A stretch of DNA of 64,000 nucleotides, taken from NCBI RefSeq assembly GCF_004339595.1, contig NZ_SMFU01000007.1, positions 1,176,658 to 1,240,657 on the forward strand, in the 5' to 3' direction. The position numbers and the translations under genes were made by a program. The notes beneath the pieces were generated by a model that had not been told where the DNA came from, searched no databases, and saw only the letters and a program-made list of their open reading frames with translations. Source of the stretch: Marinobacterium mangrovicola. GTDB taxonomy: Bacteria; Pseudomonadota; Gammaproteobacteria; Pseudomonadales; Balneatricaceae. Position 1 is the stretch's first letter. Each line of letters opens with the position of its first letter. Shown one piece after another: positions 1 through 64,000 of the stretch.

Positions 1-907
1 GCTTGTTGTACAGCGGACGCATGATCTGCTTCAGCTCTTCAGCCAGGTCAAATGCCTTGATCTTGGCCGGGTTGGACAGACGGTCCAGCATGTTGGTCAC
101 GCCGCCGTATTTCAGAGCTTCGGTGATGGTTTCCCAACCGTACTGGATCAGCTTGGAAGCGTAGCCAGCGTCGATGCCCTCTTCGACCATTTTGTCGAAG
201 CACAGGATAGAACCGGTCTGCAGCATACCGCACAGGATAGTCTGCTCGCCCATCAGGTCAGACTTCACTTCAGCGATGAAGGAAGACATCAGAACGCCAG
301 CCTTGTGACCGCCGGTACCGACAGCGTAAGCCTTGGCCAGAGCCAGACCTTCACCTTTCGGGTCGTTGTCTTCGTGAACAGCGATCAGGGTCGGAACACC
401 GAAACCACGCACGTATTCAGCGCGGACTTCAGAACCCGGGCACTTCGGAGCAACCATGATAACGGTCAGGTCGTCACGGATTTTCATGCCTTCTTCAACG
501 ATGTTGAAACCGTGAGAGTAAGACAGGCAAGCGCCCTCTTTCATCAGCGGCATAACAGCGTTAACAACAGCGGTATGCTGCTTATCGGGAGTCAGGTTCA
601 GAACCACGTCCGCAGTCGGGATCAGTTCTTCGTAGGTGCCTACGGTGAAACCGTTTTCGGTAGCGTTTTTCCAGGACTGACGCTTCTCAGCGATGGCTTC
701 CGGACGCAGTGCGTAAGACACATCCAGGCCGCTGTCACGCAGGTTCAGACCCTGGTTCAGGCCCTGGGCGCCACAGCCGACAACAACCATCTTTTTGCCT
801 TTCAGCGCTTCAACGCCGTCAGCGAATTCAGAGAGGGCCATGAAACGGCATTTGCCGAGCTGTTCCAGCTGCTCGCGAAGCGGCAGTGTATTGAAGTAGT
901 TAGCCAT
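1..907 (-). CDS. ilvC: Ketol-acid reductoisomerase, class II, C-terminus off window
   Basis: Cytosolic, Mg- and NADPH-dependent enzyme that isomerises and reduces acetolactate or acetohydroxybutyrate in isoleucine/valine synthesis. The visible 302 residues start [13 protein letters not shown] and carry the dinucleotide-binding motif [13 protein letters not shown], then [18 protein letters not shown] and [12 protein letters not shown]. These match the long, roughly 490-residue enterobacterial class rather than the 330-residue class. About 190 C-terminal residues lie beyond the left edge. The ATG at 905-907 fits the family N-terminus. It is divergent from ilvY, the usual arrangement for activation by IlvY. 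Identity is very secure. Confidence 0.97.
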
Positions 908-1042
908 GTGACTCGTATCCTGATTTACATGATGAAAGCATCGCCGGCCGGGGCTGCCGATGCTCAAAATTTTGCACCCTGTTGGCAGGTGGTATTAACG
1001 CCTGCCCCGGATAAGTGACGCCACTCTATAGAAAATAGATCC

Positions 1043-1088
1043 TTGCGTAAATTGACATATCTGCAATGATACGTCCCTTATTTTGCAA
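1043..1088. promoter_or_regulatory. Candidate IlvY operator region between ilvC and ilvY
   Basis: The 202-bp divergent intergenic region holds an imperfect palindrome with ATTG and CAAT arms (1051-1067), nested in TTGC...GCAA (1043-1066), plus a further TTGCAA at 1083-1088 next to the ilvY start. LysR regulators commonly bind interrupted palindromes with a T-N11-A core in such regions, and IlvY does so in Escherichia coli. Assigning these repeats to IlvY is inference from position and symmetry. Confidence 0.4.
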
Positions 1089-1109
1089 TACTCAGCTATC
1101 CTTCACTTT

Positions 1110-2018
1110 ATGAATATCCGAGCCCTGCAACACTTCCTCGCGCTGGCCGAAACGCTGCACTTCGGCCGTGCCGCCGACGAGTGCAATATCAGCATCTCTG
1201 CCCTGTCACGTAACATCCGCCAGCTTGAGGAAGCCGTGGGTGCACCTTTATTTAAACGCGATAATCGCACCGTTGTGCTGACCCAGGAGGGCAAGCAGTT
1301 TCTCAAGTATGCCCGCGAATCCTGCCATCAATGGGACATGATCCGCTACGAGCTGGCCGATAACTCCGACCAGCTGCGCGGCGAGATCAGCCTCTATGGC
1401 TCGGTGACGGCCAGCTACAGCTTTCTGTTTGACCTGTTGAGCCGCTTCCGTATTGCCCATCCCGGCATCGAGATCAAGCTGCGCACCGGCGACCCGGAGC
1501 ATGCCATCGCACATATTCTAGACGGTAGCGAAGACATTACGATTGCAGCGCGCCCTTCCAAACTTCCAAGAGGCATCGCCTTTAAGCCGATCGCTATTTC
1601 ACCACTGCTGTTTATAGCCCCAGTGGAGCAGCAGGTGCCCAACGTACCGACCAACCCGCCGCTGGACCCGAAAGAGTGGGCCGATATCCCGATGATCCTG
1701 TCGGAAGGCGGCGTTTCCCGCTATCGCGTGGATGACTGGTTTGCGCAGCACGGCATCAAGCCGAAGATCTACGCCCAGGTCACCGGTAACGAGGCGATAG
1801 TCAGCATGGTGAGCCTCGGCTTTGGCATCGGCGTGGTGCCCAAGATCGTGCTGGATAACAGCCCCCTGGCTAACAGGATTCATGTGCTGGACGTTACGCC
1901 GGAACTGGAACCCTACGATATCGGCCTGTTCACGCTGAAGAAGAACCTGGCCAATCCGCTGGTAGAAGCGTTCTGGAACCTGATAGGCGTGCAAGAGCAA
2001 AGAGAGATGCAGCACTGA
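1110..2018 (+). CDS. ilvY: LysR-type activator IlvY
   Basis: LysR transcription factor that in relatives activates ilvC in response to acetolactate-type inducers. The N-terminal winged helix-turn-helix reads HFGRAADECNISISALSRNI, and the effector domain includes SVTASYSFL and IEIKLRTGDPEHAI, close to enterobacterial IlvY. The length of 302 residues is normal. The ATG at 1110 is preferred over an upstream in-frame TTG at 1083 because MNIRALQHFLALAE is the usual family start and the upstream codons overlap the putative operator. Divergence from ilvC supports the assignment. Confidence 0.93.
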   Translation: MNIRALQHFLALAETLHFGRAADECNISISALSRNIRQLEEAVGAPLFKRDNRTVVLTQEGKQFLKYARESCHQWDMIRYELADNSDQLRGEISLYGSVTASYSFLFDLLSRFRIAHPGIEIKLRTGDPEHAIAHILDGSEDITIAARPSKLPRGIAFKPIAISPLLFIAPVEQQVPNVPTNPPLDPKEWADIPMILSEGGVSRYRVDDWFAQHGIKPKIYAQVTGNEAIVSMVSLGFGIGVVPKIVLDNSPLANRIHVLDVTPELEPYDIGLFTLKKNLANPLVEAFWNLIGVQEQREMQH

Positions 2019-2040
2019 ATCGAAGCTATCAAAAGCTCGA

Positions 2041-2334
2041 TCAGTCGTGTCTTCGGCGACGGACCACAGCAATCACCCGGCCACGCAATGCAGACAAAGG
2101 CTGGCAACCCATCGCTTCTCGCGTGCTGCTTAAAGGGGAGTCACCGCTTAACCAGACGACCCCCTCCTCCACAGCATCCAGCCGCTTGATGATAAGCCCC
2201 AATGCAGGGTGCTCAAGCAGCACTCTTTGTCCGGGCCGGTAAAGAGAGGCCGGCCAGTGTAAAGCCGCTGCAAAATCGCCGGGCATCATACCCGGCGACA
2301 TGCTTAATCCACTGACCCTGACGATCCTGATCAT
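2041..2334 (-). CDS. sodX: Nickel-type superoxide dismutase maturation protease SodX
   Basis: Small S24/S26-type peptidase of 97 residues. SodX proteins remove the leader of pre-NiSOD so that the mature enzyme begins with the nickel-binding histidine. The nucleophile box SGLSMSPGMMPGD places the likely catalytic Ser at residue 11, and the general-base Lys is probably Lys50 in GLIIKRL. There is no obvious membrane anchor, as expected for a cytosolic processing enzyme. Its start overlaps the sodN stop (TGATG), implying coupled translation. The partnership with sodN makes the call strong. Confidence 0.9.
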   Translation of the reverse strand: MIRIVRVSGLSMSPGMMPGDFAAALHWPASLYRPGQRVLLEHPALGLIIKRLDAVEEGVVWLSGDSPLSSTREAMGCQPLSALRGRVIAVVRRRRHD

Positions 2335-2840
2335 CAGGCCTCAGGTGTCAGCTGCGGGTACACCGTAATCTCTTCCGGCAGGTACGGGCACTTAGCACGG
2401 AAGGTGGATACCCCCTTGGTCTCCCAGAAGATCTCGGCGAACTGATTGACCAGTTCCAGCAGCTTCACGGCGTCATCGCGGTTGATCTCCTGCTTGGCTT
2501 TGGACGCGGCGAGCATGATGTTATGAGTCAACTCGTGAATCTGCGGGAACCTCTCGATCTGCGGCTGTTTGAAGTAATCGCCCCAGATGACGCGAATCTC
2601 CTCTTTGACGATCAGCCCATGCGCCTCTTTCTCTTTTGCCAGGCGGCTGACCTTGGCCATGGTATTTACGTCTGCCGGTGCTGACTTCAGCTCTTCCAGC
2701 AGATCGACCAGACGAATCACCGTCAGCGCAGCGATCTGAGCCGTGGCGGGATCGTAGATCTTGCAGGGGATATCGCAATGGGCCGACGCCTCTTCAAAGC
2801 CGACCAGGGTATCCATTTTCGCAAGCAGGTTATGCAGCAT
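2334..2840 (-). CDS. sodN: Nickel-containing superoxide dismutase precursor
   Basis: Superoxide dismutase using nickel (2 superoxide to oxygen plus peroxide). The nickel hook HCDIPCKIYDP starts at residue 21, so a 20-residue leader ending EASA is predicted to be cut off, leaving His1, Cys2 and Cys6 as ligands. The rest is a mainly helical domain; total length is 168 residues. The ATG at 2838-2840 is chosen over a longer upstream frame because AAGGA lies 8 bases before it and the leader length fits the family. It is cotranscribed with sodX and lies beside a complete nickel importer. An upstream Fur-like box suggests iron-responsive control of the operon. Confidence 0.96.
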   Translation of the reverse strand: MLHNLLAKMDTLVGFEEASAHCDIPCKIYDPATAQIAALTVIRLVDLLEELKSAPADVNTMAKVSRLAKEKEAHGLIVKEEIRVIWGDYFKQPQIERFPQIHELTHNIMLAASKAKQEINRDDAVKLLELVNQFAEIFWETKGVSTFRAKCPYLPEEITVYPQLTPEA

Positions 2841-2944
2841 CTTCTCTGTCCTTATTTTCCGGTGGGATTCGTGTATTTGGTTATTTCGGTGTTTGGCGAC
2901 TTGCGCCAGCGAACGGCCTCCGGGGCGCACCGCGAAGCCTGTTT

Positions 2945-3403
2945 TTAGTGGAGTCCTTTCTTTAGGTGTCCGGCGATTGGGCCGGGGCGGGAATGCAGCG
3001 AGAGCAGATCGGTACTGGAAAGCGCTGAGGCTTTTGAGGCCTGAGTAAGCTGCGGATAGGTCTGGCATAACAGGCAACGCTCCTGCCGGATAAACGCAGC
3101 GCCACGCAGGCAGGCTTCAAGCCCCGTATCCATCAGCAACCCTGTGGCATCATCGAGGAAGCGTTCGGCACTTTCGAAGCAGGCGTTGCAGGCTGACCAC
3201 TCCTCCAATGCCACGAAGCTCTCTGCAAGATTAATCTCACAAACCATTACCGCCGCGACCGCAGGGTCTGGTTGCTGAACGGCTAGCTGCTCGAACTCCT
3301 GCAAAGCCAAATCCCTGGCTTTGCGATGGTGGGCGATCGCCTGGCGGTATTGATTATCCCGAAATGCCTGCTGGCCCAGCCGAGCCGCCTCTTTCCAGTT
3401 CAT
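2945..3403 (-). CDS. TPR-like cysteine-rich protein upstream of sodN
   Basis: Unrecognised 152-residue protein, mostly helical, with TPR-like spacing at the N-terminus (EAARLGQQAFRDNQYRQAI, LALQEFEQL) and two CxxC pairs, CNAC near the middle and CLLC later. No signal peptide or membrane segment is visible. It is the first gene of the apparent sodN-sodX operon: a 104-base gap separates it from sodN, and the Fur-like box lies just upstream. Position suggests a role in oxidative stress, regulation or metal handling linked to NiSOD, but that is inference. The cysteine pairs could bind metal or be structural. Confidence 0.6.
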   Translation of the reverse strand: MNWKEAARLGQQAFRDNQYRQAIAHHRKARDLALQEFEQLAVQQPDPAVAAVMVCEINLAESFVALEEWSACNACFESAERFLDDATGLLMDTGLEACLRGAAFIRQERCLLCQTYPQLTQASKASALSSTDLLSLHSRPGPIAGHLKKGLH

Positions 3404-3504
3404 CCCTGTAACCCTCTCGCTATTGAGCCGCTATCCAACCAAGCTGATTCACCCCAGCTCATTGCCGGTGAGATCTGCTGAAATGGGCCAACCAATTACT
3501 TAAC

Positions 3505-3524
3505 GATAATGATAATACATATCA
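3505..3524. promoter_or_regulatory. Fur-box-like operator of the sodN operon
   Basis: The 15-mer TGATAATACATATCA (3510-3524) matches the 7-1-7 Fur consensus TGATAAT-N-ATTATCA at all but two positions, and GATAAT repeats extend it to 3505. It lies about 100 bases upstream of the TPR-like gene. Iron-dependent control of NiSOD makes physiological sense, since cells low in iron would favour a nickel enzyme. Confidence 0.65.
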
Positions 3525-3928
3525 GTTAGGTTATTATCAAAACGAATTACCGCATGGGGTCAGATTGTTGGTTCAGGCACCGCTGCCAGCTAATAAGAAG
3601 ACAGGTACCGATGGTCGAACCCAAGACGGTCGAGAGCCAGACGGATAGCCGTTCGTTGGAAGTGCCTCAGGCGGAAGCTAGTGCGCGGGATTAACCGGGG
3701 CGGTTAATAAAAGAAAGGTTACCAAAATAAAGTAATATCTGGGTTTAAGAGTGTTGTCTATCTATTTGATTAAGAATTGGAAATCGTCTTTATCACTCGT
3801 ACGTTCACGATGCATCTCACCAGACTCGCCTGACCGTAAAGCAGACCTTATGCAGGGCTCGCCCGCCCGTGGTTGAAGCTTCAACAGCCACGGGCGGATG
3901 CACAGAAAACCCGGTGGTTCCACCCTGC
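3525..3928. other. Non-coding stretch with a strong hairpin 3' of nikR
   Basis: No convincing gene is visible. At 3863-3897 a perfect 10-bp inverted repeat (CCGCCCGTGG / CCACGGGCGG) encloses the self-complementary TTGAAGCTTCAA. It lies 32 bases beyond the nikR stop codon and could end the nikR transcript, but it lacks a T-run on that strand, so it is a structured element rather than a clear intrinsic terminator. Confidence 0.45.
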
Positions 3929-4366
3929 TCAGTGCTCGTGCGACTCGCCTTCGGTGTCCCCTTTCGGTGCCTGGGGCACAATCTGCAGCGAGCCGTGGCG
4001 CACCGAACGTTCGGCGATCACGTGGTCGGCGAAGTGCTGCACTTCGGAGGTCGGGCCTTTGAGAATACCGATCTCCAGGCAGTTATCGTGATCCAGATGC
4101 ACATGCATGCTGGCAATGGTCAGATCGTGGTGGCTATGGAAAGTGCTGGTCAGACGGCGCGCCAGGTCCCTGGCAGCGTGGTCGTACACATAGCTGAGTA
4201 CACCGAAGCAGTTCGACTGATTGCCTGTTTCACGCTTAGTCTGCCCGAGCCCTGCCCTGGCCAGATCACGGATCGCTTCAGAACGGTTCTGGTAACCGCG
4301 CTCCTCGATCAGATGATCGAGCTCTTCCATAAGGTCATCATCCAAAGTGACCGTCACACGTTGCAT
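3929..4366 (-). CDS. nikR: Nickel-responsive regulator NikR
   Basis: Ribbon-helix-helix repressor of 145 residues that shuts off nickel uptake when nickel is plentiful. The N-terminal RHH domain is [17 protein letters not shown] and the C-terminal ACT-type metal domain follows. The four nickel ligands known from Escherichia coli NikR (His76, His87, His89, Cys95) align with His77, His88, His90 and Cys96 in [11 protein letters not shown]. The tail is His-rich (GESHEH). It is divergent from nikABCDE, with a perfect NikR palindrome between them. The start is supported by AGGAAG upstream. Confidence 0.97.
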
Positions 4367-4383
4367 ATCTTCTTCCTGCTTGA

Positions 4384-4411
4384 GTATGATGTTTTGCCTT
4401 ATACATCATAC
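4384..4411. promoter_or_regulatory. NikR operator, perfect GTATGA-N16-TCATAC
   Basis: GTATGA at 4384-4389 and TCATAC at 4406-4411 are separated by exactly 16 bases, the full consensus palindrome defined for Escherichia coli NikR. It lies between nikR and nikA, 17 bases from the nikR start and 80 from nikA, so it can repress both nikABCDE and nikR. Confidence 0.93.
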
Positions 4412-4491
4412 CCTTTGGTTTTATTGTCTCGGAACCGCCCGCGGGTACCAGCCAAATCAACGGACGATTCGCCATCATAAGGAGCTGTCAC

Positions 4492-6087
4492 ATGGCAATG
4501 CCCCCCTTGCGCGCATTCGCGCTTGCCACTCTTTCTGTTTCAATGGCAGCACCGCTGACATTCAGCGCTGCGATCGCATCAGATAAGGCACCCAGCGAAC
4601 TGGTGCTGGCGATCGGCGGCGAACCCAAGGAGGGTTTCGATCCTTTGCTGGGATGGGGACAGTACGGCCATCCGCTGTTTCAGTCTACGCTACTGACCCG
4701 TGACGCGAAACTTGAGACCCAGCCGGACCTGGCTAAAGAATGGACACTGTCAGATAATCGTCTCACCTGGACCATCACGCTGCGCGACGATGCGGTTTTC
4801 TCCGACGGTACACCGCTGACAGCGCACGATGTGGCGTTTACCTTTAATCAAGCGGCCAGTGCCGGTGGCGCCCTCGACCTGAGCGCGTTTGACTCCGCTG
4901 AAGCCGTTGATGATTTCAGCCTGGTGATCCACCTTAAAAAACCCTGGATCACCTTTACCGAGAACTTCTATTCACTGGGCATCGTACCCGCTGCCGAATA
5001 TGGCCAGGATTATGGCCGTCATCCTATTGGTTCCGGCCCGTTCAAGCTGATCTCCTGGACTGAGGGCGAACAGTTAATCGTGGAACGCAACACCGAGTAT
5101 TACGGCAAACAGCCGGAGTTCTCGAAGATCACCTTCCTGTTTACCGGTGAAGACACCAGCCTCGCGGCGGCCCGCGCCGGTCAGGTGGATATGGCTGCGG
5201 TACCGCCAGCCCTGGCCGATGCAGCGCCGAGCGGCTTCAAACAGGTGGTCGTTGAGTCCGTCGATAATCGCGGCATCACCTTCCCTATTCTCGCCGATGA
5301 GGGCAAAACCGACGCGGAGGGAAACAAGCTCGGTAACGCGGTCACCTCTGACCGGGCGATACGCCGCGCCATCAACCTGGGCGTGGATCGGGATCTGCTG
5401 GTCCAGGTCGCACTCTTCGGTCACGGTACGCCCGCTTCAGGCCCCGCCGACCGCCTGCCCTGGTCCAACCCGAAAGCAGCGGTCGAATACGATCTGGATG
5501 CCGCCAACGCGCTACTCGATCAGGCCGGCTGGCTGCGTGGCGAAGATGGTGTGCGTGAAAAAGAGGGTGTCCGCGCCGCCTTCCCGATTAACTATCTCGC
5601 TTCAGACTCCACCCGCAAGGCGCTGGCGATTACCCTGGCGGAGCAACTGAAAGCACTCGGAATAGAAGCAACCGCCATCGGTAAAAGCTGGGAGAGCCTG
5701 GGTCAGATCTTCCATTCCGAGCCGGTGGTCTTCGGCTGGGGCAGCCACACGCCGCTGGAGGTTTACAGCCTCTATCAGTCCGATTGGGCGGGTGCCGGCT
5801 ATTACAATGTGGGTTACTTTTCCGATGCTGCGGTGGACGCCCATTTCGCTGCGGCCCAGGCGGCGCCCACCCTGGAAGCCTCCTACCCCGACTGGCAGGC
5901 AGCGGAATGGGACGGTACCACCGGATATGGCGCCAAAGGCGAAGCGGGCTGGGCCTGGCTGGTCAATCTGGAGCACATCTATTACGTCAACGAATGCCTC
6001 GACCTGGGCGAAACCCAGATTGAACCTCACGGCCACGGCTGGCCGATCACCTCGTTGATCCAGAACTGGACCTGGACCTGCGAGTAA
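4492..6087 (+). CDS. nikA: Nickel ABC transporter, periplasmic binding protein
   Basis: Periplasmic nickel(-chelate)-binding protein of the peptide/nickel (SBP family 5) class, 531 residues. A Sec signal peptide occupies about residues 1-29, ending AAIA before SDKAPSELVLAIGG. Family features include LFQSTLLTRD, the DLAKEW region, and FSDGTPLTAHDVAFTFN. It is first in the nikABCDE operon, has AAGGAG 7 bases before its ATG, and sits downstream of the NikR operator. Family 5 proteins also bind peptides; the NikR operator and full operon order favour nickel. Confidence 0.93.
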   Translation: MAMPPLRAFALATLSVSMAAPLTFSAAIASDKAPSELVLAIGGEPKEGFDPLLGWGQYGHPLFQSTLLTRDAKLETQPDLAKEWTLSDNRLTWTITLRDDAVFSDGTPLTAHDVAFTFNQAASAGGALDLSAFDSAEAVDDFSLVIHLKKPWITFTENFYSLGIVPAAEYGQDYGRHPIGSGPFKLISWTEGEQLIVERNTEYYGKQPEFSKITFLFTGEDTSLAAARAGQVDMAAVPPALADAAPSGFKQVVVESVDNRGITFPILADEGKTDAEGNKLGNAVTSDRAIRRAINLGVDRDLLVQVALFGHGTPASGPADRLPWSNPKAAVEYDLDAANALLDQAGWLRGEDGVREKEGVRAAFPINYLASDSTRKALAITLAEQLKALGIEATAIGKSWESLGQIFHSEPVVFGWGSHTPLEVYSLYQSDWAGAGYYNVGYFSDAAVDAHFAAAQAAPTLEASYPDWQAAEWDGTTGYGAKGEAGWAWLVNLEHIYYVNECLDLGETQIEPHGHGWPITSLIQNWTWTCE

Positions 6088-6093
6088 CTGCCG

Positions 6094-7095
6094 GTGACCT
6101 CTTCCCTTCGTTACACGTTAACCCGACTGCTGCGGCTTGTGCTTGTACTGGCCGCGGTAGCGGTTGTGGCGTTCTCGCTGGCCAAGCTGTCGCCGATCGA
6201 TCCGGTGGATGCCTATCTTGGCCCGGATGTCGCCCGGGTCGGACCTGAACAGCGCGCACTGATCGCCGAGAAATGGGGGCTTAACCAGCCGCCCATCGAA
6301 CAGTTCAGCCACTGGGCTCGCAACCTGCTCAGCGGCGACCTGGGTTTCTCCATGACCTATAACGCACCAGTGGCGGAGGTGCTGGCCAGCCGTGTACTCG
6401 CATCGCTGCCGCTGATGGGCCTGGCCTGGCTGCTCTCCGGACTGCTCGGCTTTGTGCTGGGCATACTGGCAGGCGCTTATTCCGGTTCGCTGCTGGACCG
6501 CGTTATTCGTGTTTACTCCTTTGTGCTCGCTTCCACGCCCACCTTCTGGCTGGCGATCCTCCTGCTGGTGATGTTTTCCGTCTCGCTGCAGTGGACTCCG
6601 GTCTGCTGCGCGGCGCCACCTGGCATGCTGGCCGACGAAGTCAGCCTCTGGCAACGGCTGCATCATCTGCTTCTGCCGCTGGCGACACTGACACTGCTTG
6701 GTGTGGCGCAGATCGCTCTGCACACCCGGGCGAAAATGGTGGAGATCATGCAGTCGGACTATGCGCTCTACGCACGAGCACAGGGCGCATCGCGTTTGGA
6801 TATTGCCCTGCGCCACGGCGCCCGTAACGCGGCGCTGCCAGCACTGACCGTGCTTTTTGCGTCGATTGGCGAGCTGTTCGGCGGATCGGTACTGGCCGAG
6901 CAGGTGTTCGCCTACCCAGGCCTTGGCCGCGCAACGGTGGAAGCCGGTATTCGTGGTGATATCCCACTGCTGCTTGCCATCACCCTGTTCATGACGCTGC
7001 TGGTATCCAGCGGCAACATGATAGCCGACCTCCTTTACCGGCTTGTCGATCCCCGTATGCGCCAGGCTGAAACCCTGGAGTGGTCGCAGCCATGA
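6094..7095 (+). CDS. nikB: Nickel ABC transporter permease NikB
   Basis: Inner-membrane permease of 333 residues, family BPD_transp_1, which pairs with NikC to form the nickel channel. Several hydrophobic segments are evident, the first at about residues 10-30 (LLRLVLVLAAVAVVAFSLA). The conserved permease loop appears as YARAQGASRLDIALRHG, which contacts the ATPases. It starts with GTG at 6094, six bases after nikA, and its stop overlaps the nikC start (ATGA). Confidence 0.92.
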   Translation: MTSSLRYTLTRLLRLVLVLAAVAVVAFSLAKLSPIDPVDAYLGPDVARVGPEQRALIAEKWGLNQPPIEQFSHWARNLLSGDLGFSMTYNAPVAEVLASRVLASLPLMGLAWLLSGLLGFVLGILAGAYSGSLLDRVIRVYSFVLASTPTFWLAILLLVMFSVSLQWTPVCCAAPPGMLADEVSLWQRLHHLLLPLATLTLLGVAQIALHTRAKMVEIMQSDYALYARAQGASRLDIALRHGARNAALPALTVLFASIGELFGGSVLAEQVFAYPGLGRATVEAGIRGDIPLLLAITLFMTLLVSSGNMIADLLYRLVDPRMRQAETLEWSQP

Positions 7096-7955
7096 ATCAT
7101 GCCGTCGCTCCTCAAGCCATGAATAGCCTCGTTATCCGCAGCAATAACCGCATCAGTACCCTGATGCTCACGGCCTTGGGACTGGGCGGCATTCTGCTGG
7201 TGGCTCTGGGATCTGTCCTGATCGGCGACAGGGGTATCACCATGGACTTTTCCGCCCGGATGCTGGCGCCCAGCTGGCAGCACTGGTTCGGCACCGACCA
7301 GTTTGGCCACGATATGCTGGCGCGCACGCTGCACGGCCTGAGTCTGAGCCTGAATGTGGGGCTGATCACCGCCGCACTCTCAACAGCGATAGCGGTTGTG
7401 CTGGCGATGTTGGCGGCAACCGGCGGGCGCTGGGCTGACGCGGTGGTCTCCTTTCTGATCGACACCACCCTCGGGCTGCCGCATCTGATGCTGCTGATCC
7501 TGATCGCCTTCGCGCTGGGCGGCGGTACCACTGCCGTCATTATCGCTGTCACCCTGACCCACTGGCCGCGTCTGACCCGCATACTGCGGGCCGAGATTCT
7601 GCAGGTGCGCAGCGCTGAGTATGTGCAGGCCTCACGTCAGTTTGGTAAATCCTGGTGGTATATCGGCCGGCACCATCTGCTGCCCCATCTGCTGCCACAG
7701 ACACTGGTAGGCTTCACGCTGTTGTTCCCCCACGCCATTCTGCATGAAGCGGCGCTGACCTTTCTTGGTTTCGGCCTGGAACCCGGCAAACCTGCCATCG
7801 GCACCCTGCTGGCCGATTCCATGCGCTACCTGATGGCCGGCAACTGGTGGCTTGGATTGTTTCCCGGTCTTGGACTGCTGCTATTGGTGCTCAGTTTTGA
7901 CGCCATCGGCAACGGCATCCGTAAACTCACCGATCCGAGGTTAAGTGAAGTATGA
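7092..7955 (+). CDS. nikC: Nickel ABC transporter permease NikC
   Basis: Second inner-membrane permease subunit, 287 residues from the ATG at 7092 that overlaps the nikB stop. An earlier in-frame GTG at 7080 would overlap nikB further and is less likely. It has several membrane segments and the coupling loop VQASRQFGKSWWYIGRHHLL. The GTDQFGHDMLAR motif near the N-terminus is typical of DppC/NikC proteins. It is translationally coupled to nikD by ATGA. Confidence 0.92.
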   Translation: MNHAVAPQAMNSLVIRSNNRISTLMLTALGLGGILLVALGSVLIGDRGITMDFSARMLAPSWQHWFGTDQFGHDMLARTLHGLSLSLNVGLITAALSTAIAVVLAMLAATGGRWADAVVSFLIDTTLGLPHLMLLILIAFALGGGTTAVIIAVTLTHWPRLTRILRAEILQVRSAEYVQASRQFGKSWWYIGRHHLLPHLLPQTLVGFTLLFPHAILHEAALTFLGFGLEPGKPAIGTLLADSMRYLMAGNWWLGLFPGLGLLLLVLSFDAIGNGIRKLTDPRLSEV

Positions 7956-8797
7956 GCCTGCTGACCTTTGAAAATTTCTCCCTCGGCTTTCAACGTTACG
8001 ACAGCCCGCTTAAGCGCAGCATCAAGCCGGTACTGGAGGAGATTTCACTCAGTATCGCCCCCGGTGAAATCGTTGCGATGATCGGTGCCTCCGGTGCCGG
8101 CAAGAGCCTGCTCGCACACGCGGTGTTCGGCATACTGCCGCCGAATATTGCGCTGAATGGTCGCATCAGTTTTGCCGGCGAAGCACTCAGCGCCAGCAAC
8201 CAGGAACGTCACCGCGGCAGAAGTTTCTCGCTGGTGCCGCAATCGATCAGCTCACTGGACCCGCTGGCCCGCTGCGGTCAGCAACTGAAATGGGCGGCGC
8301 GGCGCGCAGGTCTCAAGGCAAACGCCCAAACCCTCAGCACAACACTGGCAAAATACGGCCTGGGCAAAGAGGTGTTACGGCTCTATCCGCACCAGCTATC
8401 CGGCGGCATGGCGCGACGGCTGATGCTGGCCATCGCCACCATCGGCGAACCTGACTTGGTGGTCGCAGACGAGCCCACCAGCGGCCTGGATGCAGAGACG
8501 GCCACCACCGTATTGCGGGAGCTGAGAGCGCTGGCGGATAAAGGCAAGGCGGTGCTGCTGATCACGCACAACCTGGCGGAAAGCCTGCCTTTCGCAGACC
8601 AGGTAGCGATACTCAGCGGAGGCCGACTGGTCAGCCTCGAGGCCACCTCCGCCTTCAGCGAAAACGGCGACAGGCTTAACTCCGCGTATGCGCAAAATCT
8701 CTGGCGCTCGCTACCGCAGCGTGATTTCAATCTAAGCCCGGCGCCTCAGATCCCGGACCCGATCCTGGAGCCGGTTCAGGAGCCCGCCTATGCTTGA
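7952..8797 (+). CDS. nikD: Nickel ABC transporter ATPase NikD
   Basis: Cytoplasmic ATPase subunit of 281 residues that powers nickel import together with NikE. It has Walker A GASGAGKS (residues 45-52), signature LSGGM (149-153) followed by ARR, Walker B DLVVADEP (168-175) and the H-loop in LLITHNLAE. A proline-rich tail after about residue 250 replaces the usual short C-terminus. The start overlaps the nikC stop, and the last codons overlap the nikE start by 8 bases. Confidence 0.92.
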   Translation: MSLLTFENFSLGFQRYDSPLKRSIKPVLEEISLSIAPGEIVAMIGASGAGKSLLAHAVFGILPPNIALNGRISFAGEALSASNQERHRGRSFSLVPQSISSLDPLARCGQQLKWAARRAGLKANAQTLSTTLAKYGLGKEVLRLYPHQLSGGMARRLMLAIATIGEPDLVVADEPTSGLDAETATTVLRELRALADKGKAVLLITHNLAESLPFADQVAILSGGRLVSLEATSAFSENGDRLNSAYAQNLWRSLPQRDFNLSPAPQIPDPILEPVQEPAYA

Positions 8798-9380
8798 GGC
8801 GAAGTGTCTGACTTTTGGTTATCCGCGCCAACCCGCCATTGTCGATGGAGTCAGCCTGACACTGAGGCCTGGTGAGATTACCGGCCTTACCGGCCCCTCG
8901 GGCTGCGGAAAATCTACCCTCGGCCGTCTGCTGGCGGGCGTATTGAAGCCCCAGAGCGGCTCTATTCAGCTTGCCGAACCCAGAGGCGGCGTGAACCCGG
9001 TTCAATACCTGCACCAGTCACCGATCTTCGCCGTAAACCCGCGCTGGCGCATCGGCAGGATCATCGAAGAAGCCTGGGCTCCGGACGAGGCCACCCGTGA
9101 GGCGCTGGGTGTATCAAGGGATTGGTATAACCGCTTTCCCCATGAGATATCCGGCGGCGAGCTACAGCGTGTGGCGATCCTGCGCGCCCTGGCGCCCGAG
9201 GTTCGCTACCTAATCGCAGACGAGATCACCGCCATGCTGGATCCCATCACCCAGGCCGATATCTGGTCCTTCCTGATGCAGCGCAGCTGCGAGGGCCTGT
9301 CGATCCTGGCGATCAGTCACGACCGTCACCTGCTGCAGCGCATCGCCTCCAAGGAAATCACGTTAACCCGCCTCGAATGA
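8790..9380 (+). CDS. nikE: Nickel ABC transporter ATPase NikE, compact form
   Basis: Second ATPase of the nickel importer. Walker A GPSGCGKST (35-43), signature SGGELQR (121-127), Walker B LIADEI (141-146) and the H-loop SHD (176-178) are all present, so it should be active. At 196 residues it is well below the roughly 265 of Escherichia coli NikE; the C-terminal extension of oligopeptide-type ATPases is absent and the protein ends soon after the H-loop. It is the last gene of nikABCDE and overlaps nikD by 8 bases. Confidence 0.9.
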   Translation: MLEAKCLTFGYPRQPAIVDGVSLTLRPGEITGLTGPSGCGKSTLGRLLAGVLKPQSGSIQLAEPRGGVNPVQYLHQSPIFAVNPRWRIGRIIEEAWAPDEATREALGVSRDWYNRFPHEISGGELQRVAILRALAPEVRYLIADEITAMLDPITQADIWSFLMQRSCEGLSILAISHDRHLLQRIASKEITLTRLE

Positions 9381-9509
9381 ATTAGGTAAATTAATAGTTG
9401 GCAGGCAAGCGCTGAATTTCATTCATGGTTCAATGAAACATTTGCGCCTACAAACGATTCATCTTCCGTTACCATTGCGTTTTTTGAACGGACGCAAGAG
9501 GTAAACATC

Positions 9510-10640
9510 ATGGCCAAGCCATTCCCTGCACACGCTGATATCGTCGGCAGCTACCTTCGCCCCAGCTACCTGCATCAGGCCCGCCGCGACTTCGCCTCCG
9601 GCGCTATCGACAAGGCAGCACTGACCGCCATCGAAGACCGCGCTATCACCGAACTGGTCGAAAACCAGAAGGCCGCCGGCCTCAAGGTGATCACCGATGG
9701 TGAGTTCCGCCGTGCGTTCTGGCACATCGACTTCCTCGAAAACCTGAACGGCGTTGAAGGCTACGTGCCGGAAGCCGGTTACAACCAGCAGTTCAAGGGC
9801 AAGGCAGCGCCCTCTTACAACATCCGCGTTAACGGCAAGATCAGCTTCAACGCTGAGCACCCGTTCCTGAACCACTTCGCGTTTCTGCAAAAGCTGGCGG
9901 AAAACGGCGATGGTTCCGTGGCCAAGGCAACGATCCCGAGCCCGACCATGATCCTGCGCCAGGAGCTGCTGGCCAACGATGGCTCCTCCAGCCTGCAGGC
10001 GATCTACCCGTCACTGGACGAGTTCTACGCCGACCTGGCCGCCACCTACCGCGATGCGGTCAAAGCGTTCTACGCCGCAGGCTGCCGTTACCTGCAGTTT
10101 GACGACACCAACTGGGCGTTTCTGGCCGATGCCACCAAGCAGCAGGAGATCAAGGACAAGGGCCTGGATCCGCAGGAGATCGCCACCATCTGTGCGCGCA
10201 TCATCAACGAATCCCTGGCAGAGAAGCCGGCCGATATGGTGATCACCACCCATATCTGTCGCGGCAACCACGCCTCTTCCTGGCTCTTCTCCGGCGGCTA
10301 CGAGCCGGTGGCCGAGCAGCTGTTCTCCACCGCCTACGACGGTTTCTTCCTGGAGTACGACAACGACCGCTCCGGAGACTTCGCACCGCTGCGCCACTGG
10401 TCGAACAACGGCAGCAAGATAGTCCTTGGCCTCGTGACCTCCAAGTTCGCAGAACTGGAAGACGCGGAAGTGATCAAGGCGCGCATTGAGGAAGCCACCC
10501 AGTACATCCCGCTGGAAAACCTCTGTCTGAGCCCGCAGTGCGGCTTCGCTTCCACCGAGGAAGGCAACAAGGTCAGCGAAGAAGCGCAGTGGAACAAGAT
10601 CAAACTGATCTGCGCTATAGCTGAAGAGGTTTGGGGCTAA
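9510..10640 (+). CDS. MetE-like cobalamin-independent methyltransferase, single-domain (YxjG type)
   Basis: Member of the C-terminal MetE / UROD-like family, 376 residues, resembling the short MetE paralogues of the Bacillus subtilis YxjG/YxjH group. The expected zinc ligands are visible: His248 and Cys250 in THICRGNH, Glu282 in FFLEYD and Cys344 in LSPQCGF. It probably transfers a methyl group to homocysteine or a related thiol, but the short forms often have unknown methyl donors, so the substrate is uncertain. It is monocistronic, with an AGAGG ribosome site before the ATG and an intrinsic terminator behind it. Confidence 0.85.
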   Translation: MAKPFPAHADIVGSYLRPSYLHQARRDFASGAIDKAALTAIEDRAITELVENQKAAGLKVITDGEFRRAFWHIDFLENLNGVEGYVPEAGYNQQFKGKAAPSYNIRVNGKISFNAEHPFLNHFAFLQKLAENGDGSVAKATIPSPTMILRQELLANDGSSSLQAIYPSLDEFYADLAATYRDAVKAFYAAGCRYLQFDDTNWAFLADATKQQEIKDKGLDPQEIATICARIINESLAEKPADMVITTHICRGNHASSWLFSGGYEPVAEQLFSTAYDGFFLEYDNDRSGDFAPLRHWSNNGSKIVLGLVTSKFAELEDAEVIKARIEEATQYIPLENLCLSPQCGFASTEEGNKVSEEAQWNKIKLICAIAEEVWG

Positions 10641-10664
10641 GCTTTCTCAGACCGGTGAGAACAG

Positions 10665-10700
10665 GAGCAGTCTGGATATTAAATTCAGGCTGCTCTTTTT
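10665..10700 (+). terminator. Intrinsic terminator of the MetE-like gene
   Basis: A 10-bp stem (GAGCAGTCTG / CAGGCTGCTC, one G-T pair) with an AT-rich loop is followed directly by TTTTT, 25 bases after the stop codon. Confidence 0.85.
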
Positions 10701-10729
10701 CGACTATTCCTAACTGCCGCTAGCCCCAA

Positions 10730-11500
10730 TCAGCATCGGCGCTGCCGACGCATTTCCTGCGCCAGAAATTCCTGCGCAGCCTCAATCAAGGCAAAACCAT
10801 CGTGAGCGACTCCCGCAACGCTCTGATGTTGTGCGTTAACGCCCAGGGCCACGAGATGCCTTGCGAGCAGCTTCAGCGATTCCTGTCTGTCTGGCCATTT
10901 CGTTTCACTCGGCGATGACTTAGGCGCACAATCTTCTTCACCAATCAGCAGTTGCGCCGGGACATCGACGAGACCGGCCTCCAGGCTCTGCTGAGTTTCA
11001 CTGGCCAGTTTCCAGAGTTCATCCCCTTCCGCGGGGAGGCTGACACTGCCGGGCGCGGCAATAGAGATCGCTCTCACGCGGGAAGCATTGAGATACCAGA
11101 AACGGTGCGCAAACTGAGCGCCACCGGAAAAGCCGAACAGGTAGAAACGCTGTTCCAGTCTGTAGCGCTCACCAAGCTCAGAGACCATATGCAGCAGCGC
11201 CCGGTCATAGCGAAAGCTCAGTGGAGGCTTAAGTTTGTATCCATCCTCATCACCTGCCGAACCCACCGGGAAGAGCGGCGCGAGAATCACACAACCCTGC
11301 TGCTCGGCAAACTCTATAAAGTGGTCACGAAAGCTCTCTGCTGTTCTGGCAGATCCATGCACGACGACTAGTAACGGCAGCGGCTTTTCATCGCCTCCGC
11401 AACGTTCCGGTACGTAAGCGCAATAGGAGAATCGAGAGTCGGCCTTGCAAGCGGTAAAGGGAACCAGCCCCTTAAAGTAACGTTTCTGTAGCTGTCGCAT
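10730..11500 (-). CDS. Alpha/beta hydrolase, possible siderophore esterase
   Basis: Soluble alpha/beta hydrolase of 256 residues. The oxyanion-hole region is VVVHGSARTAESF, the nucleophile elbow is GFSGG with Ser125, and the likely catalytic His is in VAGVAHDGF near the C-terminus; an Asp in GEEDCAPKS may complete the triad. No signal peptide is visible. It is the last gene of the siderophore ABC operon, 22 bases after the ATPase gene, so hydrolysis of an imported ferric siderophore to release iron is a reasonable inference. The sequence itself resembles general poly-ester or polyhydroxybutyrate depolymerase-like esterases. Confidence 0.7.
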   Translation of the reverse strand: MRQLQKRYFKGLVPFTACKADSRFSYCAYVPERCGGDEKPLPLLVVVHGSARTAESFRDHFIEFAEQQGCVILAPLFPVGSAGDEDGYKLKPPLSFRYDRALLHMVSELGERYRLEQRFYLFGFSGGAQFAHRFWYLNASRVRAISIAAPGSVSLPAEGDELWKLASETQQSLEAGLVDVPAQLLIGEEDCAPKSSPSETKWPDRQESLKLLARHLVALGVNAQHQSVAGVAHDGFALIEAAQEFLAQEMRRQRRC

Positions 11501-11522
11501 TGTGCGGTCCCGCTTCCCTGCG

Positions 11523-12332
11523 CTATTGAGCCTTGTCCGACTGATTTACACACTTATTCGCAGAACCCCGGGCAATGCAGTGCAGCTTACCGCTTTTGCC
11601 GGTAACGCATTCCGCTTCGACCCTGAACACCTCGTGTAACAGATCAGCGGTAATCACATCGGTTGGTGCTCCTTCTGCGATCAGCGCCCCTTCCTTCATG
11701 ACGAGAACGTTGTCAGAGTACTGTGCAGCCTGGTTAAGGTCGTGCAATGACATGACAACACTAAGCCCGGCCTCGCGGTTAAGACGCTCCAGCAGTTCAA
11801 GCACCTCCAACTGATGCCCCCAGTCGAGAAAAGTTGTCGGCTCGTCCAGCAGGAGTATTTCCGCCTGTTGAGCAATCGCCATGGCGATCCATACGCGCTG
11901 CTGCTGACCGCCAGACAACGCCTCGATGGGGCGTTCGGCATAAGCTTCAACGCCGGTTTCATTCATCGCCCAGTGGACAATTTTTCTGTCCTGGTCGCAG
12001 GCCCCTCGCATAAGCCCCTGGTACGGAAAACGACCGTAGCCCACCAGGTCTTTCACACGAATACTCTCCGGTGCCTGCGGCTTCTGCGGCAGAAAGGCAA
12101 GCTTCAGCGCCAGCTCACGTCGGCTAATTGATCCCAGGGGGTGGTTATCGATCCTGACGCTTCCGCTGTAAGGCTTGAGAAGCCCGGCCAGGGCTTTGAG
12201 CAGTGTGCTTTTACCGCAGCCATTCGGACCGATCAGCGCGGTCATCTTATGCCGCGGGATCTGAACCGAGAGCTCAGGGACAATCACCTGGCCCTGGTAG
12301 CCAAGCCTCACCTTTTCAGCCGATAAACTCAT
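11523..12332 (-). CDS. Iron-siderophore ABC transporter ATPase, FecE-like
   Basis: Cytoplasmic ATPase of the FecE/FepC/FhuC type driving ferric-siderophore import. Walker A is GPNGCGKST, the signature ALSGGQQQRVWIAMA, Walker B ILLLDEPT, and the H-loop SLHDLNQA. The start MSLSAEKVRLGY at 12332 is preferred to an ATG at 12350, whose nearest ribosome-binding sequence is only one or two bases away. The C-terminus has a Cys- and Lys-rich tail (KCVNQSDKAQ). It belongs to a minus-strand operon with the two permeases and the binding protein. Confidence 0.9.
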   Translation of the reverse strand: MSLSAEKVRLGYQGQVIVPELSVQIPRHKMTALIGPNGCGKSTLLKALAGLLKPYSGSVRIDNHPLGSISRRELALKLAFLPQKPQAPESIRVKDLVGYGRFPYQGLMRGACDQDRKIVHWAMNETGVEAYAERPIEALSGGQQQRVWIAMAIAQQAEILLLDEPTTFLDWGHQLEVLELLERLNREAGLSVVMSLHDLNQAAQYSDNVLVMKEGALIAEGAPTDVITADLLHEVFRVEAECVTGKSGKLHCIARGSANKCVNQSDKAQ

Positions 12333-12353
12333 CGCGTATTGATACTCCATTCC

Positions 12354-13397
12354 TCAGGGCTGGCGTCTTAACAGGTATAGAAATGCGGGCACGCCGATCA
12401 GCGCCGCCAACACCCCAACCGGCAATTCATAGGGAGCCAGCACCAGCCGCCCCACCAGATCACCGGCCAATACGATCACTGCGCCGGCAATCGCGGTCAT
12501 CAGGTATTGCAGCGCCATATGACCCGGTGCAATACCACGCGCCAGATGAGGCACCACGAGGCCGATAAAACCTATGGGCCCGGCAACCGCCACCGCGCTG
12601 GCGGTTAACAGCGTGGCAGTCGCGATGGTCAGCAAGCGCCAGAGACCAAGGTTCAGCCCCAGGCTCAACGCCTGTTCATCTACCAGCCTCAACAGTCGCA
12701 TGGGGCGGTAGATCAATAGAGCTGCCAACAAGCCCATTGCGCTCCACGGAAGCAGTACACTCAGATGTTGCCAACTTCTGCCGTTCAAACTCCCGGCCAG
12801 CCAGGCTGCAATTGTTTCGGTGTGAGCCTGACCCCATAGCCCGAGGAGCCCGGTGACCAGTGCGTTAAGAATGGCGGCACAAACCACTCCGGTCAGGATC
12901 AGCCGTAAGGGTGTTAAGGCCGAGCCGCCGCTTAAGCCGTACACCAGGGCTGCCGCCAGCAAACCGCCCACCAAAGCCGCAGCGGGAAGCCAGACCAGTA
13001 CGCTCTCGCCCTGCAGGTATATTTCAACGCCACTGGATAGGGTGCCCGCGCCGACCACGACCAGCACAGCGCCAAGGCTTGCACCTGCCGATATACCTAA
13101 CAAACCTGCATCGGCCAGTGGGTTGCGCGTCAGGCTTTGCAGCATGAATCCGGCCAGCGCCAGTTGAGCACCGACCAGTGCTGCCATAAGCGCCCTGGGT
13201 AGTCGTAACTCCCAGATCACCCTCACCACATGCTCCTGCCCCGACCCCACCAGTAACGTCTGGATAACCTCCATCGGCGATAGCTCAGAGGCACCCAGAA
13301 ACAGATTAAGCGCCAGCACCACAGGCAGCAGGCTGACCAAAAGAACCAGCCCTAACCAAGAGCCAGATACACTTAACCTGTTATTGCCGGCGTTCAT
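12354..13397 (-). CDS. Iron-siderophore ABC transporter permease (FecCD family)
   Basis: Inner-membrane permease of the FecCD family, 347 residues with about nine to ten hydrophobic segments. Family signatures include ELRLPRALMALLVGAQLALAG-type sequence, NPLADAGLLGISAGASLG and GPIGFIGLVVPHLAR. The ATG at 13397 overlaps the stop of the upstream permease gene (ATGA); a longer in-frame start would intrude into it and is not used. It pairs with the neighbouring permease to form a heterodimeric channel. Confidence 0.9.
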   Translation of the reverse strand: MNAGNNRLSVSGSWLGLVLLVSLLPVVLALNLFLGASELSPMEVIQTLLVGSGQEHVVRVIWELRLPRALMAALVGAQLALAGFMLQSLTRNPLADAGLLGISAGASLGAVLVVVGAGTLSSGVEIYLQGESVLVWLPAAALVGGLLAAALVYGLSGGSALTPLRLILTGVVCAAILNALVTGLLGLWGQAHTETIAAWLAGSLNGRSWQHLSVLLPWSAMGLLAALLIYRPMRLLRLVDEQALSLGLNLGLWRLLTIATATLLTASAVAVAGPIGFIGLVVPHLARGIAPGHMALQYLMTAIAGAVIVLAGDLVGRLVLAPYELPVGVLAALIGVPAFLYLLRRQP

Positions 13398-14377
13398 GCA
13401 AGCACCCGCGATGTCCGCGACACGATCCACAACAGCCAGGGGCCGCCCAGAAGCGCCGTCAGTACACCCAGCGGGACCTCCTGCACGCCCGGTGTGAGGC
13501 GGGCCAGCAGGTCAGCCAGCAGTAACAGCAGAGCACCGATAAGGGCGTTCATCGGCAGCCAGCTTGCGCGCTGTTCATCGAAAAGCCTGCGGGTTATGTG
13601 AGGGACCACCAGGCCAACAAAGCCAACCGGGCCGGCGACGACGACTGCAGCGGTAGTCATCAGCGCAGTCATCATCAGAAAGAACAGTTTCCAGCGATTC
13701 ACGGACACTCCCAGCGTCTGTGCCACGGCATCATCAAGCAGCAGCACGCGGAAGCGGCTTGATAGCAAAAACGTGACCAGCATCGGTACCAGGATCCAGA
13801 TGCCAAGCTGGTCCAGCAGTTCCCAGCCACGACCAGCCAGACCTCCCGCCAGCCAGAAGAACAGCTCGCTGGCTTCGGCGCCGGAAAACAGCAGCATTGC
13901 CGACATCAGAGATACGCAGACCGTACTGATCGCCACGCCGGCCAACACCAGTCGCAGCGGCTGAATCTGCCCCTTCCATGCCAGCGTAAAGGTCGCCACA
14001 CCCGCTGCCAGGCCGCCTCCAAATCCAACCAGAGGCAGCCAGCGCGTATCGACCTGAACAACCGAGATAACAACGACGATGGCGCAGGCGGCTCCGGCCA
14101 CTACACCAGTAAGATCGGGCGATGCCAGAGGGTTGCGTGCGACGCCCTGCATAATGCCACCGGCAGTGGCCAGCGCAGCACCAACAAGCAGAGCCATGAT
14201 TGATCGGGGCAAGCGCAGCTCGAACAGCACGATTTGGCTTAGTCTGTCCCCATCACCCGAGGCCGCGGACCAGATCTGACCTGGTGTAAACAGAGCGTCG
14301 CCCAGCATCAGGGAAATAAACAGAGCAGATGCCAGAACAAACGCACCGACGCCGACTGCTATCACTGCTTTGATCAA
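13394..14377 (-). CDS. Iron-siderophore ABC transporter permease (FecCD family)
   Basis: Second FecCD-type permease, 327 residues. It has the family signatures ELRLPRSIMALLVGAALATAG, NPLASPDLTGVVAGAA and GPVGFVGLVVPHITR, with multiple membrane segments. The two permeases differ enough to suggest a heterodimer rather than a recent duplication. The start overlaps the stop of the binding-protein gene by ATGA, and the stop overlaps the next permease in the same way, so the four genes are tightly coupled. Confidence 0.9.
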   Translation of the reverse strand: MIKAVIAVGVGAFVLASALFISLMLGDALFTPGQIWSAASGDGDRLSQIVLFELRLPRSIMALLVGAALATAGGIMQGVARNPLASPDLTGVVAGAACAIVVVISVVQVDTRWLPLVGFGGGLAAGVATFTLAWKGQIQPLRLVLAGVAISTVCVSLMSAMLLFSGAEASELFFWLAGGLAGRGWELLDQLGIWILVPMLVTFLLSSRFRVLLLDDAVAQTLGVSVNRWKLFFLMMTALMTTAAVVVAGPVGFVGLVVPHITRRLFDEQRASWLPMNALIGALLLLLADLLARLTPGVQEVPLGVLTALLGGPWLLWIVSRTSRVLA

Positions 14378-15327
14378 TGCTCAGCCCCAGTATATGGGTG
14401 ACTACGCAGCGACAGGGGCACATCAGGCATCGGAAAAAGATCAGGGTAAAGCAGGTGCGCCATCTCTTGGGCTACCATTACCCGCGCCTTAGGCCCTGCC
14501 GCTTCCTTCCAATGCTGACCCACCTCATAAACCCTGCCGTTCTTAACAGCGCTCAAGTAGGGCCAGATCGGGTTGCGGGTAAATGCGCGTTCGTGATTTG
14601 AATCGAATAGAAAAATCACATCTGGATCTCGCTCCAGCAGCGTTTCAAGCCGGATACGATAACCCAGCGGTAACCCCTGCTCCGGCGCATCCAGCGAGCC
14701 ACCCACGTTGGTCACATTCAACCTGCGCAGCAGCTCGGCCGTAAGGAAGTGGTCATAGTAGATAAACGGGGCTTCGGCGCCTGTCACCAGCAGGGCTGCC
14801 GACACGCCACCCGGTGCACGGGTCTGCATATCCTCCAGCAGGGAGCTGAATTCAGCGTTTAATGCCTCGGTCTGTTCCGTCCTGCCCAGCGCTTCTCCCG
14901 CCAGAGAAACCGCACGATAGCTATCGTCGAGAGTAATAAGGTTCAGCGCCATGTAAGGAGCTATCTCGGAAAACCGTTCCACATCCTTTTCGGTGTAGCG
15001 CCGGATCGCGAGGATAAGATCAGGATCCACTTCAGACAAAAGCTCAAGATTAACCTGTGCCCGAGTCCCGATAACGGGCACATCATCAAGCGCATCACCC
15101 AGATAGTCGGGATGGCTGAAGGGGCCAAAGCGGGTCACGGCAACCGGAGTCATGCCCACCGAATTTAATAGATCGGCGCCAAAGTTGGATACAGCAGCAA
15201 CACGTTTGGCTGGCGCATCCAGGGACAGCGCCTCTCCCCTGTCATCCGTCAGGGTCAGCGCTTGCGCAAGAACAGAGAACAGCAAACCAACGCCCATCAA
15301 GGCAGCTGATGCAAATCGAAACATCAT
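14374..15327 (-). CDS. Periplasmic iron-siderophore-binding protein, FecB-like
   Basis: Class III (helical-backbone) periplasmic binding protein of 317 residues. The signal peptide runs to about residue 24 (LLFSVLAQALT). Family elements include RVAAVSNFGADLLNSVG near the N-terminus, then LLSEVDPDLILAI and a C-terminal NGRVYEVGQHWKEA. It delivers ferric siderophore to the FecCD-type permeases encoded just downstream. It is the first gene of the operon, with the palindrome ATTGGCGCCAAT 40 bases upstream. The siderophore type cannot be read from the sequence. Confidence 0.88.
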   Translation of the reverse strand: MMFRFASAALMGVGLLFSVLAQALTLTDDRGEALSLDAPAKRVAAVSNFGADLLNSVGMTPVAVTRFGPFSHPDYLGDALDDVPVIGTRAQVNLELLSEVDPDLILAIRRYTEKDVERFSEIAPYMALNLITLDDSYRAVSLAGEALGRTEQTEALNAEFSSLLEDMQTRAPGGVSAALLVTGAEAPFIYYDHFLTAELLRRLNVTNVGGSLDAPEQGLPLGYRIRLETLLERDPDVIFLFDSNHERAFTRNPIWPYLSAVKNGRVYEVGQHWKEAAGPKARVMVAQEMAHLLYPDLFPMPDVPLSLRSHPYTGAEH

Positions 15328-15366
15328 TCACTCTCATTTAATACCGGCTCGCGACATTATGTCATA

Positions 15367-15378
15367 ATTGGCGCCAAT
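15367..15378. promoter_or_regulatory. Palindrome ATTGGCGCCAAT, candidate GntR operator, copy 1
   Basis: Perfect 12-bp palindrome between the siderophore ABC operon (starts 15327, minus) and the gntR gene (starts 15456, plus). An identical copy lies at 16177-16188 in front of the TonB receptor. Assignment to the GntR protein encoded between the two copies is inference from placement. Confidence 0.65.
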
Positions 15379-15455
15379 ATCGACAGGTATTTCCCCTGTA
15401 CGCGCCGGTGTAGAATGCAGTGCGCTGTAACAGGGATAAATTTCTAAGGACACCG

Positions 15456-16115
15456 ATGACAAACGCGAAGAAAACGCTGACCGACCAAACCACCCAGGAC
15501 CTGGTCGCCCGCCTGAAGCAAAAGATCACCAGCGGCGAATATCGCCCTGGAGAGTGGCTCAAACAGATCGATATCGAACAGACGTTCGAAGTTAACCGGT
15601 TTACCGTGCGTTCGGCTTTCAGTGAACTTCAAAGCAGCGGTTTTCTTCACCACGAACCCTACAAGGGTTACCGTGTTATCGAGCACTCGCTGCAGGAGCG
15701 CATCGAACTGACAGAGGCACGGGAAGTCATCGAGTGCGCGGCGGCTGCCAATGTGCTCGCCAACATCGATGACGCCGGGCTGGAGCAGCTTGAGTCACTG
15801 GCCGAGGCATTTCTGCAGGCGGTCGAAGAGGACATGTCTGAAGAGATGTTCCGACTGAACGCAGAGTTCCACCGCTGCTTTAACGCCTATTACCGCAACC
15901 TGCACCTGTCCCAGATGATCGATGACCTCAGAGAGCGCGGCGTTGGCAGTGCCAATCGCGGCTGGTCGAAAAAGGCGATCCAGCGCGACAGCGCGCTCGA
16001 CCACATCAACATGGTGCAGGCACTGAAAGAGAAAAACCTCGTTCGCCTTCAAGCCGTTATACATGCCCATCTAAACCGCTGGCGCCAGGCATACCCGGAA
16101 CTCTCGCGTCGCTGA
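15456..16115 (+). CDS. GntR-family (FCD) transcriptional regulator
   Basis: 219-residue regulator with an N-terminal GntR winged helix (LVARLKQKITSGEYRPGEWL, then a recognition helix in NRFTVRSAFSELQSSGFL) and a C-terminal helical FCD effector domain containing the characteristic His/Asp pattern (AEFHRCFNAY, LDHINMVQAL, VIHAHLNRW). The ATG at 15456 has TAAGGA six bases upstream and is preferred to a GTG at 15420. It lies between the siderophore importer and the TonB receptor, each preceded by the same palindrome, so it likely regulates both. The ligand is unknown; FCD proteins often sense small carboxylates. Confidence 0.88.
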   Translation: MTNAKKTLTDQTTQDLVARLKQKITSGEYRPGEWLKQIDIEQTFEVNRFTVRSAFSELQSSGFLHHEPYKGYRVIEHSLQERIELTEAREVIECAAAANVLANIDDAGLEQLESLAEAFLQAVEEDMSEEMFRLNAEFHRCFNAYYRNLHLSQMIDDLRERGVGSANRGWSKKAIQRDSALDHINMVQALKEKNLVRLQAVIHAHLNRWRQAYPELSRR

Positions 16116-16152
16116 GATAGCTCCGCGACCAGCGCACTTATGATAAAACGAG

Positions 16153-16167
16153 TGCGAATCATTATCA
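16153..16167. promoter_or_regulatory. Fur-box-like operator of the TonB receptor gene
   Basis: TGCGAATCATTATCA matches the 7-1-7 Fur consensus TGATAAT-N-ATTATCA at 13 of 15 positions and lies about 150 bases upstream of the receptor gene, ten bases before the second ATTGGCGCCAAT copy. Dual control by iron and by the GntR protein is suggested. Confidence 0.7.
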
Positions 16168-16176
16168 TTATATTGT

Positions 16177-16188
16177 ATTGGCGCCAAT
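16177..16188. promoter_or_regulatory. Palindrome ATTGGCGCCAAT, candidate GntR operator, copy 2
   Basis: Identical to the copy at 15367-15378, here 132 bases upstream of the TonB receptor start and immediately downstream of the Fur-like box. Confidence 0.65.
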
Positions 16189-16320
16189 TTCGTCCTACTA
16201 TCGCTCCCCGTATCGAGTTGAGCATTCGCAGTGGCCGATCCGTCCCCTCCTCTTGCTGAGGGCCAAAGCCACTTGCGACTGCTTCACAACGTCTGAATCT
16301 ATTACGAGGACAGCAGTAAG

Positions 16321-18399
16321 ATGAGCGCCGCACAGCGACAGTCAGCCCCGCGTTTCAAAAGGAAGGCTCTATTTTATGGATGCCTGGCAGCGATGATGTC
16401 ATCGGCTGTCCAGGCGGAAACCAACCTGGAAGCGATTGTCGTCTCCGGCGACTGGCTCGGAAACGGCAGCGAAGAGGATGTCAGAACCTATCCCGGCGCC
16501 CGGGATGTGGTATCCGCGGAGGAGCTTCACGAGCGCGGTGCGCTCAACCTGGAAGACGCTCTGCGCAGCACCCCGGGACTGCAGGTTCTCGACGAAACTG
16601 GTACCGGAATTCTGCCGAACATCGGCGTGCGCGGCATGAATCCACTGCGCAGTGAGCGCGTGCAGTTCCTCGTCGATGGCTACCCCATCGCGATTGGTCC
16701 GTACACAAACGTGGGCGTTTCCCTATTCCCTGTCACGCTGCCAAGCGTAGACAGCATCGATATGGTTCGCGGAGGCGCAGCTGTTCACTATGGGCCCAAT
16801 AACCTGGGGGGTGTCGTTAACCTGCATACACGCCCAATCCCCCGGGAGCTGGAACAGACCGTCAGGGAACAGATCACCATCGCCGAGGAAACCGGTCATC
16901 TGCTGAACGATTTCTACTACCGGATCGGTGGCGCCGTTAACGAAGATCTCGCGCTTCAATTCCAGATCAATACTCAGAATGGTGATGGCGCAAGAGATCA
17001 CTCGGATACCGACGTCTCCAACTTTATACTCGATGCACTGTACACGCCGAATGATCAACACGAGATTGCTGCGCAGCTGCAGTACTACGATGTGGACGCA
17101 GAATTACCCGGTGCGCTGAGTGCCCAGGCCTACCGGGACGATATCACCCAGTCGCAGCGCCCCTACGACGCTTATGACGCCGACATGCTGCGCGGCACCC
17201 TGACCTGGACCTACACGCCGACGAATGATGTGGAGTTCCAATGGCGTAACTTCGCTCACGATGCAGACCGTACCTTCTTTTTCGGCCAGCGCCTTGGCAC
17301 CGGCGACCACTGGGCCGACCCGTCTCTTGAGTCCACTCACGTCGCAGACTCACCCCGCCTGTTCACCGTCTACGGCACCGAGCCGCGCCTAACAGTATGG
17401 AACGGTAACCACAAGATGATCTTCGGTGCGCGGTATATCCGCGAAGAGGTTGAGTTTGACGTTAACCGGCTTGAACTTGCCACGGGCGCATACAGCAACG
17501 TACGCGACTGGAATTTTGAGACCGATGCCTGGGCGCTCTATGCCAGCGACACTATTTACATGATGAATGACCGCGTCGAGCTGACGCCGGGCATTCGCTA
17601 CGAGACAGTGCGCACCGACTACTCCGACGGTATCTCCGGCTTTGAGGACGACAACAACGTCGACGAGGTACTCCCCGGCCTGACTCTAGGCTTCCATGCC
17701 ACGGATAACCTCTTCCTGTTTGCAAACACCCAGCGCTCCTTGGTACCGGTCCAGACGGCTCAGGTCACCAAACCTGGCGAGGTAGGTAATGAAACCGCCT
17801 GGAACTATGAGATAGGCACCCGTCTGCGCGCCAGCGACAACCTGGATATTGGCGCCACGCTGTTTCGCATTGAGCACGAAGACCTTATCCAGTACCACAG
17901 ACCCAGCGACACCTACCAGAACCTTGGCGAAGCACGTTCCCAGGGACTGGAGCTGACCAGCAGCTGGCAGGCCAGCGAACGTCTGACACTGGAAGCGAAC
18001 TACACCTATCTCGATACCGAACAGCTCTCCGGCGACTTCAAAGGCAACGAGCTGGCAAATGCATCACGACATCACCTGGGCGCCAGCGCGCATTACCGCT
18101 ACGGTCCTTGGCAGGCGAGCCTGAGCGGTACCCATGTCAGCGAAAGCTACACCGACGCAGCCAATACCAACGAAGAAGCCGCAGATGGCAGCGCAGGCCG
18201 GCTACCGGCCTACACACTCGTAAACACCCGCGTTTCACGAGACCTGAAGCTTGGCGACGACAAACAGTTACAGCTTGCGGTGTCGGCGAACAACCTGCTG
18301 GACGAGGAGTACTATTTCCGGGGTGCCGATGTGAGCCCAATAGGCCGTATCCCGGGACAGGGCCGCTCGTTTATTCTCTCCGCACAGCTCGACTTCTAA
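16321..18399 (+). CDS. TonB-dependent siderophore receptor, FecA-like
   Basis: Outer-membrane receptor of 692 residues that imports a ferric chelate using TonB energy. The signal peptide is about residues 1-32 (MMSSAVQA). A short TonB-box-like segment follows (LEAIVVSGD), then the plug domain (RSTPGLQVLDETG, IGVRGMNPLRSERVQFLVDG, VHYGPNNLGGVVNL) and a 22-strand-type barrel ending in a C-terminal Phe. The plug pattern is closest to FecA-type receptors, but there is no N-terminal signalling extension. It is preceded by a Fur-like box and the GntR palindrome. The exact siderophore is unknown. Confidence 0.92.
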   Translation: MSAAQRQSAPRFKRKALFYGCLAAMMSSAVQAETNLEAIVVSGDWLGNGSEEDVRTYPGARDVVSAEELHERGALNLEDALRSTPGLQVLDETGTGILPNIGVRGMNPLRSERVQFLVDGYPIAIGPYTNVGVSLFPVTLPSVDSIDMVRGGAAVHYGPNNLGGVVNLHTRPIPRELEQTVREQITIAEETGHLLNDFYYRIGGAVNEDLALQFQINTQNGDGARDHSDTDVSNFILDALYTPNDQHEIAAQLQYYDVDAELPGALSAQAYRDDITQSQRPYDAYDADMLRGTLTWTYTPTNDVEFQWRNFAHDADRTFFFGQRLGTGDHWADPSLESTHVADSPRLFTVYGTEPRLTVWNGNHKMIFGARYIREEVEFDVNRLELATGAYSNVRDWNFETDAWALYASDTIYMMNDRVELTPGIRYETVRTDYSDGISGFEDDNNVDEVLPGLTLGFHATDNLFLFANTQRSLVPVQTAQVTKPGEVGNETAWNYEIGTRLRASDNLDIGATLFRIEHEDLIQYHRPSDTYQNLGEARSQGLELTSSWQASERLTLEANYTYLDTEQLSGDFKGNELANASRHHLGASAHYRYGPWQASLSGTHVSESYTDAANTNEEAADGSAGRLPAYTLVNTRVSRDLKLGDDKQLQLAVSANNLLDEEYYFRGADVSPIGRIPGQGRSFILSAQLDF

Positions 18400-18413
18400 A
18401 TTCTTAAACTTAT

Positions 18414-18439
18414 CCTGGCCCGGACCTAACCGGGTCAGG
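18414..18439 (+). terminator. Hairpin after the TonB receptor gene
   Basis: A 10-bp GC-rich stem (CCTGGCCCGG / CCGGGTCAGG, one G-T pair) with a 6-base loop begins 15 bases after the receptor stop. There is no T-run, so it may stabilise or help end the transcript rather than act as a classic intrinsic terminator. Confidence 0.45.
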
Positions 18440-18465
18440 ACAGCGATCTCGCACTCACTCATTTC

Positions 18466-18489
18466 ACCATCCATCTCACCATCCATCTC
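18466..18489. repeat. Two exact 12-bp direct repeats
   Basis: The unit ACCATCCATCTC occurs twice in tandem. It lies in the gap between the receptor and helicase genes. No function is apparent. Confidence 0.7.
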
Positions 18490-18563
18490 AGCTCTGGATC
18501 AAACTCCTACTTCCCCCTAAGCTGTGCGTCTGATTTAAAGTACCTGCTCTAAGGATTCCCCGT

Positions 18564-20846
18564 ATGAAGGTGGCCGTCCGGTCCCTGTGTGAATTAGCCG
18601 CGCGCTCCGGTGGACTGGAGTACCGGTATACGCCTTCGCCCAACGCCGATGAGGGGATCCGCGGACATAAGACGCTGCAGAAACGTCGCGGGACTGATTA
18701 CGAACCTGAGTACCTGCTTGAAGGGGAATGCGAAGGGATTCAGCTGCGCGGTCGTGCCGACGGCTATCAGGCTGGAGAGCCTGCGCCGCTCCTGGAAGAG
18801 ATCAAAACCCACCGTGGCGATCTGTCCCGTGTTGGCGAGGGCCAGCAAGCGCTGCATTGGGCGCAGCTGAAGGTCTACGGCGCCCTGCTCTGTAATCGTG
18901 ATCACCTGGCTGAAGTTCGGCTGCGGCTGGTTTACTACGATGTGGCCAAGGATCTCGAAACACCACTGGATGAGTGCTGGAGCGCCGCTGATCTAAACGG
19001 CTTCCTCAATGATCTCTGCCTTCGCTACCGGGCCTGGCATCAGCAGGAAGAGGAACATCGCCACAGCCGTGATCAGGCGCTGCTGGCGCTTAAGTTCCCC
19101 TACGCAGATTTCAGGCCGAATCAGCGCCACCTCAGCGAAACCGTCTACAAAGGCGTCTGCACGTCCCGCACCCTGCTGATGGAAGCACCCACCGGGATCG
19201 GCAAAACCCTGGGTGTGGTGTTCCCCTCGCTGGCGGCCATGCCGCGGCGGGAGCTGGACCGGCTATTCCTGCTCACCGCCCGCACCACCGGGCGCCAGCT
19301 GATTCTCGATAGCCTGAAACTGCTCAACCGCGACGCCACACTGCCACTGCGCATTCTGGAACTGACCGCCCGTGACAAGGCCTGCGAGCACCCCGACAAG
19401 GCCTGTCATGGTGAGTCCTGTCCTTTGGCGGATGGCTTTTTTGATCGCCTGCCCGCAGCCCGCCAGGCCGCCACAGAACTACGCTGGCTGGATCGCGAAG
19501 CGGTGCAGCGTCTCGCGGCGGAACATCGCATCTGCCCCTATTACCTGGCTCAGGAGATGGCGCGCTGGTGTGATCTGGTGGTCGGTGATGTTAACCACTA
19601 TTTCGACCAGCAGGCGTTACTGCATGGTCTTAGCCGACAGAACGAATGGCGCGTGGTGCCGCTGATCGACGAGGCGCACAACCTGATCGACCGGGCCCGC
19701 TCCATGTACTCGGCGGATCTCAGCCAGTGGCTGTTCAAGGAAGCCGCCCGCAATGCGCCAGAGGCGCTGAGCAAAAGCTTTCGCGGCGTGCAGCGCGCCT
19801 GGCGCAAACTGGTGGATGCCCATATCGATACGGAATCGTTGCCAAGCCAGGAGCCCCGGCGCCTGCAGTTGACCGAAGTCCCCACTGAACTGAACGGCAG
19901 TCTGCTGCGTCTTGTGGGCGATCTGACCGAATATATGACCGATAACCCGGTCGAACCGGAGCTGCAGCGGGTACTGTTCGATACCATCGGGTTTATGAAA
20001 CTGGCGGAGCAGTTTGGTGATCACTCCCTCTGTACGCTGACCGTCAGCGCAGGAAAGGCGCAGGGGAAACGGCGCCGTATCTCTGCGTCTCTGGCACTGG
20101 AGAACCTGATTCCGGCGGACTTCCTCAAAGAGCGCTTCGCGCTGGCGCACTCATCGGTGATGTTTTCTGCCACGCTGAATCCGGGGCGCTATTACCAGGA
20201 CCTGCTGGGTCTGCCGGAGACCAGCCTTTGGCAGACGGTGGCCAGTCCGTTTTCCTCCTCACAGATCGATCTGCATACACTGGATATCAGCACCCGCTTT
20301 CGTGATCGCGCCGCGTCCGTGGCGCCCATCTGCGCGGATATCCAGACACAGTACCGCGCCGAACCCGGGAATTATCTGGTCTATCTGAGCAGCTTCGCCT
20401 ACCTGGAACAGATCAGCACCCGCTTTACTCAGCAAAACCCTGACATTGCTATCGCGGTTCAGCATTCCGGCATGAGCGAAGAGGAGCGACTGGCCTTTAT
20501 CGAACGTTTCAGAAGCGAGCGCGGCCTGGTGGGCTTTGCCGTCCTTGGTGGCGCCTTTTCAGAAGGAATAGACCTGCCCGGCGATGCGCTGGTGGGTGTC
20601 TTTGTTGCAACGCTGGGGTTGCCGCCCAATAACGAATTTCAGGAGCAGCTGGCGAAGCAGATGCAGCTCCGCTTTGGCCAGGGATATGCTTACACCTATC
20701 TCTACCCAGGCATTCGCAAGGTGATTCAGGCCGCGGGTAGACTGATCCGCACGCCGGAGGATCGCGGCGTTATCCACCTGATCGACGACCGCTTCCGTAA
20801 GCCTGATATACGGGCACTGCTGCCGACCTGGTGGTTTAAAAACTGA
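18564..20846 (+). CDS. DinG/XPD-like DNA helicase with N-terminal RecB/Cas4-type nuclease domain
   Basis: 760-residue superfamily 2 helicase of the Rad3/XPD class, probably acting in DNA repair. Residues 1-170 look like a PD-(D/E)XK nuclease of the RecB/Cas4 kind: Asp66 in GRADG, Glu79-x-Lys81 in LLEEIKT, and the QxxxY motif Gln101-Tyr105. The helicase core has Walker A APTGIGKT (208-215), four cysteines that fit an iron-sulfur cluster (KACEHPDKACHGESCP plus RICPYY), the DEAH box LIDEAHN, and motif VI-like QAAGRLIRT near the C-terminus. The start has AAGGA eight bases upstream. An HNH nuclease gene follows convergently. Confidence 0.88.
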   Translation: MKVAVRSLCELAARSGGLEYRYTPSPNADEGIRGHKTLQKRRGTDYEPEYLLEGECEGIQLRGRADGYQAGEPAPLLEEIKTHRGDLSRVGEGQQALHWAQLKVYGALLCNRDHLAEVRLRLVYYDVAKDLETPLDECWSAADLNGFLNDLCLRYRAWHQQEEEHRHSRDQALLALKFPYADFRPNQRHLSETVYKGVCTSRTLLMEAPTGIGKTLGVVFPSLAAMPRRELDRLFLLTARTTGRQLILDSLKLLNRDATLPLRILELTARDKACEHPDKACHGESCPLADGFFDRLPAARQAATELRWLDREAVQRLAAEHRICPYYLAQEMARWCDLVVGDVNHYFDQQALLHGLSRQNEWRVVPLIDEAHNLIDRARSMYSADLSQWLFKEAARNAPEALSKSFRGVQRAWRKLVDAHIDTESLPSQEPRRLQLTEVPTELNGSLLRLVGDLTEYMTDNPVEPELQRVLFDTIGFMKLAEQFGDHSLCTLTVSAGKAQGKRRRISASLALENLIPADFLKERFALAHSSVMFSATLNPGRYYQDLLGLPETSLWQTVASPFSSSQIDLHTLDISTRFRDRAASVAPICADIQTQYRAEPGNYLVYLSSFAYLEQISTRFTQQNPDIAIAVQHSGMSEEERLAFIERFRSERGLVGFAVLGGAFSEGIDLPGDALVGVFVATLGLPPNNEFQEQLAKQMQLRFGQGYAYTYLYPGIRKVIQAAGRLIRTPEDRGVIHLIDDRFRKPDIRALLPTWWFKN

Positions 20847-20861
20847 ACGGCCATAACCTGA

Positions 20862-21155
20862 TTACTGGCGGATCTTCTGCTTCTTTACCCAGCTGATATG
20901 GCGCTCGACTTCGGGGTCAGCGAGCAGCTTTTCCATGCTGTTCAGCTCCTGCCCCAGGGTCATCTCATCATGGAATTTGTGCACCGCCCTGTGACAGGGG
21001 TAACAAAGCCAGATGCCCTGCTGCAACTGCTCCGGGCTGTACTGTTTTTTGAAGCGCGGACGCCTGTGTACCTTGCGCGGAATCAGGTGATGAAAGGTTA
21101 ACGGCGCCTCGCGCTGACAAAGCTCGCAATGCTTGATCTCGGGACTCTTTCGCAT
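20862..21155 (-). CDS. Small HNH endonuclease-like protein
   Basis: 97-residue HNH-family protein. Two zinc-binding CxxC pairs (CELC near residue 10 and CYPC) frame the nuclease core FHHLIPRKVHR, with the last catalytic His in CHRAVHKFH. Similar small HNH proteins are common in proteobacterial chromosomes and are usually of unknown role. The C-terminal part is helical (DPEVERHISWVKKQKI). It is convergent with the helicase gene (15-base gap) and lies just upstream of the LysR gene on the same strand. Confidence 0.82.
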   Translation of the reverse strand: MRKSPEIKHCELCQREAPLTFHHLIPRKVHRRPRFKKQYSPEQLQQGIWLCYPCHRAVHKFHDEMTLGQELNSMEKLLADPEVERHISWVKKQKIRQ

Positions 21156-21160
21156 CGCCT

Positions 21161-22087
21161 CTACTCCTCGCCCCGTTCCAAAGATCCGGATGCAACGCCG
21201 CTTTCACGCAACGCATCGAGAAACAACTTGAACGCGGCAGAATGCTGACGCCGGCTCGGATAATAGAGATGAAACCCGGGAAAATAGGGGCACCACTCTT
21301 CCAGCACCGGCACCAATTGGCCGCTGCTCAGCGCCTCTTTCATCGTATCGTTAGGCAGGCAGCAGAGGCCGGCGCCATTGATCGCCGACTGGATAATCAG
21401 GTTCGCCACATTGCTGGTGAACTGCCCTTCGACCCGCACATTAAACTCGCGCCCATCCTCTGCGAATTCCCAGGCATAAAGCCCACCGGAGGTCGGCATA
21501 CGCAGGTTGATACAGTTATGGTCGGTCAGGTCATGCGGGGTTTGCGGTACCCCGTTCTGCTCCAGATAATCAGGCGAGCCGGCAACCACCATCTTCAGAT
21601 CGGGTCCGATCGGCACCGCGACCATATCTTTCTCGACATGCTCGCCCAGGCGCACACCGGCATCAAACCCCTCAGCCACCAGATCAACCATACGAGCCTC
21701 CACAGAGATCTCGATATTCAGCTCTGGATGTTCGCGCAACAGACGGTTACAGACAGGCAGCAGAATAAACTCCGCTGCCGTGCGGGTAGCGGTAATCCGC
21801 AGCGTGCCGGTGACCTTGTCCCGATAATCATTAAGCCGATCAAGCTGGGTTTCTATATCCGCGAACGCGGGCTCCAGCGTTGCCGCGAGCTTCCGCCCCG
21901 CCTCCGTGGGCGAAACACTGCGCGTGGTGCGGGTGAGCAGGCGAATATCGAGGCGCTCTTCAAGACGGCGCATGGTGTGGCTGACCGCGGATTGGGAGGT
22001 GCCCAGCTTGGCGGCGGCACGGGTGAAGCTACGCTCTTCGACCACTGCCAGAAAAGTGAGCAGATCGCCCACTTCATCCCTTTTCAT
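21161..22087 (-). CDS. LysR-family regulator
   Basis: 308-residue LysR regulator. The HTH is SFTRAAAKLGTSQSAVSHTM, and the effector domain follows with a FDAGVRLGEHVEKDM segment of the type seen in CrgA/AaeR-like regulators. It is divergently transcribed from a Bcr/CflA-type efflux gene across about 160 bases, so it probably controls that transporter and itself. The inducer is unknown. Confidence 0.88.
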   Translation of the reverse strand: MKRDEVGDLLTFLAVVEERSFTRAAAKLGTSQSAVSHTMRRLEERLDIRLLTRTTRSVSPTEAGRKLAATLEPAFADIETQLDRLNDYRDKVTGTLRITATRTAAEFILLPVCNRLLREHPELNIEISVEARMVDLVAEGFDAGVRLGEHVEKDMVAVPIGPDLKMVVAGSPDYLEQNGVPQTPHDLTDHNCINLRMPTSGGLYAWEFAEDGREFNVRVEGQFTSNVANLIIQSAINGAGLCCLPNDTMKEALSSGQLVPVLEEWCPYFPGFHLYYPSRRQHSAAFKLFLDALRESGVASGSLERGEE

Positions 22088-22246
22088 TTATGAAATCCCA
22101 GCATAAATATAATTTAAAAATCGCATTTCTAATCTATCTCACAAATCAATAAACTGAAACTCCACGGGCACTTCAGATCTGTTCAGGAGCGAACAGATAA
22201 TCCTTTCTCCCAGCCCGACAGTTATTTCACCAGGTACAAAAATCAG

Positions 22247-23515
22247 ATGTCAGACAGCAGTAATACACTGACCGTCGACCCCAGTGTTGCCGGTCAGCCC
22301 GCCAGTTTACGAAACGGAAACATCAGTTGGCATATTCTCGGCGTACTCGCCGCGCTGATGGGCTTTGCCTCCATCTCCACCGATTTCTACCTGCCGGCAA
22401 TGCCGGCCATGGAAGACGCCTTTGGTGCCGGTCACGGTTCAATCGAGTTCACCATCACCGGCTACCTGATCGGTTTCAGTGTCGGCCAGCTGTTCTGGGG
22501 GCCGATCAGCGACCGTTTCGGGCGTAAGCTGCCAATCGCGCTCGGACTCGGGTTGTTTATCATCGGCGCCATGGGCTGTGCCCTGTCTGACACCATCTTC
22601 GAAATCATCAGCTGGCGTATCTTGCAAGCGCTGGGCGCGTCTGCGGGTGTGGTGCTCGGTCGTGCCATGGTGCGAGATCTGTATGAAGGACCCAAGGCGG
22701 CGCAGATGATGTCGACGCTACTGGCGGTGATGACCGCCGCCCCGCTGCTTGGCCCAATCATCGGCGCTCAGGTTGAGGCGATGAGCAGCTGGCGTGGCAT
22801 TTTCTGGGTGCTGGTTGCCGTAGGTGTGCTGACGATGGCCGCGCTAACCACCATCCCGGAAACCCTGCCCGACTCGGTGCGCCGCCATGAGAGCGCCGGC
22901 CGCACCCTGCGCCGCTACGGCCAGATCATAATCCAGCCGCGCATTCTTGCTTACCTGGGGATCGGCTCATTCTTCTATGCTGGCATGTTCGCCTATGTGT
23001 CCGGCTCACCCTTCGCCTACATCGATTACTACGGTGTGCCATCGGAGTATTACGGTCTGCTGTTTGGCGCCGGTATTTTCGGCATCATGGGCTCCAATAT
23101 CCTTAACAGCCGGCTGGTGATGAAAACCTCGGTGGACCGCCTGCTCGGCATCGGCACCGTCGGCGCAATGATTAGCGGTTTGCTGATCTGCCTGGCGTCA
23201 CTGACTGATTGGGGCGGCCTGCGGGGCCTGGCGGTACCGATGTTTTGCTTTGTCTCCTGCACCGGGTTTATCGTCGGTAATTCCATCGCCGGCGCGCTGG
23301 CCGATGTCCCCCAGGAGGCGGGAGCAGTGTCCGCGCTGGTCGGTTCACTGCAGTACGGCGGCGGCATAGCCGGTACCGGCCTGGTTGGCTTGTTTGCCGA
23401 CGGCACGCCCGGCGCCATGGGCACGGTGATCGCCATCTCCGGCGCAGGCTCCCTGCTCTGCTACGGCCTGCTGGCATCCACCAATCGCCGACAGGCAGTG
23501 CGCCAGGCTGACTGA
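22247..23515 (+). CDS. MFS drug efflux transporter, Bcr/CflA type
   Basis: 422-residue major facilitator protein with 12 predicted membrane segments, probably a drug/proton antiporter of the DHA1 Bcr/CflA group. Family marks include STDFYLPAMPAME in helix 1, the motif A loop GPISDRFGRKLPI after helix 2, and RILQALGASAGVVLGRAMVRD around helix 4. The N-terminal tail of about 25 residues is longer than usual. The divergent LysR gene is the likely regulator. The substrate cannot be assigned. Confidence 0.9.
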   Translation: MSDSSNTLTVDPSVAGQPASLRNGNISWHILGVLAALMGFASISTDFYLPAMPAMEDAFGAGHGSIEFTITGYLIGFSVGQLFWGPISDRFGRKLPIALGLGLFIIGAMGCALSDTIFEIISWRILQALGASAGVVLGRAMVRDLYEGPKAAQMMSTLLAVMTAAPLLGPIIGAQVEAMSSWRGIFWVLVAVGVLTMAALTTIPETLPDSVRRHESAGRTLRRYGQIIIQPRILAYLGIGSFFYAGMFAYVSGSPFAYIDYYGVPSEYYGLLFGAGIFGIMGSNILNSRLVMKTSVDRLLGIGTVGAMISGLLICLASLTDWGGLRGLAVPMFCFVSCTGFIVGNSIAGALADVPQEAGAVSALVGSLQYGGGIAGTGLVGLFADGTPGAMGTVIAISGAGSLLCYGLLASTNRRQAVRQAD

Positions 23516-23585
23516 GTATTCCTGTCACACATTTTCACGAAATCCGGCCTATCTTTAGCCTTAACCATCTACATGGAGGCGAGAT

Positions 23586-24023
23586 ATGGCCGAGCACACG
23601 CAGAACGTTAAAACGGGTGAGTGGCTACCCGGCGCTAGAAGCGCTCAAAGCACGTCTTACAGCACGAACAGCAGCCAGGAGCTGGATAGCCTGAGCGGGT
23701 TTAATCCATTTCTGCCCTGGGCGGCCATGTTTCCCTGGCTGAATTTTGAATACCTGAAACTAGAGGTGCGCCTGGAAGATGACCAGGTGCGGATTCTCGG
23801 TGAACAGGGTCGCTTCGACCGGGGGATGCACGCTGCCCGACAGATAGACGCATCCATACCCACCGAACAGATTGTCGAGGCGGCAGAACGGATGCAGCTT
23901 CAGCTTCAACAACTTACTCAACAACTCATGCAAGACCAGTTTCAGCAGCAGATGAATAGGATGATGCAGGCTGCAATGATGCCCTGGACGGCGATGATGT
24001 TTCCGTTTTTAAAACGCGACTGA
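23586..24023 (+). CDS. Hypothetical protein rich in Gln and Met
   Basis: Unrecognised 145-residue protein with a good ribosome site (GGAGG) before the ATG. A hydrophilic Ser/Thr-rich N-terminus leads to an aromatic, Pro-rich patch (FNPFLPWAAMFPWLNFEYL), a charged segment (LEVRLEDDQVRILGEQGRF), and then a helical tail strongly enriched in Gln and Met (LQLQQLTQQLMQDQFQQQM, MMQAAMMPWTAMMFPFL). The tail looks amphipathic and might associate with membranes or lipid surfaces such as granules, but no family is recognised. Confidence 0.6.
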   Translation: MAEHTQNVKTGEWLPGARSAQSTSYSTNSSQELDSLSGFNPFLPWAAMFPWLNFEYLKLEVRLEDDQVRILGEQGRFDRGMHAARQIDASIPTEQIVEAAERMQLQLQQLTQQLMQDQFQQQMNRMMQAAMMPWTAMMFPFLKRD

Positions 24024-24087
24024 CCTGCGCGGGCACTCTGTCACACCAGGGTGCCTCTGACTTTCCGCCCCCCCCGCACCAGTCCTT

Positions 24088-24162
24088 CTCTGAAGCTGCC
24101 TCTCTTCAGTTGCGCTCTCTTCAGCGACCCTCTCTCCAGTCGCCCTGTTTTAAGCCGCACCT
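24088..24162. repeat. Degenerate 15-bp tandem repeat, about five units
   Basis: Five imperfect 15-bp units with consensus near TCTTCAGNCGCCCTC fill 24088-24162. Because the period is a multiple of three, every frame reads as a five-residue repeat; on the minus strand it reads like LKRAQ-LKRGS-FREGL. It sits between the Gln/Met-rich gene and the SDR gene. No supported gene covers it. Confidence 0.6.
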
Positions 24163-24294
24163 GCTTCCTGTATGCCGTCCCAGCTCGCGACTTATCGAAC
24201 GAGCTCATAGCTGCTATCAACCCAGCCCCCCTCTCAAGCAAGACCCTGCGTGGATAATAGAGACACTACTTTTAACCCTTCCAAGGATTCAGTA

Positions 24295-25062
24295 ATGAGT
24301 GTCACTTATGATTTTTCAGGCAAGGTCGCACTGGTAACCGGAGCCGCATCAGGCATGGGCTACGCGACCGCCAAAGCATTTGCCGAAGCCGGCGCCGCAG
24401 TGATGCTGTCGGACATCAACGAGACTGCGCTGAACGCCGTTGTTGAAGAGATCAAAGCCGCTGATGGCAAGGCCGCCGGTTTCGCCTGCGACGTGGCCGA
24501 TGAAACTCAGGTGGCTGCACTGGTTAAACAGACCGTTGAAACTTTCGGCAGCCTGGATATCGCCTTCAACAACGCAGGTATTCAGGTTCCGGCCTGCGAT
24601 GCGGCTGAAGAAACCGCCGAAGACTTCGACAAGGTCAACGCCATTAACCTGCGTGGCGTCTGGGCTTGCCAGAAGCACGAGCTGCAGCAGATGCGTGAAC
24701 AGGGCGCCGGCGTCATCGTCAACTGCTCCTCCACCGGTGGCCTGGTTGGCCTGGCACGTCTGGCGGCTTATCACGCTTCCAAACACGGCGTTATCGGCCT
24801 GACCAAGAGCGCTGCACTGGAATACGCCCCGCGCGGCATCCGCATCAATGCGGTCTGCCCGGGCGCGATCGACACACCGATGGTCTCCGACATGCTGAAG
24901 AAAGGCGCGCTGACCGAAGAGATGATCGCTGCGGCTCAGCCGATCGGTCGTCTGGGTAAAGCGGAAGAAGTCGCCAAGGCGGTTCTCTGGCTCTCCAGCC
25001 CGGACTCCTCCTTCCTGGTCGGCCACGCCATGGCGGTCGACGGCGGGTTCACCGCGCACTAA
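24295..25062 (+). CDS. Short-chain dehydrogenase/reductase (SDR)
   Basis: Classical SDR of 255 residues: an NAD(P)-dependent oxidoreductase with a Rossmann fold. The cofactor motif is VTGAASGMGYATA, the structural motif NNAG, and the catalytic residues Ser (NCSSTGGL), Tyr and Lys (YHASKHG) are present. An Asp at the end of beta-2 (LSDINE) suggests preference for NAD. The ATG at 24295 has AAGGA upstream and is preferred over an earlier in-frame start. The gene stands alone; the substrate is unknown. Confidence 0.9.
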   Translation: MSVTYDFSGKVALVTGAASGMGYATAKAFAEAGAAVMLSDINETALNAVVEEIKAADGKAAGFACDVADETQVAALVKQTVETFGSLDIAFNNAGIQVPACDAAEETAEDFDKVNAINLRGVWACQKHELQQMREQGAGVIVNCSSTGGLVGLARLAAYHASKHGVIGLTKSAALEYAPRGIRINAVCPGAIDTPMVSDMLKKGALTEEMIAAAQPIGRLGKAEEVAKAVLWLSSPDSSFLVGHAMAVDGGFTAH

Positions 25063-25415
25063 CGAGCACCTGGCGGGACGGCGGATTCGCTTTGCCGCCC
25101 TGCCAACCTTTCTCTGCTATACCCCTCCCCCTGAGCTGGCGCTGATCGCGTCGGTTATTTAAACGACAGCCTTCCAGACGTGAAGGATCTCTTCGCCGCG
25201 GTGCAATCTATTTCAGCCCGTTGCGGCACGTGTATTCAGCTAAGCCGGATTTGAATGTGATCGGCTGGTTGTGGCCTGAAGCAGATATTCGCTCTGTTAG
25301 AGTCAGGCGTGGCTATCAATAAAACTCTGATGGCAAGCCTTTCACTTATCGCAGCAGTCCGCACTCTGCCTAGCTTCCCCAAAGCCTGCCGATCGATCGG
25401 TCGATCCAGGGCCAA
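25063..25415. other. Non-coding stretch after the SDR gene
   Basis: No gene is evident. An imperfect 11-bp GC-rich hairpin at 25072-25104 starts nine bases after the SDR stop and may act as a terminator, though the downstream T-run is poor. Next to the end of the converging channel gene is a GATC-rich near-palindrome GATCGATCGGTCGATC at 25391-25406. Nothing else is recognised. Confidence 0.4.
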
Positions 25416-26075
25416 CTACCTGTAAAGGTTAGGCAGTTTGATTTTGAAGCGCATTGCCAATGCACGCAGCAGGAAGGCAACACAAAAGCCGCCGATCAGG
25501 TCATAGCTGGATGGCAGGCCAAGGCTATCGAGCATCAGATAAACGATAGAGCCTGCCAGCGCGGTGGTGATATAGAGTTCATCATTCATCAGCGTCAGAT
25601 TGCTGCGACAGAGCACATCACGAGCGATACCGCCGAAGGAAGCGGTCATCACCCCCATACAGACGGCGATCAACGGTGTGGCGCCGAAGTTTAGTGTTAC
25701 CTCGGTTCCAACCACTGCAAAGAGTGCCAAGCCCACGGCATCCATCCACAGCAGGGCTTTTGAGAGCGAGGCTAACATGGGTGTAACGAAGTAAGTGATG
25801 GCCGACGCGACGAGACAGACAACGATCCAGATCGGCTCGCGAATCCAGAACACCGGAACGCTACCCAAAAGAAGATCACGCAGGGTGCCGCCACCGATTC
25901 CAGTGACGGTCCCGATCAGCATGAAGCCGAGGATATCCATCCTCTGCCGTGCAGCCTCCAATGCTCCAGAGATGGCAAATACACCGACGGCGGTGAGGCC
26001 CATGATGTTGACGGCAGCGGTAATATCGAAAGGCATAAAGACCTGATAGAGATAAAAGGCGAATGGAAGCGCCAT
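25416..26075 (-). CDS. TRIC-family trimeric cation channel protein (YicG-like, UPF0126)
   Basis: 219-residue inner-membrane protein with about seven hydrophobic segments and the internal repeat typical of the TRIC/UPF0126 family: GGGTLRDLLLG in the first half and SFGGIARDVLC in the second, each with a kinked Gly-rich helix and a conserved Arg-Asp. Prokaryotic TRIC proteins form trimeric monovalent cation channels; glycine transport has also been ascribed to YicG-type members, so the solute is uncertain. It appears to be monocistronic. Confidence 0.88.
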   Translation of the reverse strand: MALPFAFYLYQVFMPFDITAAVNIMGLTAVGVFAISGALEAARQRMDILGFMLIGTVTGIGGGTLRDLLLGSVPVFWIREPIWIVVCLVASAITYFVTPMLASLSKALLWMDAVGLALFAVVGTEVTLNFGATPLIAVCMGVMTASFGGIARDVLCRSNLTLMNDELYITTALAGSIVYLMLDSLGLPSSYDLIGGFCVAFLLRALAMRFKIKLPNLYR

Positions 26076-26351
26076 TTATATCACCCGATCCAATGATGCT
26101 CTAGACCGCCGAATCAGTTGTCCTTGGCGGAGCTGCGATGAGCTCGCTAAACAGTGAACAGCGCCGATGTTGCTTACTGTCACGAACGGCGGCTCAGCGC
26201 TGGTCGTTAACTTTTATGAGCCTGAGCTGGGGGCGGAATTGCTCCGAAGCAGACGTTCGGCCCGTGCTACTCCATGCGGGCTTTCGGCACAAAGCCGTCA
26301 TTGACCCTAACTATATGTACAGTTTTTACGTCCATAAGAATTTGGAAGTGA
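26076..26351. other. Non-coding stretch upstream of a gene remnant
   Basis: A short plus-strand frame at 26138-26359 has no recognisable protein pattern, and the region shows no clear regulatory motif. It joins the gene remnant that follows, so about 550 bases between the TRIC and XenA-like genes hold no intact gene. Confidence 0.4.
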
Positions 26352-26597
26352 AGTCATGAAACAGGAGCACAGGTCGACACCTACCACTTCATCAGCAAGT
26401 GCCACGCCCTGCAAAATTTCCAGTACCTTGTAGTACTGAAAGCCTCAATCACCGGGCGTGCTGGCACCCGGTACGATAGAGGGGACAAAACCATCGGTAT
26501 CGATCGTAATATAGTAGTTAAGCCCTTTTGGAATTCGCTTGAGTCCCTCTCCTATGCTGAGTTACTTGCAATGCCGCACAATTTTTATTGGTTTTAG
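26352..26597 (+). pseudogene. C-terminal remnant of an unrecognised protein
   Basis: An 81-codon open frame, starting just after a stop and lacking any start near its 5' end, translates to protein-like sequence: VDTYHFISKCHALQNFQYL, then RYDRGDKTIGIDRNIVVKPF and SLESLSYAELLAMPHNFYWF before TAG. The composition and the conserved-looking charged and aromatic pattern suggest the tail of a real protein whose 5' part was lost. I cannot name the family; a transposon or integrative-element protein is possible but not shown. Codon use in flanking DNA looks non-coding. Confidence 0.45.
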
Positions 26598-26624
26598 GGC
26601 AATCTTTCGATGCACGGAAACGTT

Positions 26625-27740
26625 TTACTGCGCGGAGCCTTTACCGGGACCGGCATAACGCGAAAGCCAGTAACTGTATTGCTCCGGAAGCAATGAAGCC
26701 GGCTTTTCAAGGCCCAGTTCGATAGCGGCTTGCACCAGATAATGCGGGTTAGCCAAATGAGCGCGCCCCACCATGACAAGGTCCATCTGTCCGTCATCGA
26801 CAACCTTGGCGATAGTTTGCGGATCATCGAGTCCCCAGGCAGTGGCTACCGGCAGGCCTGTTTCCTTACCAACTCGCTCAGCAATCGGCACCATAAACGC
26901 AGGTCCCCAGGGTACCTTCGCATTGATAGTGGAAAATCCCATGGACACATTCAGCATATCCAAACCTGCATCCTTGAACTTGTTAACCAGTTCAATGGAC
27001 TCGGCCAGTGTTTCTTCATCCTGACCGTCAAACTCGATAACACCGAAGCGGGCTGTCAACGGCAGGTTCTCCGGCCAGACCTCGCGTACAGCCTGCAAGG
27101 TTTCCAGCAGGAAGCGGCCACGATTTTCTGCACTGCCACCGTATTCATCGGTGCGCTGGTTAGCATGGCGAGAAAAGAAACTCTGGGCCAGGTAACCATG
27201 CGCAAAGTGCAGTTCAAGCCACTCAAAGCCTGCCTCGAGAGCGCGCTTGGCCGTGGCGACAAAATCGGTTTTGACTCGCAGGATATCGTCGATGGTCATC
27301 GCTTGCGGTACTTTCGGAAGGCCGCCGCCAAAGGCTACAGCCGAAGGCGCTATCGTCTGCCAGCCGCCTGGGGCGTCGTTGGCAATGTGATCATCACCTT
27401 CCCAGGGTTTGTTCGCGCTGGCTTTTGGACCGGCGTGTCCGATCTGGATGCCCGGCACAGAGCCCGCTGATCTGATGGCAGCAGCGATCTCAGCCATACC
27501 TTCAATCTGTTCATCTCTCCACAACCCCGTGCACCCCGGGGTGATACGCCCTTCAGGAGACACCGCGGTAGCCTCTACAATCACCAAGCCAGCACCGCCA
27601 CGAGCCATGCCGGCATAATGGGCAAGGTGCCAGTCGCTGGTAAAGCCATCAATGGCGCTGTATTGGCACATTGGCGGGATGGCGACACGGTTGCGAAGGG
27701 TTATCTCTTTCAGTTTGAATTCACTAAACAATGCAGTCAT
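26625..27740 (-). CDS. xenA: Old yellow enzyme, XenA/YqjM-like ene-reductase
   Basis: FMN-dependent NAD(P)H:flavin oxidoreductase, 371 residues, of the XenA/YqjM group that reduces activated C=C bonds in enones, quinones and xenobiotics. The N-terminus RNRVAIPPMCQYSA includes the Cys that tunes FMN in this subgroup. Active-site residues are in IQIGHAGPKAS (His) and ELHFAHGYLAQSFFS (His with downstream Tyr region), and NRGRFLLE binds the cofactor. It is last in a three-gene operon after the MDR and VOC genes (2-base gap). The group suggests reactive-electrophile detoxification. Confidence 0.9.
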   Translation of the reverse strand: MTALFSEFKLKEITLRNRVAIPPMCQYSAIDGFTSDWHLAHYAGMARGGAGLVIVEATAVSPEGRITPGCTGLWRDEQIEGMAEIAAAIRSAGSVPGIQIGHAGPKASANKPWEGDDHIANDAPGGWQTIAPSAVAFGGGLPKVPQAMTIDDILRVKTDFVATAKRALEAGFEWLELHFAHGYLAQSFFSRHANQRTDEYGGSAENRGRFLLETLQAVREVWPENLPLTARFGVIEFDGQDEETLAESIELVNKFKDAGLDMLNVSMGFSTINAKVPWGPAFMVPIAERVGKETGLPVATAWGLDDPQTIAKVVDDGQMDLVMVGRAHLANPHYLVQAAIELGLEKPASLLPEQYSYWLSRYAGPGKGSAQ

Positions 27741-27742
27741 GT

Positions 27743-28726
27743 TTACTCCTGATCTCCGCTCACCCGAACCAGGGCTTTGCCGGAAAATGTCCTGTTTTTA
27801 AGAGCCTCAAGGGCCGAGGGAAGGTCTGTAAAGTCACTATAATGCAGCGATTCAGGCTGAATATTTCCGGCCTGAATCTCACCAAGGAGCCGCTGGCCTG
27901 CTTCGGTAAGCCCGTGCCAGGCGTTGTCGTCACCAAAAATATGCAGGGCACCCAGTGCTACCTCATGCATGGACAAAGCCTGGCCGAAGGGTGCATTGGG
28001 CCACTGGGACAAGCGCCCCTGAATACAGACCAAGTGACCATTGGCTTTTAATGCGGGCACCAGACTGTCTGCACTGGCTTCGTTGACAGCATCGATGACC
28101 GCATAGAAATGGCGTCCATCTTTGAGTGCTTCATACGGAGTCTCTATACAGTTGGCCGCACCCAGGTCAGCAAGGCGCTGCCAATGGCGCGAATTGCAAA
28201 GGGCTGTCACTGCAAACCCGCGGCGCGCCGCCAATTGCACCAAGTATTGACCTACTGCACCTCCGGCCCCCGCTATCAAAAGCGGCTCACCCGCTTTCGC
28301 CGGCACCTTGTTGATCGCCTGCCAGGCAGTAAGCCCCGGGCACGGGAAACTGGCAGCAACGGCCAGATCCAGACCATCAGGCAGCGCCATCAGAGCTCTG
28401 GCACGAACGGGTGTCAATTCAGCAAAACTGCCGTGCCCTTTAAGATTCTGGTGATAGGCCACCGGTTTGCCCAGCCAGTCGGCTGACACCCCGGGGCCCA
28501 GGGCCACCACAATACCACTGGCATCGCAGCCAGGTATTTTACCCGGCTGCCACCCGCTGCTACCGAGCACCTTCCAGTCCACAGGGTTCAACCCTATTAC
28601 CTGGTTTCGGACCCAGACTTCACCCTCGGTTAATGCCCTTGGCGTCAAGGTTTCAAGTACTAACCGGCTGGGGTCGTCACTCTGCTGCCAACTCCAGGCC
28701 TGGTAGTTTTGCGGTAACTGCGCCAA
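27743..28726 (-). CDS. Zinc-independent MDR alcohol dehydrogenase/quinone reductase
   Basis: 327-residue medium-chain dehydrogenase/reductase. The N-terminal GroES-like domain contains VIGLNPVDWKVLG and PGCDASGIVVALG; the Rossmann domain contains LIAGAGGAVGQYLVQLAARRG. The catalytic zinc Cys/His set of true alcohol dehydrogenases is absent, which fits the quinone-oxidoreductase type that reduces quinones or enals with NADPH. Its stop lies 2 bases before the OYE start, and it follows the VOC gene by 11 bases, so the three are cotranscribed. Confidence 0.85.
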   Translation of the reverse strand: MAQLPQNYQAWSWQQSDDPSRLVLETLTPRALTEGEVWVRNQVIGLNPVDWKVLGSSGWQPGKIPGCDASGIVVALGPGVSADWLGKPVAYHQNLKGHGSFAELTPVRARALMALPDGLDLAVAASFPCPGLTAWQAINKVPAKAGEPLLIAGAGGAVGQYLVQLAARRGFAVTALCNSRHWQRLADLGAANCIETPYEALKDGRHFYAVIDAVNEASADSLVPALKANGHLVCIQGRLSQWPNAPFGQALSMHEVALGALHIFGDDNAWHGLTEAGQRLLGEIQAGNIQPESLHYSDFTDLPSALEALKNRTFSGKALVRVSGDQE

Positions 28727-28737
28727 TGCCGTTCTCC

Positions 28738-29235
28738 TTACTGGTAAGCACCAGCCGAATAAGTCAGTTCATAGCTGTGGCTGTAGATCTCCAGGATGTT
28801 ACCGAACGGGTCTTCCATGTAGACCATGCGATAGGGTTTTTCGCCCGGGAAGTACTCACGCACAGGCATACGCTGCTTGCCACCGGCCGCGACGATCTTG
28901 GCCGCCAAGCCTTCAACATCCGGGTCCTGTACACAGAAGTGAAAGACGCTGGTTTTCCAGTACTCAAAATTATTTTCGGGTTTCTCAGCGTTTTTGAACT
29001 CGAAAATTTCTACGCCAACCCGATCGCCAGTCGACAAATGGGCAATACGGAAAGAGTCCCAGCCTGCACCGAATACATCAGTACACATGACACCGATGGC
29101 GCTGTCATCTTCGCTGATGGTGGTGGGCGACATAATGAGATACCAGCCCATCACCTCTGTATAGAATTTTACGGCCGCATCCAAATCGGTAACGGACAAA
29201 CCTATGTGGGAAAAACTGCGTGGGTAAGTTTTCAT
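28738..29235 (-). CDS. VOC-family (glyoxalase/dioxygenase fold) protein
   Basis: 165-residue vicinal-oxygen-chelate protein with two beta-alpha-beta-beta-beta modules. Likely metal ligands are the His in SHIGLSVTDLDAAV, the Glu in VGVEIFEF, the His in VFHFCVQD and the Glu in NILEIYSHS, the usual VOC set. The ATG at 29235 (MKTYPRSF) is preferred to an upstream in-frame start because GGAG precedes it. It is the first gene of the operon with the MDR and XenA-like genes, divergent from a LysR gene. Whether it acts as a glyoxalase or on another substrate is not determinable. Confidence 0.84.
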   Translation of the reverse strand: MKTYPRSFSHIGLSVTDLDAAVKFYTEVMGWYLIMSPTTISEDDSAIGVMCTDVFGAGWDSFRIAHLSTGDRVGVEIFEFKNAEKPENNFEYWKTSVFHFCVQDPDVEGLAAKIVAAGGKQRMPVREYFPGEKPYRMVYMEDPFGNILEIYSHSYELTYSAGAYQ

Positions 29236-29330
29236 CTGGGACACATCTCCTGTTAAGTATGTGCCCAGTCTAAAATCCAAGAGCTATAATGAGAACCGAC
29301 GTATAATTATGATTGCTATTAAAATTTATT

Positions 29331-30215
29331 ATGCTTAATCCCCAATGGCTCGCCTCATTCGCTGTCCTGGCCGAAGTTGGAAACTTCACCCGCACTGCAG
29401 AACGTCTGGATATGACACAAGCGGCTGTCAGCCAGCATATTCGGCGTCTTGAACTGGAGCTCGGCCAACTTGTTATCCGCCACCCGAGACAGATCGAGTT
29501 GACGCCGGCGGGCTTGGCGCTACTTGAATACATTAACGAGATAGCCCAGGCCGATAAGCGCTTACAGCATCGTCTGAACGGCGAGAATAACCGTACAGGT
29601 GAGGTCAGCCTGATCTCTCCCGGCAGCGTGGGACTGACGCTTTACCCTATCCTCCTGGATTTACAACAGAACAACCACGGGCTGACAATCCGTCACCGCT
29701 TCGCGCCCGATAGTGAGGTACTGGAGGCAGTAAAACAGAACCACTATGAACTGGGTATCGTCACACTCAAACCAGACGATTCCCGCCTGACGGCCAGTCG
29801 CTTCTCCGAAGAACCCCTGGAGCTGATAGTGCCGGCGAACTACAGCGTCTCGGGTTGGGAAGAGCTTGAGCAATTAGGCTTTATCGATCATCCCGATGGG
29901 CTGGTCATGGCTGATCGCATGCTTAGTCGTCGGTACCCTGGAAAACCGGGAATCCATTCCATCCCTCGAAAAGGGTTCATCAATCAAATCAGCCTGATTC
30001 TGGAACCCGTTGCCCGCGGACTGGGTTTTACCGTGCTGCCACGCTACGCACGCCAAGCATTTTCACGGCAAAGTGATATCACAGTCATTGAGGGAACGCC
30101 TGAAATTAAGGAAACGCTCTGGTTAATACATCGTGCAGAATGGCCACTCTCAGCGCACGCTGCATGGGTGGCTGAGCAGCTAAGAGAAGCAGTTGCAGCG
30201 CTAGAACAGCTTTGA
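29331..30215 (+). CDS. LysR-family regulator of the VOC-MDR-XenA operon
   Basis: 294-residue LysR regulator with HTH NFTRTAERLDMTQAAVSQHI and the usual effector domain. The ATG at 29331 gives the canonical start MLNPQWLASFAVLAE; an upstream TTG is not needed. It is divergent from the VOC-MDR-XenA operon across a 95-base AT-rich gap, so control of that operon is the simplest inference. The effector is probably an electrophile or oxidant, but this is not shown by sequence. Confidence 0.87.
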   Translation: MLNPQWLASFAVLAEVGNFTRTAERLDMTQAAVSQHIRRLELELGQLVIRHPRQIELTPAGLALLEYINEIAQADKRLQHRLNGENNRTGEVSLISPGSVGLTLYPILLDLQQNNHGLTIRHRFAPDSEVLEAVKQNHYELGIVTLKPDDSRLTASRFSEEPLELIVPANYSVSGWEELEQLGFIDHPDGLVMADRMLSRRYPGKPGIHSIPRKGFINQISLILEPVARGLGFTVLPRYARQAFSRQSDITVIEGTPEIKETLWLIHRAEWPLSAHAAWVAEQLREAVAALEQL

Positions 30216-30239
30216 ATGGAAGTGATGCAACCAAGACCA

Positions 30240-31214
30240 TTAACCAACGCCAAAACGCTGGCGATATTCACTCGGTGACAAGCCAACTATCCGTACGAAT
30301 ATCTTGCGAAAAAAGCCTGGGTCCTGGTATCCAACTTCCCAGGAGATACTTTCTACTGACTGCCGACTAAACCTCAGCAGCTCCTGTGATCGACCTACCC
30401 TTAACCTCTGACAGTACTCCGAGGTCGTCATCCCAGTAGCCTTCTGAAATCTGCGCTGCAGCGTTCGTTCCTGCAGTCCCGCGACTGCAGCTAATCTATC
30501 GAGCCTTACCTCTTTGCCTTCAGTTTCTTGCAGCCAGTGCTGCAGTTTTAACACTGCGCTATCACCATGCATGAGTTTGGGTGAAAACACGCTGTAATAT
30601 CGCTGTTCCCGGCCCGGCGGATCGACCAACAGGATACGTGCAGTCTGGATCATGGCCGACGGCCCCATAAAGCGGTCCACCAGTTTAAGGCCAAGATCGG
30701 TCCATGCCATCACACCACCCGCTGTGAGAATATCTCCATCGTCAATGATAAGACGGTCGATATCGAGATTTACGGTCGGAAAGCGTTGCTGGAATTTTTC
30801 CTCGTAAAGCCAGTGGGTAGTTACCTTACGCCCCTCCAACAGGCCTGTCTCTGCGAGGACGAATGCACCGGCGCAGATCGAGGCGAGTGTCCCTCCTGTC
30901 TTATGGTGCTGCCGCATCCATTCAATATAGGGCGCGACAACCTCAGCCGTCGCCGGATCACCCAGAGTGGGTGGAAGAACCATTACATCGGGTGATCCCG
31001 GCTCGCCCTGCATGGAATCGAAGCAGCGCTCAATCGGCATACCAGGAGACTTTTGCTGCCAATGACTCAGGCGGATAGAGGTAGACAGACCTTCGGAGCC
31101 TGGCTCTGCAAAGCGGTTCGCTATTGCAAAAAGATCGGTTAGACCCAGGACGGCAGACATCTGAGCACCGGGGTACAGCAGAAGACCCACTTCGGCCACA
31201 TACATATCAGACAT
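30240..31214 (-). CDS. GlxA/FtrA-type AraC regulator with DJ-1/PfpI domain
   Basis: 324-residue regulator. The N-terminal DJ-1/PfpI-like domain contains the nucleophile-elbow sequence SICAGAFVLAETGLLEGR and the conserved THWLYEEKF; the C-terminal AraC domain has two HTH motifs (LDRLAAVAGLQERTLQRRF and SISWEVGYQDPGFFRKIF) and the tail GLSPSEYRQRFG. Such regulators often control amine or nitrogen catabolism genes; here it is divergent from an isochorismatase-like hydrolase gene and probably controls it. Confidence 0.9.
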   Translation of the reverse strand: MSDMYVAEVGLLLYPGAQMSAVLGLTDLFAIANRFAEPGSEGLSTSIRLSHWQQKSPGMPIERCFDSMQGEPGSPDVMVLPPTLGDPATAEVVAPYIEWMRQHHKTGGTLASICAGAFVLAETGLLEGRKVTTHWLYEEKFQQRFPTVNLDIDRLIIDDGDILTAGGVMAWTDLGLKLVDRFMGPSAMIQTARILLVDPPGREQRYYSVFSPKLMHGDSAVLKLQHWLQETEGKEVRLDRLAAVAGLQERTLQRRFQKATGMTTSEYCQRLRVGRSQELLRFSRQSVESISWEVGYQDPGFFRKIFVRIVGLSPSEYRQRFGVG

Positions 31215-31343
31215 TTGTCGTAATCACCCCTCATTATGTCTTTATCGACAGTCGTCAGAATTATCTCTAAATCAGATGATGTCAAAACAACTTGCGAGGC
31301 CCCTCGCCAGACGAAAAAAACATCCATATAAGGGCAAATGATT

Positions 31344-31895
31344 ATGACTAAACGCGCCGTTATCGTCGTCGACATCCAAAATGAATACTTCCCGCCGACG
31401 GGCAAACTGCCGTTGCAGGGAGTCCAAGAGGCCGCGGCTAACGCAGCTAAAGTGATTGCCCATGCTCGCGATCTGGGTGAGACGGTTATTCATGTTCGCC
31501 ATGAATTCCCAGACCCTGAAGCTCCTTTCTTTGCCACGGGCACTGATGCCGTTGAGATACACCCGGCGGTCAAACCACTGGAAGGCGAACAGGTTATTAC
31601 CAAGAACTATCCGAACTCGTTTCGTGAGACAGTACTGAAAGAGAGCCTGGAGAAGCTTGGCGTTACCGATGTAGTGGTCATCGGCTCCATGAGTCACATG
31701 TGTATCGACGCCACCAGCCGTGCCGCTGTCGATTACGGTTACAACACCACAGTCGTTCATGATGCCTGCGCAACCCTGGACCTTGAGTTTAATGGCGTAG
31801 TCGTTCCTGCAGCCCAAGTTCATGCTGCGTTTATGAGTGCCCTGGCGTTCCTGTATGGAACGGTTTCTACGACAGAGGAGTTCCTGGCAAGCTGA
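31344..31895 (+). CDS. Isochorismatase-like cysteine hydrolase
   Basis: 183-residue hydrolase of the isochorismatase/nicotinamidase superfamily. The catalytic Asp is in VVDIQNEYF, the Lys in VITKNYPNSF and the nucleophile Cys in GSMSHMCIDATSRAA. The second ATG at 31344 (MTKRAVIVVD) has AAGGG nine bases upstream and is preferred over the ATG at 31338. It is divergent from a GlxA-type regulator. The substrate is unknown; the family acts on amides, ureas and isochorismate. Confidence 0.87.
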   Translation: MTKRAVIVVDIQNEYFPPTGKLPLQGVQEAAANAAKVIAHARDLGETVIHVRHEFPDPEAPFFATGTDAVEIHPAVKPLEGEQVITKNYPNSFRETVLKESLEKLGVTDVVVIGSMSHMCIDATSRAAVDYGYNTTVVHDACATLDLEFNGVVVPAAQVHAAFMSALAFLYGTVSTTEEFLAS

Positions 31896-32090
31896 CAGGT
31901 TTAGCCAAGATCTCCAGCACCTGGCCCAAGTGTAAATTCAGGCCAGGTGCCCCCCTGCATTCATGAATGCCCAGGGCCGACAGCCCCCTATTTCAAGTTT
32001 TGAGAATCGGTCCGCAAAACGGCCGGGGCTTGGTATTATCCATTCCTGAATTTCAGTAATCCCGAATCCTAAGCCGTCGAAAATATAACC

Positions 32091-32996
32091 GTGAAAGATC
32101 TCCAGAGTATGGATCTCAATCTGCTCAAGGCATTGGATGCCCTGCTGGATGAGCGCAATGTGACGCGAGCCGCTGAACGTCTGGGAATAACTCAGCCCGC
32201 TATGAGTGGGATACTCACTCGTCTGCGTGACAGCTTCGACGACCCCCTATTCTCGCGAACCCAACGAGGCATAATTCCTACCCAACGTGCCCTGGATCTG
32301 AGCAAGCCAGTGAAACAGGTCCTCAGACAGATCGATACGCTGCTTCAGCCTCCTGTCTTCGTCCCCTCAACTGCCAGTCTCACTTTCACCATTGCCGCGA
32401 CTGACTATGCGCTGCGCGCAATCGCTGTTCCGTTTCTATCGGCGCTCAAGGTAAAGGCGCCCAGAATTAAAGTGTCCTTGCTCCCTGTCGAGAATGAACG
32501 GGTACACAGCCAACTCGAGCGTGGTCAGATCGACCTCGCTTTGCTGACACCAGACAGCACACCCCTGGACTTGCATGCGCGAGAACTATTCAAGGAGCAC
32601 TATGTCTGTGTTATGCGTGAAGACCATCCGGCTGCGAATGGACGGAAGCTGACCCTAAAGGAGTTCTGTGCGCTTGATCATGCGCTGGTTTCCTACGAGG
32701 GTGGAGGCTTTTACGGCATTACTGATGATGTGCTCGAACAGCTGGGCGCTAAACGTGAAGTCACGTTGTCGGTCAAAAGCTTCCTCATCCTCCCTGAAAT
32801 TTTGCGCTCCAGCGACATGGTCGCAGTGCTTCCCAGTCGACTGGTCTCAGGCATGGAAGGTCTCGCAATTTCTGAACCTCCAATTGCCGTGCCTGGTTTT
32901 ACCAAAATAGCAGCCTGGCACGAGCGCACGCATCACGACTCAGCGCATCGCTGGATTCGGGAATTACTATTCATGGCCTGCGCCGATCGCAAGTAA
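32091..32996 (+). CDS. LysR-family regulator (NodD/NahR-like)
   Basis: 301-residue LysR regulator. The N-terminus LDLNLLKALDALL-like sequence (MDLNLLKALDALLDERN) and HTH NVTRAAERLGITQPAMSGIL are typical of the NodD/NahR/LeuO branch, which often has a short extension before DLNLL. I use the GTG at 32091; an ATG at 32109 is the alternative. It precedes the SRPBCC and DJ-1-like genes on the same strand and may regulate them. Confidence 0.85.
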   Translation: MKDLQSMDLNLLKALDALLDERNVTRAAERLGITQPAMSGILTRLRDSFDDPLFSRTQRGIIPTQRALDLSKPVKQVLRQIDTLLQPPVFVPSTASLTFTIAATDYALRAIAVPFLSALKVKAPRIKVSLLPVENERVHSQLERGQIDLALLTPDSTPLDLHARELFKEHYVCVMREDHPAANGRKLTLKEFCALDHALVSYEGGGFYGITDDVLEQLGAKREVTLSVKSFLILPEILRSSDMVAVLPSRLVSGMEGLAISEPPIAVPGFTKIAAWHERTHHDSAHRWIRELLFMACADRK

Positions 32997-33235
32997 TCTG
33001 AACGAACAAAAGTCAGCCCCACGCCAGGAGGCACCTCAGGTGTAGATATGGTTCGTGCTTATTTTTTGTCTCGAGAAATAAGCTTGCGTGATATCAAGAA
33101 TAATAATTTGAGATTGGTGTTATTTCTAAAGAGGCACCATCATTGATGACAACTCAGCGACACCACTAACAACTTTCACCTTTTTCAGTGGCAGCACTGT
33201 CAGGTTTAACCTGTCATCAACGTAAAGGATATTCT

Positions 33236-33748
33236 ATGAATGCAATTAACTGGCCCGAAGGCTACGTACCTGGCTTTACCGAAAACTTCGCTTCAAACGA
33301 GGTTATTGTGGCGGGACTGAGCGCCGCTGATATCTGGCCGTTACTGGTCACTCCCTCTCAGTGGCCAACCTATTACTCCAACTCGGCAAATCCTCGCTTC
33401 TATGACGACAAGGGACCGGTGCTTGAAGACGGCGTGCGCTTCTACTTTGAAACCTTCGGATTCCCTGTGGAAGCACAATGCAATGAATTCGTGCCGCCGG
33501 CCGCTGGCACGCCTGGCCGCGTCGCCTGGCACGGTTGGGCAGGCGAGGAAGGCACCGATGCACGCCTGGATGTACATCACGCCTGGCTGATTGAAGATCT
33601 GGACGGCGATCGCGTGCGCATTCTCACTCAGGAGACACAGAAAGGTAAGCCGGCGGAAGAACTCCACAATACCAAGCCCAACCCTATGATCAACGGCCAC
33701 CAGGACTGGCTGGACGGACTGATCGCAGCCGCCCGCGCCACTAAATAA
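33236..33748 (+). CDS. SRPBCC-family lipid/polyketide-binding protein
   Basis: 170-residue protein with the START/SRPBCC (Bet v1-like) pattern: SNEVIVAGLSAADIWPLLVTPSQWPTYY-type N-terminus (ligand pocket helix and first strands), GVRFYFETFGFPVEAQ, and a C-terminal helix ending GLIAAARATK. Proteins of this fold bind or act on hydrophobic small molecules. The ATG at 33236 has AAAGGA upstream. It lies 90 bases before the DJ-1-like gene in the same direction, downstream of the LysR gene. No specific ligand can be named. Confidence 0.78.
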   Translation: MNAINWPEGYVPGFTENFASNEVIVAGLSAADIWPLLVTPSQWPTYYSNSANPRFYDDKGPVLEDGVRFYFETFGFPVEAQCNEFVPPAAGTPGRVAWHGWAGEEGTDARLDVHHAWLIEDLDGDRVRILTQETQKGKPAEELHNTKPNPMINGHQDWLDGLIAAARATK

Positions 33749-33837
33749 GCCGCACTGAACGCAGAGATTGTCCGCTCATCCAATCAGGTAAGGGGATTCT
33801 ATTTGACTCCCCTGAAAAGCCTCAGGAGAACGTAAAC

Positions 33838-34539
33838 ATGAGTACTACGAACAAGATTCTAATGATCCTCACTTCCCAGGCGACTATGGGTGATGACCCG
33901 CGCCCGACCGGCGTATGGTTCGAGGAACTGTCAACGCCTTACTATGCTTTCATCGATGCCGGTGCGCAGGTGGAGATCGCCTCTATCGCAGGTGGTAAGA
34001 TTCCAATCGACCCGCATTCGCTGGAGAGCGAAGGTAAGAACCCACCCAGCGTGGAGCGTTTTCTCAAGGACGCTTCGGCCATGCAAAAGATCGAGTCCTC
34101 GATAAAAATCAGCGACCTTTCGATTGCGGATTACTCAGCGGTGTTCTTGCCCGGTGGGCACGGCACCATGTGGGATCTCCCCAAGAGCACCGAATTGGCC
34201 AGCCTGCTTTCCACGGCCTGGGCCGCTGGCAAGGTCATTTCCGCGGTCTGCCACGGTCCTGCCGGGTTGGTAAACGCCAAGGACGTCAACGGACAACCGC
34301 TGGTCGCTGACCGTCGTGTAGCCGCCTTCACCAACAGCGAGGAAGAAGCGGCCGGTCTGACCGAACAGGTACCCTTCCTGCTGGAAACACGCATCCGCGA
34401 GCTGGGTGCCAACTATGAGAGCGGTCCGGATTTCCAGACCTTCGCCGTGCGTGACGGCAAACTGGTCACTGGGCAGAACCCAGCTTCTTCCGAGGAAGTG
34501 GCTCGCCTGGTGCTCGAAGCCGTCCGAGAAGCGCAGTGA
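33838..34539 (+). CDS. DJ-1/PfpI-family protein, class I amidotransferase-like
   Basis: 233-residue DJ-1 superfamily protein resembling Hsp31/glyoxalase III-like enzymes. The nucleophile Cys is in SAVCHGPAGLV, the conserved Glu in VWFEELSTPYYAF, and PGGHGTMWDLP marks the sharp turn typical of the group. It may act on methylglyoxal or as a stress hydrolase. AGGAG precedes the start. An intrinsic terminator follows at 34588-34620. Confidence 0.87.
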   Translation: MSTTNKILMILTSQATMGDDPRPTGVWFEELSTPYYAFIDAGAQVEIASIAGGKIPIDPHSLESEGKNPPSVERFLKDASAMQKIESSIKISDLSIADYSAVFLPGGHGTMWDLPKSTELASLLSTAWAAGKVISAVCHGPAGLVNAKDVNGQPLVADRRVAAFTNSEEEAAGLTEQVPFLLETRIRELGANYESGPDFQTFAVRDGKLVTGQNPASSEEVARLVLEAVREAQ

Positions 34540-34587
34540 ACCCTGTTTTAACCGGCCAAAAGAGCAGTAACTAGCTGGTGCGCTTGC

Positions 34588-34620
34588 CCAGCCGACGACT
34601 TGTTGGCTGGTTTTCTGTTT
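34588..34620 (+). terminator. Intrinsic terminator after the DJ-1-like gene
   Basis: Stem CCAGCCGAC / GTTGGCTGG (one mismatch-type pair) with a short loop, followed by TTTTCTGTTT. The rest of the gap up to 34907 shows no gene. Confidence 0.8.
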
Positions 34621-34907
34621 CCCACGGATAGATGTCGAAGTATGTCATGTTAGCCCTGCTCAAATTGAAGGGCAGCACCCCGCGGATTATTGGATGAGCA
34701 TGACTGCATATTCCAATCTAGCTGAAGCGGCCCCTTGCTAATGTACCAGCATCCATTATCCACCCTAGCCTTCCTCGCCTTAATGACTAGCAGCCTTGAT
34801 CAGATAATGACTTGATGCGGCCGTTTACTGCCCGATATATCGGCGAATTACTCCCACTTAGCAGCCGCGATGTTCAAGTGCCAGCGTTCTACACCTATCA
34901 TGGTCTC

Positions 34908-35588
34908 TCACAGCCGAATAGATATTTCATGGCCACTGTGCGCCTTGGGACCGCCTTGGGTCAGTATCGGCGTGGACACATATCCCTGCTGGGGATCACG
35001 CATATATTGCAGGTACGGTTCGGCACCCTGATGGTCAGTGTTATCCGAAGCAATCAGGCAACCAGTAGCCATCTGCGGCTCCACCCTTCGCACCACATCG
35101 AGATAGAGCGATTTTTCGCCATCAAGAAACAGGAAGTCGATCGGGCCCGGCAACGGATCGGAGAGGGTTTGCAGCGCATCGCCAACGCGAAACTCCACCC
35201 AGTCGACTAGGCCCGCGCGGGTCAGGTTTTCCCTTGCACGCTCCGCCTTTTCGGCGATGAACTCGGTGGTAATCACCTTGCCAAATCCGTTATCGCGGGC
35301 GGCGGCGGCAAGGAAAATAGTCGAGATACCAAAGGAGGTACCAAACTCCACGATGGTCTTCGCTTGCGATGCCTGGAGTAGTGAGTACATCAGGTTACCG
35401 AACGGCCGGTCGATCGGCATGTAACGATGCTTCAGCGCAGTGAAGCGCTCCAGCGGCGTCAATACGGCTCCAGCCTCCGCTGTGAGTCGGTTACCTGCAC
35501 CAGAACGCTGTTTCTCCGCCTCGGCGTAGAGTTCGTTCAACACCTTGGCGGCCTGGGAATCGTTGTTAAGAGAGTAAGAGGTCGTCAT
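34908..35588 (-). CDS. SAM-dependent O-methyltransferase (CCoAOMT-like)
   Basis: 226-residue class I O-methyltransferase. The SAM-binding site is TIVEFGTSFGISTIFLA, the acidic residue after beta-2 is in VITTEFIAEKA, and the metal/substrate region is FLFLDGEKSLYLDVV. Enzymes of this class methylate catechol-type hydroxyls. It seems monocistronic; a dienelactone hydrolase gene follows upstream on the same strand after about 215 bases. The natural substrate is unknown. Confidence 0.85.
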   Translation of the reverse strand: MTTSYSLNNDSQAAKVLNELYAEAEKQRSGAGNRLTAEAGAVLTPLERFTALKHRYMPIDRPFGNLMYSLLQASQAKTIVEFGTSFGISTIFLAAAARDNGFGKVITTEFIAEKAERARENLTRAGLVDWVEFRVGDALQTLSDPLPGPIDFLFLDGEKSLYLDVVRRVEPQMATGCLIASDNTDHQGAEPYLQYMRDPQQGYVSTPILTQGGPKAHSGHEISIRL

Positions 35589-35805
35589 TTAAGCCATCCT
35601 GTCCAGGGTAAGGTCGGCAGCGTGCATTACGCGCCGGAGAAACAACAAGAGGGCTTGGATTATTACATCCGGGTGGGTCGTCCTGGCGCTTTGGGACTGA
35701 AACATCCCGTTGCATAAAACGGAATCTACTAAACGAGCCTAACCGCGCGACCAGGTGCCGCGACGGTCAGGCCCTTGGAAACAGCCAAACAGCTGGACAG
35801 GCTGC

Positions 35806-36723
35806 TCAGGATTGCAGCTGCTGCGCGAAAAATTCCAGGGTTCGGCTCCACGCCAGTTCAGCGCTCTTTTCCTCGTAACGCGCAGTGGAGTCATTATGGA
35901 AACCGTGATTAACGCCTGGGTAGATATAGGCAGTGTAATCGACCTTCGCCTGTTTCAGCGCCGCCTCATAATCGGGCCAGTAGCCATTCACCCGTTTATC
36001 CAGTTCGGCAAAATGCAGCTGCAACGGTGCCTTGATATTGGCGATATCCGCCTGGGGAGGCGTACCGTAGTATGGCGCTCCGGCATCAATCACGTCGGGA
36101 AGTAGCGCGCTCAATTGGTTGGTCAGATAGCCGCCAAAGCAGAACCCTACCATCCCGACTTTGCCCGTGGAAAATTCATGCTGTTTCAACAGACGGGCAG
36201 CGGCAGCGAAGTCACCCTCGATCTTGCCGCGGTCCAGCTCCCGCTGCATGGCTCGCCCCTCATCGTCATTGCCCGGGTAGCCGCCAAGCGAGAAGAGCGC
36301 ATCGGGTGCCAGTGCCACATAGCCAGCCTTGGCCAGACGACGCGCCACATCCTTGATATAGGGATTAAGCCCGCGGTTCTCATGGGCCACCAGCACCGCT
36401 GGTGCCCGGCTCTCAGCAGTGACGCCTGCGGGAACCACCAGGTATCCCCTGGCCCGACCATGCCCCTGGGGCGCATCGAACTCAATATAGCTAGCCTTGA
36501 TATCCGGATCGTTGAAGGAGACCTGCTCTGCAAGCGCGTAGTTCGGCATCAGGCCACGGCTAACTGCTGCAATGCCCAAGCCGGCAATCCCGAGAGTACC
36601 GAGTCGCTGTAGAAAGGTGCGACGGTCTATATCGCCATGGGCATATTCGTCATACCAGTCGAACGCTTCCTGTGGAATTTTCGGTAGTCCTTGCTCACCA
36701 ACTTCACGCTTGCCTGTCATCAT
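35806..36723 (-). CDS. Exported dienelactone hydrolase-family protein (YghX-like)
   Basis: 305-residue dienelactone hydrolase (alpha/beta fold). The nucleophile Cys is in GMVGFCFGGYL, with Asp and His in the C-terminal LDKRVNGYW and GVNHGFHND regions. A twin-arginine-like motif DRRTFLQRL at residues 33-41, followed by a hydrophobic stretch, suggests Tat export, although the N-terminal region before it is unusually long; similar N-termini occur in YghX-type proteins. The ATG at 36723 has AGGAG upstream. Confidence 0.85.
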   Translation of the reverse strand: MMTGKREVGEQGLPKIPQEAFDWYDEYAHGDIDRRTFLQRLGTLGIAGLGIAAVSRGLMPNYALAEQVSFNDPDIKASYIEFDAPQGHGRARGYLVVPAGVTAESRAPAVLVAHENRGLNPYIKDVARRLAKAGYVALAPDALFSLGGYPGNDDEGRAMQRELDRGKIEGDFAAAARLLKQHEFSTGKVGMVGFCFGGYLTNQLSALLPDVIDAGAPYYGTPPQADIANIKAPLQLHFAELDKRVNGYWPDYEAALKQAKVDYTAYIYPGVNHGFHNDSTARYEEKSAELAWSRTLEFFAQQLQS

Positions 36724-37200
36724 TTTCTCTCCTGAAAAATTGCAGTCCACTGAGTGTAGACACTGTTAGAGGTCTTCACCCTCCGCAGTTGCGAAACGCA
36801 AATGTTGAATCTCATTTAGGATGAAATGGGAATCAAAGAGCGGCCGATTGGTTTCTTTGATGAGCTTAATTAAGGTTCAGAGCAGTCTCGCAGTCCCAAT
36901 CCCCTTTCAGCACAGCGCGCCCCCGCCCTCCGCTCAGAAAGATTCTGATTAGCGCACTAACCAGAACAGTCGCATTTAAATCCTGCTTAGTCCAATAGCC
37001 TCGCGAGCCTTAGACCGCACATGACTGGTCCAGAAACCGGCAAGCTTATCGTTCAGATTTTCAGCGAATGGCAAAGTAATGCTTCTCCTTGCCCAAACCA
37101 GCGCGGCCTCCGCATTGGCAGAACCCCATCAAGCATTGCTCTTTGGCATACATATCGTTCACATTCGGGGAAGTAATCGCTCGAATGACAACAAGGGCGG
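36724..37200. other. Non-coding stretch upstream of the hydrolase gene
   Basis: No supported gene. An imperfect inverted repeat TTCTGATTAG / CTAACCAGAA lies at 36943-36966 and may be regulatory. A 50-codon minus-strand frame (36976-37128) reads like protein (NLNDKLAGFWTSHVRSKARE) but has no start and a stop at its upstream end, so it may be a tiny gene remnant. Confidence 0.35.
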
Positions 37201-37263
37201 TAACTAACTGTTGGGGAGGCATCCCCTCTAGGGATGCCTCCGATTAGGGGCTGCAGTTAGTTA
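37201..37263. repeat. Nested inverted repeat
   Basis: Outer arms TAACTAACTG (37201-37210) and CAGTTAGTTA (37254-37263) are perfectly complementary, and inside them GGAGGCATCCC (37215-37225) and GGGATGCCTCC (37231-37241) form a second perfect stem with loop CTCTA. The whole can fold into a long two-stem hairpin. It lies just beyond the 3' end of the amidotransferase gene. No T-run is present. Confidence 0.7.
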
Positions 37264-37284
37264 AAAGAGAGCGGCAGTGAACTC

Positions 37285-38004
37285 CTACACCCGGTCCAGC
37301 CAAGCGTTCATCACCGACAGGGCGAACTCGGTCTGAGCCTGCTGATGCTGATCGAAACCCACGGTAACCTTTTCGACAAGACGTGCGATCTCGTGCTGAT
37401 CCTTAGCCGGGTTATCGATCAGTTCGCGCCGGGTCCAGGTATCCACAATCTCCGGCGTCACCTCGAAGTGACACTGAAAACCGTAGATCTTCTCGCCAAT
37501 TCTGAACGCCTGATGGGTCACCTGATCGCCACTCATCAACAGCGTTGCCTGCTCTGGAAGCTCGAAGGTGTCCGAGTGCATCTCGAACAGTACCGGCTGC
37601 GCCGGCATCTCCTTCAGCAGCGGATCCGAGCGGCCTGCATCGGTCAACGACAGCGGGGTGAAGCCATATTCAAGGAAGCCCTGAGGGCGCACCTTGGCAC
37701 CAAATGCGTAAGCGATCGACTGGCAGCCCAGGCATGAACCCAGTATCGGTTTATCGGCTTCATAAAAGCGATGAATCAGTCCGGCCAGCTTATCGAAATA
37801 GGGTTTGAGCTCCGGGTCATGAACGCTAACCTCACCGCCGAACACAATCAGCGCGTCGTAGCCTTCGATCGATAACGGCAGCTCGTCCCCTTTCAGGCGA
37901 TAGAACCAGTGCAGTGCGCCGCCTCTGGCGCGGACCGCCTCGCCGATCCGCCCCGATTCCCGGTCGCCCTCCATGGAACCCGCCATGATAGCGGCGATCT
38001 TCAT
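37285..38004 (-). CDS. Class I glutamine amidotransferase-like protein
   Basis: 239-residue class I glutamine amidotransferase. The catalytic triad is Cys in ILGSCLGCQSIAYAFGA, and His/Glu in GFQCHFEVTPE; the fold is GMP-synthase-like (YfeJ group). In PuuD-type proteins the same fold hydrolyses gamma-glutamyl amides, which fits its place in an operon with a glutamine-synthetase-like ligase and a dioxygenase. The ATG at 38004 overlaps the PhyH stop (TGATG), with GGGAG upstream; an in-frame GTG three bases earlier is the alternative. Confidence 0.85.
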   Translation of the reverse strand: MKIAAIMAGSMEGDRESGRIGEAVRARGGALHWFYRLKGDELPLSIEGYDALIVFGGEVSVHDPELKPYFDKLAGLIHRFYEADKPILGSCLGCQSIAYAFGAKVRPQGFLEYGFTPLSLTDAGRSDPLLKEMPAQPVLFEMHSDTFELPEQATLLMSGDQVTHQAFRIGEKIYGFQCHFEVTPEIVDTWTRRELIDNPAKDQHEIARLVEKVTVGFDQHQQAQTEFALSVMNAWLDRV

Positions 38005-38864
38005 CACACCACTCCCTTCTCAAGGTATTCGTCGAGCCCCGGTGAACGGTAGCCATCTTCACGATAGACGATGGGGAAATGGCTCTCATCCACCACGTTG
38101 CTGCCGAACTTTTTATAGCGACCGTAGATGGGTCCATTACCGACGGTCATCTTTTCCGGGTTGTACTCGATATCGTCCTGGAAGTAGTGCATTGCCAACG
38201 AGCGACGCGGCACATCTGCCTGGTTGACCCTTGAACCGTGCCAGAGCCAGCCATCATGGAAAGCACCACCGCCCGGCGGAACTTCGATCGGCACCAGTTC
38301 CAGCTCAAAGCCGTTGGTATCCGCCCATTCACGCACCTCTTTGAGATCATCCTCAGGCCCGTGGAACTTCATGATCGGCTTGGCCTCACCCCACTTGTGC
38401 GAGCCGCGCACATAAACCAGTGTGCCGCCCTGAGCCGTTGTGTGATCCAGCGCCAGCCAGCAGCTGACAAGTTCCGGCTTATCGATCCAGAGCGAGTACA
38501 TGCTGTCCTGATGGAAGCCGATGGAGCGACCGTTGACCGGCTTCCAGAGCAGGTTGTCGACCATCAGGCGGCTGCCGGTCCAGCCACCAAGCTGGGCACA
38601 GGCGCGGCCCATGGACTCGGACATCACCTGACGAGCTACCGCCAGATCAGATTTCCAGGCGTTACAGATCTGCTTGGTATAGGGAGGATCACCCTCCGGC
38701 AGGTTAACCTCATCCGGTCGGATCCCGGTTTCATACTGGCCACTGAAGAGGCCTTCAAAGCGATCACGAATTTCAAGTGCTGCTTCCGGCTCAATAATCT
38801 TATCGACAATCAGGAAACCATCCTGACGAAACTGCTGAATCTGCTTTTCGCTAAGTTCGAGCAT
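38004..38864 (-). CDS. Phytanoyl-CoA dioxygenase-family 2-oxoglutarate/Fe(II) enzyme
   Basis: 286-residue PhyH-family non-haem iron oxygenase that would hydroxylate a small molecule using 2-oxoglutarate and oxygen. The iron facial triad is His-x-Asp in GFHQDSMYSLW and the distal His in DGWLWHGSRVN, with an Arg (PRRSLAMHY) for 2-oxoglutarate. The ATG at 38864 (MLELSEKQI) has GGGAG seven bases upstream; a longer start is rejected. It lies 14 bases after the glutamine-synthetase-like gene and overlaps the amidotransferase gene. Confidence 0.87.
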   Translation of the reverse strand: MLELSEKQIQQFRQDGFLIVDKIIEPEAALEIRDRFEGLFSGQYETGIRPDEVNLPEGDPPYTKQICNAWKSDLAVARQVMSESMGRACAQLGGWTGSRLMVDNLLWKPVNGRSIGFHQDSMYSLWIDKPELVSCWLALDHTTAQGGTLVYVRGSHKWGEAKPIMKFHGPEDDLKEVREWADTNGFELELVPIEVPPGGGAFHDGWLWHGSRVNQADVPRRSLAMHYFQDDIEYNPEKMTVGNGPIYGRYKKFGSNVVDESHFPIVYREDGYRSPGLDEYLEKGVV

Positions 38865-38878
38865 GACAAAACTCCCTA

Positions 38879-40261
38879 TCAATAAAAGGTCAGGTAACGG
38901 TTGAGTTCCCACTCGGAAACGGTGCTGTGGTACTCGTGCCACTCCTTACGTTTCATCTTCAGGAAACTGGCGACCAGGCGCTCGCCAAGTGCTTCACAGA
39001 GGAACTTGTCATCCTCCAGCGCATTCAGAGCATCGTTAAGGGTTTCCGGCAGACGCCCTACCCCGAGCTCATCCACCTGTGCCGGCGAAAGCTCATAGAA
39101 GTTGATGGCATGGGCCTCAGGCGCCGACAGCTCGCGATCCACACCATCCAGACCCGCCGCAATGATTGCAGCCACCGCCAGATAGGGGTTCATACTGCCA
39201 TCGCCAATGCGTACCTCGATGCGACCGTAGGGGATACGCAGCATCGCCGAGCGGTTGTTGTTGCCGTAGGTGATAAACACCGGTGCCCAGCTGGGGTTGC
39301 CCGGTGCGCCTCGGACAAGTCGCTTGTAGGAGTTCACGGACGGACACAGCAGTGCAGCCAGGGCCGGTGCATGCTCGATAACGCCGGCGATAAACTGATA
39401 AGCGGTTTTCGACAGCCCCATACCGCTGGGGTCGCTGTCATCCTGGAAGATGTTGTCGCCCTCAGCGTTTTCCAGAGAGCAGTGCACATGCATACCATTG
39501 CCGGTCGTGGTCGCGCTGAGTTTCGGCAGGAAGCTGCAGATACCACCCAGGCCGTTGGCCACCTCTTTAGCGGCCATCTTGAAGAACTGCATGTTATCCG
39601 CCGACTTGATCGCCTCGTCGTACTTGAAGTTCAGTTCGAACTGACCGTTGGCGTCTTCATGATCGATCTGATAAACATCCAGACCGATGCCGGCCAGCGC
39701 CTGATGCAGCCCCTCAATGAAGGGCGCATTACGGGTCAGGCCCTGATAATCATAGGCAGGCTTGTCCAGAGTGTCGGTATTGTCGAACGGAACAACCGAG
39801 CCGTTTTCATCCCGCTTCAGCAGGTAAAACTCAGGCTCCATCCCGGTCATAAAGCGCAGGCCGCGCTCGGCCAGGCGCCCGGTTTGAACCGCCAGCACAT
39901 TGCGCGAATCCAGTGGGAACAGTTCATCACCGACCCAGCCATGGCCACGGATGCAGGCATAACCGGGCAGCCAGGGCATCAGCGTGAGCGTGGAAAGGTC
40001 CGCCCGCATCATGTATTCGGGATCCTGGGGAGTCATATCGAAGCCCAGGACGGCCGCACCTGCGAAACCTGCTCCGGACTCGACCAGATCTTTCAGGCAA
40101 TGCACCGGAACCGCTTTACTTTTGATGCCACCGTGCATGTCGACGAATTGCGCGAGGATATATTTAACGCCGTGACGCTCCAGGAAGATATGCGCCTCTT
40201 CCAGTGCGTTTTCTGCCGGACAGTTCCAGACAGAGGCCAGGGTGTGAGGTTGAGTAGACAT
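38879..40261 (-). CDS. glnT: Type III glutamine-synthetase-like ligase (GlnT/gamma-glutamylamide synthetase family)
   Basis: 460-residue member of the glutamine-synthetase superfamily, GlnT type. It has EPEFYLLKRDENG and ANGQFELNFKYDEA (metal-binding Glu), TTGNGMHVHCSL (nucleotide/metal site), LVRGAPGNPSWAPVFITYG and RIEVRIGDGSMNPYLA. Relatives include gamma-glutamylmethylamide and other gamma-glutamylamide synthetases. Because it heads an operon with a dioxygenase and a PuuD-like amidotransferase, ligation of an amine to glutamate is more likely than ammonia assimilation. The ligated amine is unknown. Confidence 0.85.
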   Translation of the reverse strand: MSTQPHTLASVWNCPAENALEEAHIFLERHGVKYILAQFVDMHGGIKSKAVPVHCLKDLVESGAGFAGAAVLGFDMTPQDPEYMMRADLSTLTLMPWLPGYACIRGHGWVGDELFPLDSRNVLAVQTGRLAERGLRFMTGMEPEFYLLKRDENGSVVPFDNTDTLDKPAYDYQGLTRNAPFIEGLHQALAGIGLDVYQIDHEDANGQFELNFKYDEAIKSADNMQFFKMAAKEVANGLGGICSFLPKLSATTTGNGMHVHCSLENAEGDNIFQDDSDPSGMGLSKTAYQFIAGVIEHAPALAALLCPSVNSYKRLVRGAPGNPSWAPVFITYGNNNRSAMLRIPYGRIEVRIGDGSMNPYLAVAAIIAAGLDGVDRELSAPEAHAINFYELSPAQVDELGVGRLPETLNDALNALEDDKFLCEALGERLVASFLKMKRKEWHEYHSTVSEWELNRYLTFY

Positions 40262-40389
40262 TTGCTTCCCTCCTTTTGTTTGTGGGATGGAAGCAGTGTC
40301 TCAGTAAGTAGGCTTAACAGGTTTGACCGCTGAATACGGTCTTTTGACATTCGGTGCCAATCTGCCTGCCAGCAGATCGAGTCAGCAGA

Positions 40390-41424
40390 TCAGCGTGCCC
40401 GCCAATCGCTGGGAGAGAGATTTTTCCAGCGCATGAATGCGCGGGTAAACGCGGAGATTTCCGAATAACCCAACCGATAGGCCACCTCGGATATGCTCAG
40501 CCGATCATATTCCAGGTAATAGATCGCCAACTCCTCGCGAAGCTCATCGACCAGCACTTTAAAAGAGTACTGCTCAGCAGAGAGCTGGCGCTGCAAGCTG
40601 CGGCGAGACAGACTCATGCGCTGGGCCACCTGATCGATACTGGCACCGCCCTGCGGCAGCAGCTCGATAATTTCGCTGCGGGCTCGCTGGGCCGTTGAAA
40701 GCATCTGCGGGGCTGTACCGACCAGATCGGCAATGGTGCCGCGAACCACGTTGTTCAACATAGGATTGGCATCCGGCATCGGCCGGTCCAGGCAGCTCTC
40801 GCGGAACAGTATCTCATTGCGGGACTGCTGGAATTTAACCTCGCATCCGAACGCCTCACGATGCTGTGACGCATCCACCAGTGCAGGATGCTGGAAGTGA
40901 ATTTCCAGCGGAGCCCAACTCTCTCCCAGGGCGCGGCGCAATACATTATTGAACATGCCTATGGTCAGCTCGGCATCCTGGGTGCGATCGACAATATCGC
41001 CATCCAGCAGACGGTATTCCAGCTTGCAGATACCCTTTTCGACCTCGAAGTTCAGCAGGCTGTTGCGCTGGAAAACCTGGAAATAAGTTTGCATGCCGTC
41101 GATGGCGGAGCGCAGATCCGGTGCCGTCAGAGCTAAGTAGCCAAACAATCCGAGCCCTTCGGGGCTGAACTGCTCACCAAACCAGAGCCCGAAATGTTCG
41201 TTACCGGTCGAACGCGCAGCTTCGTGTATCGACTGACAGTAGCTGCTCAGCGGGATATGACGGTTCGGCTCCTGGTAGAGGCCCGGTTTCAAACCCGAAC
41301 GCGACAGAACCTGGCGACTGTTGCCACCCTGCCGATCGATGAACTCTTCAAGCCCCAAGGTGACTGACGCTAAAACACCGGAACAGGCCAGCGTCTGACG
41401 ATTCATGGAGTAAGACAAATTCAT
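40390..41424 (-). CDS. AraC-family regulator (OruR/ArgR-like ligand domain)
   Basis: 344-residue AraC regulator with an arabinose-binding-like N-terminal domain of the Pseudomonas OruR type (EHFGLWFGEQFSPEGLGLFG) and a C-terminal HTH domain (SIDQVAQRMSLSRRSLQRQL and SISEVAYRLGYSEISAFTRAF). The ATG at 41424 (MNLSYSMN) is used, as the longer frame has no ribosome site. It lies 128 bases upstream of the glnT-PhyH-amidotransferase operon on the same strand and probably controls it; the ligand could be the amine substrate. Confidence 0.86.
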   Translation of the reverse strand: MNLSYSMNRQTLACSGVLASVTLGLEEFIDRQGGNSRQVLSRSGLKPGLYQEPNRHIPLSSYCQSIHEAARSTGNEHFGLWFGEQFSPEGLGLFGYLALTAPDLRSAIDGMQTYFQVFQRNSLLNFEVEKGICKLEYRLLDGDIVDRTQDAELTIGMFNNVLRRALGESWAPLEIHFQHPALVDASQHREAFGCEVKFQQSRNEILFRESCLDRPMPDANPMLNNVVRGTIADLVGTAPQMLSTAQRARSEIIELLPQGGASIDQVAQRMSLSRRSLQRQLSAEQYSFKVLVDELREELAIYYLEYDRLSISEVAYRLGYSEISAFTRAFMRWKNLSPSDWRAR

Positions 41425-41824
41425 AAGGATCACCACCAAAAGGAATGCAGCTTGACCAAGCAATAATCAAGCCGCAGCGGCGTATTCCTGTTTTCAATCG
41501 GTTATAAAGCCTTTTCATACAGCACAACGCACCAATGGAATGCCCGAAGCCCCCTGTTGCACCAACACGAACACCCCTGCAGGCCCCACAGTCAGCACCC
41601 TGCCGGTTGTTCCAGTCGTCGTTAACGCTTTCTTCATAGAAGACAACAGCACACCACCTGGGAGTTCTGTTGCAGACGCCCCCACACCCGAACGTCAGCG
41701 CCAGCAGCGACGATCGGTCGGGTGTGTGAGGGGGGAAAATGGGATTTGGCCACGTTGATCTGCGGATAACCTCCCGATCCCCACAACGTCCGCTATGTGC
41801 GCAAAGCAGAAGCCCGGTTTAGAC
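41425..41824. other. Non-coding stretch upstream of the AraC gene
   Basis: No convincing gene or motif. A plus-strand frame at 41540-41758 is short, Pro-rich and lacks a ribosome site; I treat it as noise. Confidence 0.4.
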
Positions 41825-42451
41825 CTACTCTGCTACCTCGGTCTCTGCAATCGCCCGCTCAATTTTTGCCGGCTGCCATTGAACAGGGCTAGAGGGTGAC
41901 CGGCCCTGAACTACCGTTGTGCCTTCGCCCGCCTGGGTCAGCTCCACACGCCCATACTCGTTCTCGACATAGACACCCTTCCCCTCCAGCATGGCGACAC
42001 CCAGGTCATCGTCAAAGATAAATCCGCCCCAGAAATCGGTACCTCTGACACCGATAAGTGCGGAGCGGGTTTCGATCCTGAAATTGGGATTCTTTTGCTG
42101 GCCGATCTGCCCCGTATTGCAGCGAAAGGCGCCCTGCAAAAAGCTCAGACTCACGTCTGACTGCTGCGCATCAAACTGATACTTCGATAGCTCAAGCACG
42201 GTATTCTGGCCCAGTGCGAGTGTGGTTTCATCGCGCAACAGGATTTTCAATCGACTGCCTTCCAGGGTCACCAGCCGATCGCCCTCGTATAGCCTGTCGT
42301 CGCGGCTGAGATTAATCCTCTGCTCTCCACGTTCCGCCAACGCACTTCCAAGCACAGCCACTACCCTGCCTATCTCATCAGCCAGGACCTGAGCCGGGAG
42401 TAGAATAAACAGGCAAAACGTCAACATCAGCGTGTGCAGGTGAATCGGCAT
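41825..42451 (-). CDS. FecR-domain periplasmic protein
   Basis: 208-residue exported protein. The signal peptide is about residues 1-24 (LFILLPAQVLADEIG), followed by a FecR domain (ERGEQRINLSRDDRLYEGDR, ETTLALGQNTVLELSKYQF, IETRSALIGVRGTDFWGG) of the kind seen in surface- or stress-related FecR/LysM proteins rather than in the FecA-FecI signalling branch. There is no transmembrane helix beyond the signal, so it acts in the periplasm or at the cell surface. A terminator of the neighbouring operon sits upstream. Confidence 0.8.
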   Translation of the reverse strand: MPIHLHTLMLTFCLFILLPAQVLADEIGRVVAVLGSALAERGEQRINLSRDDRLYEGDRLVTLEGSRLKILLRDETTLALGQNTVLELSKYQFDAQQSDVSLSFLQGAFRCNTGQIGQQKNPNFRIETRSALIGVRGTDFWGGFIFDDDLGVAMLEGKGVYVENEYGRVELTQAGEGTTVVQGRSPSSPVQWQPAKIERAIAETEVAE

Positions 42452-42524
42452 GGGTGGTTCTCCTTTCCATTAGTAAGCCGTTTCCTTCTCAAGCGCTTCC
42501 CTTGCAAGGATAGTGCAGCCCAAT

Positions 42525-42555
42525 AAAAAACGGCGGCTCCCGAAGGAGACCGCCG
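42525..42555 (-). terminator. Intrinsic terminator of the iorAB-like operon
   Basis: Read on the minus strand, CGGCGGTCTCC / GGAGCCGCCG forms a stem with TTCG loop followed by TTTTTTATT, 30 bases after the IorB-like stop. A strong, classical terminator. Confidence 0.9.
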
Positions 42556-42584
42556 TTTCCAGGCTTACTTTTCAGCTGATCGGA

Positions 42585-44801
42585 TCAGGTATCCAGCTTG
42601 ATCGGCAGCTGGTGATAGCGCTTGCCGGTCAGCGCCGCCAGGGCGTTGGCCACGGCCGGTGCGATAGGCGGTACGCCCGGTTCGCCAACGCCGGTGGGCG
42701 CTTCAGCGGAGGGTACGATATGCACCTCGATCTCCGGCATCTGGTTGATACGCAGCACCTGATAGTTATGGAAGTTGGATTCCACTACCTTGCCCTTGTC
42801 CAGGGTGATGGCAGACATCATCGCCGGTGACAGACCAAAACCGATGCCGCCTTCCATCTGGGCGCGGATCACGTCCGGGTTGATCGCCACACCGCAATCC
42901 ACGGCGCAGACTACCTTTTCCACCTTGAGCTGACCGGAATCGGTCAGTGATACTTCCGCGACCTGAGCCACATAGGTCCCGAAGGATTTGTGTACGGCGA
43001 CACCACGTCCGCGACCTTCCGGCACTTCGCTGCCCCAGCCTGCTTTTTCAGCGGCCAGTTTCAGTACGCCCTGCCAGCGCGGTTCACCCTTGAGCAACTG
43101 CATACGCAGCTCCACCGGATCCTTGCCCGCTTTTGCCGCCAGTTCATCCAGAAACGCTTCGGTGGCATAAGCAGTGTGGGTGCTGCCTACAGAGCGCCAC
43201 CAGACCACCGGCACCTGCTTCTGTGTGGTGGTCAGCGACACGTTCAGGTTCGGGATCGCATACGGCAGGTTAGAGGCACCTTCCACGGAGGTATCATCAA
43301 CACCGTCCTTGATCATGCCGCCTTCGAACAGGGTGCCCTGGGCGATGGACTGGCCAACGATATGCTGCTGCCAGCCGGTGATGTTGCCCTCGGCATCCAG
43401 GCCGCCACGCAGACGGTGCACGTAGGCAGGACGATAATAGCCTGCGTGAACATCGTCCTCACGGCTCCAGACCAGTTTGACCGGCACACCGGGTTTCGCC
43501 TTGGCGATATGCACCGTTTCGACCAGGTAGTCGGAGTGCGGGTTGGCACGACGACCAAAGCTGCCACCGGCGTAGAGCATGTTGATTTTCACCTGCTCCG
43601 GCTTGATACCGAGTACAGCGGCGATGTTGTTCTGATCCACGGTCTGAAACTGCTCGCCGTTCCAGATTTCGCAGCCGTCCGGTTTAACCAGGGCGACACA
43701 GTTCATCGGCTCCATGGGCGCATGGGACAGGTACGGGAACTCGTAGGTGGCTTCAACCACGGTGGCCGCATCGCTGATCGCAGCCGCCGCATCGCCATCG
43801 TTACGCGCGGGCAACCCTTCTTTCTGAGACAGCTCGCGGTATTCCGCCATCATCTCGTCGCTGCTCTGGCTGATGGCGCCGGACTCGTCCCACTCCGCCT
43901 TCAGCTTGCCGCGACCCACGTGGGCGCTCCAGTAATCCTTCGCCAGCACGGCGATACCGCTGGGGATCTGCACCACGTCGACAACGCCATTGGAGGCGCG
44001 GGTCTCGCTATCGTCAAAGCTGACCAGTGTGGCGCCAAAGCGTGGCGGATGCAGCACCAGAGCGGTGAGCATGCCATCGAGTTTGAAGTCCTGGGTGAAG
44101 ATCGCGGTGCCATCGTTCTTGCCCACGTCTTTACGGCTGACGGACTTGCCGATAAGCACGAACTGATCCGGCGTTTTCAGAGTAATGCTCTTGGGCTCGG
44201 GCACCGGCAGCTGGGCGGCGCGGTCAGCCATTTCCCCAAAAGTCGCTTCACGACCTGACGCGTGGCTCAGTACGCCCTCGGAAACTCGGATCTCTGAAGC
44301 AGGCACGTTCCACGCCTGGGCCGCTGCTGTAACGAGCATCGCCTTCGCGGTCGCACCGGCAAGACGCAGCTGTTCCCAGGAGTTGGCGATGGCGGTACTG
44401 CCGCCCGTGCCCTGCATCGGGCCAAACGCCAGGTTGTTGTAGCGGCTGGCATCGGCCGGTGCCGGAACCGGTACCACCTGGCTCCAGGCCGCATCCAGCT
44501 CATCCGCGACGATGGTCGACAGGCCAGTAAAGGTGCCCTGGCCCATCTCGATATGCTTGATCACCACCGATACGCTGTTATCCGGAGCGATGCGTACAAA
44601 CGCATTAGGCGCAAAGTCGCCGTCGGCGTTAAGCGCCTCCGGGGACTCGCTGGCATTGGCCAGTGAGAAAGGTGTGTTGATCGCGAGAGTCAGACCGGCA
44701 CCGGCCCCACCCATCAGTTTTAAGAATCCGCGACGGCTGGTGCCGCCCTGTGGCTGTTGTTCTGAAACAAGCTTCGACGTAAGTTCAGACATGAAACGCA
44801 T
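42585..44801 (-). CDS. Molybdopterin subunit of an aldehyde/isoquinoline oxidoreductase (IorB-like)
   Basis: 738-residue large subunit of a xanthine dehydrogenase-family enzyme of the isoquinoline 1-oxidoreductase beta type, holding the molybdopterin cytosine dinucleotide cofactor. A Tat-like motif [11 protein letters not shown] at residues 22-32 points to export. Family motifs are [42 protein letters not shown] and the active-site Glu in [17 protein letters not shown] near the end. AGGAGG precedes the start. It pairs with the adjacent iron-sulfur subunit. Substrate is probably an aldehyde or N-heterocycle. Confidence 0.92.
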
Positions 44802-44835
44802 GAGACAGCCTCCTTTTAATCTGTAGGGTTAGGGG

Positions 44836-45294
44836 TTAACCAAGCTGCTTGGCCGCACTCTTGATCGCTGAACGAATGCGCACGTAGGTGGCGCAACGGC
44901 AGATGTTGCCGGACATGGCGGCATCGATCTCTTCATCGCTGGGGTTGGGGTTGCCCTCCAGCAATGCCACCGCTGACATCACCTGGCCGGACTGGCAGTA
45001 ACCGCACTGCGGCACCTGAATCTCGGTCCAGGCTTCTTTAACCGCGACGGCTGCCGGAGACTCCACCCCTTCGATGGTGGTGATCTTTTTGCCTTCGGCC
45101 ATCTGGATCGGTGTCGAGCAGGAGCGAATCGGCGAACCATCCATATGTACTGTGCAGGCCCCACACATCGCCATGCCACAACCGAACTTGGTGCCGGTCA
45201 TATTCAGATAGTCCCTGATCGCCCAGAGTAGCGGTGTATCGGGCGTCGCATCGATCGTGTGATCGACCCCGTTGACGTTAAGTGTCACGGACAT
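44836..45294 (-). CDS. [2Fe-2S] subunit of an aldehyde/isoquinoline oxidoreductase (IorA-like)
   Basis: 152-residue small subunit with two [2Fe-2S] clusters. The plant-ferredoxin-type site is [15 protein letters not shown] with a further Cys in IRSCSTP; the second cluster is [12 protein letters not shown] and [13 protein letters not shown]. It transfers electrons from the molybdopterin subunit, which is encoded 34 bases downstream, to an acceptor such as a cytochrome. The gene is complete and normal in size. No FAD subunit is nearby, as expected for the Ior type. Confidence 0.93.
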
Positions 45295-45734
45295 GACTTA
45301 CCTCCAGATGAGATATCGAGGCGCCCTCTGCTCACAGAGCGCCGTTATAGTTTTTCCCGCAGCGGGCTTTCGCCATTGACATCAGCGGTATGCGGTTCGG
45401 CCAGGCGGACAAGTCCAGAAAGTATAGCCACCCTGATGGGGGCCGCTTTCGACGCCGTATACGCCAGGCCGGTTTTGACAGGTCAGCGCCCACCGCCGGA
45501 ATCCACCCTTCCGGCGGTGGCTTCGGCGCGCCGGATCCAAGCGTTATGTAAACGGCCGCGTCACGCTGAACGCGAAACTATAAAAGATTCGGCTTACAGG
45601 CATTAAGAGGCAGGGATTCATTAAGACTATCTCTCTTATTCATGAATCGCCGGATCCGCCCCCGGGGAATATTCATAAATCGATCTTCAGGCAGTGAGGC
45701 AACTGCCGATAGGCGACTTGCCAGACGCGAAAAC
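45295..45734. other. Non-coding stretch with a perfect hairpin
   Basis: No supported gene. A perfect 12-bp stem CCACCGCCGGAA / TTCCGGCGGTGG with a 7-base loop lies at 45490-45520, about 200 bases upstream of the IorA-like gene. It has no T-run; it could sit in the leader of that operon or end transcripts. Confidence 0.5.
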
Positions 45735-45772
45735 AAAAAAGCCCTTCCAGCCCTGTGTGGGGCCGGAAAGGC
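45735..45772 (-). terminator. Intrinsic terminator of the DsbA/MBL genes
   Basis: On the minus strand GCCTTTCCGGCCC / GGGCTGGAAGGGC forms a long stem with a CACACA-type loop and is followed by TTTTTTGTTTT, about 90 bases beyond the FrnE-like stop. Confidence 0.88.
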
Positions 45773-45863
45773 GAAAAAAGCGTCAACGTATTGGGGGAAA
45801 TATCGCGTTGATCGCATTTGCTCGCTGGAAAGCGCCGGTATGACCGCAAACGCTCAGCGTTGC

Positions 45864-46496
45864 TTAGTCGATCAGTTCGTCCAGCACACGGGACCAGCCC
45901 GCGGGGTTTCCGTAGTAAGACTGGTGCGCCAGGCTCTGCCAGCCGGCATCGCTCTCAACCAGCAGCGTCGGAAAACCCTGAGCGCCGAAACGCCCCATCA
46001 GCTCACGGGTCTGTTGCACTGCGCCGTTAAGCTTTGGCTCCGCTGCGGCCATCGCATCCTTCCACTTCGTGGCGTCTGCACCCAAGTCTTTTGCCAGTCC
46101 TGCCAGGGTCGCTTCATCAGCCACATCAAGGCCGTGCTGATAGTGCGCCTGCTGAATCGATTTCAGCAGATCGACCCCATCAATTCCCAGGGTCTGGCCT
46201 GCAATAATCGCCTGCGCTGTGATCAGCGAATCAAGCACCAGCGGGCCGTTACTGGCGACGCGCTGCTGGTAGGCTTCACCAAACTCCGCCCCGGTGAGGT
46301 CAGCGATACGCTGGTCGGCCTGCAGAATATGCTGACGAAAGCTGGGGTCGATAGCACGGCGCGGCATCATGCCACCGGGGTGCAGCATTAGCGCCAGCTC
46401 ACCCTGCCTGGCTCTCTGCTGCAGCTGCGCGATCAGTTCGTTCGCGCCGTAACACCAGCCGCACATGGGGTCGAAAATATAGTGCACTGTCAGCAT
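45864..46496 (-). CDS. DsbA-family thioredoxin-fold protein, FrnE-like
   Basis: 210-residue cytosolic DsbA-like oxidoreductase of the FrnE group. The active-site CGWC is at residues 12-15 (DPMCGWCYGANELI), followed by the family helical insertion (FRQHILQADQRIADLTGAEF) and the cis-Pro region GFPTLLVESD. No signal peptide is seen from the ATG at 46496, which has AGGAG upstream; a longer upstream start is rejected. The MBL gene lies 61 bases upstream on the same strand, so the two are probably cotranscribed under the divergent LysR gene. Confidence 0.88.
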   Translation of the reverse strand: MLTVHYIFDPMCGWCYGANELIAQLQQRARQGELALMLHPGGMMPRRAIDPSFRQHILQADQRIADLTGAEFGEAYQQRVASNGPLVLDSLITAQAIIAGQTLGIDGVDLLKSIQQAHYQHGLDVADEATLAGLAKDLGADATKWKDAMAAAEPKLNGAVQQTRELMGRFGAQGFPTLLVESDAGWQSLAHQSYYGNPAGWSRVLDELID

Positions 46497-46557
46497 ATGG
46501 GTTCTCCTGTGTTTAGCGTATTCACCGCGTTTACCACTAACGTTAGCGTTGAAGCAT

Positions 46558-47454
46558 TTACCACTGCATTTCACCGGTGTGGACCTTAGCACCGATATCC
46601 AGCGCAATACCAAGCCCGGCTTCTGGATATTGCCCGGTCATGGCGTCTTTCACCTGTTCACTGGTCTCACTTTCTGCAACGGCCCGACGGAAATTGGCCA
46701 AGTACTCCTTGGAGTACTCAATGCTGCCAGCCGTCAGATCCGACCCCGCCGCCATATGACCGGGGATCACGGTCTCCGGGTTAAGCGCCAGCATCGACTC
46801 CAGCTGTGCGGTCCAGGCATCCAGTTCCGCATCGGTCTGAGTATCGGCGGTCCAGAGATGCAGGTTGGAGAACACTGCCAAATCGCCCAGGATCGCCTGG
46901 TTACCAGGAATCCAGAGGTAAGGCCTATGCGCCAAAATCCCCTCGGTACCACGAATCTCGATCACATGACCGTCCAGGGTCAGTGTGTCGCCCTCATACA
47001 CCTCGGGTAACACCGGCGATACCGGCGCGTTGGCACCCAGTTTAGGCCCCCAGTAGCCGACCTTGCCCTGCATTTTTTTCTCGATCGCCTCAGCCACAGC
47101 GGCGGTTGTAATGATCCGCGCTTCCGGAAACTGCTGCTTCAGAACTTCGGCGCCGAAGTAGAAATCCGGGTCTGCCTGGCTGATAAAAATGGTTTTCAGC
47201 GGTTTACCGGCATCCAGCACCTTGGCGGCAATACGCAGCGCATCCGCCTTGGTGAAGCCGGTATCGATCAACAGCGCTTCGGTCTCACCGGTCACCAGGG
47301 TGGCATTTACATGAAAGCTGCCTGGACCGGCATTGTAGACATCCAGTTCCAGGCGCTCGGCAGCACCCGCTGTAGCGGAGGCAAGCACCGCACCGGTCAT
47401 CATCAGGGTTGCAGCGGTTTTGAAAAGCGGATTACTGGTCAGCGTGAATTTCAT
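46558..47454 (-). CDS. Exported metallo-beta-lactamase-fold protein with degenerate metal site
   Basis: 298-residue MBL-fold protein with a signal peptide to about residue 32 (AVLASATAGAAERL). The usual HxHxDH metal motif is replaced by ISQADPDFYFG, so both early His ligands are missing, although the later His in VIPGHMAAG and an Asp in AILGDLAVF remain. It may bind one metal, use a different chemistry or be a non-enzymatic binding protein. It is cotranscribed with the FrnE-like gene and divergent from a LysR regulator. Confidence 0.82.
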   Translation of the reverse strand: MKFTLTSNPLFKTAATLMMTGAVLASATAGAAERLELDVYNAGPGSFHVNATLVTGETEALLIDTGFTKADALRIAAKVLDAGKPLKTIFISQADPDFYFGAEVLKQQFPEARIITTAAVAEAIEKKMQGKVGYWGPKLGANAPVSPVLPEVYEGDTLTLDGHVIEIRGTEGILAHRPYLWIPGNQAILGDLAVFSNLHLWTADTQTDAELDAWTAQLESMLALNPETVIPGHMAAGSDLTAGSIEYSKEYLANFRRAVAESETSEQVKDAMTGQYPEAGLGIALDIGAKVHTGEMQW

Positions 47455-47590
47455 GGTGAACTCCCCTAATCGCTAATGACGATCTTTCAATCAATGATGG
47501 GGGTGATTCTGGCGTTTAATTGGACTGTTAAAAATATCTAATAACGTGCATCATTATTTCAGATTACGAGCAAATCACTGGGATTAATCG

Positions 47591-48481
47591 ATGGACAGGG
47601 TGACCGCTGCAAAGGTGTTTGTTGATCTGGCCTATTCCGGCAGTTTTACGCGCACGGCAGATCGACTCGAGATGTCCCGCCCCATGGTGAGCCGCCACCT
47701 GGAGGCGATGGAGAGCTGGTTGCAGGCAAGGCTGTTTCACCGCACCACGCGAAAAATCTCCCTGACCAGCGCCGGTGAGCAGTATCTGCCGGAAGTAGAG
47801 GCCTGGCTGGAACAGGCAGAAGCACTGCCGTTGCTTGGCGTTCAGGAACAGGAACCGGGCGGCCACCTGCGCCTGGCCACCAGCATGTCGTTCGGCCATT
47901 CCCAGCTGGTACCGGCGCTTAAGGGGTTTATGGAGCAGTATCCGCGGGTCACTGTAGAGCTGGAGCTGCAGGATTCCGTTACCGATCTTACTGCCCAGCG
48001 AATCGATCTCGCTTTGCGCTTCGCCGCTAATCCGGATCCTGCGCTGATTGGCAAGCCGATCGCCCTATGCGAGTCTGTACTGGTTGCTTCGCCCGACTAT
48101 CTGGCCCGTCGCGGCGCGCCGGAAACGCCGCAGGCGCTGGCACAGCAGGATTGTCTGGGTTATCGCAATTTTGGCCGCCATGTCTGGCATTTACGCGATA
48201 AGGCTGGGGAGATTAACGAGGCGGAGATTCGCTGTCGACTAACCGCCAACGAAGTTACCGCGCTGATGAGCGCAGCCTTGCAGGGGATGGGAATCGCGAT
48301 GCTGCCCACTTATATGACGCAGCGATACCTGGAAAGCGGCGAACTGCAGCAGGTGTTAACGGATTACAAACCGGAAGACCTGAAAATCTATATTCTCTAC
48401 GCCTCGCGCAAGCACCAGTTGCCCGCCGTGCGCGCGCTGATCGATTACCTGGAGGCCTGGTTTAGGGATAATCCCTGGTAA
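47591..48481 (+). CDS. LysR-family regulator
   Basis: 296-residue LysR regulator of the CrgA/DmlR-like branch; HTH SFTRTADRLEMSRPMVSRHL, followed by the effector-binding domain with IDLALRFAANPDPALIG and KHQLPAVRALIDYL at the end. It is divergent from the MBL and FrnE-like genes across about 135 bases and probably controls them. Confidence 0.87.
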   Translation: MDRVTAAKVFVDLAYSGSFTRTADRLEMSRPMVSRHLEAMESWLQARLFHRTTRKISLTSAGEQYLPEVEAWLEQAEALPLLGVQEQEPGGHLRLATSMSFGHSQLVPALKGFMEQYPRVTVELELQDSVTDLTAQRIDLALRFAANPDPALIGKPIALCESVLVASPDYLARRGAPETPQALAQQDCLGYRNFGRHVWHLRDKAGEINEAEIRCRLTANEVTALMSAALQGMGIAMLPTYMTQRYLESGELQQVLTDYKPEDLKIYILYASRKHQLPAVRALIDYLEAWFRDNPW

Positions 48482-48511
48482 GACTTAGCTTAGATTTAGC
48501 CTACCTTCGAT

Positions 48512-48778
48512 TTAACCCACCTTCAGCGGCTCTTTCGCCTGTAGCGGCTCGTCAGCCTGCCAGGCGATGCGGATCTCCAGGCGGTGGCGCGAGTCCTCTT
48601 CGCTGGCGGTGACTTTCAGGTCCAGCAGCCCGCGGGGGTTCATGCGGATCTCGCCATCCTCGTCGCTGAACGAGAGCTCCCCTTTCGCGATGCCCTTGGC
48701 GATGGCGTCCAGCATCTCCTGAATGCTCTGGCAATCCTGCAGCGACTGATGTCGGAAGCGTTGTTTGTTCTCTAGCAT
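48512..48778 (-). CDS. Amphi-Trp domain protein, GAK cassette
   Basis: 88-residue protein matching the amphi-Trp domain, a small family often found beside GAK-system ATP-grasp and HprK-related genes. It has the helical start HQSLQDCQSIQEMLDAIAKG and the beta-rich LSFSDEDGEIRMNPRGLLDL and RLEIRIAWQAD, with the conserved Trp. No catalytic residues are expected; the domain's role is unknown. It is last in the minus-strand cassette, 23 bases after the metallophosphoesterase gene. Confidence 0.82.
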   Translation of the reverse strand: MLENKQRFRHQSLQDCQSIQEMLDAIAKGIAKGELSFSDEDGEIRMNPRGLLDLKVTASEEDSRHRLEIRIAWQADEPLQAKEPLKVG

Positions 48779-48801
48779 GGTGTCATCCGTTCATTAAAAC
48801 A

Positions 48802-50130
48802 TTAGATCTGCGAGTACATACCCGGGCGAAAGACCTTGGCAGCAGGATAATCATTACTGATACCAACGATATGGCCATCGGGCCGGATCATCGTGATACC
48901 GGCGCCCACGCCCTTGAGCCCCTCTTTGTGGCGCGAGTTGCGATCCAGGGTGATATCACCCTCGAGATGCAGCAAGCCATGCTTCAACGCCAGACGCTGA
49001 CCGTGGGTACGGTTGATATGGCCATGCACCAGGGTATGGATCCCCAGCGCACCGATTCTGGCGACGCCCGCTTCGGTCAGCGGGCGATCCGCGGCGCGGT
49101 ACTTGGTGCGCATGGTATTCGCCAGCGGGCCGAAGTAAAAGCGGAACAGGTCGTGCTCAATCTGCTTGCGGAAATCGCGATTGAGCTTTTTAACCCCTTT
49201 GCGCTCCACCACCTCGGTAATACTGTCATCAAGACCGGCGTGCAGGAACAGAAACGAGCCACTGCGGTAGGTAAGCTGCATATCGCGGAAGAACCAGGCG
49301 AACTCGCCCTTGGGCTTGAGAAACAGCTTTCTGCACTCCTGGGCGATGGCGTAGACATCACGCATGCTGAGCCCCGCATCGGCGCAGGCGGATTCGAACT
49401 TATCGAACTTACCGTGCATCCGCTTGAGTTCACGCTCGATGGCTGCCTCATTCATATAGTCGGCGGCCGCCTCGGGAAAGCGCTCGAACCAGTCATCGGA
49501 GGGAAACAACCGGCGTTTGCATTCGGCTTCATCCGGCGCTTTTTTCAGTTCCTTGCCCTTGCAATAGGCCTGCACCTCTTTAAACAGCGGGATCACCTTG
49601 TCACCCATACGCACAAACAGATGCTCGGTGGTTGGGTGACGCTCAAGCCCCATGGCGCGGATACCCATCAGCAAACGCACATCATGGTTGCCGGCGAGCA
49701 GTTTGACCCGTGCTCCCAGATCGAAAAGATGACGAATAGCCCGCAGCAGCTCCAGGTTGCTCGGCCCCTTATCCAGACAGTCACCACCGATGATAAACAG
49801 CATTTTACGACCGGCCTTGGTAAGGCTGAAATCGCGCGGTCCATGTCCTTTGGTGACAACACCGCCGCTTGCCACCAGCGAGGCGACAAAGGCCTGGTAA
49901 TCGGCGTGCGGATCGGCGATAAAACAGATCGGTCGCTTGGGCCAGGACCAGTGTTCAGGATTATCCAGTAACGGATTTGATGCTTCGCTGCGGCTATGGA
50001 TCATCGCCTTGTTGGCGGAGCGGGTATCATCCAGCGCCCAGGGTTCGGCAATGCTCGGCATCGTACCCAGAACTTCAGGAAAGCGTTTCAAGCTTTTGAT
50101 TTCAGGAATTATATTTCTTTCGAATACCAT
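48802..50130 (-). CDS. Metallophosphoesterase, GAK cassette
   Basis: 442-residue calcineurin-like phosphoesterase. The metal-binding motifs are visible in order: ICFIADPHADY (D-x-H), FIIGGDCLDKGPSNL (GGD), KLLAGNHDVRLL (GNHD) and THGQRLA preceded by LVHGHINR (GHxH-like). A long helical insertion (about 150-270) lies between GNHD and the last motif. It would remove phosphate from a protein or small molecule. It is not among the commonest GAK genes I know, but its tight position in the cassette suggests a role there. Confidence 0.82.
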   Translation of the reverse strand: MVFERNIIPEIKSLKRFPEVLGTMPSIAEPWALDDTRSANKAMIHSRSEASNPLLDNPEHWSWPKRPICFIADPHADYQAFVASLVASGGVVTKGHGPRDFSLTKAGRKMLFIIGGDCLDKGPSNLELLRAIRHLFDLGARVKLLAGNHDVRLLMGIRAMGLERHPTTEHLFVRMGDKVIPLFKEVQAYCKGKELKKAPDEAECKRRLFPSDDWFERFPEAAADYMNEAAIERELKRMHGKFDKFESACADAGLSMRDVYAIAQECRKLFLKPKGEFAWFFRDMQLTYRSGSFLFLHAGLDDSITEVVERKGVKKLNRDFRKQIEHDLFRFYFGPLANTMRTKYRAADRPLTEAGVARIGALGIHTLVHGHINRTHGQRLALKHGLLHLEGDITLDRNSRHKEGLKGVGAGITMIRPDGHIVGISNDYPAAKVFRPGMYSQI

Positions 50131-50232
50131 GAGAATCCAGACGCAGACTTGATAAAAGCTTCCACCCTAACCGGCAGATGTGATCGAAATGTTAAAACTC
50201 TGAAATCTGCCTGAGCACTTAAGTATGCAGTT

Positions 50233-50934
50233 CTAATCAGCGTATGACTCGCGCTTGCCGCGCACCTTCCAGTCACCGGCCACATGTCGCCACCGGCCGC
50301 CTTCCAGCATCTCGATATAGACAGGCTCTGCATGGTACATGCTCAGCGCCGCGATCTGCTCAAACTCCAACACACCAAGCCGATGTGCCGCATGACGAAA
50401 AGCCGCACCATGGCCCACAAACAGCCTTACCCGGTCGGTATCACTGGGTTCCATCATCAACATCTGAAGCTCGATATGTCGCGCCACACGATCTCCGGCA
50501 TCCATCAGCGATTCCGCGCCCTGGAGCGGTAAACGGTAGTAGCTGTTGGATTTCCAGTCCGCAGGCGGCGGATCAAAGCGTGGATCCTGTTGCAGAATCG
50601 ACTCGATCTGCGCGACAGTGAGGTTGGCTGCACTGCCGACCCCCCTCTCCGCCAGCGCGGAGTGGCCCTGCTGTTCTGGCGGGCGTTCGAACATCGGCCC
50701 CAGCGCGACACAGAAACGCTCTGCGGTCTGCCAGGCGCGCAACAGCCGTGACGAATCCACACGGTAATCGGGCACCCAACCCTGCTCTGCCAGCACCCTG
50801 GCCATATTGGCCGCTGCACGGTCCGCCTGTTCAAATCCGCGTTCGGTCAGCGGGAAAGGCTGGTGCGCGCTCGGCGTATCGGGCAGCTGATGGTAGTCGC
50901 CATGACGAATCAGGGCGGCGATCAAACGGGCCAT
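50233..50934 (-). CDS. Histidine phosphatase-family protein, GAK cassette
   Basis: 233-residue histidine phosphatase (phosphoglycerate-mutase fold). The catalytic RHG is at residues 10-12 (LIRHGDYHQ), the second Arg is in SRLLRAWQTAER, and the second His in LFVGHGAAFRHAAH. It resembles PGAM5-type phosphatases. AAGGAG precedes the start, which overlaps the end of the SixA-NUDIX gene by 13 bases, so the two phosphatase genes are coupled. The phosphate donor is unknown. Confidence 0.85.
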   Translation of the reverse strand: MARLIAALIRHGDYHQLPDTPSAHQPFPLTERGFEQADRAAANMARVLAEQGWVPDYRVDSSRLLRAWQTAERFCVALGPMFERPPEQQGHSALAERGVGSAANLTVAQIESILQQDPRFDPPPADWKSNSYYRLPLQGAESLMDAGDRVARHIELQMLMMEPSDTDRVRLFVGHGAAFRHAAHRLGVLEFEQIAALSMYHAEPVYIEMLEGGRWRHVAGDWKVRGKRESYAD

Positions 50935-51908
50935 AAACCAGACTCCTTCAGCCGTTCGGGTAAGAGATCGATCAAGGTTCTAAGCGCCGGCTTAAGCTGG
51001 GCGCCGTCCAGGCCGCCGATATCGCACCAGCGTCGACAACGGTGATCTTCATCCCAGTCCGCGTCTTCGATCAGGCTATCCACGCGCATCGCGAACAGCT
51101 CCACATCGCACTCCGCGCCCCACTTGGCCTGACGGTAACAACCGAGCAACTCGGGATGCACCTTGCCCTGGACGCCCGCCTCCTCCAACGCCTCCTTGGC
51201 GGCGGATTCCTGCGGCGTAAGTCCCGGCTCGACAATCCCCTTGGGGACGCCCCAGGAGCGCCCGCTGCTGGAGGTGATCAGCAGAAGCTCAAGCCGTCCA
51301 CCACTGCTGAAACGGTAGGGAATCACGCCGGACTGGGTGTAATAGTAGGCAGGACGCTCGCGCCGTTCGGCGCCGCCTGGCCCCGGCCAGGGAAAGAGTT
51401 CGGGCAGCTGATCCGGCGCGACAGAGCCGATCAACTCGCCCTCACCGGTCAGTGGCAGCGCACCAGTTACCGGCAGGCGCAGCTGCAACAGCATTCCCTT
51501 GCGCAGATGAAAGTCGCTCTTCCCCGGTAAATGAGACTCCGGCAGCAGTTGTTTGGTCAGCTGCTCCAGCGCCGGATTGTGCCCCACCAGCAACAGGCGA
51601 TGACCCCGGGAGCTTCGCTCGGCGATGGCTGCCATCAATGCTTCGGCGTCGCCTTCGTAGAGCCTTTCATCGGTTTCAATCATTGAGGCCGGCAGCCCCA
51701 TCGCCTTAATGCACTTTTCTGCGGTTTCCAGCGCACGCTTTGCCGGCGAGCTGAGTACCAGGTCCGGCTGATCGCCCTGAAGCTGCAGCTGCACGCCCAG
51801 CCGCTGGGCCGCGCGCTTGCCGCTGTTCTTGAGCGGCCGATCCCGATCGGAATAATCCATATCGGCCTTTTTCGCCCGGCCGTGCCGGAGCAGCATCAGT
51901 TCGAACAT
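50922..51908 (-). CDS. SixA-type histidine phosphatase fused to NUDIX hydrolase
   Basis: 328-residue two-domain enzyme. Residues 1-160 form a SixA-like histidine phosphatase: RHG at 8-10, SSPAKRALETAE, and His110 in LVGHNPALE. Residues 185-320 form a NUDIX hydrolase with box 224-246; the catalytic Glu239, Glu242 and Glu243 are kept, while the consensus early Glu is Leu230 and the Arg is Lys238. The same domains in the opposite order occur in mycobacterial MutT1-type proteins that act on 8-oxo-nucleotides or dinucleoside polyphosphates. In this cassette it may cleave a phosphorylated intermediate. Confidence 0.86.
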   Translation of the reverse strand: MFELMLLRHGRAKKADMDYSDRDRPLKNSGKRAAQRLGVQLQLQGDQPDLVLSSPAKRALETAEKCIKAMGLPASMIETDERLYEGDAEALMAAIAERSSRGHRLLLVGHNPALEQLTKQLLPESHLPGKSDFHLRKGMLLQLRLPVTGALPLTGEGELIGSVAPDQLPELFPWPGPGGAERRERPAYYYTQSGVIPYRFSSGGRLELLLITSSSGRSWGVPKGIVEPGLTPQESAAKEALEEAGVQGKVHPELLGCYRQAKWGAECDVELFAMRVDSLIEDADWDEDHRCRRWCDIGGLDGAQLKPALRTLIDLLPERLKESGLWPV

Positions 51909-51935
51909 GGAGGGCTCACGACTTGCTGAACGGAA

Positions 51936-53018
51936 TCAGAGGTTGAGGTAGCGCTCTGCGAGGGCATCGAAATCAACGCCGCCGCGCGCTTCATAGACCA
52001 GAACGCTCTCCAGAACCGCCAGGTACGCCTTCTCATCGAAGGGTGCGCGCCCCTGGTGGAAGGCCCCATCGGCATCCTGATAGAAAGGCCCCGGTGATTT
52101 CATGATAGCAGCCAGCAGGTCTTTTCTCTGACTCAGGTCCGCACGCTCAACGCTGAGCGGCTCGTCGCTGTCCCGATTCCAGTTGAGCACCATGAAGGCG
52201 CGCAGCGGGCAGGATTGAGTCTCTATTCGCCCCTTGCCATAGAGGCTGTCGATATCCGCATCGTACTTCTGCTCCAGGTCCCAGAGTTCAGCCTTGGGCA
52301 TCGCCTGCAGCTGTTGCTGCTCCTCGGCGCTGAGCATCGGTGCGAGCCTCGGGTTATTCAGAATGGTGCCCGGATTGATGCGCGGCAGTTTAGGGATACC
52401 AACGCATTCCACGCCATCGCCATTGCGGCGTATAAACAGACGGTCATTACTGATAAACGCCGTCTCCGGATGCTCCAGCATATGCAGCATCAGTGTGGAT
52501 TTACCGCCACCGGAGAAACCAGCCATGGCCAGGCCACCACCATTGATACTCAGCGCGGCCGCATGGCAGTTGCGCCAGCCGTTACGCTGCAGCCAGGTCA
52601 TATACTGGTTGTTGATGAAGTTAATGACCTGGTTGTCATTCTCCACACAGGGACCGGCGGCGATACGCAGGGAGTCGCTCTGCAGAAAGGTCATGCCGGT
52701 GCGCACCTTATGGATGACCCTGGCGCCCGGCAGATCCTGACAGGCGTCCTTGCGCCCGGTTTTGCCAGGTTCACGGGGCCAGTCCTCGTAGGGGAAGTCG
52801 AGCTGGGGCGCATCGCGCTCCACCGCCAGCACGGTGATATCCGGCTCGCCGCTCTCAACGACGATATGGGCGAAGTAGCCTCGCAGACGCGCCAGCAACT
52901 CTTCGGAGTTTGAACGCACCTGGATCTGCTGCCCATCCAGCGCCAGAAGCAGATTGGTATCGAGAAACTCCCGCCCCTCGATCAGCTGATCAGCGATCTC
53001 TTGCGGCATACTATTCAT
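51936..53018 (-). CDS. HprK-related kinase B, GAK cassette
   Basis: 360-residue protein of the HprK-related kinase B family. The P-loop GFSGGGKST is at 167-175, preceded by the conserved CHAAALSING and followed by FISNDRLFIRR (Asp/Arg expected in HPr kinases); EVNQVINFINNQYM-like sequence precedes. HPr kinases phosphorylate a Ser on a carrier protein; the target here is unknown. The start overlaps the ATP-grasp stop (ATGA). One of the hallmark genes of the GAK cassette. Confidence 0.87.
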   Translation of the reverse strand: MNSMPQEIADQLIEGREFLDTNLLLALDGQQIQVRSNSEELLARLRGYFAHIVVESGEPDITVLAVERDAPQLDFPYEDWPREPGKTGRKDACQDLPGARVIHKVRTGMTFLQSDSLRIAAGPCVENDNQVINFINNQYMTWLQRNGWRNCHAAALSINGGGLAMAGFSGGGKSTLMLHMLEHPETAFISNDRLFIRRNGDGVECVGIPKLPRINPGTILNNPRLAPMLSAEEQQQLQAMPKAELWDLEQKYDADIDSLYGKGRIETQSCPLRAFMVLNWNRDSDEPLSVERADLSQRKDLLAAIMKSPGPFYQDADGAFHQGRAPFDEKAYLAVLESVLVYEARGGVDFDALAERYLNL

Positions 53019-53905
53019 CCACGTACCTGCTGCAGAATATGATCCGCGTAAAGGCCAGCCGCATCGACGCCCGCGCCTTCCAGGGCACCACGGAAACCGC
53101 CAAACGCAGAGACTTCAAACACAATCGGCCCCTGATCGGTCAGCGCCACATCCACGGTGGTGAAATCCAGCCCGAACGGCGCCTGCGCCCTGCGCGCCAG
53201 CTCGATCAGCTCTGCATCAGGCTCGAACGCTTCGTAACGGCCGCCGCTATTGATAGTGGTGTTCCAGGTATCGCTCTGGGATACACGGGCGTATGTACCC
53301 TGGTACTGACCACCAAGGAACACCATGCCCAGGTCTCGACCGGAGAGCTCGATCTTGCGCTGGATATAGAGCATCGGGTTGTCGGCCTTGAAGGCGGCAA
53401 TGGCGTCGCGCAGTTCGGCATCGCTCTGTTCGCCACCGAGCACGCACATACCCCGCGCCTTGGTGGAGAACAGCGGCTTGAACACCGCTTCGCCAAAACG
53501 TTTAACGGTATCGAAGGCGGCCTTAAGATCCTCGGTAACGACCGTATCCGGCATCGGGATGCCTGCGTTACGCAGGGTGACGGTGCAGCTGAGCCGGTCC
53601 ACCAGGCGCAGGATCTTCTCCGCGCCGCTGAACACGTGCACGCCCTGCTGTTCTGCCGTGCGCAGCATCTCCAGGCGATCCAGGGTGTTGGGGCTGTATT
53701 CAGCACTGATCTTCTTAACCGCCAGACCATCAAGCTCACAAAGGTTCAACGAACCCCAGCGCAGGCTGTTGTCGGTGAGATCCAGGGATACCTCAGCCAT
53801 ATCGACTACCTGGCGGAAACCGGTGCGCTGTTCCAGCGCATCCGCCAGTACTTCAGTGGACCACTTGCCGGGAATACCGATCACGGCTACGCGGGGCTCA
53901 GTCAA
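53015..53905 (-). CDS. ATP-grasp enzyme, GAK cassette
   Basis: 296-residue ATP-grasp ligase of the GAK type, related to RimK-like ligases that join a carboxylate to an amine or phosphate. ATP-binding motifs include AVFKPLFSTKARGM, YIQRKIELSGRDLGMV and the metal site IVFEVSAFGGFRG. It starts with TTG at 53905, strongly supported by AAGGAG seven bases upstream. It overlaps the PhoU-APH gene by 8 bases and the HprK-B gene by ATGA. The joined substrates are unknown. Confidence 0.87.
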   Translation of the reverse strand: MTEPRVAVIGIPGKWSTEVLADALEQRTGFRQVVDMAEVSLDLTDNSLRWGSLNLCELDGLAVKKISAEYSPNTLDRLEMLRTAEQQGVHVFSGAEKILRLVDRLSCTVTLRNAGIPMPDTVVTEDLKAAFDTVKRFGEAVFKPLFSTKARGMCVLGGEQSDAELRDAIAAFKADNPMLYIQRKIELSGRDLGMVFLGGQYQGTYARVSQSDTWNTTINSGGRYEAFEPDAELIELARRAQAPFGLDFTTVDVALTDQGPIVFEVSAFGGFRGALEGAGVDAAGLYADHILQQVRG

Positions 53906-55577
53906 CGAAAATCTCCTTCATTGGAATACGGTACTTCGTCTCCTTGCCCGGCTGTATGGCCAGCACCTGCTCCAGCAGATAACGGGCGCGCATAAACATG
54001 CGACGGGCAAGGGATTTATCAAGAATAAAGCGAGTGGAGCTGGCGAAAGAACGCACCAACCCCAAGGCCAGGCGCACTTCAAACAGCTCGTCATTCTGTT
54101 TTTTCGCCTCACGGCGGGCCACATCGTAAAGCCTCAGTGCCAGGTCATTGATGCGGGCGCGGGTGTCGCTGTCGAGCACCTGCAGACGGTAATTCGACAC
54201 CATGAACACCGACAGATCCTGCACGTAGTCCATGTATCGGGAGCGATGCAGGTCAATAAAGTTGATCCGCCGCTCCATCGGGTCATAGATGATGTTATCG
54301 ACGTTGAAATCGCCGTGGATATAGACCGAGAACGGCGCCGGCCAGTGTTTTTCCCGCTTGGTAACGGCCGCTACCAGGGTATCGAAGGAGGGCACCGGCA
54401 GGCCGCAGATCTTACTGTCGGTACGGGCAAACTCCGGATGGATGCGGTACACCTCGTTCATCCGTTTCTGCAGCTGCTGCATAAAGCTGGCCTGGGCCGG
54501 TTCCTGGCTGCGGGTCGCCTTCCAGATCGACTTCAGGGTTTTAGCCAGGCGCTTGAACGCCTCGTCCACCAGTTCATCCGACTCATTTAGCACGATCTGC
54601 TCAAAGGTGTGCCCGGGCAGGTGCTCGATCAGCAGTGCTGCGGACTGACCGCGTTTCTCGTAGGAAAGAATCTTCGGCGCCAGCCCCGGATAGATTTCGT
54701 GCCAGCTGCGCACACCGGCACGCTCCTCTTTTACCTTGCGCTTTTCGCCATCCTTGAAGATCGCCAGGTAGCCGTTTTCGCTCTCATCACCGGCGGATAT
54801 ACCGGAGATCGAACTGCCGGAGCGTGTCTGCGCGATGGCGGAGATCTGCAGATCCTCCTCATCGGCTTCCAGGTCGGACACCAGCGAGCGCAGCGAGAAG
54901 AAACGTTCGAAGTTAACCGGCTGCCCCAGGTTCGCCGAGATGATCGATTCGCTGATATGCACCAGCGCTTCGCCCATCTGGCGCACCTCGTAGGCCACGA
55001 ACAGGGCCCGGGTCAGGTCATCGGTATGCGCCGGCACCTCTCGCAGCGCCAGCCGGTAGCGTTTGAGCAGTTTTTCATAGTCGCTGGCCATGCGCCCCAG
55101 GCTTTTACCCATCTGGATCGCCAGGGTGGAATCGTCCGCCTGCAGCGCCGGCTCAATCTGGGCTATCGCCTTACGCACACGCTTCAGCATGCCGATATAG
55201 CGTTTGGCGCCGAGCAGCTCGAACGCTTCGATATATTCCAGCTGCCGGACGCAGTTGCGGCTGATCTCAGCAAGACGCTCCAGGTCAGTGGCGATAAATT
55301 CTATGCTGCGCAGCATCAGGTCTCGCTGCGCCTGGCGTTTACTGCTGCGCAGCTTCTGCACGGTGGCGCTGTGGATGCGGACCTTGAGGTTATAGGCATA
55401 CCCCGCCCGGTCAACGATACGACGCGCGACGGCGGCGGCCGGTGTTTCGAAATAGCTTTGGAGACTGGCGACCTGAGAGTCCACCTCAACACACAAAAAG
55501 TGGAGGTTATCTCTCAACGGCTTCGGCAGTTTGATCATGCTGGCCACGGCTTCACTCGGAAAATACCGGCGTAGCAT
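53898..55577 (-). CDS. PhoU-like/APH-kinase fusion protein, GAK cassette
   Basis: 559-residue fusion from the ATG at 55577 (an ATG at 55538 is also possible; ribosome sites are weak). Residues 1 to about 240 are helical and PhoU-like (TDLERLAEISRNCVRQLEYIE, VRQMGEALVHISESI). Residues 270-540 are an aminoglycoside phosphotransferase-like kinase: Brenner motif YIHGDFNVDNIIYD (around 421-428), then FIDLHRSRYMDYVQDL with the metal-binding DxD-like segment. Such kinases act on small molecules. It begins the minus-strand cassette and overlaps the ATP-grasp gene. Confidence 0.85.
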   Translation of the reverse strand: MLRRYFPSEAVASMIKLPKPLRDNLHFLCVEVDSQVASLQSYFETPAAAVARRIVDRAGYAYNLKVRIHSATVQKLRSSKRQAQRDLMLRSIEFIATDLERLAEISRNCVRQLEYIEAFELLGAKRYIGMLKRVRKAIAQIEPALQADDSTLAIQMGKSLGRMASDYEKLLKRYRLALREVPAHTDDLTRALFVAYEVRQMGEALVHISESIISANLGQPVNFERFFSLRSLVSDLEADEEDLQISAIAQTRSGSSISGISAGDESENGYLAIFKDGEKRKVKEERAGVRSWHEIYPGLAPKILSYEKRGQSAALLIEHLPGHTFEQIVLNESDELVDEAFKRLAKTLKSIWKATRSQEPAQASFMQQLQKRMNEVYRIHPEFARTDSKICGLPVPSFDTLVAAVTKREKHWPAPFSVYIHGDFNVDNIIYDPMERRINFIDLHRSRYMDYVQDLSVFMVSNYRLQVLDSDTRARINDLALRLYDVARREAKKQNDELFEVRLALGLVRSFASSTRFILDKSLARRMFMRARYLLEQVLAIQPGKETKYRIPMKEIFVD

Positions 55578-55727
55578 ACTCAACCGGCGACGGTTTCAAC
55601 ATTTCAGTTTCATGAAGGCTAACATAACCCGTTGAAAGGCGCGTAATTTCGCCCTTTGCGCTATTGTGGCCCACAGATCACTGCCGGTAGACTTCGCCCA
55701 TCGATAACAGGGAGTGCAGAAACGGAA

Positions 55728-56915
55728 ATGGTCAGCGTCAGCGTTACCCGGGAGGTGTGCCTGCCCGACCCGCTCAAGGTCAGTCGCTATCGCAAGATTC
55801 CGGAGCTGGGGCCGCGAATTCTGTTCTTCAGCGGCGGTTCGGCGCTGAACGGTCTGTCGCGCACGCTCAAACACTACACCCACAACTCCATTCATCTGGT
55901 TACCCCTTTTGACTCCGGCGGCAGCTCCGCGATTCTGCGCCAGGCGTTCGATATGCCCGCTATCGGCGATCTGCGCAGCCGCCTGATGGCGCTGGCGGAT
56001 GAAACCGTGCTGGGCCATCCGGACGTTTACCGTCTGTTTAACTACCGTCTTCCCAAGGATGAAAGCCAGGCTGAGCTGCGCAAGCGACTCAAGGCGCTGG
56101 TGCGGGGCAGAGATCCGCTGATGGATGCGATCCTGAACCCGATGCGCAGCCTGATCTGCAACCATTTGATGTTCTTTATCGATGCCATGCCAGAGGATTT
56201 CGACCTGGCGGGCGCCAGCATCGGCAATCTGATTCTGGCCGGCGGTTATCTTAACAACCGCCGCGACCTGGAGCCGATCCTGTTTCTGTTCTCCAAACTG
56301 GTTAACGTTCAGGGCACCGTGCGTGCCATCGTCGATGACGACCTTCATCTTTACGCTGAACTGGAAGATGGCTCCGCGGTGGTCGGTCAGCATCGACTGA
56401 CCGGCAAGGAGTGCGCGCCGCTTACCTCCCCGATAAAATCACTGAGATTGTGTGAATCGCTGGAACAGCCGCAGTTCGCTACCACACAAGTCCGCAAGCG
56501 CAACCGCAAACTGATCCAGCAGGCGGAGCTTATCTGCTACCCGCCGGGCAGCTTCCATTCGAGCCTGCTGGCAAACCTGCTGCCGGAAGGTGTTGGCCGT
56601 GCCATCGCTCGCAACCGAAGCCCCAAGGTGTTTATTCCCAACCAGGGGAGCGACCCGGAACAGCTTGGCATGACGCTGGAGAAGAGCTTGAATGTGCTGC
56701 TGGAACATCTGCAGCGTGATGGTGAAGAGCTGGAGGTCAGTGATCTGATCAACTTCATCCTGATAGACAGCGAGAACGGGCACTATGAAGGCGGGATTCC
56801 GGAGAAACGTCTGGCGGAACTGGGCATCGACGTGATCGACCTGCCGGTGATCGCACCGGACACCGGCTACTACCATAACGAGCGCCTGGTCGAGGCGCTG
56901 GTATCACTGAGCTGA
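55728..56915 (+). CDS. CofD-like/YvcK-like protein, GAK cassette
   Basis: 395-residue protein of the CofD superfamily, GAK type. CofD transfers a phospholactyl group in F420 synthesis and YvcK/GlmR binds UDP-GlcNAc. The nucleotide-binding site is SGGSALNG (35-42) with HLVTPFDSGGSSAIL nearby; GASIGNLILAGGYL and YPPGSFHSSLLANLLPEG are other family motifs. It is divergent from the PhoU-APH gene across 150 bases, so the locus has a two-way promoter region. The natural substrate is unknown. Confidence 0.85.
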   Translation: MVSVSVTREVCLPDPLKVSRYRKIPELGPRILFFSGGSALNGLSRTLKHYTHNSIHLVTPFDSGGSSAILRQAFDMPAIGDLRSRLMALADETVLGHPDVYRLFNYRLPKDESQAELRKRLKALVRGRDPLMDAILNPMRSLICNHLMFFIDAMPEDFDLAGASIGNLILAGGYLNNRRDLEPILFLFSKLVNVQGTVRAIVDDDLHLYAELEDGSAVVGQHRLTGKECAPLTSPIKSLRLCESLEQPQFATTQVRKRNRKLIQQAELICYPPGSFHSSLLANLLPEGVGRAIARNRSPKVFIPNQGSDPEQLGMTLEKSLNVLLEHLQRDGEELEVSDLINFILIDSENGHYEGGIPEKRLAELGIDVIDLPVIAPDTGYYHNERLVEALVSLS

Positions 56916-56945
56916 CACCCGGCAGCCCCTCTCACGGCGTTTCTG

Positions 56946-57458
56946 TTACTGCAGTGTGGGGCTGACTTCGCGACCAAAGGCGGTAAACAGCGGCGGTGCA
57001 TCCCAACCCAGGCGATCGGCACCCGTGTGAATCAGGTGCAGCACCTGATGCAGCTCTTCGTAGGTCACGACTCCCGCCGCAGCTACCTCATCCGGGTTAT
57101 CCTGCCCAAACAGTCGCAACTGATAACGCCCATCGCGGTGACTGATATCGATGCGGTGCAGCAGCTCAGGCCCCTCCGGCTTATCCGTGTCGGGAATCGG
57201 CTGGTTGCTGACTTCCATCCGCTCCCGCGCCTGCTCATGCTCGAACTGGGCGGTGGCGCCACGAAACTCGGGCGGACTTTCGCTGACCCGTTTGGAGGTA
57301 TGCTGCACCAGCTCGTCGGAGGCGCCGAGAATCCTCAGCGCCAACCGCCGGGTGAGCCAGAAATCCACACGGGGCTCGCCATTGTCCAGATTGCCCACCA
57401 GGCGGATACGGTCTTCCACCGGGTCGAACTGAAATGTGAAGGAAGCGATATTGATCAT
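56946..57458 (-). CDS. Unrecognised protein between the GAK cassette and rmuC
   Basis: 170-residue soluble protein with no known motif. It starts with beta-rich FTFQFDPVEDRIRLVGNLDNGEPRV, a charged middle part (SPPEFRGATAQFEHEQARERME), and a C-terminal region LHRIDISHRDGRYQLRLFG and EELHQVLHLIHTGADRLGWDAPP. It converges on the CofD-like gene (30-base gap) and is 61 bases from the end of rmuC on the same strand, so it may be cotranscribed with rmuC rather than the cassette. Confidence 0.65.
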   Translation of the reverse strand: MINIASFTFQFDPVEDRIRLVGNLDNGEPRVDFWLTRRLALRILGASDELVQHTSKRVSESPPEFRGATAQFEHEQARERMEVSNQPIPDTDKPEGPELLHRIDISHRDGRYQLRLFGQDNPDEVAAAGVVTYEELHQVLHLIHTGADRLGWDAPPLFTAFGREVSPTLQ

Positions 57459-57519
57459 AGTATCGAGAATACGCGCTCAGTCGGTAAGGGTCTATCGGTT
57501 GATGCATCGCTCATCCAGC

Positions 57520-59115
57520 TTACTCCGGCTCTGATGGCGGCCGCTCCAGCTCCAGATGAGCACGCTCAACCAGTTCCGGCGGCAGCTCCTTCTGCACCGC
57601 GACACCCAGATCCTTGAACTCTGACGCCTGCTTGATCAGGTTGCCGCGCCCGTCGGTGAGCTGCCCCAGCGCCCTGTCGTAGCTACCCTTGGCCTGATCC
57701 AGCTTCTTGCCCACATCGAGCATGCTGTTGAGGAAAGCGTTGAGCTTGCGATAGAACTTGTCAGCACGGTCGGCGAGCTCCGCCGTGTGCTTGCTCTGAT
57801 CCTCGAAACGCCAGAGCTGACGCACGATATTAAGGCTGGTCAGCAACGTGGTCGGCGTAGCGACCAACACGTTGCGTTCGATAGCGCGCTGGTACAGCGT
57901 ATCGTCGTACTTCAGCGCCTCGACATAGGCGGACTCGATCGGAATAAACATCACCACGATCTCCGGCGAATTGAGCCCCGGCAGGCGGTAGTAGTCCTTG
58001 TCGGCCAGCTCGTTGATGCGATCCCGCACCGCCTGGGTATGCTCTGCCAGCGCGGTGAGACGCTCGGTCTCATCCTCCGAGTTCACGTAGCGCGTGTAGG
58101 CCATCAGCGAGGTTTTGGCATCGATAATAAGGTGCTTATGCTGCGGCAGGTAGACCACCGCGTCCGGACGCAAGCGACCATCCTCGGTATTGATGCTGAC
58201 CTCGCGCTGGTAATCTTCGCCGAGCCTCAGGCCCGACTTTTCCAGCACATTTTCCAGCATCAACTCACCCCAGTTACCCTGCATCTTCTTCTGCCCCTGC
58301 AGCGCAGTGGTCAGCTTATGGGCCTGATCGGTGATATCCCGGTTCAGCTTCTGCAGGTTCTCGAGTTCGGTCTTAAGCTGGATTCGCTGCGCCGTCTCTT
58401 GTTCATGTATACGTTCAACTTTCTCCTTGAACCCCTTCATTTCACTATGAATTGGGTTCAGCAGCGCACTGAGACTGGTCTGGTTCAGCTCGGTGAACGC
58501 CTTGCCTTTACGCTCGAATATTTCGCTGGCCAGCACCTCGAACTCTTTCTTCAGCATCTCGCGACTACGCTCAAGCTGCTTAAGCTGTTCCTCGAAATGC
58601 TCCTGCTTCTGCGCCAACGTGGTGCGCAGCTCCGTATGTTCGGACTCCAGCTCCGTATGCGCGGTACGCAGGCGCTCCAGCAGCTCTTCCGCCCGCGCCA
58701 GGCGCTGCTGACGCTCATGGAGACGCTCAGCCAGTTGATCGCGCCGCTCCACCGCCGTGGCCAATTCGGTCTGCGCCTGATGCAACTCGGCGCCTCTCGC
58801 TTCCAGCTGCCGACGCGCCAGATCGCGCTGTGATTCCGTCGCATCCAGCTGCTCGGCGTAGTGATCCAGGCGGGTTTCCAGGCGCCCTTTTTCGACATCG
58901 ATCTGCGCCAGGCGCGCGCGAGCACCTTCATATTCATCACGCTGCATATCAAGCAGATCCTGCAGCCGCTCCTGCTCGGACTCGGCACGATCGGCACGCA
59001 GCAACTCCTCCTGCAGACGCTTCTGAGCACGACTGCCAGCGACCAACCAGGCGATAACAAACGCAATAAGAAAGGAGGCAGCAACAGCGGAAGGAAGTAG
59101 GAACTCGTTTGGCAT
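57520..59115 (-). CDS. rmuC: DNA recombination protein RmuC
   Basis: 531-residue RmuC, a putative nuclease that limits recombination between inverted repeats. An N-terminal membrane anchor (VAASFLIAFVIAWLVAGS) is followed by a long coiled coil (about residues 40-210), then the RmuC domain with TALQGQKKMQGNWGELMLEN, RPDAVVYLPQHKHLIIDAKT and EIVVMFIPIESAYVEAL. The ATG at 59115 has AGGGA eight bases upstream and is preferred to longer frames. Length is close to Escherichia coli RmuC. Confidence 0.93.
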   Translation of the reverse strand: MPNEFLLPSAVAASFLIAFVIAWLVAGSRAQKRLQEELLRADRAESEQERLQDLLDMQRDEYEGARARLAQIDVEKGRLETRLDHYAEQLDATESQRDLARRQLEARGAELHQAQTELATAVERRDQLAERLHERQQRLARAEELLERLRTAHTELESEHTELRTTLAQKQEHFEEQLKQLERSREMLKKEFEVLASEIFERKGKAFTELNQTSLSALLNPIHSEMKGFKEKVERIHEQETAQRIQLKTELENLQKLNRDITDQAHKLTTALQGQKKMQGNWGELMLENVLEKSGLRLGEDYQREVSINTEDGRLRPDAVVYLPQHKHLIIDAKTSLMAYTRYVNSEDETERLTALAEHTQAVRDRINELADKDYYRLPGLNSPEIVVMFIPIESAYVEALKYDDTLYQRAIERNVLVATPTTLLTSLNIVRQLWRFEDQSKHTAELADRADKFYRKLNAFLNSMLDVGKKLDQAKGSYDRALGQLTDGRGNLIKQASEFKDLGVAVQKELPPELVERAHLELERPPSEPE

Positions 59116-59226
59116 CAATAACATCCCTGACAGATGGATCAGGCACGATGATAGTTCACTTGGCGCGCCAACGACACTGTCAGCGCCGAGATAGATAGCC
59201 AACAAACCCCTTTCAACAGGAGTCGA

Positions 59227-59523
59227 TTAGATACGCTGCCCCGCGTTATCGAATTCCAGGCGCTGAACCTCGTCATCGTCGTCGCGGATCTCGGCCCACT
59301 CCAGTGCGCCGTTAGCGTGATAGCCGTAGCGATGCTCGAGCTCAACCTCGCCATAAACGACTTTATGGACACGTTCCAGGCGGCCTTCGGCATCCAGGTT
59401 GGCGCCAAAGTAGGTGTTACGATTCTGGGTTTCAGAAGACTCAAGGGGGTTGACCAGCTGCAGAGGGAGCGTAATACCGGTGTAGGTGAGGAAGTATTTA
59501 TCGTACTGTTCGTTTGAACTCAT
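59227..59523 (-). CDS. Small DUF6156-like protein
   Basis: 98-residue soluble protein with sequence DKYFLTYTGITLPLQLVNPL and KVVYGEVELEHRYGYHANGAL, resembling proteins I associate with DUF6156; that link is from memory and less certain. The ATG at 59523 starts MSSNEQYDKYF. It lies 240 bases downstream of the GST gene on the same strand. No catalytic motif is visible. Confidence 0.65.
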   Translation of the reverse strand: MSSNEQYDKYFLTYTGITLPLQLVNPLESSETQNRNTYFGANLDAEGRLERVHKVVYGEVELEHRYGYHANGALEWAEIRDDDDEVQRLEFDNAGQRI

Positions 59524-59763
59524 GATGACAGCTCTTGCGGTTTTTATGATTGCGGGATTTGAAGAAAACGGCGCCACCAGCCCGCCCTTGCAGGGCCTCC
59601 CTGTAGGAACTCTCACATCGCCTGTCGAATAGCCGACAAAGCCCGAAGCGCTATCGCGCACCGAACAGTGCAGAACAGGGATTAAGGTCTGGCGGCATTA
59701 GCACTTCTGCAAAACCCGAACCGCAAACGAGCCGCCACTTGCTGAAAGCCTGGAGCCCGAAGC

Positions 59764-60384
59764 TCAGAGTCGATAACCCTCTTCCATCAACACCTGTCTG
59801 ACGCAGGGCCGCTGCAGCATCAGCTCAAAGTGGGAACGCACAACCGCCGGTAGCGGAATATCGGTGCGATCTGCCCAGAACTCGACGTAGAACAGTGCCG
59901 CATCCGCGATGGAAAAATCGCCACAGGCATAGCCTTTGTCCGGCAGCTGAAGCGCCAGTAGACCAAAGGCCTCAACGACTCGCCTCCGCCCCGCTGCTTT
60001 CACCGCCTCCAGGTCAGAAGAGCCGACCAAAAACCGCTCCGGCGTAAATATTCGCGCAAATGCCTGCATATGCAGGTTGCTTACCGCATATGACATCAAC
60101 TCAATAGCTCGGGCTGCGGCCAGCGGCTTTTCCGATATAAGCCGTGCCCGCGGATGACTCCAGGCCAGCCAACAGGCGATCGCTTCAAACTCGGTGAGAA
60201 TCTCGCCGTTATCGAGCTTCAGCATAGGGATCGATCCCTTGGGGTTAAGCGCCCGGAAAGACTCCGAGTTCTGATCCCCCGCCATCAGATTAACGAGTTC
60301 AACCGAGAACAGCGCTTCACACTCTTCCAGCAGGATATGAATACCGGTAGTGCAGGAGCCTGGCGTCATATAAAAGGTCAGCAT
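59764..60384 (-). CDS. Glutathione S-transferase-like protein
   Basis: 206-residue GST-fold protein. The N-terminal thioredoxin domain starts MLTFYMTPGSCTTGIHILLE, with the substrate-activating region PGSCTTG similar to beta-class enzymes, and PKGSIPMLKLDNGEIL contains the cis-Pro and the glutathione-binding segment; a helical C-terminal domain follows. The start overlaps the NifX-like stop (TGATG). GSTs beside NifX-like genes occur in nitrogen-fixation regions of some bacteria, but no nif structural genes are visible here. Confidence 0.85.
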   Translation of the reverse strand: MLTFYMTPGSCTTGIHILLEECEALFSVELVNLMAGDQNSESFRALNPKGSIPMLKLDNGEILTEFEAIACWLAWSHPRARLISEKPLAAARAIELMSYAVSNLHMQAFARIFTPERFLVGSSDLEAVKAAGRRRVVEAFGLLALQLPDKGYACGDFSIADAALFYVEFWADRTDIPLPAVVRSHFELMLQRPCVRQVLMEEGYRL

Positions 60385-60737
60385 CAGGCAACGCCCTCGC
60401 CGGCAACCAGGGAGGAGAACCAGGCAGTCAGTGCTGGCTCCACCTCTTCCCAGGGATAATCCGCCACCGGCTCAACACCGCGCTTACGCAGCTTTTCCGC
60501 CGGGCCATCACCCACGCGAGCGACGAGCACGGCATCGCAGTCTTCGATGGTATCGAGAATTTTTTCCAATGCGGATCGATCACCGTGACCGCCAAGGCAG
60601 TAGTGATCCACTTCCCGCTTTTCGATGAGCGAGCAACCCGCCTCACCCACGCTATAGATACTGAAGTGTTTGGCGTGACCAAAGTGCTCATCGACCGCCA
60701 CCCCCTCTTTCGAGGCAACTGCTACCCGATAGGTCAT
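60384..60737 (-). CDS. NifX/NafY-like dinitrogenase cofactor-associated protein
   Basis: 117-residue protein of the NifX/NafY/NifB C-terminal family (dinitrogenase iron-molybdenum cofactor domain). The N-terminus MTYRVAVASKEGVAVDEHFGHA contains the conserved GHA, and DCDAVLVARVGDGPAEKLRKRG is the typical second half. In nitrogen fixers such proteins bind cofactor precursors; stand-alone homologues have unclear functions, possibly iron-sulfur or molybdenum handling. The ATG at 60737 has GGAG nine bases upstream. It is first in an operon with the GST gene. Confidence 0.84.
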   Translation of the reverse strand: MTYRVAVASKEGVAVDEHFGHAKHFSIYSVGEAGCSLIEKREVDHYCLGGHGDRSALEKILDTIEDCDAVLVARVGDGPAEKLRKRGVEPVADYPWEEVEPALTAWFSSLVAGEGVA

Positions 60738-61013
60738 TGTCTGAAGCTCCAAAATTAAGGTTTTGAAAGCTCTATGCGAAAACCGATCCAGTTACGCCAA
60801 ACACACACCAGACAAAAAACCTAAATACGTATTATGTACTTATAATACCCAGTCAATTTATTTTCGACCGCAAATATGCTCACAAACGTGCGCGGGGCAC
60901 TGACCGGCACAAAAAGAGCACACGAATAGCCATGAAATTATCTGTTATTCGACTTTAATAAAACATTTCAATCATTTGATATATATAGCTTTATAAAATA
61001 TTTAATTACTACA
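60738..61013. other. AT-rich divergent promoter region
   Basis: Long AT-rich gap between the NifX-like gene (minus) and the porin gene (plus), with several TATAAT-like runs (for example TTGATATATATAGC near 60975). It leads into the RutR-type boxes at 61014-61071 upstream of the porin gene. No -24/-12 element was found. No gene is visible. Confidence 0.5.
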
Positions 61014-61027
61014 TGACCACTTGGTCA
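61014..61027. promoter_or_regulatory. RutR-type operator box 1
   Basis: TGACCACTTGGTCA matches the known RutR consensus TGACCA-NN-TGGTCA exactly. It lies 88 bases upstream of the porin start. Confidence 0.85.
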
Positions 61028-61057
61028 GTTTTTTGCCTTGGGTATGCGCAGCCAATC

Positions 61058-61071
61058 TGACTAAACGGTCA
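61058..61071. promoter_or_regulatory. RutR-type operator box 2
   Basis: TGACTAAACGGTCA matches the RutR consensus with one change per half. It lies 44 bases upstream of the porin start, 30 bases beyond box 1. Confidence 0.6.
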
Positions 61072-61114
61072 GTTTATTTCTATCCGTAAATAACCAATGC
61101 AGGAACTCGACTAG

Positions 61115-61831
61115 ATGAAACCCATACACGCTGCCGCTGCCCTTGCCATCGGACTTGCCTCAGCCTCTAACGCTTCTGCCGAGCTGATCTGGCAGGACTT
61201 CAGCCTGACCTACCTGAACGGTAGCGATTATGAAGTTGGTGATGAAGATCGTCAGGTTGTTACCGTCGAACACGCCAGTGGTCACTCCTGGGGCGACACC
61301 TTCTTCTTCATGGACCGTCTGAAATGGGACGATGGCACCACCGAAAACTACATGGAGTTCTCTCCACGCCTGAGCCTCGGCGGCGTGAGCGGATCTGATC
61401 TCTCCTTTGGCCCGATCAAGGATGTACTGATCGCCACCACCTGGGAATCCGGCGAAAACTTCGACAATCTGCTCTACGGTGTCGGCTTCTCCTTCGATGT
61501 ACCCGGCTTCAACTACTTCAACGCCAACATCTACAAGGTCGACAACGACCTCAACGATAACGACGAGCAGCTGACCCTGACCTGGGGCTTGCCGTTCTCT
61601 TTGGGCAATGCGGACTTCCTCTACGATGGCTTCCTTGACTGGTCATCCGCATCCGACACCAACGCTTCCGAAATGAACTGGACCTCCCAGCTAAAGTGGA
61701 ACATTGGCAAGTATTTTGGAATGAAGTCTAAGCTGTATATAGGCACAGAATACGCCTACTGGAACAACAAGTTCGGCATCAAAGGCGCGGACGAGCGCAA
61801 CCCTGCGTTCCTGCTCAAGTGGCACTACTGA
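61115..61831 (+). CDS. Outer-membrane nucleoside channel, Tsx/OmpK-like
   Basis: 238-residue outer-membrane barrel of the Tsx/OmpK type, which in relatives passes nucleosides. The signal peptide runs to about residue 22 (ASASNASA). Barrel strands alternate with aromatic-rich turns (TWESGENFDNLLYGVGFSF, LYIGTEYAYWNNKFG) and the C-terminus ends KWHY in an aromatic pattern. It is followed 60 bases later by an NCS2 nucleobase permease, so the pair fits outer and inner membrane nucleobase uptake under RutR-type control. Confidence 0.87.
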   Translation: MKPIHAAAALAIGLASASNASAELIWQDFSLTYLNGSDYEVGDEDRQVVTVEHASGHSWGDTFFFMDRLKWDDGTTENYMEFSPRLSLGGVSGSDLSFGPIKDVLIATTWESGENFDNLLYGVGFSFDVPGFNYFNANIYKVDNDLNDNDEQLTLTWGLPFSLGNADFLYDGFLDWSSASDTNASEMNWTSQLKWNIGKYFGMKSKLYIGTEYAYWNNKFGIKGADERNPAFLLKWHY

Positions 61832-61851
61832 TAACGGCTCTATTAAGCGAA

Positions 61852-61877
61852 TTCAGGGTGCCCGCTGGCACCCTGAA
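61852..61877 (+). other. Hairpin between the porin and permease genes
   Basis: A perfect 11-bp stem (TTCAGGGTGCC / GGCACCCTGAA) with loop CGCT sits just before the AGGAGG ribosome site of the permease gene. It may act as an attenuator or protect the porin transcript, allowing different expression of the two genes. Confidence 0.6.
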
Positions 61878-61891
61878 CAGGAGGTTTACTC

Positions 61892-63274
61892 ATGGCTCAA
61901 CCGCAGGATAGCGAACTGCTATACCCGCTCGACGCCAAACCAGGTCCGCTGGAGTCTGTGTTCGCAGCCCTACAGCATGTGTTGGCCAGTTTCGTCGGTA
62001 TCATTACCCCCACTCTGATTATCGGCGGCGTGCTCGGCCTCGGCTCCGAAATCCCCTATCTGATCAGCATGGCCCTCGTGGTTTCCGGGGTAGGTACTTT
62101 TATCCAGGCACGTCGCCCTTTCGGCCTTGGTGCAGGGATGATCTGCGTTCAAGGCACAAGCTTTGCTTTTCTCAGCTCTGTATTGGCAGCCGGTTTTATC
62201 GCCAAAGCCAAAGGCGGCGGCCCGGAAGAGATCCTGGCAATGATCTATGGCGTCTGTTTTTTCGGCGCATTTATCGAGATCGTGCTCAGCCAGTTCATCC
62301 ATAAACTGCAGCGCGTCGTCACGCCGCTGGTTACCGGCATCGTGATCACCATTATCGGTATAAGCCTGATCAAGGTGGGCATGACCGATCTGGCCGGCGG
62401 CTTTAATGCCCCCGATTTCGGCAGCGCCCAAAACCTGGCACTGGGCGGCGGTGTATTGGCGCTGATCATTATTCTGAACCAGTCCAGTAACTCCTGGATT
62501 CGCCTGTCATCGATCATCATCGGTCTGTTGGTGGGTTATATCGCTGCCATCTTCATGGGCAAGGTCAGCTTCGACAATATCAGCGCCCCGCTATTCAGTA
62601 TTCCCATGCCTTTCAAATACGGGTTTGACTTCGACTTCGGTGCTTTCATCCCGATCGCACTGATCTACCTCATCACCGCCATTGAATCCACCGGCGATTT
62701 GACCGCCAATTCCATGGTGTCGAAACAGCCCCTGAAGGGTCCGGTTTACATCTCGCGTATCCGCGGTGGCGTCCTGGCCGACGGCTTTAACTCTGCACTG
62801 GCGGCGGTGTTCAACACCTTCCCCAACACCACGTTCAGCCAGAACAACGGCGTGATTCAGCTCACCGGCGTAGCCAGCCGCTATATCGGTTATTACATCG
62901 CCGTGATTCTGGTGATTCTTGGCCTGTTTCCGATCATCGGCGCCGTACTGCAGCAGATCCCGAAGCCGGTGGTTGGGGGCGCCACACTGGTGATGTTTGG
63001 CACCGTTGCCGCGGCGGGTGTGAAGATTCTCTCCACCGAGGAGCTGGATCGCCGCAAAATGCTGATCATGGCCGCCGCCTTTGGTATCGGCCTGGGGGTC
63101 ACTCTGGTCCCCAATCTGCTGGAACAGATGCCTAAGCTGGTACAGAACGTATTCGGCTCAGCTATCACCAGTGGCGGCCTGGTCGCCATACTCCTTACCT
63201 GGCTGATTCCGGATAAAACAACTTCCGAAGGCAACAAAGAAGCGGCACCTGAGGGTGATGCGAAAGAAGCGTAA
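61892..63274 (+). CDS. Nucleobase:cation symporter, NCS2/UraA-XanQ family
   Basis: 460-residue inner-membrane permease of the NCS2 family with about 14 hydrophobic segments. Motifs include the N-terminal QHVLASFVGIITPTLII and the NAT-signature region TAIESTGDLTANSMVS, plus NTFPNTTFSQNNGVIQLTGV. The family carries uracil, xanthine or uric acid with protons. AGGAGG precedes the ATG. It belongs with the porin and RutR-like genes; the RutR boxes favour pyrimidine or purine catabolism. Confidence 0.92.
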   Translation: MAQPQDSELLYPLDAKPGPLESVFAALQHVLASFVGIITPTLIIGGVLGLGSEIPYLISMALVVSGVGTFIQARRPFGLGAGMICVQGTSFAFLSSVLAAGFIAKAKGGGPEEILAMIYGVCFFGAFIEIVLSQFIHKLQRVVTPLVTGIVITIIGISLIKVGMTDLAGGFNAPDFGSAQNLALGGGVLALIIILNQSSNSWIRLSSIIIGLLVGYIAAIFMGKVSFDNISAPLFSIPMPFKYGFDFDFGAFIPIALIYLITAIESTGDLTANSMVSKQPLKGPVYISRIRGGVLADGFNSALAAVFNTFPNTTFSQNNGVIQLTGVASRYIGYYIAVILVILGLFPIIGAVLQQIPKPVVGGATLVMFGTVAAAGVKILSTEELDRRKMLIMAAAFGIGLGVTLVPNLLEQMPKLVQNVFGSAITSGGLVAILLTWLIPDKTTSEGNKEAAPEGDAKEA

Positions 63275-63279
63275 TAATA

Positions 63280-63306
63280 ATGGCCGCCCTCGAGGCGGCC
63301 ATTTTG
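63280..63306 (+). terminator. Intrinsic terminator after the NCS2 permease
   Basis: ATGGCCGCC / GGCGGCCAT forms a perfect 9-bp stem with a 5-base loop and is followed by TTT and GCG; it lies 6 bases after the permease stop. Confidence 0.75.
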
Positions 63307-63394
63307 CGTATAATGCGCCGAGAGTGGTTAGGAGCGCGCAGAGACGCGCCCTGCCAAATGGAATGCAAGATGGGTACGTTGGAGTGGTCAGTCC

Positions 63395-64000
63395 ATGCTG
63401 TTTAAATTAGATCCCGATACCAAAGCCAGGCCTGTGGGCGGCCGGATCCGCCAGAAAAACGAATCGATCATCCTGCGGGCTGCAGAGATCGAATTCGCCA
63501 ACTCGGGGTTCAAGGGCGCGAGCATGAACGATATTGCGCAGCGGGCAGACCTGCCCAAGGCCAATATCCACTACTACTTCAAGAACAAGCTGGGCCTCTA
63601 TATCGCTGTACTGAGCGATATTATCGAGCTCTGGGACAGCACGCTTAACGCGATCACCCCCGAGGACAATCCACGGGATGTGCTGATTACCTATGTTCAG
63701 CGCAAGATCGAATTCTCTGCACAGAATCCCCTGGCATCACGCATCTTCGCCAAGGAACTGATCAGCGGCGCTCCCAATATGAAGGAGTATTTCCGCGACG
63801 ATTACGCACTCTGGTTCAAGGGCCGTGCCGATATTTTTCGCGCCTGGGCTGCACAGGGCAAAATCGATCCCGAAGTCAGCCCTGAGCATCTGATCTTCCT
63901 GCTTTGGTCCGCCACCCAGCATTACGCCGACTTTTCTACCCAGATCGAAGCGGCGCTCGGTAAGGATCAGCTGGAGGAAGCGGACTACCAGGATGCGGCC
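63395..64000 (+). CDS. TetR-family regulator, RutR-like, C-terminus off window
   Basis: Visible 202 residues of a TetR-family regulator resembling RutR, the uracil/thymine-sensing repressor of pyrimidine catabolism. The HTH is SMNDIAQRADLPKANIHYYF and the effector domain contains RIFAKELISGAPNM and LIFLLWSATQHYADF, close to RutR. The last residues lie beyond the right edge. GGAG precedes the ATG. It likely binds the two boxes upstream of the porin gene. Confidence 0.9.
   Translation, partial: MLFKLDPDTKARPVGGRIRQKNESIILRAAEIEFANSGFKGASMNDIAQRADLPKANIHYYFKNKLGLYIAVLSDIIELWDSTLNAITPEDNPRDVLITYVQRKIEFSAQNPLASRIFAKELISGAPNMKEYFRDDYALWFKGRADIFRAWAAQGKIDPEVSPEHLIFLLWSATQHYADFSTQIEAALGKDQLEEADYQDAA

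Follow-up and report, generated by a model that had tools for sequence, protein, structure and literature searches.

The window analysed here, a 64,000-nucleotide stretch of the Marinobacterium mangrovicola genome (contig NZ_SMFU01000007.1), carries on its minus strand a compact operon encoding a GlnT/GmaS-like gamma-glutamyl-amine ligase (P0001, 460 aa, 38879..40261, TIGR03105), a PhyH-type Fe(II)/2-oxoglutarate oxygenase (P0002, 286 aa, 38004..38864, PF05721) and a stand-alone class I glutamine-amidotransferase-like hydrolase (P0003, 239 aa, 37285..38004, PF00117), hereafter the trio. Fourteen nucleotides separate the ligase gene from the PhyH gene, which possesses a GGGAG ribosome site and starts with the ATG at 38864 (P0002 as numbered here carries two extra N-terminal residues), and the PhyH and amidotransferase genes overlap by a single nucleotide (ATGA). 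The three-gene operon with near-overlapping genes described in an earlier note on this DNA is hence exact in its coordinates. According to profile matches, the operon contains only these three genes: the search of its genes returned no Rieske dioxygenase components, no P450 gene, whose place is taken by PhyH, and neither an FAD oxidase nor an aldehyde dehydrogenase.

Two features were absent from that note. Directly upstream of the ligase gene and on the same strand lies a gene for an AraC-family regulator (P0004, 338 aa, 40390..41406), with an arabinose-binding-like N-terminus and an HTH_18 domain (Pfam), which would probably act as the inducer of the operon. This regulator is QhpR-like (322.8 bits against NF049968, cut-off 250) and, in the seven trio genomes examined, the top QhpR match always adjoins the ligase (7/7). 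Just 3' of the amidotransferase gene, a perfect 11-bp inverted repeat (37215..37241, minus strand) could mark the end of the transcription unit; this hairpin lacks a T-run and obtained no score as an intrinsic terminator. Another inverted repeat (11 nt, 91%; 40263..40295, minus strand) extends across the ribosome-binding site of the ligase.

Regarding the two downstream enzymes, P0002 matches PF05721 with 74 bits (cut-off 22), and its metal triad (H120-x-D122, H211) and 2-oxoglutarate-binding R222 (P0002 numbering) are invariant in 18 sequences. Its predicted fold matches 2-oxoglutarate oxygenases, the structure model being of middling quality (mean pLDDT 63.8), adequate for the fold class and inadequate for the substrate. 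The amidotransferase scores 55 bits against PF00117 (cut-off 22.8), and its Cys91, His179 and Glu181 are invariant in 16 sequences. Judged from their residues, the active sites of the ligase, PhyH and the amidotransferase are all intact.

The ligase and its relationship to GmaS

The ligase scores 565 bits (cut-off 469.6) against TIGR03105, a model that, under the name type III glutamate--ammonia ligase, leaves GmaS and GlnT unseparated. Among PDB entries, the closest is 9qur (550 bits), which is a glutamate--methylamine ligase, and the GS-like ligase 8wwu, presumably NpaA1, belongs to a distant branch (99.7 bits). The earlier note had compared the operon with the putrescine (Puu) pathway. Indeed, PuuA, PuuB, PuuC and PuuD also perform gamma-glutamylation, oxidation and then hydrolysis by an amidotransferase-fold enzyme. 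However, the FAD oxidase and aldehyde dehydrogenase of Puu are missing from the trio operon, and PuuD belongs to PF07722, whereas the trio hydrolase is a PF00117 protein. A putrescine ligase was moreover rejected on the basis of the wrong site residues and of a score of 257.9 bits against gamma-glutamylputrescine synthetase (NF045547), far under the cut-off of 650; the ligase is nearest to GmaS instead.

All the GmaS diagnostic residues, at sites taken from RhGmaS (PMC7948447), are present in the ligase (10/10). Lys49, Tyr170, Gln198, Asp200, Glu202, Glu209, Asn211, Trp325 and Arg337 correspond to residues that form the substrate site of RhGmaS or take part in its catalysis, while Ala67 occupies the position of the ammonium-site Asp (Asp50') and Trp325 that of the Glu-flap Glu, two replacements on which a true glutamine synthetase acting on ammonia was rejected. 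These GmaS-type site residues are invariant across 22 trio ligases, which is the case neither for true GS nor for three other GS-like groups. In the tree, the trio ligases form a single clade (100/99), sister to the GmaS clade and outside the clade of the NMG-operon (N-methylglutamate) GmaS and 9qur, and the flap of the ligase is unlike that of GmaS (Pro323 and a one-residue deletion). Active-site residues and tree position thus identify the enzyme, at the level of sequence, as an amine ligase and not an ammonia ligase, which supports the proposal of the earlier note that it could act on an amine.

This proximity does not extend to the rest of the operon: the trio has PhyH and an amidotransferase instead of the NMG synthase and dehydrogenase, and the host possesses both systems, its NMG operon including gmaS, mgsC and mgd genes, which makes of the trio a paralogous route. 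Methylated amines are a nitrogen source for marine bacteria and gmaS serves as marker gene for methylamine use (PMC7948447). Whatever its substrate, a paralogous ligase clade sharing the same family model and residues and operating in another pathway would therefore inflate gmaS surveys.

Conservation of the trio

A search of genome contigs retrieved 19 loci with a close PhyH relative (68-99% identity). At 16 of them, ligase, PhyH and amidotransferase occur together, and 14 of these full-trio loci also share the AraC gene and an identical gene order. At two trio loci, in Acidocella, the amidotransferase is divergent and the regulator is of the XRE-cupin type; two Methyloligella loci have PhyH (68-69%) with neither ligase nor amidotransferase nearby, and at one locus the contig ends inside PhyH. 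The trio is found in Gamma-, Beta- and Alphaproteobacteria. Of the 116 genomes of the host's family, 10 carry the trio ligase (at least 66% identity), and the same 10, and no others, carry PhyH (at least 70%). The grouping is far beyond chance, and the trio, whose conservation the earlier note had left to be checked, is indeed maintained as a unit elsewhere. The viral contigs searched contained no relatives, and plasmid matches to the amidotransferase showed no ligase-oxygenase cluster in the three neighbourhoods inspected and are thus uninformative as to function. A more distant PhyH relative (42-47%), in another genus, adjoins histidine-degradation-like genes.

Proposed pathway and related systems

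The earlier note presented the three-part form as not known from any described pathway. This has to be revised: the logic of ligation, oxygenation and hydrolysis is already known with a P450 (Ipu) and with a Rieske oxygenase (aniline). In the Ipu pathway, as outlined in PMC6776027 (citing de Azevedo Waesch 2002), isopropylamine is converted to L-alaninol in Pseudomonas KIE171 and Arthrobacter aurescens TC1 by the ligase IpuC, a cytochrome P450 and an amidotransferase; according to this outline, a GS-like ligase forms a gamma-glutamyl-alkylamide, the alkyl group is hydroxylated by the oxygenase and the amino alcohol is freed by an amidotransferase-type enzyme. The present operon likewise unites a GS-like ligase, an amidotransferase and an oxygenase but, compared by description, employs a 2-oxoglutarate oxygenase instead of the multicomponent P450 of Ipu. 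Similarly, the aniline and 1-naphthylamine degradation clusters (AtdA1-A5 and NpaA1-A5) combine a GS-like ligase (AtdA1/NpaA1), an amidotransferase-like hydrolase (AtdA2/NpaA2) and an oxygenase; they differ by their Rieske dioxygenase, their aromatic amines and their protective hydrolase, AtdA2 being described as limiting the toxic amide and the same role being proposed for NpaA2 (PMC11335346). In the GlnA4 pathway of Streptomyces, a C2 amine (ethanolamine) is gamma-glutamylated and the cluster includes an amidotransferase gene, but the ligase is different and dehydrogenases are proposed instead of an oxygenase (PMC6529630). What is new here is PhyH in the oxygenase slot of this scheme; the literature searched contained no paper linking PhyH to GmaS or to an amidotransferase operon.

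We infer the chemical steps, the substrate and the order of oxygenation and hydrolysis from the genes, their families, residues, trees and genome associations. In its general form, the operon probably degrades a short primary alkylamine via gamma-glutamylated intermediates. With ATP, the GmaS-like ligase would couple the amine to glutamate at its gamma-carboxyl, yielding a gamma-glutamyl-alkylamide whose alkyl group would be oxygenated by PhyH using O2, Fe(II) and 2-oxoglutarate; the hydrolase, with its Cys-His-Glu triad, would then cut the gamma-glutamyl bond to give glutamate and the oxygenated amine. In some species, an Amt-family transporter gene stands fourth in the operon. The occurrence of the hydrolase gene in every full trio fits a product that is still gamma-glutamylated.

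As single substrate, ethylamine is tentatively favoured: gamma-glutamylethylamide would be hydroxylated to gamma-glutamylethanolamide and hydrolysed to ethanolamine, which EutBC would convert to acetaldehyde and ammonia. For RhGmaS, the Km is 27 uM with methylamine, 58 uM with ethylamine and only 1.8 mM with propylamine (PMC7948447). On balance we lean, by a little, towards a previously undescribed pathway in which PhyH, in place of a P450, a Rieske oxygenase or a flavin oxidase, introduces oxygen into the alkyl chain of a gamma-glutamyl-alkylamide, either leading from ethylamine through ethanolamine to EutBC or providing a third methylamine route via N-demethylation. If this is right, a simple single-component oxygenase joins a chemistry known from multi-component systems, with a possible use in the production of amino alcohols from alkylamines.

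Substrate and rival explanations

The main rival to the conversion of ethylamine to ethanolamine is the N-demethylation of methylamine, a possible but rather doubtful route in which the ligase would form gamma-glutamylmethylamide, PhyH would hydroxylate the N-methyl group and the hemiaminal would give glutamine and formaldehyde, the amidotransferase serving as a glutaminase or amide limiter. Such a route would stand beside the N-methylglutamate pathway as an alternative built on an oxygenase, and it is consistent with the GmaS substrate-site residues all being kept in the ligase. Gene context points to C1 metabolism in two cases: the NMG operon immediately precedes the trio in M. lacunae, and sarcosine oxidase and purU genes precede it in genome G031. 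Moreover, the NMG synthase MgsC is missing in five trio genomes, four of which (G031, G159, G161 and G164) have the Amt-family transporter as fourth operon gene, and Methyloligella, a methylotroph genus, has its PhyH without amidotransferase nearby, as expected if hydrolysis were needless. However, most trio genomes have the NMG pathway; in the host, which is among them, another way of using methylamine would be redundant, a point in favour of a different amine; in addition, glutamine as product needs no dedicated hydrolase. The transporters also argue against methylamine, since the operon Amts group together in a single clade (100/100) and, among classified sequences, are closest to eutBC-adjacent Amts (94/82), the NMG-adjacent ones standing apart. 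As the same Amt subfamily stands beside eutBC in many genomes, including the host, where eutB, eutC and amt are contiguous, the Amt of NMG-lacking genomes is weakened as a methylamine-only sign.

EutB, on which the ethylamine version would depend for its last step, is present in 18 of the 20 trio genomes searched and was not found in G153 and G164; in G153, a putative kinase and PLP-lyase-like cassette adjoins the Amt gene. One strain lacking NMG, Neptuniibacter CAU 1671, yielded no EutB match. In the host's family, EutB occurs in 8/10 trio versus 24/106 non-trio genomes (p=0.0005, these genomes not being independent), but it also tracks canonical GmaS, and among GmaS-positive genomes the association between trio and EutB is absent (6/7 versus 21/26). 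This confounding weakens the EutB association as a proof of ethanolamine.

The three enzymes might also cooperate with the amidotransferase merely reversing the ligase in order to limit a toxic amide, the PhyH step alone giving the final product. This is unlikely, although AtdA2 regenerates aniline from gamma-glutamylanilide by hydrolysis and conversion does not require the related NpaA2 (PMC11335346); the outline of the Ipu pathway in PMC6776027 describes its amidotransferase as releasing the hydroxylated amine, and the sequence of P0003 fits either role.

Substrates other than simple alkylamines, such as ethanolamine, another amino alcohol or a polyamine-like amine, whose gamma-glutamylated form PhyH would further oxidise, are improbable. 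They are suggested by the link of the Amt clade and of the genomes to eutBC, and by the GlnA4 precedent, which has a gamma-glutamyl intermediate and whose cluster includes a glutamine amidotransferase gene (PMC6529630). Likewise, the Acidocella trio neighbours a polyamine-type (spermidine/putrescine-like) ABC transporter and an HDAC-family hydrolase, so that the substrate could differ in this genus. For ethanolamine, however, nearly all trio genomes already have EutB, the operon is devoid of aldehyde dehydrogenase, and the ligase has the GmaS residues, not those seen in the polyamine-type GS-like proteins that its genome also encodes.

Finally, it is hardly probable that PhyH acts on an unrelated compound (a free amine, glutamate or a product made elsewhere) beside a separate amine ligase module: PhyH substrates are diverse across the family, the nearest solved relatives of P0002 by sequence lie only at E 6e-8 or worse, and PhyH is found apart from the ligase in Methyloligella and, for the distant relative, by histidine-degradation-like genes, but the ligase clade and PhyH share exactly the same genomes of the host's family and their genes are tightly spaced.

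A conserved three-gene unit

In the window, the three genes lie exactly where the earlier note had placed them, all on the minus strand: a ligase (40261-38879; TIGR03105, type III glutamate-ammonia ligase), a PhyH-type Fe(II)/2-oxoglutarate oxygenase (38864-38004; PF05721) and a class I amidotransferase (38004-37285; PF00117). The first two are separated by 14 nt and the last two overlap by 1 nt (ATGA), while 128 bp upstream of the ligase the same strand encodes an AraC regulator (41406-40390) resembling QhpR, the regulator of an amine dehydrogenase operon. On the 3' side of the last gene, a perfect 11-bp hairpin is found, with nested inverted repeats (37201-37263; TAACTAACTG arms around a GGAGGCATCCC hairpin) that may serve in termination or constitute a small repeat element. 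Opposite the ligase, a 468-aa open frame (38927-40333, plus strand) is in all likelihood a side effect of codon bias. The host genome totals 4.98 Mb in 15 contigs.

A PhyH scan of 84,980 species genomes returned 20 loci, 19 of them with close PhyH relatives, the closest among named organisms being that of Marinobacterium lutimaris (99% identity). The order AraC-ligase-PhyH-amidotransferase is repeated in Marinobacterium, Amphritea, Oceanobacter, Neptuniibacter and Vreelandella, as well as in Oceanospirillaceae-type MAGs and one Hydrogenophaga MAG. Acidocella keeps the ligase-PhyH pair, with a divergent amidotransferase and an XRE-cupin regulator replacing AraC; in Methyloligella (n=2), this type of regulator (about 61-75% identical) adjoins PhyH without its ligase. 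Within the host's family, PhyH (at least 70% identity) and the ligase (at least 66%) share the same 10 of 116 genomes and no others, while canonical gamma-glutamylmethylamide synthetase (GmaS, 50-55%) occurs alone in 26 further genomes, these counts being drawn from related genomes. The identical genome sets and the gene order shared across genera bear out the conservation beyond the host that the earlier proposal called for, and the trio is a functional unit present in three classes. Neighbours outside the trio were mostly delineated by ORF picking and codon-composition ranking, and selected genes were also scanned with profiles; where a neighbour is named mgd, purU or hut without such a scan, the name reflects sequence recognition by eye. 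In Acidocella, the trio has on its 3' side genes for a spermidine/putrescine-like ABC transporter and for an HDAC-family protein resembling acetylpolyamine amidohydrolase (locus L035:8948-13899).

The ligase and its partner enzymes

The solved structure closest to the ligase is 9qur, a glutamate--methylamine ligase (550 bits), and the protein scores 300 bits against RhGmaS versus at most 245 bits against all ammonia-type enzymes. The RhGmaS study names the methylamine-site residues and the changes from glutamine synthetase, where Ala48' takes the place of Asp and Trp300 that of the flap Glu; it also reports that ethylamine is almost as good a substrate as methylamine, whereas propylamine is a poor one (PMC7948447). 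The ten GmaS sites checked are identical across 22 trio ligases and 14 GmaS proteins; true glutamine synthetases and three further GS-like groups, the host's polyamine-type paralogues among them, carry other residues there. Maximum-likelihood analysis groups the ligases of the trio in a single clade (100/99) neighbouring that of GmaS. Judged from its sequence, the enzyme is thus, as had been proposed, an amine ligase rather than one of the ammonia type. Among the 12 positions separating the two clades, 2 are located in the flap beside the Trp, hence the amine preference may have shifted. Methyloligella GL2 carries two tandem GlnT-like genes (L099:5820-8600) with Thr/Ser/Asp at the sites diagnostic of GmaS; they belong to another GS-like group, which is in tandem in M. 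halotolerans as well.

Alignments show complete active sites in both partner enzymes: PhyH keeps its iron triad and the Arg for 2-oxoglutarate in 18/18 aligned sequences, and the amidotransferase keeps Cys91, His179 and Glu181 in 16/16. The predicted PhyH fold, from a model of middling confidence, resembles the 2-oxoglutarate oxygenases EvdO2, SnoN/SnoK, MysH and proline hydroxylase H11; solved structures (E 6e-8 at best) are too distant to indicate the substrate. Since no synthetase partner was found for the amidotransferase within the operon, a role as hydrolase fits, and its remote relatives include plant gamma-glutamyl peptidase. In another genus of the family, a 42-47% PhyH relative lies directly 3' of a hutF-like gene (L052:8031-8987 and L105:5170-6126), with hutU/hutH-like genes close by and an ABC amino-acid-binding-like protein after it.

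Known pathways and the proposed route

The earlier note knew of no described three-gene pathway of this form, a view that does not hold as far as the logic goes. When isopropylamine is degraded, IpuC forms gamma-glutamyl-isopropylamide, a P450 system hydroxylates it to gamma-glutamyl-L-alaninol and L-alaninol release is ascribed to an amidotransferase (PMC6776027). For aniline and 1-naphthylamine, a GS-like ligase and an amidotransferase-like hydrolase are combined with a Rieske dioxygenase (PMC11335346), and Streptomyces GlnA4 catalyzes the first step of a gamma-glutamyl route for ethanolamine (PMC6529630). Compared by description (IpuC, IpuF and AtdA2), the Ipu pathway shares the ligate-oxygenate-release logic and the aromatic amine systems share ligase, hydrolase and oxygenase, but their oxygenases are a P450 and a Rieske enzyme, respectively, whereas that of the trio is PhyH. 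Structure 8wwu is presumably NpaA1, and we take PuuD to belong to PF07722. No paper was found in the open-access literature with a PhyH oxygenase in this slot; this is what is new, the ligate-oxygenate-hydrolyse logic being already known.

In the most likely scheme, the ligase would join the amine to glutamate, PhyH would oxygenate the alkyl carbon and hydrolysis would then yield glutamate and the oxygenated amine. Ethylamine would in this way give ethanolamine, a compound that ethanolamine ammonia-lyase (EutBC) would convert, by its usual reaction, to acetaldehyde and ammonia.

The candidate amine

With methylamine as substrate, N-methyl hydroxylation would instead give glutamine and formaldehyde, leaving the amidotransferase-like hydrolase with little to do. 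Two neighbourhoods speak for one-carbon metabolism: in M. lacunae the trio lies directly 3' of the N-methylglutamate (NMG) operon, with a different Amt-family (ammonium transporter) gene next after it, and in another trio genome, G031, it lies 3' of sarcosine-oxidase and purU genes. However, the host (purU, mgd genes, gmaS, mgsC and folD; L048, G000:C2:362000-381900) and most trio genomes already contain the NMG pathway, so that methylamine is catered for. Weighing this together with the Amt and EutB associations given below, we place good confidence in a C1-C2 primary amine and favour ethylamine over methylamine with modest confidence.

Among trio genomes without MgsC, 4/5 carry an Amt-family transporter as fourth operon gene. 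The trio Amt genes form one clade, whose closest classified relatives are eutBC-adjacent, not NMG-adjacent, and 26 of the 41 genes of this subfamily in the family are near eutB, gmaS or the trio. In the host, eutB, eutC and amt are contiguous in that order (L109:7519-11183; G000:C1, about 1397.5-1401.2 kb), and in many relatives the subfamily adjoins eutBC or gmaS; such proteins may be small-amine transporters annotated as ammonium transporters. EutB was found in 18/20 trio genomes and, within the host's family, in 8/10 trio versus 24/106 non-trio genomes (p=0.0005, kinship ignored). However, EutB tracks GmaS even more strongly, a confounder of this association; when genomes are split by GmaS, the small group that lacks it is the only one still to show the link (2/3 versus 3/80, p=0.009, kinship ignored).

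EutB was not found in the M. lacunae genome. There, the Amt gene adjoins an SDR, a class III PLP enzyme and a 333-aa protein (L115:4064-8917), the latter kinase-like by eye and with no NCBIfam match; this cassette may represent a phosphoethanolamine-type lyase route.
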